Source: Acholoe squamosa (Eukaryota > Annelida > Polychaeta > Phyllodocida > Polynoidae). From it: a DNA stretch of 64,000 nucleotides. Both the position numbers and the translations under genes were made by a program. Numbering within the stretch: position 1 is the stretch's first letter; each line of letters opens with the position of its first letter. Shown here in pieces: positions 1 through 64,000 of the stretch. Under the pieces are notes generated by a model. That model worked only from the letters and a program-made list of their open reading frames with translations, ran no database searches and had not been told where the DNA came from. The stretch spans positions 39,303,432 to 39,367,431 of the forward strand of contig OX439052.1 in NCBI GenBank assembly GCA_949317995.1, in the 5' to 3' direction.

Positions 1-276
1 AGTCCAACCCAGCCATGCCCCTGTAGGAGTGGCAAAGTAACATGGTTGCCACTAGCACCATCTGTTGTATCAAAGCTGATGAAAGAGTCGTATAAGACAC
101 ACTTAGACTTTTGGCTGATTTATATTGTATATGCAAGGATCAGCCTCAGGGGGCCTCAGATATAAGGTGTATCTTATGCGCGAGAGATTACATAGACAAT
201 TGGATCATGGAAAATTTCAATTTTTGTCATCAAGTCAAGGAAATGGGATGGAATTTCTGAGTATTTTGTGGCTTTT
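1..276. other. Intronic or intergenic sequence, no gene seen
   Basis: No exon, RNA gene or recognisable repeat is seen here. It probably belongs to the intron upstream of the first visible TBRG1-like exon at 1531. Confidence 0.4.
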
Positions 277-1496
277 ACATGGGTGGGCATATACAGGGGG
301 ATTTATTACATGGGTGGGCTTATACAGGGGGATTTATTACACAGGTGGGCTTATACAGGGGGATTTATTACACGGGTGGGCTTATATAGGGGGATTTATT
401 ACACAGGTGGGCATATACAGGGGGATTTATTACACAGGTGGGCTGATACAGGGGGATTTATTACACAGGTGGGCTTATACAGGGGGATTTATTACACGGG
501 TGGGCATATACAGGGGGATTTATTACATGGGTGGGCATATACAGGGGGATTTATTACATGGGTGGGCATATACAAGGGGATTTATTACATGGGTGGGCAT
601 ATACAGGGGGATTTATTACATGGGTGGGCATATACAGGGGGATTTATTACATGGGTGGGCATATACAGGGGGATTTATTACAGGGGTGGGCTGATACAGG
701 GGATTTATTACAGGGGTGGGCTTATACAGGGGGATTTATTACACAGGTGGGCATATACAGGGGGATTTATTACACGGGTGGATTTATACAGGGGGATTTA
801 TTACAGGGGTGGGCTTATATAGGGGGATCTATTACACGGGTGGGCTTATACAGGGGGATTTATTACACAGGTGGGCTTATACAGGGGATTTATTACATGG
901 GTGGGCTTATACAGGGGGATTTATTACACAGGTGGGCTTATACAGGGGGATTTATTACACAGGTGGGCTTATACAGGGGATTTATTACAGGGGTGGGCTT
1001 ATACAGGGGGATTTATTACACGGGTGGGCTTATACAGGGGGATTTATTACAGGGGTGGGCTTATACAGGGGGATTTATTACATGGGTGGGCTTATACAGG
1101 GGGATTTATTACAGGGGTGGGCTTATACAGGGGGATTTATTACAGGGGTGGGCTTATACAGGGGGATTTATTACATTGGTGGGCTTATACAGGGGGATTT
1201 ATTACACAGGGGGATTTATTACATGGGTGGGCTTATACAGGGGGATTTATTACATGGGTGGGCTTATACATGTGGATTTATTACACGGGTGGGCTTATAC
1301 AGGGGGATTTATTACATGGGTGGGGTTATACAGGGGATTTATTACAGGGGTGGGCATATACAGGGGGATTTATTACACTGGTGGGCATATACAGGGGGAT
1401 TTATTACACTGGTGGGCATATACAGGGGGATTTATTACACGGGTGGGCTTATACAGGGGGATTTATTACACAGGTGGGCATATACAGGGGGATTTA
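277..1496 (+). repeat. 31-bp minisatellite, about 39 copies
   Basis: A 31-bp unit made of TATACAGGGGGATTTATTAC followed by a variable triplet and GGTGGGCT repeats head to tail. A few units lose one G or are partly duplicated. Units differ mainly at the triplet after TTACA (CGG, CAG, TGG, GGG) and at CTTATA versus CATATA. The unit has no stop codon in any forward frame and its length is not a multiple of three, so all three frames stay open and read the same 31-residue super-repeat out of register. The array ends about 35 bp before the splice acceptor of the FYRN exon at 1531. The long frames are best read as a by-product of the repeat, not as a protein. Confidence 0.95.
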
Positions 1497-1530
1497 CGGT
1501 ATGACCAAGGTTGACATGCATATATTACAG

Positions 1531-4377
1531 ATCACCAATGACCGGTCACGGTACCACAGTGCAGAACACATCTACCCGGTCGGCTTCTGCAGTACCCGCG
1601 AATACTGCAGTCTACGGAACCCGGACACCAAGACACTGTACACATGTAAAATACTCGACTGTGGACTCGGACCTAAGGTAGGCCTTTGCATTAGCACTAT
1701 GATGAGGTACCGGGATCCTTAACAGGGGGCACCATTGCTTGATCTGGTAGTTGGAGAGATAAGCACTGATAACAGCCAGCATGATGGGTACCAGTGGTTA
1801 TGTAACGCAACCTAAAAAGGTTTGCACTGAATTCTGAATGAAGGGAATTATCTCATTGGTCAATAATGTATCCCGCTAAGTCGCTATACCGGTAATTGCC
1901 ACTATTGGTCTGATACATCCTACTCATTGGTTAACATTATAAACTAATGTACAAATTTGATTTATTTTGTCTCTCAGGGGCTCAAAGGCAACAGTCTTGC
2001 TAACTGCTCTAACTACTTCTATGAAGACTAAATTTATTAGACCATTGTTGATTTTTATCCCTGTATTATATCACAAGGCTCTAGGAACCTTTAGTAAGTA
2101 ATGTCAAATAAGCTAACTAAATGGCGATTGGATTAGAAACTACAAACATTTGTTACTCAAAAGCATGGCAGTAAAACAATGAGTTGAAAAAAAAACCACA
2201 CGCAATGATGCAAAAATAATGTCTTATCTATCTATAAAAAAATGTAACAGTACCAATGATTCTCTGATTCACCTTACTAAACCTGAGAAATGTTAGATCT
2301 ACTCAGAAAATATTTCCAAAATTCGAGTATCATTGTAACTTTTCCTTAAAAAACCCTTAACCTTTGCATCCTCTTTATTACTTGCAGTTTGAGATCTCTC
2401 CAGAGGACGCACCTGAACATGTTATATCATGTGATTCCGCTGATGAATGTCACACCCGGCTTTTAGCCTACGTTAACAACGCAAGGTAATTACTCAACCA
2501 TCTTGTATTCCAAGTATGGCAAAGGATGTGCATATGGCGCAGACCACAACGCCTTGATAAACTCCCAAAAGTTGAGTTGGATCATACTCGGAGCCAGCTG
2601 GGATTGGCCAAAATCCTTCACTGGTACCGTGGGACTACTTTCACCATTCCCCCAGCACTATGGCATAGGTAGAAAAATCTTGTCATGGGCGTGGAAAGCA
2701 GGGGGGACAGGGGGACATGCCCCCCCCCCCCACTTTTGGCCAACTCCTCAAAAGGTCAAAACTAAAAGGTCAAGCAAAGGGAGGTCAAAAATTGCAGAAA
2801 ACCCCCCTGGTCCCACCCACTCTGAAACTGCTTCCCACGCCCCTGCTTGTCAGATATTGGTCACTCAATACCCACAATTCCACGGTACCAGTGAAGGATT
2901 TAGGTCAATCCAAGCTGGCTACCAGTATGCAGTCTGATATATACCAATACAAATGCTAACCCTTATGAAATGATTGAGAAGAAGGTCCACAAGGTCCGAA
3001 ACCAACAGAAATTTCACTCACAAGCTGTGATCCAACCTCATTTCCTCGTCGAAAAAAACATGCCTTGCTTAGCAACATATATATTCTATTTTGTGTATGT
3101 AAAACGATGCTATTCCACATTGGAGATCTGCTCAACTCTAACAGCTACCGCGTTCTGAAGCTCTTCTTCAGTGAGAGCTTCTTTTATAGTGGACCCCCTC
3201 TTTGTCATAGCGACGTGATGTCACAGGGTAGCATGGGTACCTGTTGCATAGAGAGGCCCTGTCTGTCAACAAAATTGTTTAGTTGGCATAGTAAGGCCAG
3301 TAAATCTCATGGTGGTGAGATTTAAATGAAGGAAGCGGTTTCATCATGCGAATCCTCAGGCTGTATTTGGGTTTTGATCAAAATAAAATCAAAGTTGAAT
3401 TTATTTGATGAAAAACAAGCGGTGTTCTTGGATTTGATCCCAGAATCTTACAAAATAAAAATCTTACAAAATAAAGATCAAAATATAGTGCAAAAAAAAA
3501 AATATATATATATATTCTATTTTGAAAGGATTATGAAAATACTACTATTGATTTATTACAGAGGCATTGAGGTGGTGACACCAGAGCCACGCGGTGCAGA
3601 GTTCTTTGGTTTCTCCCACCCGACAGTACAGAACCTAATACAGTGTTGTCCCGGAGCACGTAAATGTTCCGGCTACAAGTGGGTCCGCTTTGAGGTGTGC
3701 CGAACGGACCCTACCGAGGCCATGGCGTTCTTTAACGATGATCCTGTCATCAACTTTGACGCACTGCTACAGTCACAGAAATATCAACAAGGTCAGTTTC
3801 AAAGAAGAGTGAATTAAAGTTTTTTGATTTTTAGCCCAGACTAAGCATGATGTATTAAGAGGATGTCGAGAGAGAATATTGTTTAGATTGATACTTTGGC
3901 TGATACTTTCTGTATATGTTTTAGAATAGTCGAAAAGTGTGATATGTTTGATACATTCCGTGCCACACCGAAAGGTCCATCAAGTGCAGATTTTTCCAGA
4001 ATTATTTTTTATTTAGATCATTTAGATAACAAAACTTTTAAAGGTTTTCCAATAGCGAATGAATAAATCTAAAAACAGGGAATTGGTTGGTTGAATTGTA
4101 TTCTTGTGTTATAGGCAGGGCAACATAAGGTTTTGATCTCTGCACTGGAATACTAATAAATGCTACTTATGATTCACTGTACATGGCAATTGTTATCAAT
4201 TGATTAAATGAAAGATTCCTGTTACAGAAATAACAATATGGTTGACATAGAATTTAATTTTGTCTTGCAGCAATGGAAGAATACAAACAGATGCAGCAAA
4301 CGACCGCCATGGAAACGACAAGTTCCCTCCGGTCGCTACTGACGAGTGGACCGCTCTTACAAGGACCTCAATCATAG
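1531..4377 (+). CDS. TBRG1: TBRG1/NIAM-like FYRN-FYRC protein, C-terminal exons
   Basis: Four exons join in phase: 1531-1677, 2388-2485, 3562-3791 and 4271-4377 (stop TAG at 4375), giving 193 codons; the 5' exons lie outside the window. Exon 1 carries the FYRN motif IYPVGFCSTREYCSLRNPD. Exons 2 and 3 carry the FYRC part, with FEISPEDAPEH, FFGFSHPTVQNLIQ, CPGARKC and YKWVRFEVCR. The order and these motifs match animal TBRG1 (transforming growth factor beta regulator 1, also NIAM), a nuclear growth-inhibitory protein that acts with ARF and p53 in mammals. FYR domains are also found in MLL/KMT2 proteins, but the motif GARKC..Y.WV and the short C-terminal tail fit TBRG1 better. All junctions are AG/GT, for example tgtcttgcag before 4271. 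The function in this species is inferred from the family. Confidence 0.88.
1725..1810 (+). repeat. Dispersed repeat (pair with 16266-16345)
   Basis: The stretch CCATTGCTTGATCTGGTA...GAGATAAGCACTGA recurs with few changes at 16266-16345 in a CARD-TRIM intron. Two intronic copies show a dispersed element of unknown class; no ends could be defined. Confidence 0.55.
2686..2845. mobile_element. Short inverted-repeat element with G/C runs
   Basis: The left end GGGCGTGGAAAGCAGGGG and the right end CTTCCCACGCCCCTGC are imperfect inverted repeats, with a long C run and the phrase CCCCTGGTCCC between them. The same architecture recurs at 9022-9378. It looks like a MITE inside TBRG1 intron 2. Confidence 0.5.
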
Positions 4378-4599
4378 TTCACACTCATATTAACTCTTTA
4401 AGGCCCACATCATCACCTTAGTGCAAAAAGGTTGTAACTGCATTTTTCAAGTCATGCATAAGTGTTCCAATGACTATACCACCAAGTTGATTGAACAATA
4501 TTGCACTGGGGCCTGCCTGTAGGCACACATATCAGAGACAGAGCCTCAACTTTTTCACAGTCAGGAGATAATAATTGTCAATAGATGGTAGAACAGATG

Positions 4600-4870
4600 A
4601 GTGCTCACTTTGTCCAAAATGTCAGTTACAACCTTCTTGCACTAAGGCGACGATATGATGCCTCCAGGCTCATCCTCCTTTGTCCTCATGATGCATCAAT
4701 GCAGTGCTGGCGAGTAACTCACCTCCACTGCATTGGCTCTGTATCTCGATTCATGTCGACCCTTTGTGGGTGTATCAAGCAAGTAGGGTCATGATGCTCG
4801 TATACAGCACCGGCGAGTTACTCACCAGGCTGCATTCATGCATCATGATGAAGGGCATGATGCATTTGTG
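4600..4870. repeat. GATGCATCA hairpin-family repeat
   Basis: The TBRG1 3' UTR region holds broken copies of the palindromic family best seen at 12441. Examples are CATGATGCATCAATGCAGTGC followed by GGCGAGTAACTCACC, and a second mirrored piece ending CATCATGA near 4850. Confidence 0.55.
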
Positions 4871-5224
4871 CATTATTATAACCACCCCTTAAAAGGTTAC
4901 CATTACGCAGACTATCTTTCTCCCTTTTGTGGAAGACCTCTTCACATTGAATTATTAAAGTTCCTACTGAAATTTGTCTACAATAGCAGGCTTAGTATAT
5001 ATGACAATCGTAACGATATAAAAGAATGGAGAGAGAATGACATCAGAACTGTGTGGTTGACATTGTAAACGGAAATAACCAAACTCTAATAAATAACGGA
5101 ACATTGATTGTAAAATGTGTCCTCATGTTTGTATGAGAGTAATATATGCAGGGCCTACACTTATGACATCAATCATTTAATTCTACATTTCACATACATG
5201 TATAACTCTTCAAACAGAGTTGTC

Positions 5225-5246
5225 AATAAAGCAGGTTTTCAATAAA
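5225..5246 (+). promoter_or_regulatory. Poly(A) signals, probable end of the TBRG1-like gene
   Basis: Two AATAAA hexamers lie at 5225-5230 and 5241-5246, about 850 bp after the stop codon at 4375. They are the best candidates for the 3' end of the transcript, which would give a long 3' UTR containing the hairpin repeat at 4.6-4.9 kb. Confidence 0.45.
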
Positions 5247-5259
5247 GCGCATTTGAAGT

Positions 5260-6325
5260 TCTCTTTGAAATGTGCAGAGGGAAGACTCATTTTATTGGTG
5301 GGGGGGGGGGGCTTGCATTTCTTCCATCTCCACTTGAGGGGGGAGGGGAGGTATCTAAGAGTCTGAGTTGTGCATTTGAAGTATCTAGCAACTTACCCCA
5401 CCACCGTCACTACACAACTGTCAACAAAAGGTCACCCTTTGGGATAGCATAGGGCCTATACTTACAAGCCGCCCGGGACATTGAGAAATACTGAAGCCGC
5501 ACTGGGACTTGAAAATATTCACTTGAGTTTAACAGCCCCCCGCCTATAGGAGGCAGCCTGAGATGAACGTGATTCTAAAAGCCACATGTAGGACCTGAAA
5601 TGACAGGCTATCGCTTATATATACAAAGTATTAGAATGCTTTTTTTTAGCCTAGTATGATGGCGGGGAATAGAAAATGATGACTCGGCGTAATACTCAGG
5701 GATGAAAGTCTTCAGGGAATTCCCTGATTTCAGGGATTTTGAAGTTCCAGGGCCCTATACATTCATATAGAAACCCAGGTTTTTGGGGCGAATATTGACC
5801 CATTTCAGGGATTTTCGTGCTCTGACTTTCATCCCTGAATACTATATCAGCCCATTACTACAACTATGGTTATGTGCACCATGTTTGGCACCGACTATGG
5901 GTCATGTCTAACCCTTAAGGGCCGTGTGATGCCTCAAGGCCCATGTCCCTTGGAAGGCGCATGATGCGCCAATGCAATCATGGCGAGTCTACTCGCCAAG
6001 GCTGCATTGGCGCATCATGCTGACCCTTTGGGAGAGCAACAACCCTGGCAGGTGGCATGATGCTTGATGCAACAATCACAGTGTGATTCATGAATTGCTT
6101 GTGAACTTGGTGAGTGCTGATGTAAATCACTTTTAAAGAGCACCCTTTTCTACCACATTACCTCAAATGGTTAGATATGTGTACAATTAAGATTGGGTTG
6201 AAAATATCTTTATTGGGACTGGAAGTTTAGAGCGAAAGTGAAATGAATGGACATGTTTTTGTTTTACCTCTAGCATTTTTTTGTTCTTTGTGCCTGCCAA
6301 GTAGCTCTGTAAAAGGAACACAGCA
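5260..6325. other. Intergenic, with one hairpin-family copy at 5959-6020
   Basis: No gene is seen. GCATGATGCGCCAATGCA at 5959 is mirrored by TGCATTGGCGCATCATGC ending near 6020, a further copy of the palindromic family. Around 5700-5850 there is a short internal repetition of CAGGGATTTT-type motifs. Confidence 0.5.
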
Positions 6326-6521
6326 TACCGTATCGTCTTGTTTAAGTGCCGGGATTTAAATAAGCGCCGGTCGCATATAAGCACAGGGGTACAGGGGTAT
6401 TAAAATCTTTCTTAAGCACTGAAACTGCATTCTGAATAAGCGCCTGTCTTGTATTAGCGCCGGGGGAAATGGGACCGTCAAATCAAAAACCACCGGGGCG
6501 CTTGAATATGACGATACGGTA
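6326..6521. mobile_element. MITE with 12-bp perfect TIRs (TACCGTATCGTC)
   Basis: TACCGTATCGTC at 6326-6337 is perfectly inverted at 6510-6521. The 196-bp body holds repeated AAGCGCCGG-type words and no open frame. The ends begin with TA, so a TA target duplication like that of Tc1/mariner-derived MITEs is possible, but it is not proved here. Confidence 0.65.
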
Positions 6522-6939
6522 CTACATGTATATTTATATAGTGTAGAGAAGAAACGAGTTGTGGATTTGTAGTACTGTAATACCTAGCATATTTAAGGCA
6601 CACCCTGCAAGAGACGTACCCTGGGCTAAAGTGGAAGATTTAAGGTGCCTCCAGGGCTTTGATTTTTACTGCTACATTGTATTCTATAGTACATGTATAA
6701 AATCCTCGCCTACTAGGCGCACCTAGACTTCAGGCAGATTCTATAAGCTGCAACAAGTGGCTATCCTTGGGTATATACCACACCAAATACACGAGGGATT
6801 ATGGTAGGTAAAACAAGGCAGGTGTAGACATGCACTGTAAAGATAGGCCTCTATGAAGGTGATCAGTGTTGACGACTTAGAATTCGACAAGGGAAATGGG
6901 GCCCCTCTCTTGGGCCCTATATATTGGACCATAATCCTG

Positions 6940-7095
6940 ATGGCTCTAGACCCCTAAAATCATACCATACCCATACTTAAAACATACCCATTTCTTAAAA
7001 TAAGACACAGGGACATACCCATTTCTTAAAATCAACATGGTAATTTCTTAAAATCGACATGGAACATGGGGACCCCCCATCAGGGACCCCGTCCT
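6940..7095 (-). repeat. CATGTCGATTTTAAGAAA family repeat, copy a
   Basis: Seen on the minus strand as repeats of the CATGTCGATTTTAAGAAA word, ending at GGGACCCCCCATCAGGGACC-type sequence. It is one of six copies in the window (also 7681, 14045, 22028, 54620 and 55598). Confidence 0.6.
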
Positions 7096-7099
7096 GAAA

Positions 7100-7680
7100 T
7101 ATGCAACATAGGCCTATTGCATGGTATGGGCCCGACCATCTTTTATATGATCTAGTAGGTTATTCTTAAAAATAATATACTGGCTATAATTAACAGATGG
7201 GTATTGGCAATGTGTATATAGATCTATCCCAACATCATAATTTGTATAATATATTGTCATGTTTGTCCTCATTCTTGGCAAGTCTACTCTACTTGGCCAC
7301 GTGCCAGGAAACTTCCCCACTAGTTTTATTATGCCCGTGTGTCCCCCAGTTTCGGATGCCTTTACATCGAACGATGTAGAATATGTCATTTTATACCATA
7401 GTTATGGAGAATGGTGATCCCCACTTCAAAGAGACTGTGATAAAACTATATCCATAATTGACAATCTAGATATCTGTAATAAAGCCTAAAGTTTAAAAAC
7501 AGTTGTGCTTTTTTTTCTGCCAAATGGGAATAGCAGGAGGTCTTGGGCAGAAAGGTCCAAATTTTGTAAAGGATTATGTAATAAAGGAAGCAGAACTATA
7601 TATATAAAGTTGAATTTACAGAACTATGATAGAGGGTTTGTTGAAGCGAAGCCTGGATTTTGACTTGTATTTGCTGGGAC
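7100..7680. other. Intergenic, no gene seen
   Basis: No supported coding sequence. Short opposing frames near 7114-7389 overlap each other and match no family I recognise. Confidence 0.4.
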
Positions 7681-7960
7681 CCTTGATGGGGAGGAGGGGT
7701 CCCCATGCCTCATGTTGATTTAAAGAAAAGTCCATGTTCCCATGTCGATTTTATGGAAATCCTCATGTCTCATGTCACTAATCCCCCAAAATGCCGTGTC
7801 CCCATGTCGATTTTATGGAAATGCCCATGTCCCATGTCACCAAGCCCCCAAAATGACATGTCCCTATGTCGATTTTATGGAAATGCCCATGTCCCATGTC
7901 ACTGTACATAAGGCCAAAAGCCCATGTCACCATGTCGATTTTTTTCGGGGTCTGGAGTCA
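7681..7960 (+). repeat. CATGTCGATTTTAAGAAA family repeat, copy b
   Basis: A unit of about 63 bp containing CATGTCGATTTTATGGAAAT and CCCATGTCCCATGTCAC is repeated in tandem. The copy begins with a GATGGGG...GGGTCCCCATG edge and ends CACCATGTCGATTTTTTTCG. It is the longest of the six copies. Confidence 0.7.
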
Positions 7961-9021
7961 TATCACCCAAAATAAGAAAAAAAGTGTGGAATAATTTAGA
8001 AATAACAACAGCTGTGCTACCCAGTTGCGCAGGGCTGGACCCCCTCCAGTCAATAAACATTTAATAATGGTCCATCCCTATTCATTCAATCCACACCAAA
8101 ACATACAGGCCTTTCAGACTTATCACTATACCCTGGGAGATCACAAGGATGGAGACAGACTGAGGGAACACCCACAGGGGGAAGGTGGAGGAGGCATCGG
8201 GAAATCTACAGGTAAGTGGGAAATCAGAAAATATGTTAGACTATTGTAGAGGAAATTAATCAAAATCATCATAAATATGTATTTGGAAACAGTGATGAGT
8301 TCAGGGTGTGTGCATATCTGTTTGGTATATTCAGTCAGTCACTCTAATAATACATATAAACATTGCCGCTCATGACGAGGTAGGACTTTGTAAATTGGAC
8401 CGATACATATAGACCTACATTATAAATACACAAATGTATGCTTGCATTACCATATATGTTAGAACATGGTGTTCCAGTCTTTGCAGTTTAGGGAGTGATC
8501 ATTTTTTAACAACAGGGGGGGGGGAGGCTGGTGGGTTTGAGGGGGGGTCATCTGGAATTTTTTCAACCCCTTGACCAGGGAGGTCAGAATTTTTTCAACA
8601 CCTCTGATGAGGGGGTCAAAATAATTTCACCTGTTTTCAGTGGAAAACTCCGCTCGTTACTATAGGCTAAAAGGGGACGTTCACACACAATTTTTGTCCC
8701 CCATGGGGGGGGGGGGTTGAGACAAAATGTCTATTTTAACATGCATGATCTATATATCAAGGCAGCCATTAAAGATTACTGCCTCAATATTTAATCAATG
8801 CTTATGAATTAATACAAATTGATATGGCCAAAAATGAGTAATTGATGTATTTCCACCCCCGCCCATCCTATGATACACGCAGCCGTCCCATTCCATAATG
8901 TCTCTGGCTGAGTGTATTCCTTCTAGTGGGGGCGTGATGGGAACAAGGACTGTAGGGATGGTACACATGTACTAAGGTACTCGGTACATATACAATGTCC
9001 ATAACAAAACAAATGAAATTG
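7961..9021. other. Intergenic with G-rich low-complexity tracts
   Basis: No gene is seen. G runs occur near 8515-8545 and 8705. Between them are two direct copies of a GGTCAGAATTTTTTCAAC-like phrase, probably remains of a dispersed element. Confidence 0.4.
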
Positions 9022-9378
9022 CAGAGGCGTAGGAAGCAAATCTTCATGGGGGGGGGGCAGCGGGGGCCCCACCATGGCCACCTTGAATTGTCGGCTCAAG
9101 TGCAATAGCGCCTATACATACCTATATGAAATTTGTATAGAATAGTAATTTTTTATTAATTTAGATCTCATTTGTATGATTTGAGGCCCAGGGCCCCATT
9201 TTCCCTATTCCGTTACTATGTCAATCTACTTTGATGATGCAAAGTTTCAGCTTCTCATTCAATTCATAATGAATTCTTGGCAAATTTTTGGGGGGCCCAG
9301 ACATACTCAGGCCCCACCTCCTTTATGATTGGGGGGGGGGGCAAGGCCCCCCTGGTCCCCCCTTTTCCTACGCCCCTG
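9022..9378. mobile_element. MITE with CAGRGGCGTAGGAA inverted ends
   Basis: CAGAGGCGTAGGAA at 9022 is mirrored by TTCCTACGCCCCTG ending at 9378, with long G and C runs just inside both ends. There is no open frame of note. The flanks share AATT, a possible target duplication. It is the same family style as 2686-2845. Confidence 0.6.
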
Positions 9379-10088
9379 AATTATATTCTTGTAACTATTA
9401 ATTTCTTTGCCACTCATCCTGTGCTGCACACATCCCTCTTATTCCATAAAGGAGACTCTCTCTGTCAGGGTGTACTTTATTTAAGGAGGTGTGATGTGAA
9501 GACTGACTGTAGGGATGGTACACATGAAGAGGGCTAGACTAAAATACATGACAAAGTCCATGACAAAACAAATAAAATTATATTCAGGTAATGTCCCCGA
9601 CTATTTTTGAATAGAATAAGGATAAGGAGTATATGTATTTGTTAGTTGTAAAAGGAATTCAACAACACTTTCCACTAACACAATATCATTATTATATTCA
9701 GTTACGTGAACCCGTCATTTAATTAGGTCTCATGTAAAGTGAATATATCAATTATGATTGTCAGGTATGCTGAGTAAACTTGTATTTGGAATACTTTATT
9801 GGGAAACATCGATACAGGGTCGTTTCCAATGGTGAAATCGAGTCAAAATTTACAAACAAGAAAACCTTCGCTTGGGCACTAGTTGTCCAAGTGTGCTCGT
9901 GTGATGTGGAGATGTGATAGGGATAAAGACTGTGGGGACAAGGCATTCAATTTTGATTTTGGGTTATCACAATATTGATTCAACATACATGGATCTACAT
10001 AATTAAATATATCAACCAAACACAATACATTTTATGCACATATCGTACTATGATCATATCTCACACCTCTTTCTACACTTGTCTTAGG

Positions 10089-10089
<1 letters not shown>

Positions 10090-10168
<79 letters not shown>
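10090..10168. repeat. (TA)n microsatellite
   Basis: About 40 uninterrupted TA dinucleotides, followed by TGTATGTATGTA. The apparent Tyr-Ile frame across it is meaningless. Confidence 0.97.
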
Positions 10169-10180
<12 letters not shown>

Positions 10181-11607
10181 ACAGCTCTCAGACAATGTGT
10201 AATCTCATACAAATAGAATGTATCTCGTATATTTTTCTTTATAATTGGCCTATGTAAATGATAAATAAATTGGGTCCATATATAACTTTATTTGTCATTA
10301 CATGTATATTCTTGCCGGAGATAGTTCTATGGAGGTTAAGCACAGGGAGAGGAAACAGAGCATAAACAGTCTAGATCTACTAACAAGATCATGACCTGGA
10401 AACGTGTCGTGTGTAACGACTGAGCATGCCAATGACAAGAAAGGAAATAAAAGGCCAAAAAAAAGAGAGAAAATGAAAAGGTTGTGGGGGTGTTTTTATC
10501 AAACAGCTGTGTGAGAAGTGGATAAACCATGGTATCCACTCCATTTTACATGTAGGAGGAGAATTCTCATGAGTTTGGCCAGACTTTGGCAGAAAATGAA
10601 AGCAAAGACAGGGGCTATGAAAGAGAATCTCTATTTGGTATGGGGACCAACTTGAATTATTGGCTTGAGCATGGTAAAGGGGTTCTTACACATTTGCCTG
10701 CATGGAAATGACCCATTATTGTGAATATTTATGAGGGAATTATGATCTATCACTATTACTACGCTGGTGTTGGGTCAGTTGGATTAATTATAAAACTTTA
10801 AGTGATTATAAACATTACTTTCAATAAAAAAAATAAATAAATAAAAAAAATCAATAAGCCTGGGGTATTGTTTTAGCATAGGGAGGAGGAAGAAAACAGG
10901 AATAGCCTATATAGATCTACTGGTGGGGAGCCATTGACATAAAACCTGTGTATAATGAGTGAGTGTGCCAATGGAAAAGGGGAATTCGATGAAAAAAAGA
11001 TAAAAAGGTAAAAAAAGAAAAGAAGAAAAGAAAAGCAAAGCAAAGACAGAAAGGTGTATGAGGATATACATTGCCGTGGTTACACCAAGCTAGCTTTCCA
11101 TGCCATTTCAATTGAAAAGGACTCCTTGCTATACACCACTTTATAACGGTATATCTTTCTAGTATTATAAGCTTATAGTATATATTATGTGTATTCGCCA
11201 TAGTTCATAGCGAATACTTAAAGAAATTACCTGATTAAGTAACTAGAACTTTTAGTTGTACCTTCAAAGGTCATGCCACCTAAATTGTTTAGCACATCCA
11301 CTTAACATCGAATAGGGCAACACGGACAGAGAAATGATCTTTTCCATTTCTTGAAGGAATCATTCTGCTATTCAACTTAATTAATGGACTGCAACTTAGG
11401 TTATTTCCCCGGGGGTTATTGTTAAGTTAAAGCTTTCGCGATCATTAATCTCTACAATGGGATATTATCCAATGTCAAGGAGCGATTGACACATCTATTT
11501 AACTACTTGTTATGTATACTGTATTATGGGAATTGTTTCATACTAGAAAAAAGGACGAACGTTCACGAGTTTAGAGTCAGTTAAACTCTGAACCACAAGA
11601 GTGCCAC

Positions 11608-11923
11608 ACTGAAAACATGGAATATCCAAAACTAGTCAGCGGTGACCACTTTAGGTCCTCAAGTTGACGATACCTAAAACTACAACTTTAGGTAGTCAAA
11701 ATGACGACTTTAGGTCATCATCCTGACGTCATCATCCTGACAACCTGAGTCGTCAGGATGACAATACTGATAGTACAGAGTCGTCATGTTGACGACTCAG
11801 GTTGTCAGGATGACGACATAAAGTCGTCATTTTGACTACCTAAAGTTGTAGTTTTAGGTATCGTCAACTTGAGAACCTAAAGTGGTCTCCGCTGACTAGT
11901 TTTGGATCTTCCATGTTTTCAGT
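11608..11923. repeat. 316-bp near-perfect palindrome upstream of the CARD-TRIM gene
   Basis: ACTGAAAACATGGAA at 11608 is mirrored by TTCCATGTTTTCAGT ending at 11923, and the pairing continues inwards with only a few mismatches. The left arm has an extra 14-bp direct copy (CATCATCCTGACGT type). Inside are alternating AGTCGTCA and GATGACGACT words and a CRE-like TGACGTCA at 11724-11731. The element ends about 200 bp before the start codon at 12125. It could be a fold-back element, a cruciform-forming sequence or a promoter-proximal hairpin. Confidence 0.85.
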
Positions 11924-12124
11924 CCAGGGACTTGATCCTTTAATTACACCCCCTGTGCATTTCTTACATCAAATGCGGCATTTCTTTTAATTTTACCTTC
12001 CTAATTAAAACCCGATAATAGAATACAAGGGAACTCCATAACAAATGAAGATTTAGAATAGAATGGTTAGGCGATTATAAATTCTAACAAAATTAATGCT
12101 AAACTTTTACATTGAATAGGCAAG

Positions 12125-15100
12125 ATGGCGACAGCGTCAGAATCCGGACACTCATCCAAAGTGGAGTCTAGTTCTGGAACCAGCTCCTCAACTGTAAGTT
12201 TCTCTTAACTTGTCATTAACATGTGTTTTATATACATGTATGTACATGACATTATTTCTGAACAGATGGGGTATACTATAATAGTTGGGCAGGGGGTTCA
12301 AGAGCCCATCCTCCTTAATTTTCAGTTAAGAGAACAGGAATAGGCTAACAATCTCGGACAATAATGATAAAGGAAAAACCCAGTATGCCGACCAACGGAT
12401 TAACGGATTTAAATGCCGCTGATGCCTGTCTATTAGTTGACATGATGCACCAATGAAGTGCTGGTGAGTCTGCTCACCAGCACTTCATTGGTGCATCATG
12501 TCGACCCTTCCGGGTATTTGTAAATCCCATAGGGTTGGCACGATGTTTGAATGTAGCCCTGGCTAGGGCCGCATTCATGTATCATGACGACCAATGGGCA
12601 TGATGCATTAATGTATCTGCTGCTTCTAAAGACTTAACCCTTTAAAGGCTGCTGATGCATTAATGCATCATGCCCATTGGTCGTTATGATGCACCAATGA
12701 AGCACTAGTGAGACTGCTCACCAGCACTTCATTGGAGCATCATGCTGACCCTCCGGGAGTTTATGTATCAAATTCGTAGGGTCAGCATGATGCACCAATG
12801 AAGCGCTGATGAGCAGTCTCACCAGCAGTTCATTGGTGCATCATGATAACCGATGGGCATGATGCACTCCTGCATCAGCGGCTTTTAAAGGGTTAGACCA
12901 GAATGTTACATGTCAGACTAGTGCAGTGTGTTAATGTGCATAGTCCCAGTTTTTCTGTGATGTTTTCACCAAAACTTCCCACAGTAGGTGAGTGTAGGCC
13001 CATGCACACACAGAAACCATGCTCAGTGTGGGACCCTGGGACTATCCTTTCTGTTTGACTGTTATATCCCTTCAAGGAAAAAAAAACAGAAAAGAAAAAA
13101 AAAAGAAAAATAATACCAGTGCTCAATTTGCTGTGAGGCACCTCCCCCATATATCCTATATCTCTATGTAAATATTACTGTAGTCCGTTCAAACAGGATT
13201 TGTTCTGTGAATACACTGGGATTTTCCTCTGATGTGAGCATGGGATAACATAAGATGTGTCCTTACATGCTATATTGTGATATACACATATAGTGATGCA
13301 TTTCCTATGTATATCGACGAAACTCTAACACCTTGCATATAAGGTGCAGTCCACATAGGTATAAAGCACACCATAAAATTCAGAATACAAGGTTCACCTG
13401 AGTCTTGACTTAAAATCATCCTCGACTTTACAAATCAGATCAAACTGTCCAGCAGATACTAATTGTTAGACACAATTAAGTTGTGTGGGACGCTCACTCA
13501 ATCCTTTATTATGAGTAGCCTATTGCAGAGTTCTCGTTGTTTAAAGCAGGGAAAGTTAGGTTTATCCATGAATTATCTTCAACCATGTTAAAAAGGAAGA
13601 CTGAATTACAATTTCTATAGTTTTTTATTGGACTTTCCTTCAACAGTTTCGGCTCCAGTCGGAGAAGACGAAACCCTGGGAGCCATCGCACCCGGAGACT
13701 CAGGGCCTGTTTAGTTCTGACCCACTGTCAAGTAAACTCAAGGAGAACATGCCTAACCTCATCTCGCACCTCACCATAGACTCACTGTGGTGCCACCTGG
13801 ACGCACTCAATGTCATCAACCGTATGGAGAAGGAGCGCATTGTGGTAAGTTTTAGTCTACTCTGATGAGCTTGAATCAATCATTAATTTTGTCAGCTCCC
13901 CACTCGTAGGGGTCTGAAATCTTTTGGTCTCCATTTTGTTCTATAGTAACATGCAGGTTTATCACTAAAAAGCGGTGACAATTTTCTGTCCCTCCCAACG
14001 AGGGGTCTGAAATTATTTGTCCCCTCCAAATCATCTAACCCTGGGATGCTTGATGGGGGTCCCCTATGTCCAAGTTAATTTCAAAATATGGCCATTTCAC
14101 TCTGTCAATTTTAAGAAAAGTTCACGCCCCAAGCCGATTTTAAGAAAAAAAAAGTCACATGTCACTAAGCCCACCAAAGGCTCAGGTCGCCATGTCGATT
14201 TTAGGAGTATAGAGCCACAACCCTGGCCAGTGTCATAATAGTCGGAATCAGTGAAGAATGCCACTGCTCAACTGAATTTATTTTTTTCTTTATTTTTCCA
14301 TCAAAGGAGACATATCGGGTAAGACAGCAGCAAACTGAAGAGATGGTCTACTCCCTGTTTCGGAGACCATCCTGGGCCTTCCATGGGTTCCTACGAGCGT
14401 TAGCGCTGAGCAACCAGGAACATCTTCTGAGGCTGTTTGTGGAGGACATCAGTGTGTACAATGAGGACCTTAATGACGCACCAACCACCAACCTTCCTGA
14501 ACAGTAAGTAATTCTACTCAGGCCAACAGCCTACAACAACAGATAGCAATTCTACCCCGGCCAAGAACCAACCGGGCAACTAGATAAGTGGTGACCATAC
14601 AGAAGTCAGAAGAGTCATAGCAATTTGCCTACTATCACTCATGATGCTTAGAACTGTTCCACCTCTTAATGGCTGAAGGTTTTCCCTAATTTTACGGATT
14701 ATCAAGTTCAATGCACTCCTATACAAAGCCTAGATTTAAAGGGGTTCTATTGATCATTTCAGCTTACACCCTTTATTTCCGTCAAAAATCTATGATTATA
14801 GAGTAATGCTATACAGACATACCAAATGAGCAGAAATAGAAATACCTCAGCAACATACTATAACCCTACTGCCCCTACTAACAGCCTGAGCAGATGGATA
14901 GCAAGGTATTCAATAACTAACAAACAAAAATCAAGTTAATAATCAAACTTTTTTCAGGTACTCGTTCCTATCTTGTATCATCTGTGAGGACCTTGTGAAT
15001 GACAACCGTGTCCTGGTGTGCGACCACTCCGTGTGTAAGACTTGTGTCGAGGAAGCAGAACGAGCAGGAATAGACGAGATAGAGTGCAGTGTTACTGGCT

Positions 15101-18100
15101 GTGCTAGGTAAGCTTTTATTTCATTCAGGAACTCTTCTTTCCTATGAACTAATTACTCTTTTGAATTTTAGCTGATGCCCTCATATATGTTTAATTGAAT
15201 CATTTATCAGTTTTTAATGTGACTGGAAAAAATTAAAAGAAGTAACCCCAAAGAAAGTATGATTTTAAGGTCCTTTTAAGTATTTCTGAGTGTCAATTAG
15301 GTTTAAAATTATCCTCTACTTCCCCAAATATAATTGTTAAGATAAACTAGTAAGATGTCATTGCATCTAAGTAAAGTACCCATGGATCTATGATCCTTGA
15401 CCTAAGCTATGTCTTGATATTTTTAATCTATTGCCATCTTTTAGAACATTAATTATCATCTAAAAAATATCTGAAGGTCGACATCATTAAAGGATTGGAA
15501 GGTGAATCTGCAGCATGACGAGCACATCCAGACATTGTCGGACATACAGCGCCGCTTTAACCGCCATAACCATCGACGACACACTAATAACATCTGTGGG
15601 CACTGTAAGGTGGATGGTCACACTGTACCAAGCTCTCACTACTGCCAGACATGCCCTGCATGGATATGTGGCAGGTTCGTATAACAAAATGTCAGGAGGT
15701 CGTTTCTTAATTCACCATGTTCACACTGAGCCCTACGACTTGAAATTTCAATGCTGTTCATATGGAAATTCTGGTACGACTTAGAGGGTGCAGTCGTTGT
15801 CTGTTAAGTAGTACCCCCCTGAAGTGTCTGATAGTTGGCATATATAAGAATTATTACAATACACGAATAAACCACGATGGTAACAAGGTATTTTAAACCT
15901 TTATACTCACGCTACTTTGAATAAATTCTAGATAGAAAAGCCTGATAGACTTGTGATTCATAAGAGGGTTCTTCGATTATTTGGACATAATCAAGAAAAT
16001 TGTTATGTGTTACACTTTCCAACTTGGTGCTAGAGATATACCAAGTACCCGCCTTCCCTTATCCATGGTAGCAATAAATAGAATTATCAACCTAACAATA
16101 TACATGTATACACATTCCAGTTGTTTCCGGCTGCATCAAGTGAAGAAGAATTTCAGCGGTCATGACATCAGCCACAACCACCATCAGGACGAGTGCTGCG
16201 CTCACCAGAGGGAGGCCAAGAGCTACTGTGAGGTATGTATTCCTCCTTTGTAGGAATCCTAATTGCGGCCGCCATTGTTTGATCTGGTATCTGCGAGATA
16301 AGCACTGACAAAAAACTATCATGATCAGTACTGGTTGCACCCGAAGAACCAGCAGAAGAACTTGTGGTGCATACCCAGGGGCACATACATCATCGTAAAG
16401 AGTAATTTCAGCATCAATTTTTGATATTGAATAAAACCTAAGATATCTAATCTTTATAAATATATTCAGAATTGTTTGAATTACCAGAGTAATATTGAAA
16501 CTTTCCATATGTAATCAGTGATATTGTAAATCTTGATAACAATTTGAAACTAAATTGTTAGCCACTTTTAAATTCTTGATTGGTACAAATCTTTTTTTTT
16601 TTACTTGCTGTAGGTGTGTCGTATAGCATGTTGCCAGACGTGTGAGCTGAAGATCTGTGAGCACTCTCCCCAGCCACGTGAGACTTCAACACAGTGGGGT
16701 CAGAGGTAAGGCTTTTGATTAACATTTTGTGAATAGTAGTTGGTGGAGTCTTTGGTTTTCAAAAAGTTGTTTGACAACCCCTGTGTTAACTTTCAACGGA
16801 TTTGAAAGACAGAAATGACTTGAATCGTCTGGATTCTTGGCTCTTTCAAACTTCTGAACGCTTTCAAAGAAGTCTGAAAAGATGAATTTTCATGAGTCTG
16901 CTGAAAACGTCTTGCTTCTTATGTCCTTTCAACACCAAACATCTGAGAAATAATTTCATTACTTGGAACATTACAACACCTCTCCATTTGTCTCAAATGG
17001 AAAGTTTCAATATCTTTACCATTATTATTTGTTCAAGGATGAGAGAGGGACTGGAGACATTTAAGACTAAAGTCAGAGTGGAGGTTGAGTATGGAAAGCT
17101 TGCATCTGGCTTGAGGGAGAAAATGTTGGCATACCGTCAAGAGATCGAGCATGTCCGTTCTGAGGCCATAAATAAAGTGAATGTGTGGAGCGAAGAACAA
17201 CTGAGGAGACTAGACGGGAGTGAGGCAAAAGTAAGCAGCAATCTTTATTACTGTAAATGTAAATGTTTCTTTTTAAGTAATGTATCAAGCAAATTAAAAC
17301 TTTGCATGAAAAGGTATGGCTTATATGCGAGGATGGAGTCACACTACCACTTATAAATATATTCTGCCAAAGTTGGTTCTGCGATTATAAACTATAAAAC
17401 ATGCGCCTTATAGGTCTTCCATGAGCTCAGGGTGCACCTTATATGCGAGGTATTATGGTATCTAATTATTTTACTTGAATCTATTTACGTAGCTAAGAGA
17501 TACAGACAATAAAAGGGATAGACTGCTGTCACTTACTCAGTGCTGAGACACCTTCTTTGAGGAGAACTTCAAGACCGCTGATGTAGACTTAAAAGTAAGA
17601 GCAATTTACAGAAAAAGGTTTCTACAATTTTTAAAATTTTACTAATTAATAGTGTTTTTTTTTCCTATTATAGAAATGCCTGCACAAAAAAAAGTTTTAA
17701 CATTCTTTTGAGTAATATTCATTTGTTGCCAAAGGTATGTGTATTTCCATCTTTATCAGGCAGGTTTTTAATAACTGGACTTGGATTTAATTACTTTTAC
17801 ACTCCATGTGCAATTGCTTTATGCAGGAACCCATTGAGCAGCACATAAGAACATTGGAAGAATGCTACATGGCATCCATCGGTCTACTTTCTAAATGTTC
17901 CTCTGACATCAAGACTGTCCGGAACACCAGGAAGAGCATAAATCTGGAGGTCCATGACGTCAGTGACTTCAGTGACGTCACGACGTCAACTGATGTCACC
18001 CTTGACGTGCAAAGTGACGTCACAGGTACATATCCTTCCCACTGACGTATGTCATGTGGTAAGTTTTGTTACTATTGATGGAACAGGAAGAATATGTATA

Positions 18101-20793
18101 CACTGTTAAACAGCGGCAAGGGTTTCACAGTAGATTGCTTCTGTTTTTGGAAAACAGTATTAGTTGCTCTCAATACAAATCCAATGATCCGATGTGGGTT
18201 GTCCTGTACCCAGTACAGTGGTCTTTATAGCCCATTTACAATTGGGACTGAGAGTGTGGGGGGAGAGCCTGATACAAATGTTAAATCATCAAAAAGTAAT
18301 GAATAATAAAAGAAATTATACATAATGATATGAAATTTGAGATTAATTTGTTTCTGTTTTTAAGAGTGAGGATGTTAACATTGACATATCACCTGTACGT
18401 TTTAAAGCAATATGTCAAAGGTATATTTCTTCTACCAACTTTGCAGACACTGTGCCTAAAGAAATAATAAGAGCAACTGCACCAAAGCATGGTACGTAGG
18501 CCTTAGATCTGTTCTTCATTATCTAAGCATTAGAATATCTTTTACCCCTGGATCGTGTTTCAATAGTTTCCACGACTGGACACCCTCAAATCGTAGTGGG
18601 AGATGTAAGAAATGACTCCATACCAGTGACTACATAGTGAGCTCCAGTAGAGGCCTCAAAATAGCAGCTGCTATTTATTCAACTACTGGCTCAATACACA
18701 CCACTATGAAGTCATAGCACCCAGTCATAGGGGCCACTATTGGCTACATAGTGACCAGTCATACCTCCTTCATGGTCTAGTATGCACTCCTGTGTTCAAA
18801 TGAGCATAGGGCTGCAGTAACTACTTCGATGTCTCATATAGGAGTCGGGCCTTGAATAGCAGCCTCCATTGAATAGGGGCTGGGGTAGGAGGGCTGTCAA
18901 ATCAATAGGGGCCGGACCTTGAATAGGGTCCTAGTGGGGCCGGTTTTAGGTGGTTTTAGGAAGACAACCGAGACCCCCCAGCCCAAATGATGTATAATAG
19001 ATAATTCCCTTTCAAATCACATATGATAGATCTATATCTAATGACCTAATTGTATCGAAAACACTCTGTTATTCTTTCTTAATAGTAGGGCTGAGGTGTC
19101 AGCTAGGTGTGATATCCTTTGTATTTTATTAGAAAGCCATGGTGGGTGAGGGTTGGGTATGACAGGCATGACAGCTTTGTAAGGCCTAGTGCTCTATCTA
19201 CACCACTGCATAGTAGTAACTACATAGTTGGCCCATGTGTGGACATAATGCTCAATTCTTAGGTGAAACATCACACTTTTCCAAATGATATTTTATTCTT
19301 AAGGGAAAAAAAATGCCATCCAAGAGCCAAAGGCGCTGGCCACAGGGTTATAGGTAGTACTGTAAAGAAACAGATTGGGTACATTTGAGCAAAGGAGTGC
19401 AGAGGGCAGCAGCTAAGGCTACCCACAAATTATTCACACAGAGGGTTGTCATACCAGGGTCCCTTATTGAAGCACTGCTGTGGTAGCTATTTAGCCAGCA
19501 GGCAGTACGATCACCCAGTAATGTAGCCAGCTATTTAGTCTCCAAGGCCAAAATTCTAAGATCACCTGCGCTAAGATTTGACCCATCTCCAGTCGTAGCT
19601 GGCTGAACCTGTCATGGAAACTATTGAAACACCATCCTGGTCAACTGCAGGATTTATACAGTATTCCCATTGGTCATAATCAATGGTACATGAAAGCAGC
19701 TCTGCAGTGAGCGTATTCGGGGCTGCATTCATGTATCATACCGACCAATTGACATGATACATTAATTTTGACATATCAATAGAAAATTGGTGTGTTTAAA
19801 AAGGGAAACAAAAACCAGTGGGATGAAGGTGATCAAAACTTTCCCTTTCACTCTTCGGTATGGTTTGACATGTAAATCAATTCAAATCATTACAAGTATA
19901 GCGACTGACAGAGAGAGAGACAGAGGACAGTATGATTCATGACATTTCTGAATTTCTCTCTTTTTGCAGCAACATTTATTGCAATGACCACCTGCAGTCC
20001 CTACATCTGGGATATTGCATGGACGCGTACAGGAGAACTGCTGGTGAGCTCAATGCGAGGAGTCGAGTGTTTCGAAGTTGACCTTGAACAGAGGACTCTA
20101 ACCAAGCAAGCACACTATCACAGTGACCAAGAAGTCACAAGTGTTGCCTGCTCTAAGAATACTGACTATTGGGTGTGCTGCTGCTTTCGAAAAGGCATTT
20201 ATGTACATAGTTCACTGCATAACCATAACCCGATTGGAGTTTTCACCTTTCCTGATGAGATATACAAGATCCGTATTGATGATCTGGACTGGTTATACCT
20301 GGCTTCAAGTTCTTATTCAAATGTAGTACACATCAGCAAAGATCTACGAGATCCTAGAGCTATCACCAGAACCATTGAGCTTAACCGACAGTCCAACCGT
20401 ACACCTACGCTTTCCTTCGCATGTATGCCGCAAGGTAATGGCTCCATCCTTGTTAGGTGCTCTGAGAGTCAGCGAGTTGAGTTAGTCAAAGACAATGAGA
20501 TTCTCCCCCTAGGACCAGAACAGAAGGATGGAATAAAGGTCTTATTGGAACCAGTCTGTAGCATTACAACCGATTCACATTCCAATGTATACATTTGCTA
20601 TCCTGACTCTCAGACCGTTTCAGTTTTCGATTTGGAAGCCAACTTTTTGCACCAGTTGGAAATGGACCTCAGTTTCACCCAGCCCGAGTGTCTCGCTGTC
20701 ACTGTATCTGAAGATGGAAAACAACTAATGGCAGTTGGAGTGTTTGATTTGTTGAGTTTTACATGGAATGTCCAGGTCCATGTCCTCAGCTGA
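12125..20793 (+). CDS. CARD-RING-B-box-coiled coil-propeller protein (TRIM-type E3 ligase candidate)
   Basis: Eleven exons join in phase to 758 codons: 12125-12193, 13647-13844, 14307-14503, 14958-15107, 15477-15674, 16121-16232, 16614-16705, 17038-17230, 17827-18025, 18447-18491 and 19970-20793. Residues about 48-135 form a CARD (MPNLISHLTIDSLWCHLDAL, then EKERIVETYR and WAFHGFLRALALSNQEHLL). A RING follows at C161-C203 (CIIC, CDH, CKTC, C..TGC). B-box 1 covers about 245-285 (CGHC...C..C...C...FSGHD) and B-box 2 about 297-325. A charged coiled coil lies near 340-440 and a beta-propeller of NHL type at about 486-758. RING/B-box proteins of this layout are ubiquitin ligases; CARD mediates homotypic signalling contacts. 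A role in cytosolic immune signalling is inferred. The exon-5 acceptor has a weak pyrimidine tract and is chosen because it keeps frame. Confidence 0.88.
12441..12846. repeat. Three hairpins in CARD-TRIM intron 1, one with perfect 28-bp arms
   Basis: At 12441-12500 the arm CATGATGCACCAATGAAGTG plus CTGGTGAG is perfectly inverted across the 4-base loop TCTG. Two further, slightly imperfect copies lie at about 12687-12744 and 12787-12845. Between them are shared linkers with GACCAATGGGCATGATGCA. The family recurs near 4.6, 5.96, 19.7 and 62.7 kb. Confidence 0.9.
14045..14230 (+). repeat. CATGTCGATTTTAAGAAA family repeat, copy c
   Basis: It starts with GATGGGGGTCCCCTATGTCC and ends CGCCATGTCGATTTTAGGAG, with diverged internal units. 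It lies in CARD-TRIM intron 2. Confidence 0.6.
16266..16345 (+). repeat. Dispersed repeat (pair with 1725-1810)
   Basis: CCATTGTTTGATCTGGTA and GAGATAAGCACTGA are shared with 1725-1810. It lies in the intron after exon 6 of the CARD-TRIM gene. Confidence 0.55.
17493..17594 (+). other. Possible poison or decayed cassette exon in the CARD-TRIM gene
   Basis: This 102-nt stretch sits between an AG acceptor (tttacgtag) and a GTAAGA donor. It is in phase 0 on both sides, so inclusion would keep the frame of the flanking exons. The frame reads LRDTDNKRDRLLSLTQC, then TGA, then DTFFEENFKTADVDLK. Skipping it gives the full 758-aa protein; including it would cut the protein in the coiled coil, before the propeller. 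A decayed exon and a chance open stretch are both possible. Confidence 0.4.
18547..19640. mobile_element. TIR DNA transposon, non-autonomous, copy 1 (inverted relative to 43484-44797)
   Basis: The ends CCTGGATCGTGTTTCAATAG and its mirror (TATTGAAACACCATCCTGG) form terminal inverted repeats of about 25 bp. The 1.09-kb body has no transposase frame. It lies inside the intron before the last CARD-TRIM exon. A second, longer copy is at 43484-44797 on the opposite strand, with extended similarity over its whole length. Confidence 0.8.
19680..19969. other. Intron remainder with one hairpin-family fragment
   Basis: CATTCATGTATCATACCGACC and GACATGATACATTAA near 19730-19770 are parts of the GATGCATCA palindromic family. 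Nothing else is recognised before the acceptor at 19969. Confidence 0.45.
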
Positions 20794-22027
20794 GGAACTT
20801 GGCTAAGGTTTTGGAATGCATGATCAGGAGTCTTTCAGGTTCAAATCTGAGAACTAAGCTGAAGGTACCCATTTAAGAGCTTAGAGGGGCAGCTTTAAGG
20901 TTCAACATGGAGAGAAAAACAAAGGAGAGGGTTTCATTATTAGTTTTAATTCAGGGATACATAGTGCATTACTACATCAAGCTAACAATGTGTGTTGATG
21001 CACCCTTCAACAGTTGAAAGGTCACCATGATACACAATCATATTATGTTACTGGAGATAACGCACCACCCTCAAATGTTTAAACTATTACTGGCAATTCA
21101 CATTGTCTGTTGTGCAAGTTTAGTGTGACATAAAATCACGAACAAAAAGCACTAAAGCAATCGGTAAGGGTTTTATGTTCTAGGGTATGTCTCCCTTGGC
21201 TTAAGCTAAAAAATGTCGCTTTCCATCTTGAAGCCTAACAAATCAAGCATTAGATTTGTAACTATGAATAAAGCAGTGGGGCCTTTTTTCAGATGTGCAA
21301 AGTATTTCGATGCCTGACTCACGAATGGCTGAAGGTTTTTTTGGTCCTATGACTGAGGTCAGAAAAAAAACTTATCCCCCTTTTTGAACAATAGTCTCGT
21401 GCAGCCTTTCACATATAAAAGGATAAAAGCTTTTTCTCTTCCGTTTAAGCAAGTGGAGGGTTATCTAGAGTAAAATCACTTGTTTTAAATTAAAGAAGAC
21501 GTCCAGGCAGAAAAAGTGTAAAAAGTATCAATGATATCATCAATAGTATTAATTGCCTTCTAAATAAGTAACCAATAAGTACCAATAAGATTATGATTAT
21601 CGCTTATAATAATTCTGCAATGCCATGAATATGTATCTGCAATGCACTAACAACATGGAATGTGGACCTATGTTCGTTTCTGAGAGTAGCATTTAATTTA
21701 TAGACAATACTCATGATGTAGAAAATATGCTAATGACATTAACAATCATGTTATCCACATAACAGTGAAATACTAGTTACATTATGAGCACAACAATCAA
21801 TGGAACGTGAAATGTATTGGCCTTTGCTGATTCCTATTTCGAATTTTGTGATATGACATGTTAAGTTTTTTGTGATAAAAAAAAACCGCCACAAAAGCAC
21901 CATGTAAAAGAATTCAATAACTGAAAGTCTTTATCCCACGAATTGCTGCATTCAAGCATCTTCAAGGCAATGTGGTAGGCCTTAAATGCAAAAGAAAGGT
22001 ATTAACGGAGACATTGGATATTGTCAT
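20794..22027 (+). other. CARD-TRIM 3' UTR and intergenic DNA
   Basis: No coding sequence. The first part is probably the 3' UTR, up to the AATAAA at 21267. AT-rich and featureless after that. Confidence 0.45.
21267..21272 (+). promoter_or_regulatory. Poly(A) signal of the CARD-TRIM gene
   Basis: An AATAAA hexamer about 470 bp after the TGA at 20791; the first good candidate for the transcript end. Confidence 0.5.
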
Positions 22028-22288
22028 GAAAGGCTGTCTAGATGGGGGTCCCCATGCATGTCACTTGTCAACTTTAAGTAAAGTCAATACGCGGGAGTCA
22101 CTAACTATGTCATTTCTCCTGTTCTTTCCATTGAGGTCCATTTCTCATATCAATTTTAAGAAAAGGCCATGTCCCATGTAATATATCTTTTTGGTCCATG
22201 TTATTGTCACTACACGCTCCATGTCCTTGGTCACTTTTATCAAATGGGCAAGTCACCCTGTCGATTTTAAGAGTCTAGACCCATATGA
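22028..22288 (+). repeat. CATGTCGATTTTAAGAAA family repeat, copy d
   Basis: It begins CTAGATGGGGGTCCCCATG and ends CTGTCGATTTTAAGAGTCTAGA. TCTAGA or CTAGA at both ends may mark the borders of the element. Confidence 0.65.
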
Positions 22289-23582
22289 AAAAGTATAAAG
22301 CCTCCCCATTCTCATTTTATGTTTAACAAAGTTATCAAAAAAAGAAAAGAAGTTGGGTTGTTAATTCCTTTACAAATAAGACGCAAGGCGGAGCATCATA
22401 ATAACAAGAAGATAATAAAAGTATGATGATTCAGATCCAGATGAACTTCCTTTACGATCCTCCAACCTTTTGATAACTTCACATGGCCGTGATATCCATA
22501 AGAATAGTAAAATAAATTATTACTCATATGTTATTGACTTTGAATGGTATTTTGTCACTTTAAATCATGCATTATCGACCCCCTTTAACTAGTTTAATGC
22601 CTGCTGCTATCACGTACCAGGTACAACAAATTGTCCAAAAATAACTTATTAATAACTTATTGTTGTGGCCTGCCACTGTTTCCGATAATCAAGTATGGTT
22701 GATATAATGCAGTATCTATAGTGGTTCCAGGCACAACGGCCACAGATTAAAACTGTGGTTTGAGCTAATCTTGGTGATTTTCTGTTGTCATGATGTGTGT
22801 GTTTGTAAAGCCATCCTGTACCTATATTCTATATTTTAAAGCGAATCTGATACCTCTAAATCAGTGAAAACATAGTCATATCTCTCAGATAGAGTTAGTG
22901 TCCCCCGGACACTAACTCACCTGTCCAAGTTACACACCATTTAGACAGGGCACCAGTCTACAGGTACTTATACTAAGGATTGCCATTTATAGGTGAATGG
23001 CATAAGGTAGGGGGCTTCCATAAAGTATGTATGCATTTCTGTTCACAGAAAAATGACTCCCACCCCCATGTTGCATTATGTATGCATGGAGGAGACCCCC
23101 ACCCCCTTAGTACTTACTCAATTGCCAAACTGACCTCCCCCCTTCCCTCATCCCCCCGTCTTGATACACATACACTAAATGATTACAAGAACGAATTATC
23201 AGTAAGAATCCATTATTCTGAATCAATCAATTAAGTAGGGGGCTTGGTGGATTTTTAGTTGCCAGACACTTCTTGTCTGACCACCCTCCCTCCTGTCCCA
23301 ACTATAAGGTAGGCCTGAAGTAATTATGAGTCCTGACTAAAGGCTGGTTGAGTTCACTTCACAGTATCCTTGTGAGAGGAGGGGAAGCTTCATTTTGGGA
23401 CATTACCCCAACAAATATCACTATTTGTTGGGGTAATGGGGGATAACACCCCATCCCCTCCACTTATTGATATTGATATATGGTTGATTCATGATTTATA
23501 TCCCTCTCTGCTTCAACTACTTTAGCAATGATTCCCCATTTGTACAGTCCTTATTTGCCTAAAGAAGAATTCATCAATGCAA
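22289..23582. other. Intergenic, no gene seen
   Basis: No exon or RNA gene is recognised. A short inverted repeat, CCCCAACAAATA/TATTTGTTGGGG, lies near 23410-23440. Confidence 0.4.
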
Positions 23583-23711
23583 ACCCAGTCAACAAAAAAT
23601 GTTGCAAAACATTTCAAAACATTTCCCTATGGCTCCTTATCATGGCAAAATGTTTTAAAACATTAAAAATGTTTTTTTTTATGTTAAATAATGTTTTTTT
23701 GTTGAGTGGGT
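23583..23711. mobile_element. Small AT-rich MITE with ACCCAGTCAACA ends
   Basis: ACCCAGTCAACA at 23583 and TGTTGAGTGGGT at 23700-23711 are inverted with one mismatch. The body repeats AACATTT and its complement. It resembles the element at 33663-34172 in its CCAGTGGG-type ends and simple self-complementary body. Confidence 0.55.
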
Positions 23712-23961
23712 ACGTAAAGATTATGCCAATATGCCTGTAGACCGCCACCCCTGCATTTAATGTCACATTTGTCTGCATTTGCCAAGATCCCCCTCCTACC
23801 CCCTGGGTGTGTACAATACTTTATAGAAGCACCCTTACACTTAGGCTGCTGCTACATAAGAGGGTGGTCAGCTGTCAGCAAACATTGCCTAGAGGTCAAT
23901 GGTTTTTCTTATGACACTGTGCCCCTGCTTACCTAGACTCAAGCCACTTTACCACAAAACA

Positions 23962-23964
<3 letters not shown>

Positions 23965-24014
<50 letters not shown>
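23965..24014. repeat. (TA)n microsatellite
   Basis: About 25 TA units. Frames read through it on both strands are artefacts. Confidence 0.95.
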
Positions 24015-24015
<1 letters not shown>

Positions 24016-24583
24016 TGCAGCTCACATAAAAGGCATGCACTGAGTTCATCTCAAAGGTGTCATTCCTGTTTTTCACATTATGAGTACTAGTCTTTAATAA
24101 TATAACATTCCCTTTAACGCACCTGCTCACTTTGTGCAGATTCCCTCATGCACAGCAAGTATATGCTTGTGTATAAGCTGTAATTCATATGTGAGGCATT
24201 ATGGTATGTGCAATTATAGTACACACAAAACATTCAAGGGGGCAGCACCATGGCAGTCAGAGACCATGGTTGAGGGATTTTCCATGATACTATGGACATG
24301 CTTATGGGAGGAAAAAGCCACACTGTTACTGAAGTGCTTAGCAGCCCTCTCTAGCCTTACAGGTATGAAGAGAAATATAATATATATGCTCTTCTGTGAT
24401 GCAAATGGGCAAGGGTAAAATCCAGCTTTAACGAAGCAATGCCCCTCCCTGAATACAATTTTAAGATAATAATTAAATATCAGGACTGCAAGGGCCAAGT
24501 ATGATTCCAAACACATACATGTATGTGTTTTATAGGCCCTTGTGTGCCAACAACTCTACATACCATTTCTTGTAGTCTGAAGG

Positions 24584-25630
24584 TGTACAACCACTATTTG
24601 TATCAACAGTCGCTTTCTGTTGTACAGATAGTGGTTGACCACTTAAATGCTATTTGTGTAAAAAGAACACTGTCTGCATGAAAGTGCATCAAATTCATCT
24701 GTATCAACTGCACATTTCATTCCCCTTTACATTAAGTGTATCAACATTGATTTCATAGTGAATATTCAATTTGTCAGTTTGGAAGGGGCACATGGGTAGG
24801 CCCCTATCCAAATATTTATCTTCACCTCTATTTGGGAACAAAGGGGGTGGGAACAGGAAACTCTTGGTCAAAATAGGTCAAATTAGCCCAAGATGGGTGG
24901 AGTAAACCAGGATTGGCCCAACTGTAGTTCGGCCCTTGAAGTCGGAGGAATTGGGTCAAATCCAGTCAAAAGAGGACAAGTTAGCTCAAGATGGGTGCAT
25001 TGACCGACCCAATTTGCCTACCTTTGGTCAATCTGCTTTTATTTTGGCCTAATTTATCCCATCTTGGGCCAACTTCACCCACCTTTTACCTAATTTCCCC
25101 ATATTGACTTGTGTTGACCCAATTTGCCCATGTTGGGTCCATCTGACTCAATTCGACCCAATCTCTCACCAGTTGACTTTTAGGTCAATCGGCCCTTCTT
25201 TGACCAATTTGACTTCTTCTGCCCTAATTTGATCTGATTCAACCAACTTGTGTTAATCTGAGTCCATTTGGCCCAATATCTTGCCATTTGACCCATATTG
25301 GACCAATTTGATCTATCTTGACTAAGAGGGCCTTGCTGCTATCTGAAACCTCTTTGGCAATTGTATAATTCTACCACCTTTTGCATGTGCATGAAAAGGC
25401 TGTTGAAAGGTATTATGATGAGATAGAGCAGATAGTGTTTTTTAATAAAGATACTGGCTGGATGTGTCTTAATATAGCATTGTAAAAGTTCATACAGATA
25501 GCAGTATTTCATACAGATAGTCTTTGCCTGGTTACTACAGATAGCTTTTTTAAACAGATATAGTGGTTGGATGGTCAGCCTCTATCTATAGTACTAGGTT
25601 GCTGTTGTTGATATAGATAGTGGTTGTACA
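24584..25630. mobile_element. TIR element, 1.05 kb, with 25-bp ends and a degenerate GGTCAA-type core
   Basis: TGTACAACCACTATTTGTAT at 24584 is mirrored by ATATAGATAGTGGTTGTACA ending at 25630; two mismatches in 25 bp. The core, about 24860-25340, is a run of diverged GACCCAATTTG / GGTCAAATTGG words on both strands. Near the right end the word ACAGATAG recurs five or six times. No transposase frame is seen. Confidence 0.65.
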
Positions 25631-27394
25631 ACAGGCCTAGTTGTGACTCACTCACTCTAAATTGGGCTCACTTCTACTACCAAATCACCAGACACCATTC
25701 ACATCATAAACTAGTGATCCCAAAACACTTATATCCAACATTTCCCTTTCCATCTTTCCAGCTTGAGAAACTTGGAAAGAAAGGAAAGGGTAAATTATAT
25801 AGACAAACATATATTCTGACAGGAATTATTAGATGGATTTTAGAATTCCATACTGAAACAGCAAATTACAACACTGCTGGTATTGGCCTAGTTCAGTAAA
25901 TGTTGATGTACTCATTGTTAGCAGCAGAAGTGGTCTTCTACCACCAGTGAGTGGCTTGAGGCACATGCTATTCTGCTTTGTTTGGGTCAGCTTGTTTTAG
26001 GTATTAACTTTTGTTGTGATTGGTTTACACTTTGCCTCTACTATAACCATAGAAGTAGCCTGAGCACCTGACTAAGCTACACTTTATCTAGGACCATGTG
26101 GAATAGCCTTCCTTATGATATTCTTCAAAATCTCCTAATCTCCCCAACTTACACCAATTTAAGTAGCAGGAAATAAATTTTTTTTTGTGACATGTACTGG
26201 GAAAGGGGGCCTTATTGCACCCTGCACTAAGACCCCTTTTTGCAGATCGTGTCACAAATAATGAAATCATATACTCATATAAGGTGTGATTAGTGTGTGA
26301 GGTGAAATAGCTCGAACCCCAACTGTAACTGTGTAGTTGTTTGTTTCTTGTGCACTAATCAATCCATTTTTTTATATAGAATCTGTTATAGATACAATAT
26401 GTGCTACATTTTCGCTTACTAGGTACTATGCAATTCTGAATTAACTAAACTAACCCAAACTAGTAAATACCTGTATATATATATATGCAGTGGCTTATAA
26501 GTTAGTCTTTCAAAAGGTCCACTGTGGCTTATCGTCTTTCTCAACTCAGGGTGCTGCATGATGTAGCATGGTGTACACCTTTATAAAGATTCAGAAAAAA
26601 ATACCACGATTGTCTACAAAGATTATCTAATAAAATATCAAAAGGTATGATACAAGTCTACCATGTTAAGTTGGGCTGGATATCAGATACATGTATGTAT
26701 CATGACATGGATTTTTATCAGTGTGGAAATTTAAGGTTTTTGTCATAAACTGTGTTGAATAGGTTTCCCTGTAAATGTGATGCAATTCCTACTTCATCTT
26801 TATTTAATTCTTTACTTATCACCTTCAGAATTCTTTTGGCATTCATGGGTACTTGGTAAATTATAATTCCTTAACACATTAAATTATAATTCCTGACACA
26901 TGAAACTCGTTCCGAGTGCTCTGCCACCTGGTATCAAATTAGTGAATATGGAAATCGCTATTACTGCCATAGCTTCACCCCCCCACACACACACACACAT
27001 ACATCGATAAGAAAACCTTGAATCCTCGTTGATAACTGAACATTCATTGTAGACATTAGCTGCTAGGAGAGGACTGCCCAGAACACAGGTATATCTGCAC
27101 ATCGTTGGGCATCCGTCCACCATGCCAGGTATGCTACCAGCCTAGTCTGGTTACAATTTGAGAACAGGCCTATATCTCCTGTGCATATCTCATACGTATT
27201 AGGCCTACATGTCTTCATTGATAGCTGTTTGTAATCAATGAATGACCAAAGGTTGGTGATAGATATGCGCCTAATTGTAAATGAATTTAAATAAATTGAC
27301 AGCCATAATTATTGAAATAAGCCGCTGGGGTTTATTTCAACATGCCTGATGACATCACAGGCCTCATAGACTCGATATACACTTTAAAAATACA
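25631..27394. other. Intergenic, no gene seen
   Basis: No supported exon. A short CA run lies near 26983-27000. Confidence 0.4.
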
Positions 27395-27640
27395 CCTTGA
27401 ACCTACTAGGTCTCCTTGTAAAACTGAACACAAAGGCGGATCCAGGACTTTGGAAAGGAGGGGGCGCACCCCTGGTTTATCCCATTTTTGGGCTAAATTT
27501 CAAGCCTAAATGAGCCAAATAAACTCTAGACTGTAGGGAAAGAAGAGGGGGGCGCACGCCCCCTTGCCTGCACCCGCATCTATATAAAATCCGCCACTCT
27601 CCGTGAAAATAATAACGGATGTCTAGCAACTTTGGGAAAT
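27395..27640. repeat. CACTGTAA-type dispersed repeat, copy 1, interrupted
   Basis: It shares CTTGTAAAACTGAACA and GTGAAAATAATAACGGAT with 55285-55507. Between these two pieces an unrelated 160-bp element (27434-27595) has been inserted. Confidence 0.6.
27434..27595. mobile_element. GGCGGAT-ended MITE inside another repeat
   Basis: GGCGGATCCAGGACTTTGG at 27435 and AAATCCGCC ending at 27595 are inverted ends. The body has the GGGGGCGCACCCC phrase common in invertebrate MITEs of this look. The uninterrupted sister repeat at 55285 shows the insertion. Confidence 0.6.
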
Positions 27641-28352
27641 ACATTAAAGCATAAAATCTTTGTGTTTTAGATTCATACCCATCAAAGATGGCTGCCATCA
27701 TGCTGGTTGTCATGGTGAAGTTGCTGCCTGTTACCAGCGCGCTGACTGCCAGTGAGCTGTCTGAGATTTACACCTGTAACCACACAGAGGGGAACACGGG
27801 CTACCAGGTAAGTTTTAACCCTTTAAGATGGTAATTTTACTTCAAGCTAGTAACACACAGATCAGAAACAAGTTCCAATCCAGGCCAATAACTAACCCTC
27901 ACTGTGGGGCTGTTCATTTTTGTTTTTTTGTTGAACCAAGGGTGTTGCTTGGGCCACTTTCATATGAAAAGAAACAGATATTGCTTTGACTTGTATACAA
28001 AACTGTAATGCTAGTGGGCCATTCAATGTAAGATTCACTTTACAAAATATAACACTAGTAATTGTCCAATTTACAGACTGCCAAAACTCTTATTTTTTCA
28101 GTCATCACTTTTAATAGCTCTACATTGTCCAGTCACCTGGCTTCTAAGCTTGTGGCTTCATAATTGGATACCTGATTTGCTAGTAATCCATTTCAAACTC
28201 AATTTCAGGGTACAGTGAGTGTGACTACCAGTGGGAATTACTACCAAATCACCAGTAATGGAATTCCTGATCACAGTACAGGAACCTTCCCTGCATCCAC
28301 CAACCCCAACAGTACCAGGTATAGCAAACCAGAGCTTTAGTTATAGGTTGGT

Positions 28353-28800
28353 ACACTGTAAAGTATAACTGTTGAACCTACCTGGGATCCTTGTGTAGGG
28401 GAACGGATTTCTCCCTATGCCCGGTAGGCCTACTCCCAGGGGCAGGTGACCGAGTAATCCGCCCCCTTGTGTGTATCATACCGAACCAGGCATTGTCGGT
28501 AGGTGAATACATCAGGCCTGGGGATGTAGCTCAGTGGTAGAGCACTCGACTTGCAAGCGAGAGACCCGGGTTTGAGTCCCGGTGTCTCCAGACGTTTTTA
28601 CCAACCGCTACACTTGCAAAACTGAATAGTGAACCACCGTAATTGTATGGCCATTGTAGTTTTTATAAGAAGCCCCAGGTGGCAGTACAGTGATACACAA
28701 ATGTACAAGGAGTCTCTGTGTAAACAATGACAGAGATCTGGTAAATTTGCGATAAGGATTCAGTCGCTATTTTGAAGACATCTTTTTACATTGTATACAT
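28353..28800. repeat. CACTGTAA-type dispersed repeat, copy 2, interrupted by a tRNA-bearing segment
   Basis: The outer parts (CACTGTAAAGTATAACTGTTG and from about 28613 on, including AGAAGCCCCAGG) align with 55285-55507. About 230 bp (roughly 28382-28612) that contain the tRNA-like gene have no counterpart there. Confidence 0.6.
28520..28590 (+). tRNA. tRNA-Ala(TGC)-like gene
   Basis: 71 nt fold into a cloverleaf. The acceptor GGGGATG pairs with TGTCTCC, using G-U pairs. The D arm is GCTCAGTGGTAGAGC, the anticodon stem CTCGA/GCGAG has one A-G mismatch next to the loop, and the T arm is CCGGG-TTTGAGT-CCCGG. The loop CTTGCAA puts TGC at 28552-28554, which reads alanine. Boxes A and B are recognisable, and a TTTTT run follows within 10 bp as a Pol III terminator. 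The stem mismatch and the setting inside a repeat leave open a tRNA pseudogene or SINE head. Confidence 0.75.
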
Positions 28801-29322
28801 ACAGCAGTAGTAGTTATTTTTGTATCAGGATGTCATCGATGCTTGTTATAGCTTAATATTGGCAATATTTCAACGGTAAAAATCATAGTGGCATTATTAT
28901 TACAGGGTAATAAGACTGTAAAAGGGGAGCACGCTGAGGTATTTGACTACTGTGATGGACATCCAAACAAGTGAGGTATGTTTGATCACCAATCTCTTCA
29001 GATTGTTAAGTCCATTTTTGTATGGAAGCAAAAACATGAATTTATGCAAGACGGGCTCAATACAGTCAGGTCTTGATATATCAGCCATTGATAAGTCAAA
29101 TGACTGACTTATTGGCTGTATATGAAAAAAAAGTGAACCACCATAATTCCAATGCAGTGAAGCTATTTACGTTATACAATGGAACCCTAAATAAACAGTA
29201 AAGCACTTTGTTGTAATTGTTTCATATAATTTCTTTATAATTTGATCCATAATTTGAAGGATAGTAATGGTGTGGAGTTAACAAGTGCAGATTTAGATGC
29301 ATGCCATGGTTGGGAGGAGAAA

Positions 29323-32300
29323 TAAACAAAGTTCCAATATGTTTTGTCGCTATGTGAAACCTGGCTGAAGCCTGCCTCACCTGATAGCCTGATTAATAGA
29401 GAGGATAGGTTACTGTATAGGAATGATAGCATTGGTAAAAATTGTGGAGGAGTTGGCCTAAGTGTGAAGGCTGGCCTAGGGCAGTATATTAGAGCTGTAA
29501 ATGACTTTACCAGACAGACCATCGATTATGAAAGTATTGCCATTAAGTTAAACCTTCCTGATGAAAAGGATTTATTGATTGTCTCTATCTATAGAATCCC
29601 AAATACGAATGTACCAAATTTTATTAATTTCTTACGATCCATCGCTGGTTACGAATATAACAACAATCATGGTAGGCATGAGACTTGGATCTTAGGTGAT
29701 ATTAATCTCAATATGTATGATGAAAATGATGCAGGGTGTGAAAGTTTCAGAAATGTGTGCAAGGATATTGGATGGAAAATACTAATTAATGAGGTGACGA
29801 GACCATTTAGTGGTACTTGTATTGATAACATAATTACAAATAGCTTAGATGTAACTAATGCAAGTACGGTCTCTGCCCTAATTTCTGATCACCTCCCAGT
29901 TTTTGGTTGTAGAGGACATGAGAATATCAGTTATGTTAGCACTAAGTATAATGGAAGAGATTATAGAAACTTTAATGAAGACAGATTTAGAGATTTTTTA
30001 GAATCATGTGACTGGAAACCCTATTATAATATTACTGATGATCCTGATATATTATGGGATATGTTATTGACTCCGTTAATTGAGTATTTGGACACTTTTC
30101 ACCCTCATGTTGAACGATACATTAAAAAAAGTAGGAGATCATGGATTGATGATGAAGTTATGGATTTAGTATTTGAAAGAGAAGGATGGTTACGTCTCTA
30201 TAGTGCCAATAAAAATGTTCAGGAAAAGCAAGCCATGAAGGATTGTCGAAGAAAAATTAGAAAGAAAATTAAAGCAAATCAAATTGGTGGTGTCATGCAA
30301 GAGTTGCAAGTAAGTTATGGTAATCCCAAAAAATTCTGGAAACACATAAATAACTTGTTTAAAAATTCAAATTCTATTGTGTATCCAGACAGGAGACATC
30401 ATATAACCCAAGTGCTGATGTAACTTCTGATGATGTTTGTGAATATGTAAATGACTATTTTTGTAATATTGGTAAGGATCTGCATATTGCTGCTGTTGGA
30501 ACTGATCAATATCTTGTGGATAATAATCTAGATATAGATGAACTATTGGCAAATGAAAACTTCCTAGATCAGAATATTAAGGTTAATAAGTGGGATGTCC
30601 ATTTTGCTCTAAAAGAAATTGACAAAAATACGTCATCAGGCATAGACGGAGTAAGAGGAGATATACTACATTGTGCATTATTGTTGTTGATAAATCAATT
30701 CACTCATCTGATACAAATTAGTTTGGACAGGGGTATTTTTCCAAAACGTTGGGCAATGGCAGTTGTAAGACCATTACCTAAGGATGGGGATTTAGCAATG
30801 GTAAAAAATTGGCGACCCATATCAATACTACCAATGCCCTCTAAAGTCATTGAGAAAATTATGTATTATTACTTATGTGAAAGTATGAAGAAAAATGGTA
30901 CTTTTTGTGAAAACCAATATGGTTACAAAAAAGGGACAGGTACTGGTGATGCCACTTTTGACTTTGTTAATGAGCTTTATGAATGTAGAAACAATGGTCT
31001 GATAACAGGGGCTCTATTTATAGACTTCACTAAAGCATTTGACAGTGTATTACATTCAAAATTGCTAATTAAACTCAGTAAACTTGGTTTGAGTAAATCT
31101 AATTTTCTATGGTTTAAAAGTTACCTGGAAAATAGAAAACAACGATCTAGCTATGGTGATAAATTGTTCTCAAACCAAGATATTGATTATGGTGTCCCTC
31201 AAGGATCAGTTTTAGGTCCCCTGTTGTTTGTCCTATATATTGATGATGTTGTTAAGGTCTTAAAAAGATGCAAGATTAAACTGTATGCTGATGACATTGT
31301 GATTTATAGTTATAACAAAGATGTAGACATGGTTAATGAGAATTTGAATGAAGATGTAATTAACTTTAAGCGTTGGGTTATCGAAAACAGACTAACAGTA
31401 AATCCAACTAAATCAAAATTTATGTGGTTTTGTAGTGCTCATAAATTAAAAAGATGTCCAGATTCTACTATAGACTTCAATGGCAGCACTGTGCAAACTG
31501 TCACCTTCTTTCCGTATCTAGGTGTACATATTGACAGTAAACTTAGTTTTGATAAACAGATTAAAATTATTAAAAGAAATGTATGCAATAAACTATTTAG
31601 GTTTGCTAAGTTAAGAAAGTTTTTAACACAAGAGCAAAGTGTAAAGATATACTGTTGTACAATCAGACCAATTATAGAATATTGTTCATTCATAAGTACT
31701 AGTTGTAATGAGGATGGCATTACAACGACTGCAAAATAGAGCTCTTAGAGTTTGTCTGAAATGCAATATTAGACGGTATAGTGTGAAGGAGTTGCATGAA
31801 ATTTGTAAGGTTCCAGTGTTAGAGAAAAGATTTGACATGCTATTATTATGCTTAATGTATAAGAAATCAAAGACTGTGTTAAATAGACCACAATCTTATA
31901 ATACAAGGTCTCAAAAGAAGATTGTTTTTGAACTACCTAGGGTTATTACTAGACACTATAAAAGATCGCCATGGTACAGAGGGGTGGCTCTCTGGAATAC
32001 TCTAAATGAGGAGATTCAGAAAGCTACGACAAAGGTAAAATTCAAAGAGGGTGTGATGAAGATAGAAAATATAAGGTTGAACCTGAAATTGGGTTATAAT
32101 TGATAATGAGAAGCAGGTGTGGAAACTGCGCCGCTTCATATTCATATTCATACTCACATTCATATCCTTTTTCATGTTTACATCCATATTGATATTGCTG
32201 TTGTTCCCATATGCATATAACAGCATATACTACCAACTCTAATTATCACTTATTTGAACTAAAGACAAGGTGTATTTAGCTGTAATCATGATGTACTGAA

Positions 32301-32609
32301 ATAATGTGTAGACACACAAATCTCTATCTATGACATATTATTTACTATCTATCTCTTTTTGCTTTTAATTTGTTTGTCTGTATTTTCTATGTTAATAACC
32401 TATTGAGTGAATATTGCCAGTCCCTATTTTTCCATCTGCTGATTGTGTTCATATTGACATTTGTCAAGATCCATGAAGTTATTGTACTGTTTCATTTGTG
32501 ACTTTCCTTTGAAAAATCAATAAAACTTGGTCTGCTCTATAGCATTATTTAAATGAACATAGCAGTTCATTAATGCAATGAGCAAGTCCAAAAAAAAAAA
32601 GAAAAAAGG
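29323..32609 (+). mobile_element. LINE (Jockey/CR1-type, APE endonuclease + RT), 5'-truncated
   Basis: The first residues are LSLCETWLKP of the endonuclease, so the 5' end is missing. The endonuclease continues with LGDINLN and SDHLPVF. The reverse transcriptase follows with WRPISILP, LFIDFTKAFDSV, GVPQGSVLGPLLF and LYADDIVIYS. The C-terminal part ends at 32101-32103. Two frameshifts are visible, one at about 30375-30390 and one just before the stop at 31737-31739. An A-rich run at 32591-32609 is taken as the poly(A) end. It sits within the YHYH gene, directly after the ADLDACHG coding piece. Confidence 0.85.
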
Positions 32610-33501
32610 GCTGTTTCTTCACGCGCGGATGTCAGGTTGTCTCCCACGAAATAATGGCACATATTGATACAGGCTCACCCGGGATACCCTTATGTCATGG
32701 GCTGTTTCAAAGGTAATAAAGGATGTTTTCTTGATCTGTTGAGATTTGTTTTTAACAAATTGGTGTTTTGACAGATCTATACTGTTGCATGAATTCTCTT
32801 CGATCCATAATATCTGACTCCTTAATTACATTATGCTGTTATACTTATGTTCAATTCGGAAAGAAAAGAAATAAAAAGAAAAATTGTGTTTTGATGTTAA
32901 GACCTAAACGTGTTGCAGCAATGCACAAATGCTTTGGTAAGGCATTTATCCAGCCAACCATTGGTTTGGAACTAAATATTTAATTTACCCCCTGAACACA
33001 TTGTTTATAGCTTCTTCACACGTCGAAAGTTTCAACACACTGATGAGTTGGTGTTTAGAATAAAATCATCTATAATTATACGTCATTTCTTTTTATCAGA
33101 AACACACCATGTAGCATCTGTTTAGAAAAAGAAAACGTTTTGGCTTCCCAATAAATAGAGTTAATGGAGACCTCCTTATTATTCTTACAGGCACACCAAG
33201 CCCTGATTATAACTCACAGATGCTGAGAGGCTCAAGTTGTCTGTTTGTGACTGCCGGAGTGGCAACTATGACTGTATCAGCTCTGATGATGACGATACAG
33301 CTTATCACATCACTCTTACTGTAATACGGCAATAAGACTCGTAACTAACCAGCATCCATGTAGCATTATTTACCTGCCAGTCACTGTGTTGCTCCAGGGT
33401 TGGGATATAAACCCTGGTGCAGCCACTGGAAGTGACCACTCTCAAGACTCAGTAATTGGTGCTCTGTGCAGGTGACCTCTTATTATGCATTTTTAATGTA
33501 C

Positions 33502-33507
33502 AATAAA
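33502..33507 (+). promoter_or_regulatory. Poly(A) signal after the YHYH last exon
   Basis: AATAAA about 180 bp after the stop at 33322; a likely former transcript end. Confidence 0.4.
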
Positions 33508-33563
33508 TCACCATGTAATTTTCGACACATGCTCCATCTCCGACTTCATTATTAGTAGTAGCT

Positions 33564-33662
33564 ACTTAATGTACCAAAATGCCTAGTGGTAGAGTCAATG
33601 GCGGGTTACCCTGTAACTGTAGCACTGACGATTTACTTGTCATGACTCTTGGTATGTATTTG
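33564..33662 (+). repeat. 99-bp exact duplicate of 60426-60524, exon-like
   Basis: All 99 bases are identical to 60426-60524, while the flanks are unrelated. The segment contains ATG at 33579 and an open frame reading MPSGRVNGGLPCNCSTDD, then LLVMTL, up to a GTATGT donor-like site at 33652. The right border coincides with the inverted-repeat element at 33663. No family is recognised for the peptide. Confidence 0.8.
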
Positions 33663-34172
33663 CCCAGTGGGCACAGAACGTTGCATCAACGTTGACAACC
33701 CGCTGATATTGTGTTGATGATGTTGATCAACCTGTCTTCAACACCTTTTCAATGATTCTATTTCAATGTTGTCAACCAACATCATGTCAACATCCAATCA
33801 GCAGTTGACATATCAATGTTGAAATATTGTTCACAATTTAATGTTGACTCAACATTGATTTGTCAATGTTGAATCAACAATATTGATTTCAATGTTGATT
33901 CAACATTGACATGTCAACAAAGAATGCCCTAACAAATATCAACGTTGTTTCAACATCATATCAATGTTGTGTCAATGTTGTGTCAATGTTGAATCAACAT
34001 ATAAATACAAATGTTGAATCAGCGCTGATTGTTAGATGTTGAATCACAGTTGATTTTGATTATGTTGTGTCAACTTTCAAATTCAACTATATTTCAACCC
34101 TATATCAACCGTTGATATGCAAACATTAAAACGTTGTCTCAACGCTGAATCAATGTCGATGTGCCCAGTGGG
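33663..34172. mobile_element. CCCAGTGGG-ended element with TTGAATCAACATTGA body
   Basis: Both ends carry CCCAGTGGG with GTGCC or GGCAC next to it. The 510-bp body consists of overlapping, self-complementary words such as CAATGTTGAATCAACATTGA. There is no open frame. This style of simple self-complementary MITE is common in aquatic animals. Confidence 0.6.
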
Positions 34173-34634
34173 TAGGTGGCACTTCCATGCCTACAAGAGC
34201 TAATTACTTTAAGCAACCATACCCTTGTATCATTTTCTCATATGATAGATAGTATTCTCTAAAAGAGCCAAAAATGTAATTTAGTGCCAAAAATGTAATT
34301 TAGTGCCAAAAATGTAATTTGGACCATAAGATCACCTGTTGAAAAAGAATCAATGTCAAACTGATTTGATTTTTATTGTTGTCAGACTGTTGAACCAATT
34401 TCAGATCGACCCTAAGGGTTGGGTCGTTGGGTCATTACTGATCCCCCACTAAGTAAGAATGTAGAAGTAGAGGCAGGCTGGAGGTATAAAAGGTTTATTA
34501 TATTTATTAGTAATAAACCATGAGTGCTGTATTTAGTGGTAACAACCAGTGAATAATAAATGGATACATACAAAACACATTTGTACTGGTGTTGGGGTTT
34601 ATGAATGAACTAATGATAAATATTTAATAGTACA

Positions 34635-34723
<89 letters not shown>

Positions 34724-34944
34724 TATGATAAATATAAAATATGGCCAAACCTGCCGAGTAGTGAAAGATGAAAGGAGTGTGGTAGAGGGGTTTGTTGGTG
34801 GGAGAAATAATGGATAAGTGATTGATAAATAAAACAATCGGTGTGTGTGAAGATATCATGTTGGATAAAATTGATAAGTCACATGATAATTATTGTACAA
34901 CGAGTTGAGTGGTACAGTTAAAACCAATGTTGAGATGTCAGTCA
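34173..34944. other. Intergenic with a 20-bp triplication and a microsatellite
   Basis: GCCAAAAATGTAATTTAGT is repeated three times at about 34267-34322. No gene is seen. Confidence 0.5.
34634..34720. repeat. (CA)n-(TA)n compound microsatellite
   Basis: About 14 CA units followed by about 29 TA units. Confidence 0.95.
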
Positions 34945-35747
34945 TTATTTAAGCGCAGCTGCAATGGCCATCTGAGCTTTGGTGTACTGGGGTCTGTGTG
35001 TGCATGCTTTGTAAGCCCCTGATGTCCACCCTCCATGCTCCATAACCTGCTGGTCTGTACACCCTGCTCGTGATGCCTCTATGGCCGCGGCCTTTCTCAG
35101 TGAATGTAGACTGAATGGCATGGTGGGAATGTTGAGTGCTTTCCGTACCGCCTGTATGGCAGCGGGATTGGGACCCTTGTATCCAGGAACATGCACGTTG
35201 GGTTCTGGACCTCTTCCTGTACCTTGAGGAGTGCTGTGAGGGGGCAGTATAAATAGTCGGCTGCACTGGGTGTATTGTTTCTTCCCTCATTTGGTCATAC
35301 TCCTGCAGGGTTTTCCCCACTTTGATCCCCACCATTCTGAACTGCGGGTAAGCCTTACATCCCCTCTTGTGAGGTGGTATGTATAATTGAATGTGATGGC
35401 TAACAGGGGGAGAAGTCTCTGTCTGAGACTGTCTGAGAGCTCCGTAGTAGAGTAGAAATACCACCGCCCTGAGCACCCGACCCTCGGGGTCCTGTTTGAA
35501 CTGTGCTAGGACCGCGCTGAGTGCCTGCATCGGTATCAGGAGCTTGGGCTTTGGTACATATGTCTTGTCTATGGATAGCCGTCATTTCTCGGTACGACGG
35601 GCTGTTTCGTTGAATTTGCATGGAGTAGGTGAAGGAGAGGTAGGACCTCATAGTTGATTGGCAGATTTTGGATGTTCCCACTGCTCTGGCCTGTGCTTGG
35701 CAGGATGCTCCACATCACTGTTTTTTTTTTTTTTGAAATGATTAAAC

Positions 35748-35753
35748 TTTATT
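35748..35753 (-). promoter_or_regulatory. LINE poly(A) signal
   Basis: AATAAA on the minus strand, 14 bp before the A tail at 35721-35734. Confidence 0.7.
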
Positions 35754-36102
35754 AGCCATAACAAAATATGACATTTGACATGAATCCATTGTTTGAAGCT
35801 CAAAATACAATCTTTCATTGAGCATACCGGTATAATAACATTGGCTAATTAGTTCATGGAGGGACCATCAGTAGGACTGTTGTTGTGGTCCGACCATATA
35901 AAGATGTGGGGTCTGGCATGTAACATACATGGAGGTGACAATTACATTTGAAAGATGGAGTCAGTACTTATACACTTTAAGTAATACATATCCCACGGCC
36001 CTTTACAAAAAAAAATGTAAAATTTGTATTATAAACCCAGTAATAAAACCCCGTATACATTCATAATAGCGTACATATACATGCATCAGACGACCTTTTG
36101 AG

Positions 36103-38946
36103 CTATTTTACTGTGTCTAACATTTCTTGTTTCATTTTCTCTTTAAATTCATCATAATTTATCATGTTACGTACATTAGGTGTTAGGGCGTTCCATGCCT
36201 GTCCACATTGAACTTCTGGACTCTTCTCATAAGAGAGTAAATTAATCTTGACATATTTTAAAATTGGTGCAGTAGAAAATCTTGTGATTCTAACCTTGTC
36301 TGTTAAAAAATTCACATTCTGTGCTCTTTTGAAGGCATGACATTTAACATGGAACTTTCTTCTATGTTCTAACATTGGAGTAGTAGTTTGTCTATGCACC
36401 ATGTCAGTAGCAGCTAATATATGAAAATTTAAACATGTCTTTAAGCACTTGTTTTGCATACGTTGCAACTCATCTAAAAGGCTTCCTTTAGCTCCATCGT
36501 ACAAGATATCACAATAATCAATTACAGGGAGAATATGTGCTTTATACATTTTTAACCTTGCTTGAGTAGTCATACATTTCCTGGTTTTATACAACAATAG
36601 AGATTTGTACCTAATACTCTTTATAATATTTGAAACATACATATTAAAATTTAACTGCTGATCAAGCGTCACTCCTAAATATTTGTATGAGATAACAGAC
36701 ATCAGTTCTTTACCATTTAATGAAATTTTCGGCTTTGGCAACTTTTTAAGTTTATTTGCGGATGCAAATAACATAACCTTGGTTTTTGACTCGTTCATGG
36801 TTAATTTATTGGAAGATGACCAGACATAGAATTTATTTAAAGCCACAGTTAATTGGTTCGTCAAGAGATCAATGGATTTCCCCGAAACAAACAAGACTGA
36901 GTCATCAGCAAAAAGCAAAGTTTCATGTCTATCATCAATACTAATGCAGTCATTGATATATAAGAGAAAAAATAACGGACCCAAAATCGAACCCTGGGGT
37001 ACGCCACAGGTTAAACCTGCATTAATAGAACGTGCATGGTTGGCCAATGAGCACTGCTGTCGCCTGGATAAGTAATTTTCTATTAGGGAAAGATTTCTGT
37101 TTCGAATTCCATAATTTTCCAATTTATTATGTAATATTATATAATTGACTGAATTGAATGCCTTCTTTATATCGATAAATGCTGCCAAAGTAATATTGCC
37201 TGAATTTCTATTTTTCAAAATATTATTAACAAAGGTCGAGATTGTATCGAGAGTGGATTTTTTTTCTGATACCCGCCTTGATTCTTTGATAATAAGTCAT
37301 ACTTTTCAATATGTTTAGAGATAGCAGTGTGAATTAACCTTTCCAGTATTTTGCCTGGTACAGGCAAAACACTAATTGGTCTATAATTGGAAACATTAGT
37401 AGGATCTCCCCCCTTTGGCAAGGGAGTGACCATAGCAATTTTCCAGGAATCTGGCACAATACACTTAGAAACACATAAATTTATAATTTTTATAAATTTC
37501 GCAGGCATATGAAGCATTGCTGCTTTAAAAATATGAGTTGGTAAATACTCTATAGCAGAAGATTTGGAGGTGTCTAAGTCCTTAATACAAGTAATAATCT
37601 CTTCATCAGAGAAGTCAAATTGAGGCATGTCGATAGTGCAGCGTTTTCCTCTAAAAGTAAAATCTTTGGTGTGAGCTTCTGCCAGCCTGGGTCCAATATT
37701 GGCAAAAAAATTATTTATAAACTCAGCAGTGTTTTCCATAGCTACACTATTTCCATTAGAATCAACTAGATTAATTGTTTTTGCTGCTCCCTTACTACCC
37801 GGTACTACTTCCTTCATCGTTGACCAAAATCGTTTAGAATCACTTGCATACATATTTATAAGATTACAATAATAATCATCTCTGGCTCTATCCAGTTCTT
37901 GGTTTACAGAATTACGTAGGATTCGAGCTCTGTGCCATACAATAATACTATTTGCCCTTCTGGCTTCCAACAACAAGGAATTTTTGTCATTAATTCGTTC
38001 TATTAAATAATTTGTCATCCAAGGCTTAGGCTTATCTAACACTTTAAACTGTTTGACTGGGCATTGTACATCAAGCAACCTCTTTAAAATATTTTCTAAG
38101 GTTACCCAACATTCCGTGGGATCCTCACAATTGTCAAAATAATTCCAATTTAAATTCTGTAAGTCAGCCAAGTATGTGGCCATGTTAAAATTTTTATAAG
38201 ATCTGCCCATAAAAGTCCTATAGTTTTTTTTTCACATGAACCTGTCGTTTAGTAAAATGAATAGGAAGATGATCGCTGAGATGGATATTAACCGGGCCAG
38301 AGGAAATAACTGTATCACAATTTGTAAAAATTAAATCAATACATGTATCCGTGCCAGAAGTAGTTGTAACCTTATTTACCAATTGAACTAGATTAAATTG
38401 ATCCATAGTCTCGTATAATAATCTCTTATCTGGAGAGTTTACCAGTGCATTAACATTAAAGTCACCAATCAGGAATAAATCATACTGATCTATGGTATCC
38501 AGTTGTAATAAGAGAGCCTTAAATACATTACAAAATTCTAACAATGATCCATTAGGTGGTCGATACACATTACATAATAAGGTTTTTTTTGTATGACCCT
38601 TTATAGAGACTAGCCACTGCACTTCTATGTCCTCAGTACATCTGTTTAAATGTTTATATGCATCTACAGAACACGACACCTGCTCATCTACATGTGCACA
38701 CAATCCTCCTCCCCTAAAAATAGACATTCTATCAGATCGAAATAAATTGTACCTAGGAAAGCTATATAAGGCACTACAATCAGAATCATTCAACCATGTT
38801 TCTGAAAAAAGTATAACATCAATATTATTATCAGACAATTCTTCAGTTATACTAGTAAACTTATTACGCACACTCCTAGCATTTAAGTGAACAGTTGTGA
38901 AACCCTTCTTAAATAATTTACGATTCACACTAATAAGTGGAAACAT
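36103..38946 (-). pseudogene. LINE ORF2: APE endonuclease and reverse transcriptase
   Basis: The endonuclease frame (38946-38218) shows VHLNARSVRNKF, LFSETWLND, LIGDFNVNA and LSDHLPIHF. The RT follows in two frames, 38210-37215 (WKIAMVTPLPKGGDP, YRPISVLPVPGK) and 37218-36103 (AFIDIKKAFNSV, GVPQGSILGPLFFLLYIND, LFADDSVLF). The two frame changes fall in a 9-base A run (38224-38232) and an 8-base A run (37258-37265), and the protein motifs resume without loss on each side. Apart from these it looks complete. The protein would nick target DNA and copy the element's RNA at the break. Homopolymer errors in the sequence are a good alternative to true mutation. Confidence 0.88.
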
Positions 38947-39270
38947 ATGTACCGGTACGTCCCATTAAGCCCCTTGTCTACTCTGATATACACGTAAGAG
39001 AAGAAATACAATAACATAAATTGAAAAAAACATGTCAAACCCCCCTGATAGATTATCACACGGCTCTTGTGGCCTGATAAGCTATATTCAAACATTGATT
39101 GGCAGGTAAATGTCAGAGCCCCGAAATCAATTTTTAGACATAAATAGAGAGAATTTCCACAAAACCATACTTAAAAGTTATGACCTGTTTAGTCATGAAT
39201 CATGTATAGCATGGAAAGTCTTATTATGGGAATTATTTCCTCAGAATACTAGTTCATAGATTTAGTGACA

Positions 39271-40755
39271 CTAGGTGGCAGCATCTTGTTGGGGAACTAT
39301 TTCATTCTCCTCCGCCTGAGCTTCAGTTTCAATATTTTCTGGTGGATCAAAGTTTGGATTTTCTTCTTTTTTCTCATCATCCTTTTTGCCATCATCTATT
39401 GCTTGCTCGTCATCTTCATTGTCATCGTCAGATTCCTCATATTGTAGCAGTTCATCTCTGACTCTCATGAGGGTGTATCCATGGAGATTCTGCCCTTTTA
39501 AGTTACCTTTAGTACAGTCTGTGTATTGGCCAAGGTGTAGACATGCACCCCAAATAGGGTGATAACTGGCTTCATACATTTCCTTCCCATCAAAGGACTT
39601 GAGGTAGGTTCTCATTGGCTTGGTGGCGAATTTAGCCTTGACGACTCGGTGCATTTCTGCTTCTGCTCTCTTTGGCCACTCTGGCTTCTGTTTGATCTTC
39701 TTACCCTCAGACATTATGGCGAATGGATCATGCAGTTTCATAATACGTTCCAGTGCTGGTGCATCTTTACAATGTAGGGCCTTTTTAGCCTGAAAGGCTT
39801 GTTCAGCACAACAATACTCGGTGTCCTCCAGGGTAAAGGGGGACATGTATAGATTTGACAGTCTGTTATATGGCGACCTGTACATAACTCCATCCGGGGT
39901 TGTGGCGGTGGTAGCTTTTTCCATTGTCAGATCATCGTAGGGTAATGCATTCAACATGTTATATCCATAGGTTTTGCCCTCTAGAATCAGAGAACGTTGT
40001 CGTAATTGAACTCTATACCCGGCAGCTTTGGCATGAAAGTACATACAGCGTAAATCATTGAACCGTTTATATTCACCTTCATTCAGCTCATCGCCAATAG
40101 AAACTTTCTTGTAGTCAAGTTTACCTTTTAGATTTTTGAGCTTTTTCATCATTTTTGCCTTGGTATCTGTACGTTTAAAGATCAACCTGACCGGTCTGTT
40201 TACGTTTGCCTGGGCGCCGCCATCTTGGATTGGGGTTTCGTCGCGCGTTACACTTTCGATACTACTTATGTCAAACTCAGCCTTAATATCCCGAAATAAT
40301 TTGCCCATTTTTTCGAGTAAGTTTTCTCCATCATGGTGCTTGAGCCCTTGTATCATAACAATTTTTTTCCTTTCCATTTCCTCTGATTTTTCGAATTTAT
40401 TGGAGTGTTCCGTCAAAATTCTAGTCTGTGCCGCCAGGACCGTTGTATGGCCTTTCATGGCCTCTTCGGTTGCCGTCAACGTTGACAGCATACCCTCCAT
40501 GGTTCCTTCCGTCTTGGTAAGTCTATTCTGGATACTTCCTAACGTCGTATTAGTGGTAGTATTGGTTTGGTTTAAATTTCCAATTGATGTTGACAAGGTG
40601 TCAAGCGTTGTTTTCATACTGTCACATTTCGTCTCATTCTCTGACAGCCTCTTTCCAAGGCTATTGACAGCTACGATGATGTCTAAAAGTGAAGCGTCAT
40701 TCCTGAGTAAATCATCTTTTCCTCTGCTCTTTGAGCTGCCTTTTCCGTGAAACAT
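39271..40755 (-). CDS. LINE ORF1 protein with coiled coil, L1-type RNA-binding region and NADAR/YbiA-like domain
   Basis: The intact 494-aa frame starts at ATG 40755. Residues 20-130 are a polar coiled-coil-like stretch rich in Thr/Asn/Leu. Residues about 128-270 resemble the L1 ORF1 RRM and C-terminal region (ERKKIVMIQGLK, NRPVRLIFKRTDTK, YKKVSIGDELN). Residues about 293-440 match the NADAR (YbiA/DUF1768) fold over its length: SPYNRLSNLYMSPF, then YCCAEQAFQAKKAL, then WPKRAEAEMHRVVKAKF, then IWGACLHLG and LHGYTLMRVRDELL. The family's Glu in the (S/A)E..FQA motif and the WG motif are present. Residues 441-494 form an acidic tail. NADAR proteins are N-glycosidases or ADP-ribose-processing enzymes, and some reverse guanine ADP-ribosylation. 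A role in countering host ADP-ribosylation of nucleic acid, or only in RNA binding, is inference. Confidence 0.87.
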   Translation of the reverse strand: MFHGKGSSKSRGKDDLLRNDASLLDIIVAVNSLGKRLSENETKCDSMKTTLDTLSTSIGNLNQTNTTTNTTLGSIQNRLTKTEGTMEGMLSTLTATEEAMKGHTTVLAAQTRILTEHSNKFEKSEEMERKKIVMIQGLKHHDGENLLEKMGKLFRDIKAEFDISSIESVTRDETPIQDGGAQANVNRPVRLIFKRTDTKAKMMKKLKNLKGKLDYKKVSIGDELNEGEYKRFNDLRCMYFHAKAAGYRVQLRQRSLILEGKTYGYNMLNALPYDDLTMEKATTATTPDGVMYRSPYNRLSNLYMSPFTLEDTEYCCAEQAFQAKKALHCKDAPALERIMKLHDPFAIMSEGKKIKQKPEWPKRAEAEMHRVVKAKFATKPMRTYLKSFDGKEMYEASYHPIWGACLHLGQYTDCTKGNLKGQNLHGYTLMRVRDELLQYEESDDDNEDDEQAIDDGKKDDEKKEENPNFDPPENIETEAQAEENEIVPQQDAAT

Positions 40756-41240
40756 GATGAAATCGATGTAGTAGATGTTTACAAGTATTTCTGCCAGAAA
40801 TTTAACCGTCCTAGTAAGGGTTGAACATTAAAAATGCCCTAATTCTCGGGAGCTCGCGACGACCGATGCTCAACCTCTTGACGCCATTTTTTAGCCAATC
40901 TGTAGCCAATCTACCACTGGATCTGTAATAATAAAGCACTACGGGGTTCGATGCTTTTGAGAAAGTAGTTATATGGAGCAATTACAGAATCTTTATCATT
41001 GATTATCTGCCGATTGGCCCCTTCGAGATATTTGTTATCTAGATGTGCTCTACAGAGGTTAATGGCAAGAACATTATGTACACCCGGGATGTGATAAAAT
41101 TCTATCATTACATTGTACATGGGTTGAATCATCCAGACCTCTACCCCTCGCACCATCAAGTAATACCAGGTCATGACCCCTGCAGGTATTAAGTATCGGG
41201 ACAGCTGCGTCATTATCACAGAACACGCGGATGTGGCCAT

Positions 41241-42085
41241 TATGGAAGGCCAGTGCGCCATTCTCTTGCCATTTGCCAATTGCCATTTGCCAATTGGCTC
41301 AACCAATGGGAGCACTCTATCTACATGGTGGCCATGTTACACTACAAAAGGGCGGGAGATGGACAAAAACTGCTTGGACATTGTGCTCAGACACTGCATG
41401 CTCAGACATTTTTGCTTGGACATTGACAGGACAAGATTGACAGTCATTGTGCTTGGACATTGTCTTTGGGCATTTACTCAGACACTGTGCTTGGACATTC
41501 AGTGGTAACGAAACACGAAAAAAGTGTGACTCTAGACATTGAATAAATAAAATAGCAAAAGACGTCCAAACAGTGATTTTCTTTTGGGGGGTGGGGGAAG
41601 GGGTTGTGCTCGGACATAGATGTTCTGTCAGAATAGAATAGACAAGCTCAGACATGGGGTGCTCGGACATTGGGTGTTCTGACATAGGGTGCTCGGACCA
41701 AATTAATATTCACCATATTTATTTTCTTCTTGTTCATGTCATTGTCACTAGATCTACAGATGTCGTAGTGGTCTGGTCATAGTGGTCCGCTCAGACATAA
41801 GGTGCTCGGACATGAGGCACCACCTGTCCGAGCACATGGTCACTTGTGTCTGAGTATTTATGTCCAAGCACTGCCCCTGCCCACCCCCCACCCCCAAAAA
41901 AATGGTTGTGTCCAAGCATAATGGATGTCCAAGCAGGTATCTAGGCCTATTTCCCGCCCATTTGAAGTCTAACAACATGGCTGAACATTAGATACAGTTA
42001 TCCTATTGGTTGTACCAATCGGCAAATGGCAATTGGCAATTGGCAAATAGCAATTGGCAAGAGAATGGCGCACCGGCCCTCCATA
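41241..42085. mobile_element. Fold-back element, about 65-bp arms, mirrored GCTCGGACAT core
   Basis: TATGGAAGGCCAGTGCGCCA at 41241 is mirrored by the right end ending at 42085 (GGCGCACCGGCCCTCCATA). The arms continue with CATTCTCTTGCC and repeats of GGCAATTGGCAAAT. The core repeats GTGCTCGGACAT-like words, in one orientation on the left and largely in the other orientation beyond about 41830. It lies inside the RNase H part of the DIRS fossil. There is no coding frame. Confidence 0.75.
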
Positions 42086-42180
42086 GGCCACCATAGTCTG
42101 CTGGGCCTATGAAAGTGTGAAGGGTGATTACCACGTTAGCTGCCTCCAGGTGGCATATGTTGTCAACCCTGTTATGTACA

Positions 42181-42399
42181 TGTAGTTAGGCTGACCAGCC
42201 GTTGGAGGCGCCAATGCCTTAGTTGGGTACTCGTACATTGGGTATTTGGACATTATCACCTATACCTTACATCCCCTTCTGTGCTTGGATATTTAATTAA
42301 TTAGAGACAGTGAGAGAAATGGACAGAAGTAATGGATATTGGAAGTATCCCCTATCTTTAGGAGGGGGACCAGAATTTTTTTTTATTTCTAGTGACATA
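42181..42399. other. Spacer between fold-back elements, nothing seen
   Basis: No gene or clear repeat is recognised; it may still belong to the DIRS fossil. Confidence 0.3.
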
Positions 42400-43026
42400 G
42401 CTCTATAAGGAGCCCCTAATAGGACATACCAAAAATAATTTTTTCACCAGAAAAAATATTCTTGCGGGTACTGAACAATTCTTGCGGGTACAGAAATAAT
42501 TCTTGCGGGTACTGAACAATTTTTGCAGGTACAGAAACAATTCTTGCGGGTACTGAACAATTCTTGCAGGTGCACAAACTATTCTATTTTGGTGCACAAA
42601 ATATGACTAAGGGTGCACAAACAATCTTGCAGATACACAAACCTGCACCTGTACCTACTATAATGTCCCCATACCTGCAAAAAATATCCCTGTATCTACA
42701 AGAATTGTCTCTGCATCCATCAGATTTTTTTCTGTATCTGTAACAACTGTTATTTTATACGTTGAAGTGTTTGTATATCCACAAGAATCTTCCTGCATTG
42801 TCAGGAATCTTTCTATATCCAGAAAGATCCTCCTGTAACAGCAGGAATGTTCCTGTAACAGCAGGAATGTTCCTGTACCCGCAGAAATCCTCCTGTACCC
42901 GCAGGAATGTTCCTGTTTCCGCAGGAATGTTCCTGTACCCCAGGAATGTTCCTGTATCTGCAGGAATATTTTTTGCATGAAAAAAATTCTTTTTTGGTAT
43001 GTCCTATTAGGGGCTCCGTAGCTCTA
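42400..43026. mobile_element. Fold-back element with mirrored 20-bp minisatellite core
   Basis: GGAGCCCCTAATAGGACATA (42410) and CCAAAAA that follows are mirrored exactly at the right end (up to 43016). The left half repeats ATTCTTGCGGGTACTGAACA; the right half repeats its near-complement GGAATGTTCCTGTACCCGCA, so each half of the core is the mirror of the other. The element is 627 bp and has no coding frame. Confidence 0.8.
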
Positions 43027-43483
43027 GGGTTGGTAGGTCGGATTCTTTTTTTCTCTCTATATTTCAGATATGTCCAATTCTTTGATTTCACGTTGAAAAT
43101 ATGAAAAACATATGGACAATGTGAAAAAAAAACATGAACAAGAAGTGCATATTGAAAGTGTACTGTAGATCTATAGATGATCTTTATGAAAAAGTGATGA
43201 AAAATTCTTAAAAGTATATAAAAAAAAAATCTGTAAAATACGAAAAGACTCTTTGAAAGTTTTCGAAATTAAAAAGAAATGGAGGGTTGGCCCTGTTTTG
43301 ATAGGGTCAGTCGGGTGACTGGAAACAGACCTTGTTTTTTAGGCCTTAAAGCCCTAATCATAAGAGTGTCTATACTTTCCTGTGTGCCTATAAGCCCCAC
43401 ACAGTGGCTAGTCTCCTTATATGTAAATACCTTTTGCCACTGGTCAGCAGGACTTGCCGGGAACCCGGAATTTTCTAGGCTCT
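43027..43483. other. Intergenic, no gene seen
   Basis: AT-rich with many A runs; no exon or RNA gene is recognised. Confidence 0.4.
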
Positions 43484-44215
43484 CCAGGATTGTGTTTCAA
43501 TAGTTTCCCCGACAGGTTCAGCCTGCTATGACTGGAGATGGGTCAAATCTTAGCAGGTGATCTCAGTATTTTGGCCTTGGTGACTAAATAGCTGGCTACA
43601 TTACTGGGTGATCGTACTGCCTGCTGGCTAAATAGTCACCACAGCAGTGACTCAATAAGGGATCTTGGTATGACAACCCTCAATGTGAATAATTAGTGGG
43701 TAGCCTTAGCTGCTGCCCTCTGCACTCCTTTGCTCAAATGTACCCAATCTGGGCTCTTTACACTACTACCTATATCCCTTTGGCCAGCGCCTTTGCCTCT
43801 GGGATGGCAGGTTTTTTTTTCAAAAGAATAAAATATCATTGGAAAATTGTGGTGTTTCACCTAAGAATTGAGCATTATGGCCACACATGGGCCAACTATG
43901 TAGTTACTAGTATGCAGTGGTGTAGATAGAGCATTAGGCCTTACAAAGCTGTCATGCCTGTCATACCCAACCCTCACCCACCATGGCCTTCTAATAAAAT
44001 TACAAAGGATATCACACCTAGCTGACACCTCAGCCCTACTATTAAGAAAGAATAACAGAGCGTACATTGTTTTAGACACAATTAGGTCATTAAAATTTTT
44101 GTAACACGATCTGCGAAAAAGGCCCTTAGTGCAGGCTACATTAAGGGCCCTATTCCCAGTACATGTCACAGATATAGATCTATCATATGTGATTTGAAAG
44201 GGAATTATCTAGAAC

Positions 44216-44293
44216 AATTGTGGATCAATGTGGTAAAATGTATGCCCGCGCACCCCCTCGCGGGTGTACCTTTTACCGCGTTGATCCACAATT
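44216..44293. mobile_element. Hairpin MITE inserted in the TIR transposon
   Basis: AATTGTGGATCAATG is mirrored by TTGATCCACAATT at 44281-44293, with a further inner pairing GCGCGGGC-type around CACCCCCTCGCGGG. Copy 1 of the host transposon lacks this segment, reading directly from AATTATCTA to TTATACATC in the same orientation. Confidence 0.75.
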
Positions 44294-44445
44294 ATACATC
44301 TTTTGGGCTGGGGGTCTCGGTTGTCTTCCTAAAACCACCTAAAACTGGCCCCACCAGGCCCCTGTTCAAGGCCCGGCCCCTATTGATTTGACAGCCCTCC
44401 TACCCCAGCCCCTATTCAAGGGAGGCTGCTATTTAAGGCCCAGCT

Positions 44446-44448
<3 letters not shown>

Positions 44449-44508
<60 letters not shown>
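44449..44508. repeat. (TA)n microsatellite within the TIR transposon
   Basis: About 30 TA units. Copy 1 at 18.8 kb has only a short ATATAG here, so the array grew after the copies parted. Confidence 0.95.
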
Positions 44509-44512
<4 letters not shown>

Positions 44513-44797
44513 CAGTACGGTAGTTACTGCAGCCCTATGCTCATTTGAACACAGGAGTGCATACTAGACCATGAAAGAGGTATGACTGGTCACTATGTAG
44601 CCAATAGTGGCCCCTACGACTTGGTGCTATGACTTCATAGTGGTGTGTATTGAGCCAGTAGTTGAATAAATAGTAGCTGCTATTTTGAGGCCTCTACTGG
44701 AGCTCACTATGTAGTCACTGGTATGGAGTCATTTCTTACACCTCCCACTACGATTTGAGGGTGTCTAGTCATGGAAACTATTGAAACACGATCCTGG

Positions 44798-45301
44798 AGG
44801 GACTATGGTTGGACCAGCTATGTAAGGAATACAACATCATCTTGAAAAGGTATTTTTATCCCCTCTTTTCTGTCCTTCTCTGGATATCCAGAGGAACATG
44901 CAGCACTTGATATCAAAGGAAACCAATGGCATTTAAAATTAGAAAGGCATTTATAGATCCCTGGAAACAACATAGTGGCTATATCTTTATTTTACCATAT
45001 TGACCGGTGATTAATATAGAGTTAGCCTACACTCAGTTATAAAAGAGTAATGGTGTTATTGAATTTTCTTACACCTATGGTTCACTGGGCCCTTTCTGTA
45101 GAATTTGACCAAACAACGCAAAACTCCAAGTAGACTATTGAGTTAGTTAGTTGGTTAAAGTAACCTTTACTGCTCATTGGCATCCACGTCAGTGGGTTAC
45201 CTTGAATTACCGCGAACTACAAGCAAATTAATATTTGCTGACAAACCCAACGGCACTGCACATAAACCACGTGTATCCACTTTGCGGTGAATGTAAACAT
45301 C
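44798..45301. other. Intergenic, no gene seen
   Basis: No exon or repeat border is recognised up to the LTR at 45302. CATC at 45298-45301 is the left target duplication of the LTR element. Confidence 0.4.
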
Positions 45302-45678
45302 TGTAAGGGTCTTGCGGCCTTACGGACCTGGGGGGTTCGGGTCTTACGATTCGAAAGAAAGAGTAAGACAGTAATTCAAGTGTATGCCAACGGTAAGTTT
45401 ATTTCTTAGGGTACACTCACGGCTGCCGGATGGTATGGAACAAGCAGCTAAGATGGATGAAGAGATAACCTACATGGTGCGGAGGCCTGGAGGGCCTCTG
45501 ACGTAGCGGCTGAGCCCCGGGCTTTATATAAGGACCCGGGTGTTCGTCGTCAGATGTCCCCACAGGCCCGGATCGGTGCTGCCACCTATCCGGAACCTGA
45601 GGAACGTCCGACGACTCGACTCACCCGCCACGTCAGACGGTACCCAATTCTACGGTTTAATCAATACGTACCTCTACA
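45302..45678 (-). repeat. LTR (3' LTR in element orientation)
   Basis: 377 bp, bounded by TG..CA and nearly identical to 53757-54133. It contains a TTATATAA box. Confidence 0.92.
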
Positions 45679-46432
45679 CCACTCCCCCAGACATTTAGGA
45701 GGGTGTTATAGTTATAGTAATATTACTAGGACAACATAACTATATGTCTTAACCATTAGTAATAGAGGTACAACCATAGATATAACGTTAACACCAGGTT
45801 AAAAGTCATTTGAATGTCATATACATATATTCGATAGTGTATGTAGTTACAAAATGGCAAGGTTGAATGTTCGAATATTGTACTAATTAATTATATGAAT
45901 AACAGTTATATGTAACGGAACTGTATCATATTATACCATAGGATATCATATCGTGTGTACGGTATAAATTATAAGATAAGTATCATAATTCGTATACATG
46001 TAATAGTAACAGTTATGTGTAACGGAACTGTTAACATTAAATACATCATGTAATAACATTCATATGCGTTTGTAGTTATTAATACCACATTTGATTATGT
46101 AGTCTTAAAAAAGACTGTTATAGTAACTACACTATCTAATGACATATAAACTTGTAACATCATTGTATGACATAAACATATGGATCCGTTAAGGATTCCG
46201 TGAGTAGTACGAATAAAACCATTTGTATTATACACTTGAAAAGAAAAAAAATCACGGTGTAGTAATGAATATAATGATATATATGATATCACCGTGTACC
46301 GAATAACCTTTATAACACCAGATTAATATATTTACGATATAATATGTCTCGCAGGACAATAATAAGTAAGTTCTGGTGTAGCTTATCGGATCTTACATTT
46401 TAATATTTAACACTGATCTAAGATCCGTACCA

Positions 46433-46487
<55 letters not shown>

Positions 46488-47281
46488 TACCCGTATTACA
46501 ATATAGTACAATGTGACCAATGTAGTCTTATATATACATACAAATAATGTTATAGAAAAATAGACATATGGTAACATTTCCAATTTTAGAAAAAACTGAT
46601 GGCTGCTGCTGGGGTCTTCTGCTGTAGCCCTTCGGATGCTCACTGATATGTGTGGTCAGCTAACCACGGGATGGACGTGCTAGAGTCTATAGTTATTAGG
46701 GTGAAACACGGTAGATGAGTTTGGGGCAGCTACCCGCAATCCTCTAGAAGTGCTAAAGTTTATAGGTAAATCCGAATGGTGTAGAATGTAGAATTGAATT
46801 GTAGATCCGGTTCTGTCAACTGTATAGAATCGTAATCCGTTTTAAGTTTAGTTGACATAAGTAGAAAATAGTCCAATATAGGTTGATCCGGAAGTAATAG
46901 TAGTATTTGGTATAAGTCCATTCGGGAGTATAGATGAGTTGTAGAGGTAAATCGTAAAGTCCATCCTAGTAAGTGGTTAGCACGGGTAACAGCAGGAGTC
47001 TGGAACTGGCATCCGGATACGTCTCACAGCAGCAAGTCTACTATCGGATTGTTCATGGGTGAAGTTATAAATCCGAATAGACTATTCAGGGTACAATAAG
47101 GTTTATACAGCCTGAATTATACAATAAGCTGGTCATAAGAGGAACCCGGAACACATACTATAGGTGTTCATACACTAGTGAAGGAAACATTCGCAGACCT
47201 ATAGGGTTCCGCAAAGACTATATCTGGTTATTTGGTGATGGAGAAAAAAAATTATGGGAGAAATAATAACCTGTAGCATGC
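45679..47281 (-). other. LTR element non-coding region next to its 3' LTR
   Basis: AT-rich, no open frame. A (TA)n array lies at 46440-46480. Purine tract next to the LTR. Confidence 0.6.
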
Positions 47282-49417
47282 TTAAGCGGATTTCTTAGCA
47301 TGCTTCTTCTTAAGAAGAGCTAGAGCCGACTCGGGAGTGCCGTCCCACTCGTCCAAGTCGACTCCGAATACCCTCATGAACTTAGTGTTCAGGTTGGTAT
47401 TCCGGGTAATTTCCTCCTTTACACGTTTCTCCAGCACGTGCACGTCCATAGCTGCCTTTTCTTGGGCAGCTGCGGCAGCCTCCTCCTGGGACTTTACATC
47501 GCCCCGAATGAGGGTTTCGAGGCGCTGCTTTTCAGCATCCGCGACCTCCTTCATACACAACAGGGTGTCGTTTAGGAGTCCCTGATGAAATTCTGTGGCC
47601 TTCTCATGGACACACTTCTCCCATTGGGTGTAGATGGCCTTCTGGACATCTGCCTCCCCTTGGCGAGATTTCTCAAACCAAATTTCCGCATTACCGGCCT
47701 TAATGGTAATGACGTCTTTTGGTTTCGCAGGTGCAGCGACAGCCTTGGGAGGAGTCGATACAGCCTGTGAACCACTTCCGGGTTTGGGGCTTCCGGACAC
47801 GCCTGCTGATGGTACACAGTAGGCAGGGGGCGCGTTCTGCTTCAATCCCATTTGCAGGTACTGCTCCTGGGTGAAGGTAACTGGCAAGGCGGCTGGAGCG
47901 GATGGGGATCTGGCGGCAGCAGGTGCTGTGGTCTTCTTTGGAACAAGTCGACCATCCTTTCCTACCACCAAGGTCTGGCTCTCAGGTCCAGGTCCCTGGG
48001 ATAAGGATGGAAAGTTACGAGGATTAACTTTCCCAGGTTTAGATACGGCTCCAGCGTATCCGGCAGGTTCGGGCTTCTTGAACACCGGAGTGCCCTGAGC
48101 CTGCTCTGCGGGGTGCCTAGCCAGAGGGGACCTGGAACGGTCCTCTGCTCTGACTTTCGATTTAGCACTGGTGCTCTGACCATTACCGTTGCCGCCACGG
48201 TTTTGATCTCTCCTGCTCCTTTCACGAGCTCTCTTTGCATCCTTTCCGGATTCCTCGCATTTCTGCCAGAGAGACTCGTGCATGTCCAGTTTACCCTTTC
48301 CAGGAGTCAGGACTATCTTTGCTCGGAGTTTCGAATCCTTGGTCTTCGGAACTTCGCAGAGGACTTGGTCCCCCGGTCGAACCTTAGACCAAGCATCCTC
48401 GCTCAGGCTATCGAACTCCTTCATGAGTTCCTGGTGAAGCTCCATGATACGCTTCCGAGCCATCTCCAAACCTTCGGCGTGGCATTTCTTCTGGTGTCTC
48501 GCCAGATCACTACGTCGGCTGTATTGCACCTTAGTAGTACACTTCTTACCCTTCTTGCCATAACTCGGATCACAAATGTAAACCGGGTGATGGCGGAAGT
48601 GGGTCTCGACGAGATGTCTTTGGAACCGAGCTGGAGTGCTCCAGGTCCGGACCGAGACATCACTCGCATCCTGGCAGATAGAGAAGGGACAGGACTTCTG
48701 GTCGTCACCGTACCACTTCTCTAGAGCCCAACGTAGCTTCCTCCTCTGGGTATAGGTATAATACCCTTCGGTATGGTTAAGCATAAGCCACATCTTTCGA
48801 TAGGCCTTGCTCGGATTGGGGTCCTCGTCCGAAAGACGCATCCAATCTTCGTCATCTGACTCATCGTTCTTATTGATTGAGTCCAGGCAGGCATAGAGGG
48901 TAGAGCCGTTCTTCTTTACTCCGTAGGCACAATCGGAGAAGCACGTCGGAATCCGGGTTTTGAATCCGGATTTGGCGTTAGCCCAACGTTTGGCCTCGGT
49001 TTGAGTTGATGGAGTGGCCTTCTCATCATACTCAACCGAGGACTCGTGCACAGACTCCTCGTCAGATGATTCAACCTCCATGGCGGTACTACCAGTGGTT
49101 GAGGTGCTGGGTTTCGGCTCGGCTCTAGCAGAATCCGGGAGATTCTTGAGCTTCCGAGCAGCGGATCGTCGGTTCTTACTGACCTTCCAGTCTTCCTCCG
49201 GTTCCTGGGTTCCGGATGTGCTGGAGGTCGTGGCTTCTACTGGGGTAGTAGTACTGCCGGTAGCTTGTGTAGCACTGGCTGAGCTCCTGGTGGCAAGCTT
49301 CAGGTCGGGGATAGGAGGTGCGGGTACTTCCGCAGCTCTCTTAGCCTCTTCCTGGGCCTCCTGTTCGGCAGTCATACGGCGGACGATAACCGTCCGAAGG
49401 GCTGCAGCTCGGTCCAT
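47282..49417 (-). CDS. LTR-element accessory frame, 711 aa, zinc-finger-like, unknown family
   Basis: This long open frame is on the element's coding strand, downstream of the integrase. The N-terminal third is Ser/Thr/Ala-rich. The middle has Cys/His clusters (CPFSICQDAS, then HLVETHFRHH; CTTKVQYSRRSDLARHQKKC) that look like C2H2-type zinc fingers. It is followed by a basic Arg/Ser stretch, a Pro/Ala-rich linker and a C-terminal coiled coil. No signal peptide or membrane segment is seen, so it does not look like an envelope. It overlaps the neighbouring frame by 46 bp. Function unknown; DNA or RNA binding is a guess. Confidence 0.6.
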   Translation of the reverse strand: MDRAAALRTVIVRRMTAEQEAQEEAKRAAEVPAPPIPDLKLATRSSASATQATGSTTTPVEATTSSTSGTQEPEEDWKVSKNRRSAARKLKNLPDSARAEPKPSTSTTGSTAMEVESSDEESVHESSVEYDEKATPSTQTEAKRWANAKSGFKTRIPTCFSDCAYGVKKNGSTLYACLDSINKNDESDDEDWMRLSDEDPNPSKAYRKMWLMLNHTEGYYTYTQRRKLRWALEKWYGDDQKSCPFSICQDASDVSVRTWSTPARFQRHLVETHFRHHPVYICDPSYGKKGKKCTTKVQYSRRSDLARHQKKCHAEGLEMARKRIMELHQELMKEFDSLSEDAWSKVRPGDQVLCEVPKTKDSKLRAKIVLTPGKGKLDMHESLWQKCEESGKDAKRARERSRRDQNRGGNGNGQSTSAKSKVRAEDRSRSPLARHPAEQAQGTPVFKKPEPAGYAGAVSKPGKVNPRNFPSLSQGPGPESQTLVVGKDGRLVPKKTTAPAAARSPSAPAALPVTFTQEQYLQMGLKQNAPPAYCVPSAGVSGSPKPGSGSQAVSTPPKAVAAPAKPKDVITIKAGNAEIWFEKSRQGEADVQKAIYTQWEKCVHEKATEFHQGLLNDTLLCMKEVADAEKQRLETLIRGDVKSQEEAAAAAQEKAAMDVHVLEKRVKEEITRNTNLNTKFMRVFGVDLDEWDGTPESALALLKKKHAKKSA

Positions 49418-50223
49418 CCGATTAGTGAATTGTTCTGGACATCCACCAATTCCTGCTCGGTTATGTAGAAACCGTCATCCCACTGCTCGAAGTTAGCAGC
49501 GGCCTCTCTGAATTCCTTAGTGGTCCGGCATTGCTGCTGGGTAGCACTAGGGCGTGGGTAGGTCTGTCCATCGGTATCCCAGACACAGCCTACCCAGTTG
49601 ATGTTCGTAGCCTTGACGTTCCACAAGGTTTTGTCAGGCTTCGGATACGCTCCGAGCTCGAAGGCTCGGTTGGCTGCATACACGGTTTCGCGGAAACCAG
49701 CGTCTACCATAAGTCCCCGTTGGAACCACGGCCAGTCTCGAAGCCACTCGGGAGGCATCCTGGTTAGAGGTTCGGAAGACATGACGCCCTCAATAGCCAT
49801 CCTGACTTTCGGGTCCATCCTGACTGGTGTCCCGTCCGCGTAGGTCACTTGTGCCTGCAGTTCCGGGTGGACATACAGGTAGCGACCATCATAGTTGGCT
49901 GGAAAAGGTTCCGCCACTGCTGGCTTCCACTCGTCCTTCTGTCCGTCAACTTGGGTAGTCTCGGACTCAGTTGCTGCGGGTTCAGCGCTCGCAGCCCCTC
50001 CGGATCCCTCGGCCGGGAGTGGAGATAAAAGTTTCTCTGGCTCATTTAGTGAGAATGAAGCCAGCTTCTCCTCGAACGAGCGATCCGTGGGTTCCTCCAC
50101 GTCCATCATCTCGCTCTCTTCCTGTGTTACAGGTGACAAAGCTTCCGGAAAAGCTTCTGCGGACGGAGTCAGCTTATCCGGGTCACCGGATAGCTTGGCT
50201 GCAGCTACGGATTCCTCAGCCAT
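49372..50223 (-). CDS. LTR-element accessory frame, 283 aa, unknown family
   Basis: It starts at ATG 50223 (minus). It has an acidic N-terminal half and a more ordered C-terminal half with many Trp and Tyr residues (PPEWLRDWPWFQRGL, NINWVGCVWDTDGQ). It is not recognised. It overlaps the start of the 711-aa frame in another frame, an arrangement that could use reinitiation or frameshifting. Base composition is more GC-rich than the gag-integrase part. Confidence 0.55.
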   Translation of the reverse strand: MAEESVAAAKLSGDPDKLTPSAEAFPEALSPVTQEESEMMDVEEPTDRSFEEKLASFSLNEPEKLLSPLPAEGSGGAASAEPAATESETTQVDGQKDEWKPAVAEPFPANYDGRYLYVHPELQAQVTYADGTPVRMDPKVRMAIEGVMSSEPLTRMPPEWLRDWPWFQRGLMVDAGFRETVYAANRAFELGAYPKPDKTLWNVKATNINWVGCVWDTDGQTYPRPSATQQQCRTTKEFREAAANFEQWDDGFYITEQELVDVQNNSLIGWTELQPFGRLSSAV

Positions 50224-50399
50224 GACCGGGGAATCACCTACGGGAGTAGAATACTCCTTTTTTTTCGGCTTTTACGGCGCCGGGGCCGACACTGACGGAG
50301 TCTGCCTACTGGGAGACAGACTCTGAGGGCACACAAGGGGTTTGCTAGATGGTAGAATTCAAGAGAGAAGGGGTGACCCGACTGTCCCAAACGCTACCA

Positions 50400-50550
50400 A
50401 AAAACAATATGGCGACAGGCCAGCTTTCGTGACGTCATTTCCCCGCATCCCGCGAGGTCACGAGAGGTCAGCCGAGACTGGACACGGTGACGTCATGCGG
50501 AAACACACGTGCTACAGGCGGAACATAAACAAACTGATTGTTTTTAGGTA
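50400..50550 (-). promoter_or_regulatory. Possible internal promoter of the LTR element's accessory frames
   Basis: Two CRE-like TGACGTCA words (near 50432 and 50490) and an AATATGGCG word lie in a GC-rich stretch 180-330 bp upstream of the ATG at 50223. Promoter function is inference. Confidence 0.3.
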
Positions 50551-50974
50551 ATTATCGCTCATGCCGATGACTCGTCTGGGGATTTAAGTGGAGATTATGG
50601 AAAGCTTAAGCAAATCCACCGGATTATCCGTCCACTACCCATTGGTACATCATGCGGCGGCGACAAATAAGCCTTTCGGGTCAGTTGTCATCCGTTCCTC
50701 TAAATGTAAACATTACACTCGTTGTGTATACAGGTTAGGTCACTGCAGTCCTCTGGGCAATTCGGGGGCTGCGGCGAACGTATCTCCCCTTCTCGGATAG
50801 TTCTTTATCAGACCTGACAGTCTGAAGAGCTTTTTCTAGGTGTTTCTTAGCCTTGGAGACACCTTTCCTCTTCTTCTTGTCTTCACCTGCCGAGACTTTT
50901 TTAACTCCCCCACGCTTAATCGGTGTTGGCGCGGGTGTCACTGATTCGGAACACTTTTTAGGCCTACCACGGCC

Positions 50975-53731
50975 TCACTTCACTGTAGTGTTCTTTACCT
51001 GGTCTATTATGCGATTCTGGTTCAGGATCTTTCCGGAACCTTCACCATACATTTCTGTGGAGGTCTCCCTCCCAGACCATTTCCTCAGTCTGGCCACATT
51101 TGACTTATACAGTCGACCAAGGTCAGATTTAATTATTACGGTACAGTCACTGATAACTTGGGTTACCGTGAAGGGACCATCCCAATTAGACGCTAATTTT
51201 ATGTGCCTAAGTGGTTCATGTAGCCTGAGAACTCTATCTCCGGATTGGAATTTCCGATGCTTTAGATCGGTGTCATATCCAACTTTTTGCCATTTGGCAC
51301 TTTTCTCCAAATCGATCCGGACAGACTCATATGCTTTTTTAAATCTGTCTCTTAAATATTCCACAAAAACTACATGGCAAGGTAATTCCGGGTCCATCCC
51401 TACGACTCCAAATACTAAGTCGGCAGGCATTATCAAATCCTCTCCGAATACCAAAAGGTTTGGAGTACAATTTGTACTTGAATGTACCGTACTGTTATAA
51501 GCATGTGTCACAAAATGGCATTGCTCATCCCAGTCATCCATATGTTCATTTACAAGCGACTTTAGAACTTGGATAAGGGTTCTGTTGAACCTTTCTACCA
51601 ATCCGTCGCTTTGTGGCCTATACGGATTGGTTCTAGTCTTGCAAATAGCTAAGTATTCGCACATACCTTGCCAGAGATTTGATTCGAATTCTCTGCCTTA
51701 GTCACTATGTAACATTAGTGGTACGCCAAAACCGAGTACCCAACCTTTTACAAAGGCTTCGGCACAAGTAATTGCTTTGTGGTCCGGTAGTGGGAATACT
51801 TTAGTGTATTTTGTGTAATAATCACACACAACCATCATACAGGTGTTATCATTAGCGGTTTTGTTCAATCCACTGATGATGTCTACCCCGATTCTTGCGA
51901 ATCTAACTCCGAAAAGTTCTTGGGATAGGGGAAGTTTGCCCATCCCGGGTCCGGGTTTGTTTTTACAACAATCCGGACAGGTGATTACCCATCTTTGCAA
52001 GTCTCTGGTCATGCCAGGCCAGTAGTATCTTTTTGAAAGTCGTGCCAACGAGCGTTTCTTCCCAAAATGACCACTGGTCCGATGTCCATGACAAAAATAC
52101 ATAATGTCATGTCTCATGGCATGTGGTATTACCACTTGCATGATTTTCTCACCATTATTACAATTGGTGTTTCCAGAAGGCGCATACCTAGGGTAAGAAT
52201 TATTTTGATTCCATCCCTGGTTATAGTTATTACCATTTTGATAATTACCACTTCCTGATGGATTATAATTATATCTATATCCATAGGAAGATGCTCTCGG
52301 TTGATACATTCCGTCATTAAAGTTGTTTTGTGGCGGGTTCGGTCTTGGAAAACGTCCATCAGTAGGACCATTACCTGGACCTGAAGATGGGTTCGGTAAT
52401 CTCGGACCTGCTGGTGTACTATGGCCAGGTTGGGAGAAATATGAAGGTGGTGTCAACATATGTCTCATTGGACCCGGTACTCTTGGTTGTGCTACGGGTG
52501 TATTATTATTGGTTCCAGCAGCACTATCGCGAGTCGTTTTAATTTTGTGACTCAGGTCTGGTATTGGTGGTGCCGGACCTATTGTATCCAGCACTGGAGC
52601 TGCTGGTGTAGGTGCGGTTCCACTATCTGCGGCATTATCCGGTTTCTTATAGACTCCGGATACTACATTCTTAGTAGCCCCATCGTCAACGAAAGGGTTG
52701 TATCCAGTTGGAATTGTCTTTCCCAACATTTTAGACACCACAGCTGGATCTATATTACCTATAGTCAACTGGGCAGCTTCTACGTACTTATCTAAGGTTA
52801 TTGCAGTAGTCTGCATTTCCTGAAGCTCATTTGTGAGTTTCTGTCTATCTTCCTCCAGTTGTTTATTGTAAGCTATAATGCCTACTCGGATAGCTTCATT
52901 GTCTTCAGCTTGTTTAGTACACTGAAGTTTCAATTCCTCCAACTCGTTTTGATAATGGCATATTTCGGATTCGAATTTGGCCTTATCATGACTTAGTTGG
53001 TCGTTCGTATCTATGTATGTTTGGATACGGATGTGTCTATTGTCATACTCCTTATTAAATGACTCTCTCATTTCTTAGAGTTTTCGTTCCTCATCCTCGA
53101 GTTCTTTCATGTACTCGCTCCTTCTAGCTTCGAATTCTTTCTGCATGCCAGTTAGGTCTTCTTCTAGCTGAAGTTTTTCATGGAATACTTCATTTTTAGC
53201 TCTGACCAAGGTATTTAGATTCTCGTTCAGAGTTACGTAAGTTTCATTTAACAACGGGACGTCCGGTTGTTTAAATTCTTCACGTTCCGGTACCGCATAG
53301 GTTAAGTCGCCATCTATAGCGCTATAATCTAATATGGGTAATCCGGGTCTGGGTAATCTATAAGGTAGCTCTCCGAATGTTACCCTTTTTGGCATTGGCG
53401 CCGGATGTTCTGGGTTGGTACTACCACCAACTTCGAACATCGAATTAGTTAGCTCGTCAACAAGTGATTGTTGGCTCATTAACTTATCCTGTCTCTGTAT
53501 AGACTGTTCACGTCGTACAGAGTCTGGTAGATTCTCCTCACTATCATTATAGTGGGGTCCGGGATCTCTCCAGGATGTAGATTCCGCATCTTGGGAGTTC
53601 GAATGGTTCTGGAGCACTAATGATCCATTGCCATTCTCCTGGGCAATCAGTTGCCCTACTGGGTTAGCTTCCCTAAGGTTATCTAACCCATGTAGCAGCC
53701 GTTCAGACGTTATGACGTCCGGGCTATACAC
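50975..53731 (-). other. Gag-like coiled coil and integrase region of the LTR element (fossil)
   Basis: The upstream part (from 53731) is charged and coiled-coil-like, followed by a Pro/Asn/Gly-rich spacer. Then come an integrase zinc finger (HGHRTSGHFGKKRS, CPDCCKN), the catalytic core (IGVDIISGLNK; NPYRPQSDGLVERFNRTL) and a C-terminal part with FQSGDRVLRL and NWDGPFTV. These are the standard features of Gypsy-type integrase. The region is broken. Confidence 0.8.
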
Positions 53732-53756
53732 CAGGATTAACTGGTCACGGCATCAG

Positions 53757-54133
53757 TGTAAGGGTCTTGCGGCCTTACGGACCTGGGGGGTTCGGGTCTT
53801 ACGATTCGAAAGAAAGAGTAAGACGGTAATTCAAGTGTATGCCAACGGTTAGTTTATTTCTTAGGGTACACTCACGGCTGCCGGATGGTATGGAACAAGC
53901 AGCTAAGATGGATGAAGAGATAACCTACATGGTGTGGAGGCCTGGAGGGCCTCTGACGTAGCGGCTGAGCCCCAGGCTTTATATAAGGACCCGGGTGTTC
54001 GTCGTCAGATGTCCCCACAGGCCCGGATCGGTGCTGCCACCTATCCGGAACCTGAGGAACGTCCAACGACTCGACTCACCCGCCACGTCAGACGGTACCC
54101 AATTCTACGGTTTAATCAATACGTACCTCTACA
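53757..54133 (-). repeat. LTR (5' LTR in element orientation)
   Basis: 377 bp, pair of 45302-45678. CATC follows at 54134-54137 as the right target duplication. Confidence 0.92.
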
Positions 54134-55284
54134 CATCTAATAGATCCCTCTATTATATAACCTCTTTATGCTACCGGCCTAGTCAGAAACAAATTTCACA
54201 TACTATACACAGTGTGCTAAAAATATCTAAAAAGCTAGTCTAGAACTAAAGAGTTTAAACAGGTGCTAAAATCATTTTGGTTATTCCTAGTCTAAAATGT
54301 GACTAAAAGAGTGCCTATACATGGGTAAAAAACGACATCCGCAACACAGCACCACAGGGGGTAATAAAAAACGAGACATGCGACACAGCACTTTCAAAAT
54401 TCGAAGTACCCCGGAGGAACCCAGATAATGCGTCACGGCACTTTTCTAAAAGTCGACATAGCCTTTATTCTCGGCCCCCATATAGAGGCACAAAAGAGGA
54501 TGTCTGTGCATATTACTGGATGTGTGTGCACTTATTACAGCAAATACGGTATTCCCCTCAAGGCCCGGCCCAAGGCTTTAAGATGGTTATATAAACTAAC
54601 TTAAACACTACCAATAGTGGGGCCCCCAAGGGGACTCACCTGATGTCACAATGGCACCAAGATCATATGTCACGTTTTTAAGAATTGGACATGTCACATG
54701 TCACTTTTAAAGGGTACAATATCGGAATGTCACCTCAAATTGGCCAAATGTCGCCATGTCATTTTTGACCCCGTGGGGGCCACAATAGTGGACATGGTCG
54801 GTTTATGTTTGTTTTGGCACTAGGCAACTAAAGGTACAAGTAGTATTTTCATATGCATACTTGTTATTTACTGGACCCTGTAAGGTATTTCGCTGGGGGT
54901 TTCCAAGAAATTCGGGGGCTCTGCCCCCTGTACCCCATTTTTTTCTTTTTTTCCCCTTCAATTTTTTTTTATGTTTCATCGGGACCTGTACATAAATGGG
55001 GGGTTTTCCCCACAACCAACTTTCGTTAATCGGTTTGTAGAAATATGCGCTGATCTGATTATGGTTTTGGTTTCATGGGTAAATCACTTGGGCATCGTCT
55101 TATAGTCCCAAACTATTAAGATAGTAAATTACTCTATATTTCCTATTGCAGTTATCTATATGCACTTTGTAAACAAGCGCCGGGACTCTAAAACTTGGAA
55201 TACCATGAAGACTTCGTCATTTCACAAATTATGGAATTATGAATGGCCCACCCCCATACAGGAAGCAGCAAAGCATAGTAGTCT
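54134..55284. other. Intergenic, with one dispersed repeat
   Basis: No gene is seen. A GGGGGCTCTGCCCCCTGTACCC-like self-complementary stretch lies near 54915-54938. Confidence 0.45.
54620..54785 (+). repeat. CATGTCGATTTTAAGAAA family repeat, copy e
   Basis: A diverged copy with CATGTCACATGTCAC and CGCCATGTCATTTTTGACC, bounded by GGGGCCCCC and GTGGGGGCC. Confidence 0.5.
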
Positions 55285-55507
55285 TACACTTTATATGCAC
55301 TGTAAAAAATAACTGTTGAATCTAACAGTGAACCTTGTAAAACTGAACAGTGATCCACGTAATTGCATTGCAGTGAAAGAGTGTACTTTTTACTAGAAGC
55401 CCCAGGGGGTAGCACTGTGGTACAAGGAATCTCTGTGAAAATAATAACGGATCTCTGGAGAATTTGGGACAAGGATTCTGCCGCTTTTTAACAACATTTT
55501 CTTACAG
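55285..55507. repeat. CACTGTAA-type dispersed repeat, copy 3, uninterrupted
   Basis: It starts GCACTGTAAAAAATAACTG and ends TTTTCTTACAGTA; the outer CACTGTAA and TTACAGTA are near-inverted. It is the reference copy for 27395 and 28353. Confidence 0.6.
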
Positions 55508-55597
55508 TATAACTCCCGTTATGCCCCTCTTCAAGTCACAGGAACAGGAAATGGAACAGAAAATACTACGCATTTTTCAAGCATATAGGTTGCACTT

Positions 55598-55845
55598 CTT
55601 AGGGCCCCAGATGGGTAAAATCGACAAGGGGACAAGGCCACTTCTTAAAATCGAGAAGGGACATGGGGCTGAGAGACAAGGGACAATGTGACTTCTTAAA
55701 ATCAAAAAGGGACACTGGCTTAGAGACAAGGGACAAGAGCACTTCTTAAATTCGACAAGGGACAAGGGGGTGAGAAACAAGGGACAAGAACCATTTCTAA
55801 TAATCGACAAAGGACATGGGACCCCCCTATCTAGGGCCCTCTTCT
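55598..55845 (-). repeat. CATGTCGATTTTAAGAAA family repeat, copy f
   Basis: On the minus strand, several units of a TTGTCGATTTTAAGAAGTG type, bounded by GGGCCC-type ends with GATGGG and CCCCCTATCTAGGGCCC. Confidence 0.65.
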
Positions 55846-56474
55846 TAGTTTGAAGCATATATGCTTGCAGAGTGACAAGTTCAGGGTCATTCTGCATGGT
55901 GGTTACAAATACAAGTGTCATAATATGGCGCTATGTATGAGTGTAACAGGAGTCAGGTAATTAGGAACATTGGCTTTAACATTTTTGTGCCCAGAATTAT
56001 TTGACGAATTTTACATAATTTTACATTATTTCATGATTGTATAATTTTGTTAATAAGACCTTGCGTTATTTCAATCTTCTTCTTTGATATGGGCTCGGCA
56101 TTACATTTTCTTAATACACATAACCCAGTGAAGACTTTCAGTTAAGGACATGGCATTCCTGGTCAGGTTTGGTAACCATAGTTACCAAAACATTCCATTT
56201 GTTGTCATTTATTGGTATTTGGTCTCTCTTGTGCTATATATACACCCACATTCCCTGCAATCCTAAGACCTGACATTACATTCAAACCTGATTCTGTCTG
56301 CATCTGTTCTGTTACTATATATGTTATAATAGTAACAAGGCATGGCTTATCTTTATGGATATGAACAGTTATTGTAAAATATAATTGGAGTATGGGAAAC
56401 TGTGTGAGTGTGATCCAACATCATTTTGGTACCTGTCAGATTTTAGCTTCTTGGACAGTTGCCCCTTAATGAAT
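55846..56474. other. Intergenic, no gene seen
   Basis: Nothing recognised upstream of the fucosyltransferase-like frame. Confidence 0.4.
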
Positions 56475-56702
56475 CACATAAAATGACTGCTCATTTTCAA
56501 GTTTTGACTCATTGTGCCTGCTATAATGGAGATAAAGCCAAATGAATGGTAGAATCATAATTGGGGGGTCATAAGCATTCCAAAGAGGGTCTAACTTTGC
56601 GGATTGGACCAGTAGAAGTATCTGGATGGAAATTTCTTTCAATACACATGCATTTAAGCCCAAAACCGCGCTTAAATGCGCGCTTGGGCACCTAAGGGCT
56701 AA
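56475..56702 (-). repeat. Dispersed repeat, inverted pair with 60852-61072
   Basis: Shared words include TAGGTGCCCAAGCGCG, CGCTTAAATGCG, GGTCCAATC and TCAAAACTTGAAAAT, in opposite orientation at the two sites. No open frame. Confidence 0.65.
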
Positions 56703-56845
56703 TCTGTACAGATTACCATTTGTCAAATTGGCCATTTGGAAATTCAAATGTATTTGAAAAGATTTGTTGTGGATTATCTTGAATTATCCACACTGATCTC
56801 AGCATTCACACAATAGACCCATGCAGCAAAAAGGGTGACTTTTCC

Positions 56846-57688
56846 ATGAATAGAGTTGTGTTCAGCCAACATTTCAGGATGGGACTATACAGGAAATACA
56901 TCATTCTTATGATATTGTGCCTGGCATTCCTGGTTTTTGTCCTGAATATTAAAAAGCCTCGATGCCACAATCCTCTGCCCCCTGAAACAAAGCATCCACG
57001 TTACATTTATGCCCCTTTTGTAGATCGAATGGGAAACTGGTTGTGGCAATATGCTTCTCTGTATGGAATTGCGAGGAGAACAGGGAGAACTCCCTTTACA
57101 TGTGAGCATGAAAACATTTTGGATATAGATCTAAATCACCTATTTCCAGCTAGGTCCATACCAGTTTATGATAGGAAGCACTGTCAACAAATCCTCAATC
57201 GATACTCCGAGGATACTTTGATAATGACAGAATCAACTCAAAGAGGTGGCCGGGCATACCAACAAGAACTGATTCCCCGAGCAAAAGGTTCGAGTAAATC
57301 CCTAGTCATCATCAAGGGACACCGAGAAAATGTGAATTATTTTCTGGAATATGAAAAGGAAATCAAAGCAGATTTTGTTCTGCAGAAGAGCCTTCAGGAT
57401 CATGCCCAAGTTTATCTTCATGAACTAGCTAAACGTACATCTGCCGTTAGGGATGGGGACTATTCGATCGATACCAATGGTGTAGCCAATCTTGATGGTA
57501 AACCATTTGTTTTTATAAATGTCCATGTGCGTGGGACAGACAAGCTTGTATTTGCTAATCTTAAGCAACCTAATCAGGTTTATTATCAACATGCGATGGA
57601 CTACTTTAGAAATAAATTTGGCGGTAACGTCATATTCAGCGTCTCAACAGATGATCAAAAGTGGGCGAATACAAAGGAGAAAATATAG
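56846..57688 (+). CDS. GT11 alpha-1,2-fucosyltransferase-like protein, C-terminal end missing
   Basis: A single-exon 280-aa frame. Residues about 16-36 (YIILMILCLAFLVFVLNI) are a type II membrane anchor, as in Golgi glycosyltransferases. The stem is short. The GT11 N-terminal motif reads DRMGNWLWQYASLYGIARR, where the family has GRLGNQ.FQYASLY. The donor-binding motif reads INVHVRGTDKL (family V.VHVRRGDY), followed by YYQHAMDYFRNKF and FSVSTDDQKW, as in FUT1/FUT2. These enzymes add fucose in alpha-1,2 linkage to galactose. The family's last 50-60 residues, with the HNTIMS.GTF.WW-type motif, are absent: the frame stops soon after DDQKW. The N of GNQ is kept, but the first Arg of the donor motif is not. 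It may be a pseudogene or an unusual short enzyme. AATAAA at 58154. Confidence 0.7.
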   Translation: MNRVVFSQHFRMGLYRKYIILMILCLAFLVFVLNIKKPRCHNPLPPETKHPRYIYAPFVDRMGNWLWQYASLYGIARRTGRTPFTCEHENILDIDLNHLFPARSIPVYDRKHCQQILNRYSEDTLIMTESTQRGGRAYQQELIPRAKGSSKSLVIIKGHRENVNYFLEYEKEIKADFVLQKSLQDHAQVYLHELAKRTSAVRDGDYSIDTNGVANLDGKPFVFINVHVRGTDKLVFANLKQPNQVYYQHAMDYFRNKFGGNVIFSVSTDDQKWANTKEKI

Positions 57689-57858
57689 CAGAGTTTGATC
57701 ATTCTTTTTGGTTATATAGATGGACACCTTTAAGTGTGGATACATATGCTGATGCAGCTCTTAGGGAAAGGTTTTTAAAACTGCATGGTAGGGAGCCTAT
57801 CTGGACTGGAAACAGGATTAAGAGGACACCTAGAAAGAACCTTCCAAAAAGGGGTTGA
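57661..57858 (+). other. Overlapping open frame after the fucosyltransferase motif
   Basis: A shifted frame continues for about 57 residues (EFDHSFWLYRWTPLSVDT, then ADAALRERFLKLHGREPIW) and ends in a basic tail. It does not resemble the GT11 C-terminus. Either chance or foreign sequence joined to a truncated gene. Confidence 0.3.
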
Positions 57859-57985
57859 GCTACTAGGAATCACCTCACACATTTACCGATAACTTACTAA
57901 TCAAAAAACCTATAAAGAGCATACATAATATCCCTAAGTGTGGCCATTGTACATCCTAGGTACCTCAACATTGTGAAGGGGTACA

Positions 57986-58097
57986 TCCACTGCCGACGGA
58001 TGGGCCATCTGTCGTTTTCATCCGTCGATTTTATCATTGTTTTCTATGGAGCAAAACACGAATGAAGGGAGACGGATGGTCCATCCGTCGCAGTGGA
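57986..58097. mobile_element. 112-bp palindromic MITE
   Basis: TCCACTGCCGACGGATGG at 57986 and CCATCCGTCGCAGTGGA ending at 58097 are inverted ends. Inner copies of CCGTCG and CGACGGATG make it a nested hairpin. It is in the 3' region of the fucosyltransferase-like frame. Confidence 0.7.
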
Positions 58098-58259
58098 CGA
58101 AGCCCTTAACAGGAAATACATGGAAATGTATGTATAGGGAGCCTAAGTCTTGCAATAAACAATGTCACAAAAAATCTGTTTTTGAATTTAAACTACTGGT
58201 ATTTCCATTGCCTCCCCCTACCTACCATCCCTACCATATATATTTCTGAGCCCAAATCA

Positions 58260-59229
58260 ACCCTTTCCAAAGATATTTAATGCAAAAAAAAAAAAGCACA
58301 AGCGATAATAACATGAGCTGATAGCCGCTTGGAAAAGCTCTGCACATGACATCACTTAGTCTCCTTATAATGTGACTAATCTGTGATGTAATGAATCAAT
58401 AAAACAACAGATTCGCAATTATGATCAAACCCTAGGATTGATTTTCTTTAAATGACCACTCCCATTTTTCATATGAATATTTCAAGCAACACCAAGTACG
58501 TGCACAATATAAGGGACCTTATCGTGGGGAGAGGGGAGGACAATGTACCTTTTCCCAGTTAAGGTCACATAACATTATCCAATTTGGCAAAAAAGCTTTT
58601 TTACAAACGTTTTTATTTTGTTTGGATAAAAAAAAACACGCTTAAAAACATTATTTTAACGTTGAAAAAAGATTTTTGAACGTTTTTTTTTTCCATCCAA
58701 TTTCCACCCAAATAAAAACGTTTGCGTTTTCAACGTTTAGAAACCTTAGAAACCAAAAGAAACACGTTTTTTACGTAAAAAAAGAAAACGTTTTTCTCTC
58801 AAATTTTGGAATATTCAATCAGAGAGCCTTTAGGCTATTGTATTTTTTTTATGATAATGTCTCACCATAGCAAGAGAATAAGTAATATTCCCCTGGATTA
58901 TCCCCCTCCATATCGTATTGTCTGTCAATATGACAGCGGATGACAGCATGGTCATTAAATGACACTTCAGTTTGATGGTAGAGAAATGACATCATAACCT
59001 GTGAACACACTGAAAGGGACAGTTTTTAACCCATTGTTTGTTCAAGAAGTTAAAAAAAATGTTTCTAACTGATTTCTGTCATTTTGTATTGAGAACTTCC
59101 TAATATTTCTAGTTGTGCTAGGATTGAAGGTATAATAGCGTTGTGGGTCGCCATGGGGCATTAATGCACTAAATCTCTCTACAGCTCTTAAAGTTATAAT
59201 GTCCCTCTAAAGTTGATGATATTGTGTCA
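58260..59229. other. Intergenic, AT-rich, AACGTTTTT-rich patch
   Basis: No gene is seen. Between 58580 and 58800 AACGTTTTT-like words recur on both strands, resembling the patch at 61540-61800. Confidence 0.45.
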
Positions 59230-59995
59230 CGTTTCCCTTTAAAATTAAGGCTGTCATATGGCTCTTGACTTTTACCAGTACTGGTGTCAAAAACTATACA
59301 TTTTCTTTGACTCATTACTTTACCCATTGTGAATTATAACTTCAATGGCTAAATTTTGTTTTGCTCATGTGACTGTATACCTTTGACTGTTATATTCCTC
59401 ATATGACTGTCTATTTTTGATGATTTTTTTTTTATTTTACTCAATTAGATCGTATAGCTTTGATAACCCATTATTTTCCTCATAGGATGATTTACCTTTA
59501 AGAATTATCTTTATTTTACTCATGATAACTAAACTTTTAATTGATAATTAGATCTACACTTCATCTTACTCATTAAGTTAATTTACCTTTACTGACTCTT
59601 CACTTAACTAATTATGCCTGTATACCATTGATCGTTATTTCACTCATAAGTCAGACTGTATACTTTTGACGACTCGTCATTTCACCCTTTGCAATTGTAT
59701 ACCTTTAATGAGTTATTACTTTACTCATGAGACTGTATACCTTTAATGACTCTTTATTTCACTCACTGTACATCTTAACTGAACTCACTTTTTGTTTTAC
59801 ACAGCGGACTGTACACATTTGATATAACTCTTTATCTTACCCATGTGACTCTTTACTTTACTCAGAGGACTTTTAAAGCATCTTTATTTTATTCAGAGGG
59901 TTATACCCCTTTAGTCACTCTTTATTTTACTCAGAGTTTTGTAAACCTTTAACCTTACTCAGAGGATTGTATACCTTTAATGATTCTAAAATTGC
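59230..59995. repeat. Degenerate minisatellite, unit about 38 bp
   Basis: About 18-20 diverged units share GACTGTATACCTTTAATGAC and CTCTTTATTTTACTCA. Units differ greatly and some are partial, so the array is old. Confidence 0.65.
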
Positions 59996-60425
59996 CATCT
60001 CCTTCCATCAAACCGCCAACATTGTGTCAAGTTTCCTGCTGGCATCAGGACAGTGGTGATTGTGTGCAGGTGGGGACAATGATCCAACGTGACAGCGTGA
60101 CAGCATGACTCATACTTCATGTGTAGCATCGTGATTTATTTGTGTTAATGCTTCGAGTGCCACATGACGCCTGTAATTTCTGGTTCCTTGGCTGCACCGA
60201 TGCAGTGTTGATAAGTCTACCTGCTAGCGACAGATATAATGTAGGGTAACTCACCCCTGACTCGACCACTACACATGTTGGTACCTTAAGTCAACCATCC
60301 TGCCTTCTTTCAAGTTATTTTCACAGGATTGTTGGTGTCAATTGCATTTATTCATATTTTAGTTTATGCTGCAAAGTCACCTGGGGGCCATATGTTATCT
60401 GAAAGAAGTTAACCCAGGGTGGTCG
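59996..60425. other. Intergenic, no gene seen
   Basis: Nothing recognised. Confidence 0.4.
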
Positions 60426-60524
60426 ACTTAATGTACCAAAATGCCTAGTGGTAGAGTCAATGGCGGGTTACCCTGTAACTGTAGCACTGACGATTTACTT
60501 GTCATGACTCTTGGTATGTATTTG
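60426..60524 (+). repeat. 99-bp exact duplicate of 33564-33662, exon-like
   Basis: It holds ATG at 60441 and a GTATGT donor-like site at 60514, the same frame as at 33579. Flanks differ from those of the other copy. Confidence 0.8.
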
Positions 60525-60851
60525 TATATTGGATATGAATTTAATTATTGCTACTTATACACTGAGGCACAAATGAAATCCAGCTCTCCACACCAAAGTT
60601 CTCTGTCAGGTAAATAAAAGCTTTTTACAAAAAAGAAATACATTATGTGGCCGATAAAGGGTTCACTTCAAGTCGTGCTACAATCATCTCTTATGTGTGT
60701 TTGAAAGCCTGTTTGTCACGGCCTTCACTGTTCACCACTGTGATCGGGATCGTGAGCTGATTAGAGCCAGGCCAAGAAAACACTTTGATTTATCACAGCG
60801 TACATTGCTTGGCAAATATTAGCCACCCACTTGGTAAATAACGTGTTTTTA

Positions 60852-61072
60852 ACCCTTAGGTGCCCAAGCGCGCTTAAATGCGCGGTTTTGGGCTTAAATA
60901 CATGCACATTGAAGTAAATTTTCATCCAGGAACATCTACTGGTCCAATCTGCAAAGTTATACCCTCATTAGAACGGCCATGACCCCCACATTCCAATGAG
61001 GCCATTCATTTGACTGTACCACCATTTCCTCAGACACAGTGAGTCAAAACTTGAAAATTAGTTGTCAGACAT
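60852..61072 (+). repeat. Dispersed repeat, inverted pair with 56475-56702
   Basis: It starts with CCTTAGGTGCCCAAGCGCGC and ends near AAACTTGAAAATTAG; similar over its whole length to the other copy, with indels. Confidence 0.65.
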
Positions 61073-61959
61073 GTGACTCCTTGAAAGGGAATCAGCCAAG
61101 GAGATAGGATCTAGCATGATAGCAAGGTGATGCTGGATCGTTTGTCCCCTATTACCACACCTTTGATAGACTTGCCAACCTTACAACTAATCTATTCATA
61201 GGAATTGATCATATCCATGTAAATGATGTCATGAACTGTGACCAAGACATTTTGCACCCAGGTAGTACACACAGGCAGAACCAGTTGATTATAAAAGTAA
61301 CACTTTAGCTGCTATGGTAACCACACTCAGTCAGAAATTTCTCTCTTAACTGAAGGTTAATAAAGAACCAGGTGCATAATGTAAATTCCATATCAAATAC
61401 CTGTTCAGAATTATATATGTACTTTATCACTGGGGTGATGTACATGTGAAATAAATGGAAAATCATCAAATAATTCTGGGCACGTAAATGTTTGTACACA
61501 ATTGTATTAATTTTGGGTAAAAACAAGTGAGAAACATTTTCTTATTTTGAAATAAAACGTTTTTCAACATAATTTAAACGCTATTTCAGTGTTCGTTTTC
61601 ATTGAATTTTAAGCTTGAGAAACGTTTCAAGGTAGGTTTTTATGCTAAAATTATGTTTTTAACCTAAAATATAAAGCTTTCATATAACAATAAAAATGTT
61701 TTTAGCGTACATATTTGACATTTTAGACAAATGGCTGGGGAGAACGTTTCTTTAACCTTAAAGAAATTTAAACCTTAAAAATATGTTTTTTGCCAAGTAG
61801 CCAATCTCCCGTAATACCTCTCGTATTACGGAAGAATGTGTGGCCCTGATCGAAGGCCTCATATGTGGGGACATTACTACATGGAAGAGAAATCCACCCT
61901 AGATGCTCTTTATAATGGTAAGTAGTATTTCTGTCAAATCAGGGGTGCCTTATATTTAC
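61073..61959. other. Intergenic, with an AACGTTT-rich patch at 61540-61800
   Basis: No gene is seen. The patch ends with TTTTTTGCCAAGTAG and is followed by the short palindrome CCGTAATACCTCTCGTATTACGG-like at about 61808-61830. Confidence 0.45.
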
Positions 61960-62302
61960 AGGGTTCTCCTCACACTGTAATGATGCCAGTGGGCTGCCGG
62001 CGTGATTTTTACTGCCGTCAGTGTGATTTCATCTCAGAATCACCGCCGGTGTCATTTTAGCTCCATATAGGTTTTTGAATTTTGCAAATCGGCCAATTAG
62101 AACAGAAGTTATGGCCATATTTATGAAAATACTTTCAATTTCTTTGTTAAATTCCTATCTGTAATCCCCACACTGTCATGAATGAAACTAAACAACCAAA
62201 TTTAGCCTACGTACCTTAAGGCTTAGGACGTTACCAAATGAAATTTTACGCCAGCTCGCTGCAGGATTTTATGGTGTGATTTTACATTCTGTGGAGAACC
62301 CT
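61960..62302. mobile_element. MITE with AGGGTTCTCC ends, inside an older repeat
   Basis: AGGGTTCTCCTCACACTGTAA at 61960 and TTACATTCTGTGGAGAACCCT ending at 62302 are imperfect inverted ends. The flanks GTGCCTTATATTTACA and ACTTACACATGAGATGCACC look like the two halves of another dispersed repeat. Confidence 0.65.
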
Positions 62303-64000
62303 AACTTACACATGAGATGCACCTTATTTTGCAGGTAATGCCGTATTATGTGTATCGTTCTGAAAGTACAGCATCTTTTTGTATTAGATAAAGTGCTCTG
62401 TATGAACTTTAGGTACACCTCTCACGACCTTCCTCACATTATTAGTCTAGGAACCAGTTCTCGACCAAATTGTGTTTCCTCTGACATGAAATGAAAGAGC
62501 TAACCTTTCTGGAGACCGTGTTACGTGAAACTACAGTCATTGAGCCAATGTCTTCTTTTTTTTTGTCCAGGTTTTTACTTCCTTTTGGCACGTGTTTGTG
62601 GTGTTTATACTGGCATTTCCTTGTGTCTTGCGGCATTTATTAACCCTTCAAAGGCAGATAATGCGTTAATGCATCATGCCCATTTGATGTCATGATGCAT
62701 AAATGACGTTTTGGCGAGTAATTCACCATGACTATACATTCATGCATCATGCCGATCCAAGGTGTCGGCAATGATGCACTATAGCGTTGCTGGCGAGCAG
62801 ACTCGCCACTACTTCATTGGTGAATCATGACAACCAATGGGCATGATGCACTCCTCCATTATAGAAGCATTGGCCGTTCTAGATCCTGATGCATGACATT
62901 AATGCAGTCAATGAAAATGGAAATTCAGGAGTTTATCAAAGCTGCAAAGGTAAGTAACTTGCCAAGACATTCCATGTTTGCATTCTTCCACCATGACGAC
63001 AAATATATTATAAATATTATATGTGCAGTCCATTAGGGGTTAAATGGCAGTTGGATCATGTAAGAGAAATGACAAATGTCATTTGTTTGCTGTCATAAAA
63101 TATTATATCAATAACTCTTTATTTTCTTTAGATAAAAGTCGATTTCCGTGAATCCGAAATAATGTTTCTGTATTCTTTTCAGGAGACAAAAACATGTAAC
63201 TAAGAGAGAAAAGAAAAAAGAATTTATTGTATACAATATCTTTAATTTTCGCACTTGCCAACATATGGTAAGAAAACTCATTTATTATATATATAAATCA
63301 CCCAGGCCAATCTTTGTGTCAAATGCCCTGTCCATGTACCATTTGGATGTCACGGATTCAAACATTAAATTGCCCAGAGGATACAAGACTGGAAAATCCC
63401 AATATAAAGTAATCACCCCTCCACCCTTCCCCCCCGCACCCATTTTCCTTACCCATAGATATGTCATGTATGCTCATTCTAACATGAGCGTGAGTTACCT
63501 GGAAATGATCCATCATGTATATTTAGCAGTTAGGAGTCAGGGCCTGGATTTCTGGCACATCTCCCCCAGTCTGAAAACACTTAAATACCTGAGGGTTCCT
63601 TGACACAGACACAGACAGGTGTGAGGTTTGCAGGTGCGTTCACAAGACTGACCAACTCTACTACGTCTGTCTCTGGTATCAGACTTTTGTGCATTTAAAC
63701 ATTTCATTTTAACTACACCTTCTACTGGGACCAACTTTATAACTTGTGGACAACAGCAATTCGGCATGAAAATGCAGAGATTCACAGGTAGGATTTTTTT
63801 TCTTCTTTCTAATTATCCTTTTTATCATATTCTTTTCAGTTAAAATGTGCCATATATTTCTTTTGGTATATTTTCTGGGGATACTTTTAATTTTCTGAAA
63901 TAGACTGCAGGATACAAGAATGTTCCCTAAAGTAAGCAGGGCTGGATGATCTTTTGTTAGGATCGGCAAGCATCGAGGCAGTATTAGGGTTTTTGGGGCA
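62303..64000. other. Intergenic, with one hairpin-family cluster
   Basis: GATGCATCA-family palindromic pieces lie at about 62645-62860, including GATGCACTATAGCG and GGCGAGCAGACTCGCCA. No exon is recognised between there and the end of the window. Confidence 0.45.

Follow-up and report, generated by a model that had tools for sequence, protein, structure and literature searches.

NADAR domains on the RNA-binding ORF1 proteins of LINEs in the Acholoe squamosa genome

What would a retrotransposon gain from ending its RNA-binding protein in a NADAR domain, a fold whose members strip ADP-ribose off guanine in DNA (PMC11543638) and in RNA (PMC11833690)? The question is raised by a LINE copy in the 64,000 nucleotides of DNA analysed here in full (the window). 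The parts of this copy, with the evidence for each, are as follows.

35721..40890, minus strand: LINE copy, probable 5′ end (copy similarity) through to the last base of the A-tail
39271..40755, minus strand: ORF1, 494 aa, stop codon included in the coordinates (translation)
40375..40755, minus strand: probable coiled coil, ORF1 residues 1-127 (weak matches to coiled-coil families)
39901..40374, minus strand: L1-type RNA recognition motif (RRM) and C-terminal domain (CTD), ORF1 residues 128-285, with limits that are our reading of alignments (LINE-1 ORF1p profile match)
39448..39876, minus strand: NADAR domain, ORF1 residues 294-436 (PF08719, E 4.2e-21)
39274..39444, minus strand: acidic C-terminal tail, ORF1 residues 438-494, weakly constrained (dN/dS 0.70)
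38221..38964, minus strand: ORF2 piece 1, endonuclease (PF14529, E 2.8e-10)
37218..38231, minus strand: ORF2 piece 2, in another frame, linker and start of the reverse transcriptase (PF00078 below its cut-off, E 0.0048; tblastn match to the second LINE in the window)
36106..37296, minus strand: ORF2 piece 3, in another frame, reverse transcriptase (PF00078, E 4.4e-22)
35721..35753, minus strand: AATAAA and 14-base A-tail (sequence)

The 5′ end is placed at about 40890 because similarity to two other copies begins there (at 40890 for L015/L027 and at 40888 for L002). At the other end the run of 14 A residues occupies 35734-35721; a search for a target-site duplication around this LINE found none. 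The initial annotation had described an intact ORF1 of 494 residues without giving its strand. The frame is indeed intact and belongs to the minus strand, where it is uninterrupted; the plus strand has many stops over the same interval. ORF2 is broken into three frames, and the frame changes adjoin A runs. Contamination was rejected as a source, the window lying within a 53.9-Mb contig of the 1.48-Gb assembly (63 contigs), and a scan of viral and genome contig collections confirmed no relative.

Other repeats share the window. A second LINE, of a similar broad reverse transcriptase type and with broken frames, lies at 29326-32050 on the plus strand, with no ORF1 match upstream. At 119-1722 (plus strand) all three reading frames are long and overlapping and repeat a GGLIQGDLLHGWAYTGGFIT-like motif; this stretch is probably a minisatellite. 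Frames at 47282-53752 (minus strand) resemble an LTR retrotransposon; they include an integrase zinc-binding domain at 51698-53074 (PF17921, E 1.3e-19) and a weak integrase core at 50978-51697. A frame resembling 49375-50271 of this region was also seen, by eye, upstream of the LINE copy L085.

The identity of the ORF1 domains rests on profiles. PF08719 matches ORF1 with 76.3 bits (cut-off 35.1) over positions 8-162 of its 163, which bears out the complete NADAR domain proposed in the initial annotation. It is the sole Pfam family above cut-off on this protein, and ORF1 is the only frame with a NADAR match among the 1561 stop-to-stop frames of at least 25 aa in the window. A profile that combines the window ORF1 with five relatives from databases matches the solved NADAR 8bau (E 3.5e-23), E. 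coli YbiA (2b3w, E 6.4e-15) and LINE-1 ORF1p (2ykp, E 0.0035). When only the region before NADAR is used, as a profile of eight ORF1s from this genome, LINE-1 ORF1p is matched at E 3.4e-07. We therefore call the protein L1-type (Type II), with the single RRM followed by a CTD that is a feature of this type; the L1-type RNA-binding region put forward earlier thus stands. The N-terminal part gives weak matches to coiled-coil families, both in Pfam and with the profile of eight ORF1s. Pfam Transposase_22 does not match the window ORF1, and as a single sequence searched against PDB at E ≤ 1 the protein matches neither NADAR, YbiA nor LINE-1 ORF1p.

A protein search with the whole ORF1, in which the best 8000 candidates were scored, returned four proteins at 48, 42, 42 and 27% identity, and all four carry NADAR. 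Searching 5.8 billion proteins with just the NADAR piece (21 candidates) brought up a single one, P0006, and a profile search added no further proteins.

A broken ORF2 is what one would expect if a dead copy had gained the domain in a single fusion or recombination event, or if this copy alone had captured a piece of host gene. The other copies refute a chance or one-off fusion. At least 87 ORF1 matches were scored in the genome, the window included, among 4395 candidates, and NADAR is present in all 30 of the ORF1 loci that were read, some of them broken. Of these loci, L015 and L027 belong to a single copy, and L016 lies beside the near-identical L018. Another contig holds a copy 98.9% identical to the window LINE over 3135 bases. 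In L034 both ORFs are open (484 and 943 aa), and a protein 100% identical to its ORF2 product is encoded at a second place in the genome, so the L034 family has probably moved recently.

Relatives were also picked by ORF2 only (at least 48 scored matches of 28001 candidates), and 13 of the 20 that were read, out of the 48 scored, have NADAR on the right strand within 1 kb upstream; the domain is thus not confined to the window copy. The other seven have no NADAR within that distance, and from the 1 kb viewed they look 5′ truncated, though some may be intact relatives that lack the domain. Within 1001 bases upstream of L072, similarity to its near twin L071 is confined to the final 336. By eye, L074 and L088 are preceded by frames resembling the final part of a different reverse transcriptase, other frames lie upstream of L081, L073 and L085, and a frame upstream of L078 resembles an acidic ORF1 tail. 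Capture from the host by this copy alone is opposed by the position of the stand-alone NADAR genes of this genome, L035 (C17; E 2.6e-51) and L036 (C14; E 7.6e-47), which group with a Bacillus plasmid NADAR (100/98) and lie far from the window NADAR in the tree. Taken as a whole, an origin private to the window copy is extremely improbable. Of the outcomes that the initial annotation named as refuting it, neither a missing profile match nor a domain confined to this copy at a recombination junction was observed.

The domain is also under purifying selection. We computed dN/dS from Nei-Gojobori counts on five chosen, nearly independent pairs of the 190 possible among 20 ORF1s; the values are drawn from other intact copies, and the window copy is too distant from them for a dS of its own. 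The N-terminal part has a ratio of 0.190, the RRM 0.100, the CTD 0.069, NADAR 0.116 and the acidic tail 0.704. The comparison of NADAR with the RRM, suggested when the locus was first annotated, gives no difference (p 0.58), nor do those with the CTD (p 0.13) and the N-terminal part (p 0.17), and NADAR is lower than the tail (p 3.2e-11). With a dS of 2.3, the pair L016-L017 comes close to saturation. The result holds when all pairs are sorted into three dS bins, where median dN/dS is 0.06-0.09 for NADAR and 0.60-0.72 for the tail.

Does the conserved domain retain an active site? Residues were mapped through the alignment with 8bau, using the residue numbers of PMC11543638, which lists the ADP-ribose contacts and catalytic residues of NADAR; by our count the chain index of 8bau is two higher. 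The window equivalents are Glu318 for E43, Lys325 for K50, Trp360 for W89, Glu395 for E125 and Trp402 for W133, so that the catalytic E43, K50 and E125 all have their counterparts. Several ADP-ribose contacts are altered: K75 is replaced by Met348, R79 by Lys352 and R93 by Ala364, and a counterpart of D130 is absent. An Asp homologous to D130 is included in a set of SNA-3 mutations modelled on four YbiA residues critical for N-glycosidase activity, according to the part of PMC9303266 available to us.

These changes recur across the family. Among 20 ORF1s of the window family that are intact or almost so, K75 is always Met and R93 always Ala, E43 and K50 are retained in 20/20 and E125 in 19/20, the exception being the full-length copy L009 with Lys in its place. 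A wider alignment of 31 NADARs (22 from LINE-type proteins and 9 cellular or phage) has E43, W89 and E125 in every sequence; K50 is found in 28 and is replaced by Arg in L042, L044 and P0006. Within the 22 LINE sequences only 8 of 150 columns are invariant, and Glu318, Trp360 and Glu395 are among them. Since such contacts vary in other NADARs too, their changes would seem to bear more on substrate than on membership of the family.

Three readings of the domain can be weighed against these residues. It may be a fold without catalysis, serving as an extra RNA-binding surface or holding the ORF1p particle together; its place on an RNA-binding protein, the changed substrate contacts of the window family and the loss of the E125 equivalent in full-length L009 all fit. 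A pure scaffold need not retain both catalytic glutamates, and the equivalents of E43, W89 and E125 stay invariant in LINE NADARs that are otherwise very divergent, so that we consider this reading unlikely. Or it may be an active N-glycosidase whose targets are small molecules in free form (ADP-ribose derivatives, signals or RNA-repair products) and not the bases of the LINE. Riboflavin intermediates are the substrates of YbiA, and viral NADARs have been proposed to target small ADP-ribose derivatives (PMC9503650, PMC11543638, as far as their available portions go); altered contacts would suit an altered substrate. A small-molecule enzyme is nevertheless about as unlikely as a bare fold, since several LINE types keep the domain attached to a protein that binds RNA; that placement suggests a target that is nucleic acid or bound to the particle.

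The third reading, an active hydrolase acting on the nucleic acid of the element itself, is the likeliest of those considered, and we hold it tentatively. That the NADAR of the window family is an active ADP-ribosylhydrolase is probable from its sequence, and activity is favoured because both catalytic glutamates are invariant in the 22 LINE NADARs; our confidence in the full reading is not higher mainly because the substrate contacts have changed. L1 ORF1p binds the RNA that encodes it and remains part of the ribonucleoprotein. The ORF1p of the window family would be an L1-type RNA-binding protein bearing a C-terminal NADAR, and since an L1-type ORF1p coats its own RNA and remains there, it would carry the domain onto the RNA and the single-stranded cDNA of the element. 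There NADAR would most likely remove ADP-ribose from bases, guanine being its known substrate in both DNA and RNA, so that the template stays readable or a modification made by the host is undone. The opponent would presumably be a host ADP-ribosyltransferase. Protection of RNA or cDNA from ADP-ribosylation, as put forward in the initial annotation, is favoured by the catalytic glutamates that persist, but the altered contacts mean that the target may be a different one.

How far the arrangement extends depends on the elements that carry it. The window ORF2 encodes an apurinic-type endonuclease and a reverse transcriptase (PF14529 and PF00078), and the latter appears Jockey-superfamily-like. 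It contains GVPQGSILGP, a motif that we take to fit the Jockey superfamily; the type was judged from this motif and from alignment, and is kept at the superfamily level. Assignment to Tx1/L1 was rejected, as ORF2 is not close to L1 ORF2p over endonuclease and reverse transcriptase: the window reverse transcriptase piece has no match to L1 ORF2p at E ≤ 1, and the related open ORF2 of L034 matches it in the reverse transcriptase part only (E 6.4e-12, with R2 at 6.3e-11). The ORF2 of L044, in the same genome, matches L1 ORF2p at E 1.8e-104 over residues 6-887.

PF08719 has at least 150 scored matches (of 3224 candidates) in the genome, 150/150 of them above cut-off, and our survey of lineages read some of these. 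L044 combines an L1-type ORF1 bearing NADAR with its L1/Tx1-like ORF2. A NADAR ORF1 accompanies a Jockey-superfamily-like ORF2 in L034, L047, L058 and L059, and the NADAR ORF1s L040, L046 and L038 have Jockey-superfamily-like ORF2s in L054, L055 and L056. The NADAR unit thus adjoins an RNA-binding unit in both L1/Tx1-type and Jockey-like LINEs. A third arrangement is seen in L045, where a 757-aa ORF1 (2824-5094, minus strand) carries NADAR and a C-terminal stretch that is SGNH-like in look, next to another type of reverse transcriptase; no RRM was seen in this ORF1. A separate ORF that is SGNH esterase-like by eye stands between the NADAR ORF1 and ORF2 in L038, L040, L042 and L046, and Pfam gave no family for the two of these SGNH-like ORFs that were scanned. 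In the set of other lineages Pfam found NADAR in all eight ORF1s scanned.

NADAR seems mostly to have descended together with ORF2, because the identities of the two parts are correlated and the same groups occur in both trees. Across 11 elements NADAR and reverse transcriptase identity give a Spearman coefficient of 0.47, reached by 2 of 5000 permutations, and the groups window-L033-L034, L058-L059 and L038-L040-L046 recur. All three are starred in the NADAR tree; in the reverse transcriptase tree one is starred (98/100) and two are unstarred (91/99 and 90/93). Deeper in the NADAR tree, the Tx1-type L044 and P0006 adjoin cellular NADARs (95/92) and E. coli YbiA falls, on a long branch, among LINE NADARs; the AU test does not reject a single clade for the 22 LINE NADARs (p 0.127), which may thus stem from one capture or from several.

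The base modification that NADAR enzymes reverse has a scarcely understood role in animals. Strong selection on a NADAR borne by the ORF1 proteins of many LINE copies suggests that retrotransposition is influenced by this modification, or by a related ADP-ribose signal. A broader proposal strikes us as doubtful, if possible: that the host defends itself by ADP-ribosylating the RNA or cDNA of retroelements, and that several LINE lineages of this animal for this reason encode nucleic-acid ADP-ribosylhydrolases of their own. If true, NADAR would be a widespread counter-defence of transposons, and animals would control transposons in part through base ADP-ribosylation, so far unrecognised in this role. 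Guanine ADP-ribosylation of DNA has been found in butterflies and six edible clams (PMC11209040, in the portion available), which for the host of the window LINE is only a parallel. The open element L034 makes the role of the LINE NADAR testable.

Several known systems resemble parts of this arrangement. E. coli YbiA (2b3w) and the P. nicotianae NADAR (8bau) share with the window NADAR the whole domain and the catalytic Glu, Lys and Glu, but are stand-alone enzymes, and several of their substrate contacts are unlike those of the window. Nematode SNA-3, as described in the accessible part of PMC9303266, is likewise an animal protein with NADAR, in an RNA-processing complex; it differs as the product of a host gene with three NADAR domains. 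PMC4120745, in its accessible portion, describes Type II (L1-type) ORF1 in CR1 and L2 LINEs, together with ORF1 shuffling. There coiled coil, RRM and CTD precede a Jockey-superfamily ORF2, an order that the window LINE probably shares, whereas NADAR has no occurrence in the main text of that paper.

Among the open-access full-text matches listed, PMC12477816 is the one paper on NADAR in retrotransposons; NADAR and YbiA have no occurrences in PMC10294476 and PMC11203168, on mollusc LINEs. From the part of PMC12477816 available, an Ectocarpus Gypsy is also a retrotransposon with NADAR, but it is an LTR element with the domain on Pol rather than on an RNA-binding ORF1. The same source proposes that retrotransposon NADARs have a role in processing of the RNA intermediate. 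One sentence in it reports that several Tx1 LINE families of Crassostrea gigas have a NADAR-like domain in ORF1, so the initial annotation, which knew of no described LINE of such a layout, is not quite accurate on this point, and the placing of NADAR on the ORF1 of a LINE has a precedent. The oyster elements and the window LINE both have NADAR on the ORF1 protein; the former are Tx1 (L1 superfamily) by Repbase name, whereas the window ORF2 is not L1-like; an L1/Tx1-like element with a NADAR ORF1 is present in this genome as L044. As far as open-access searches go, what is new is a NADAR-bearing LINE with a Jockey-superfamily-like ORF2, the occurrence of the domain in several types of LINE within a single genome, and the evidence from selection and the active site.
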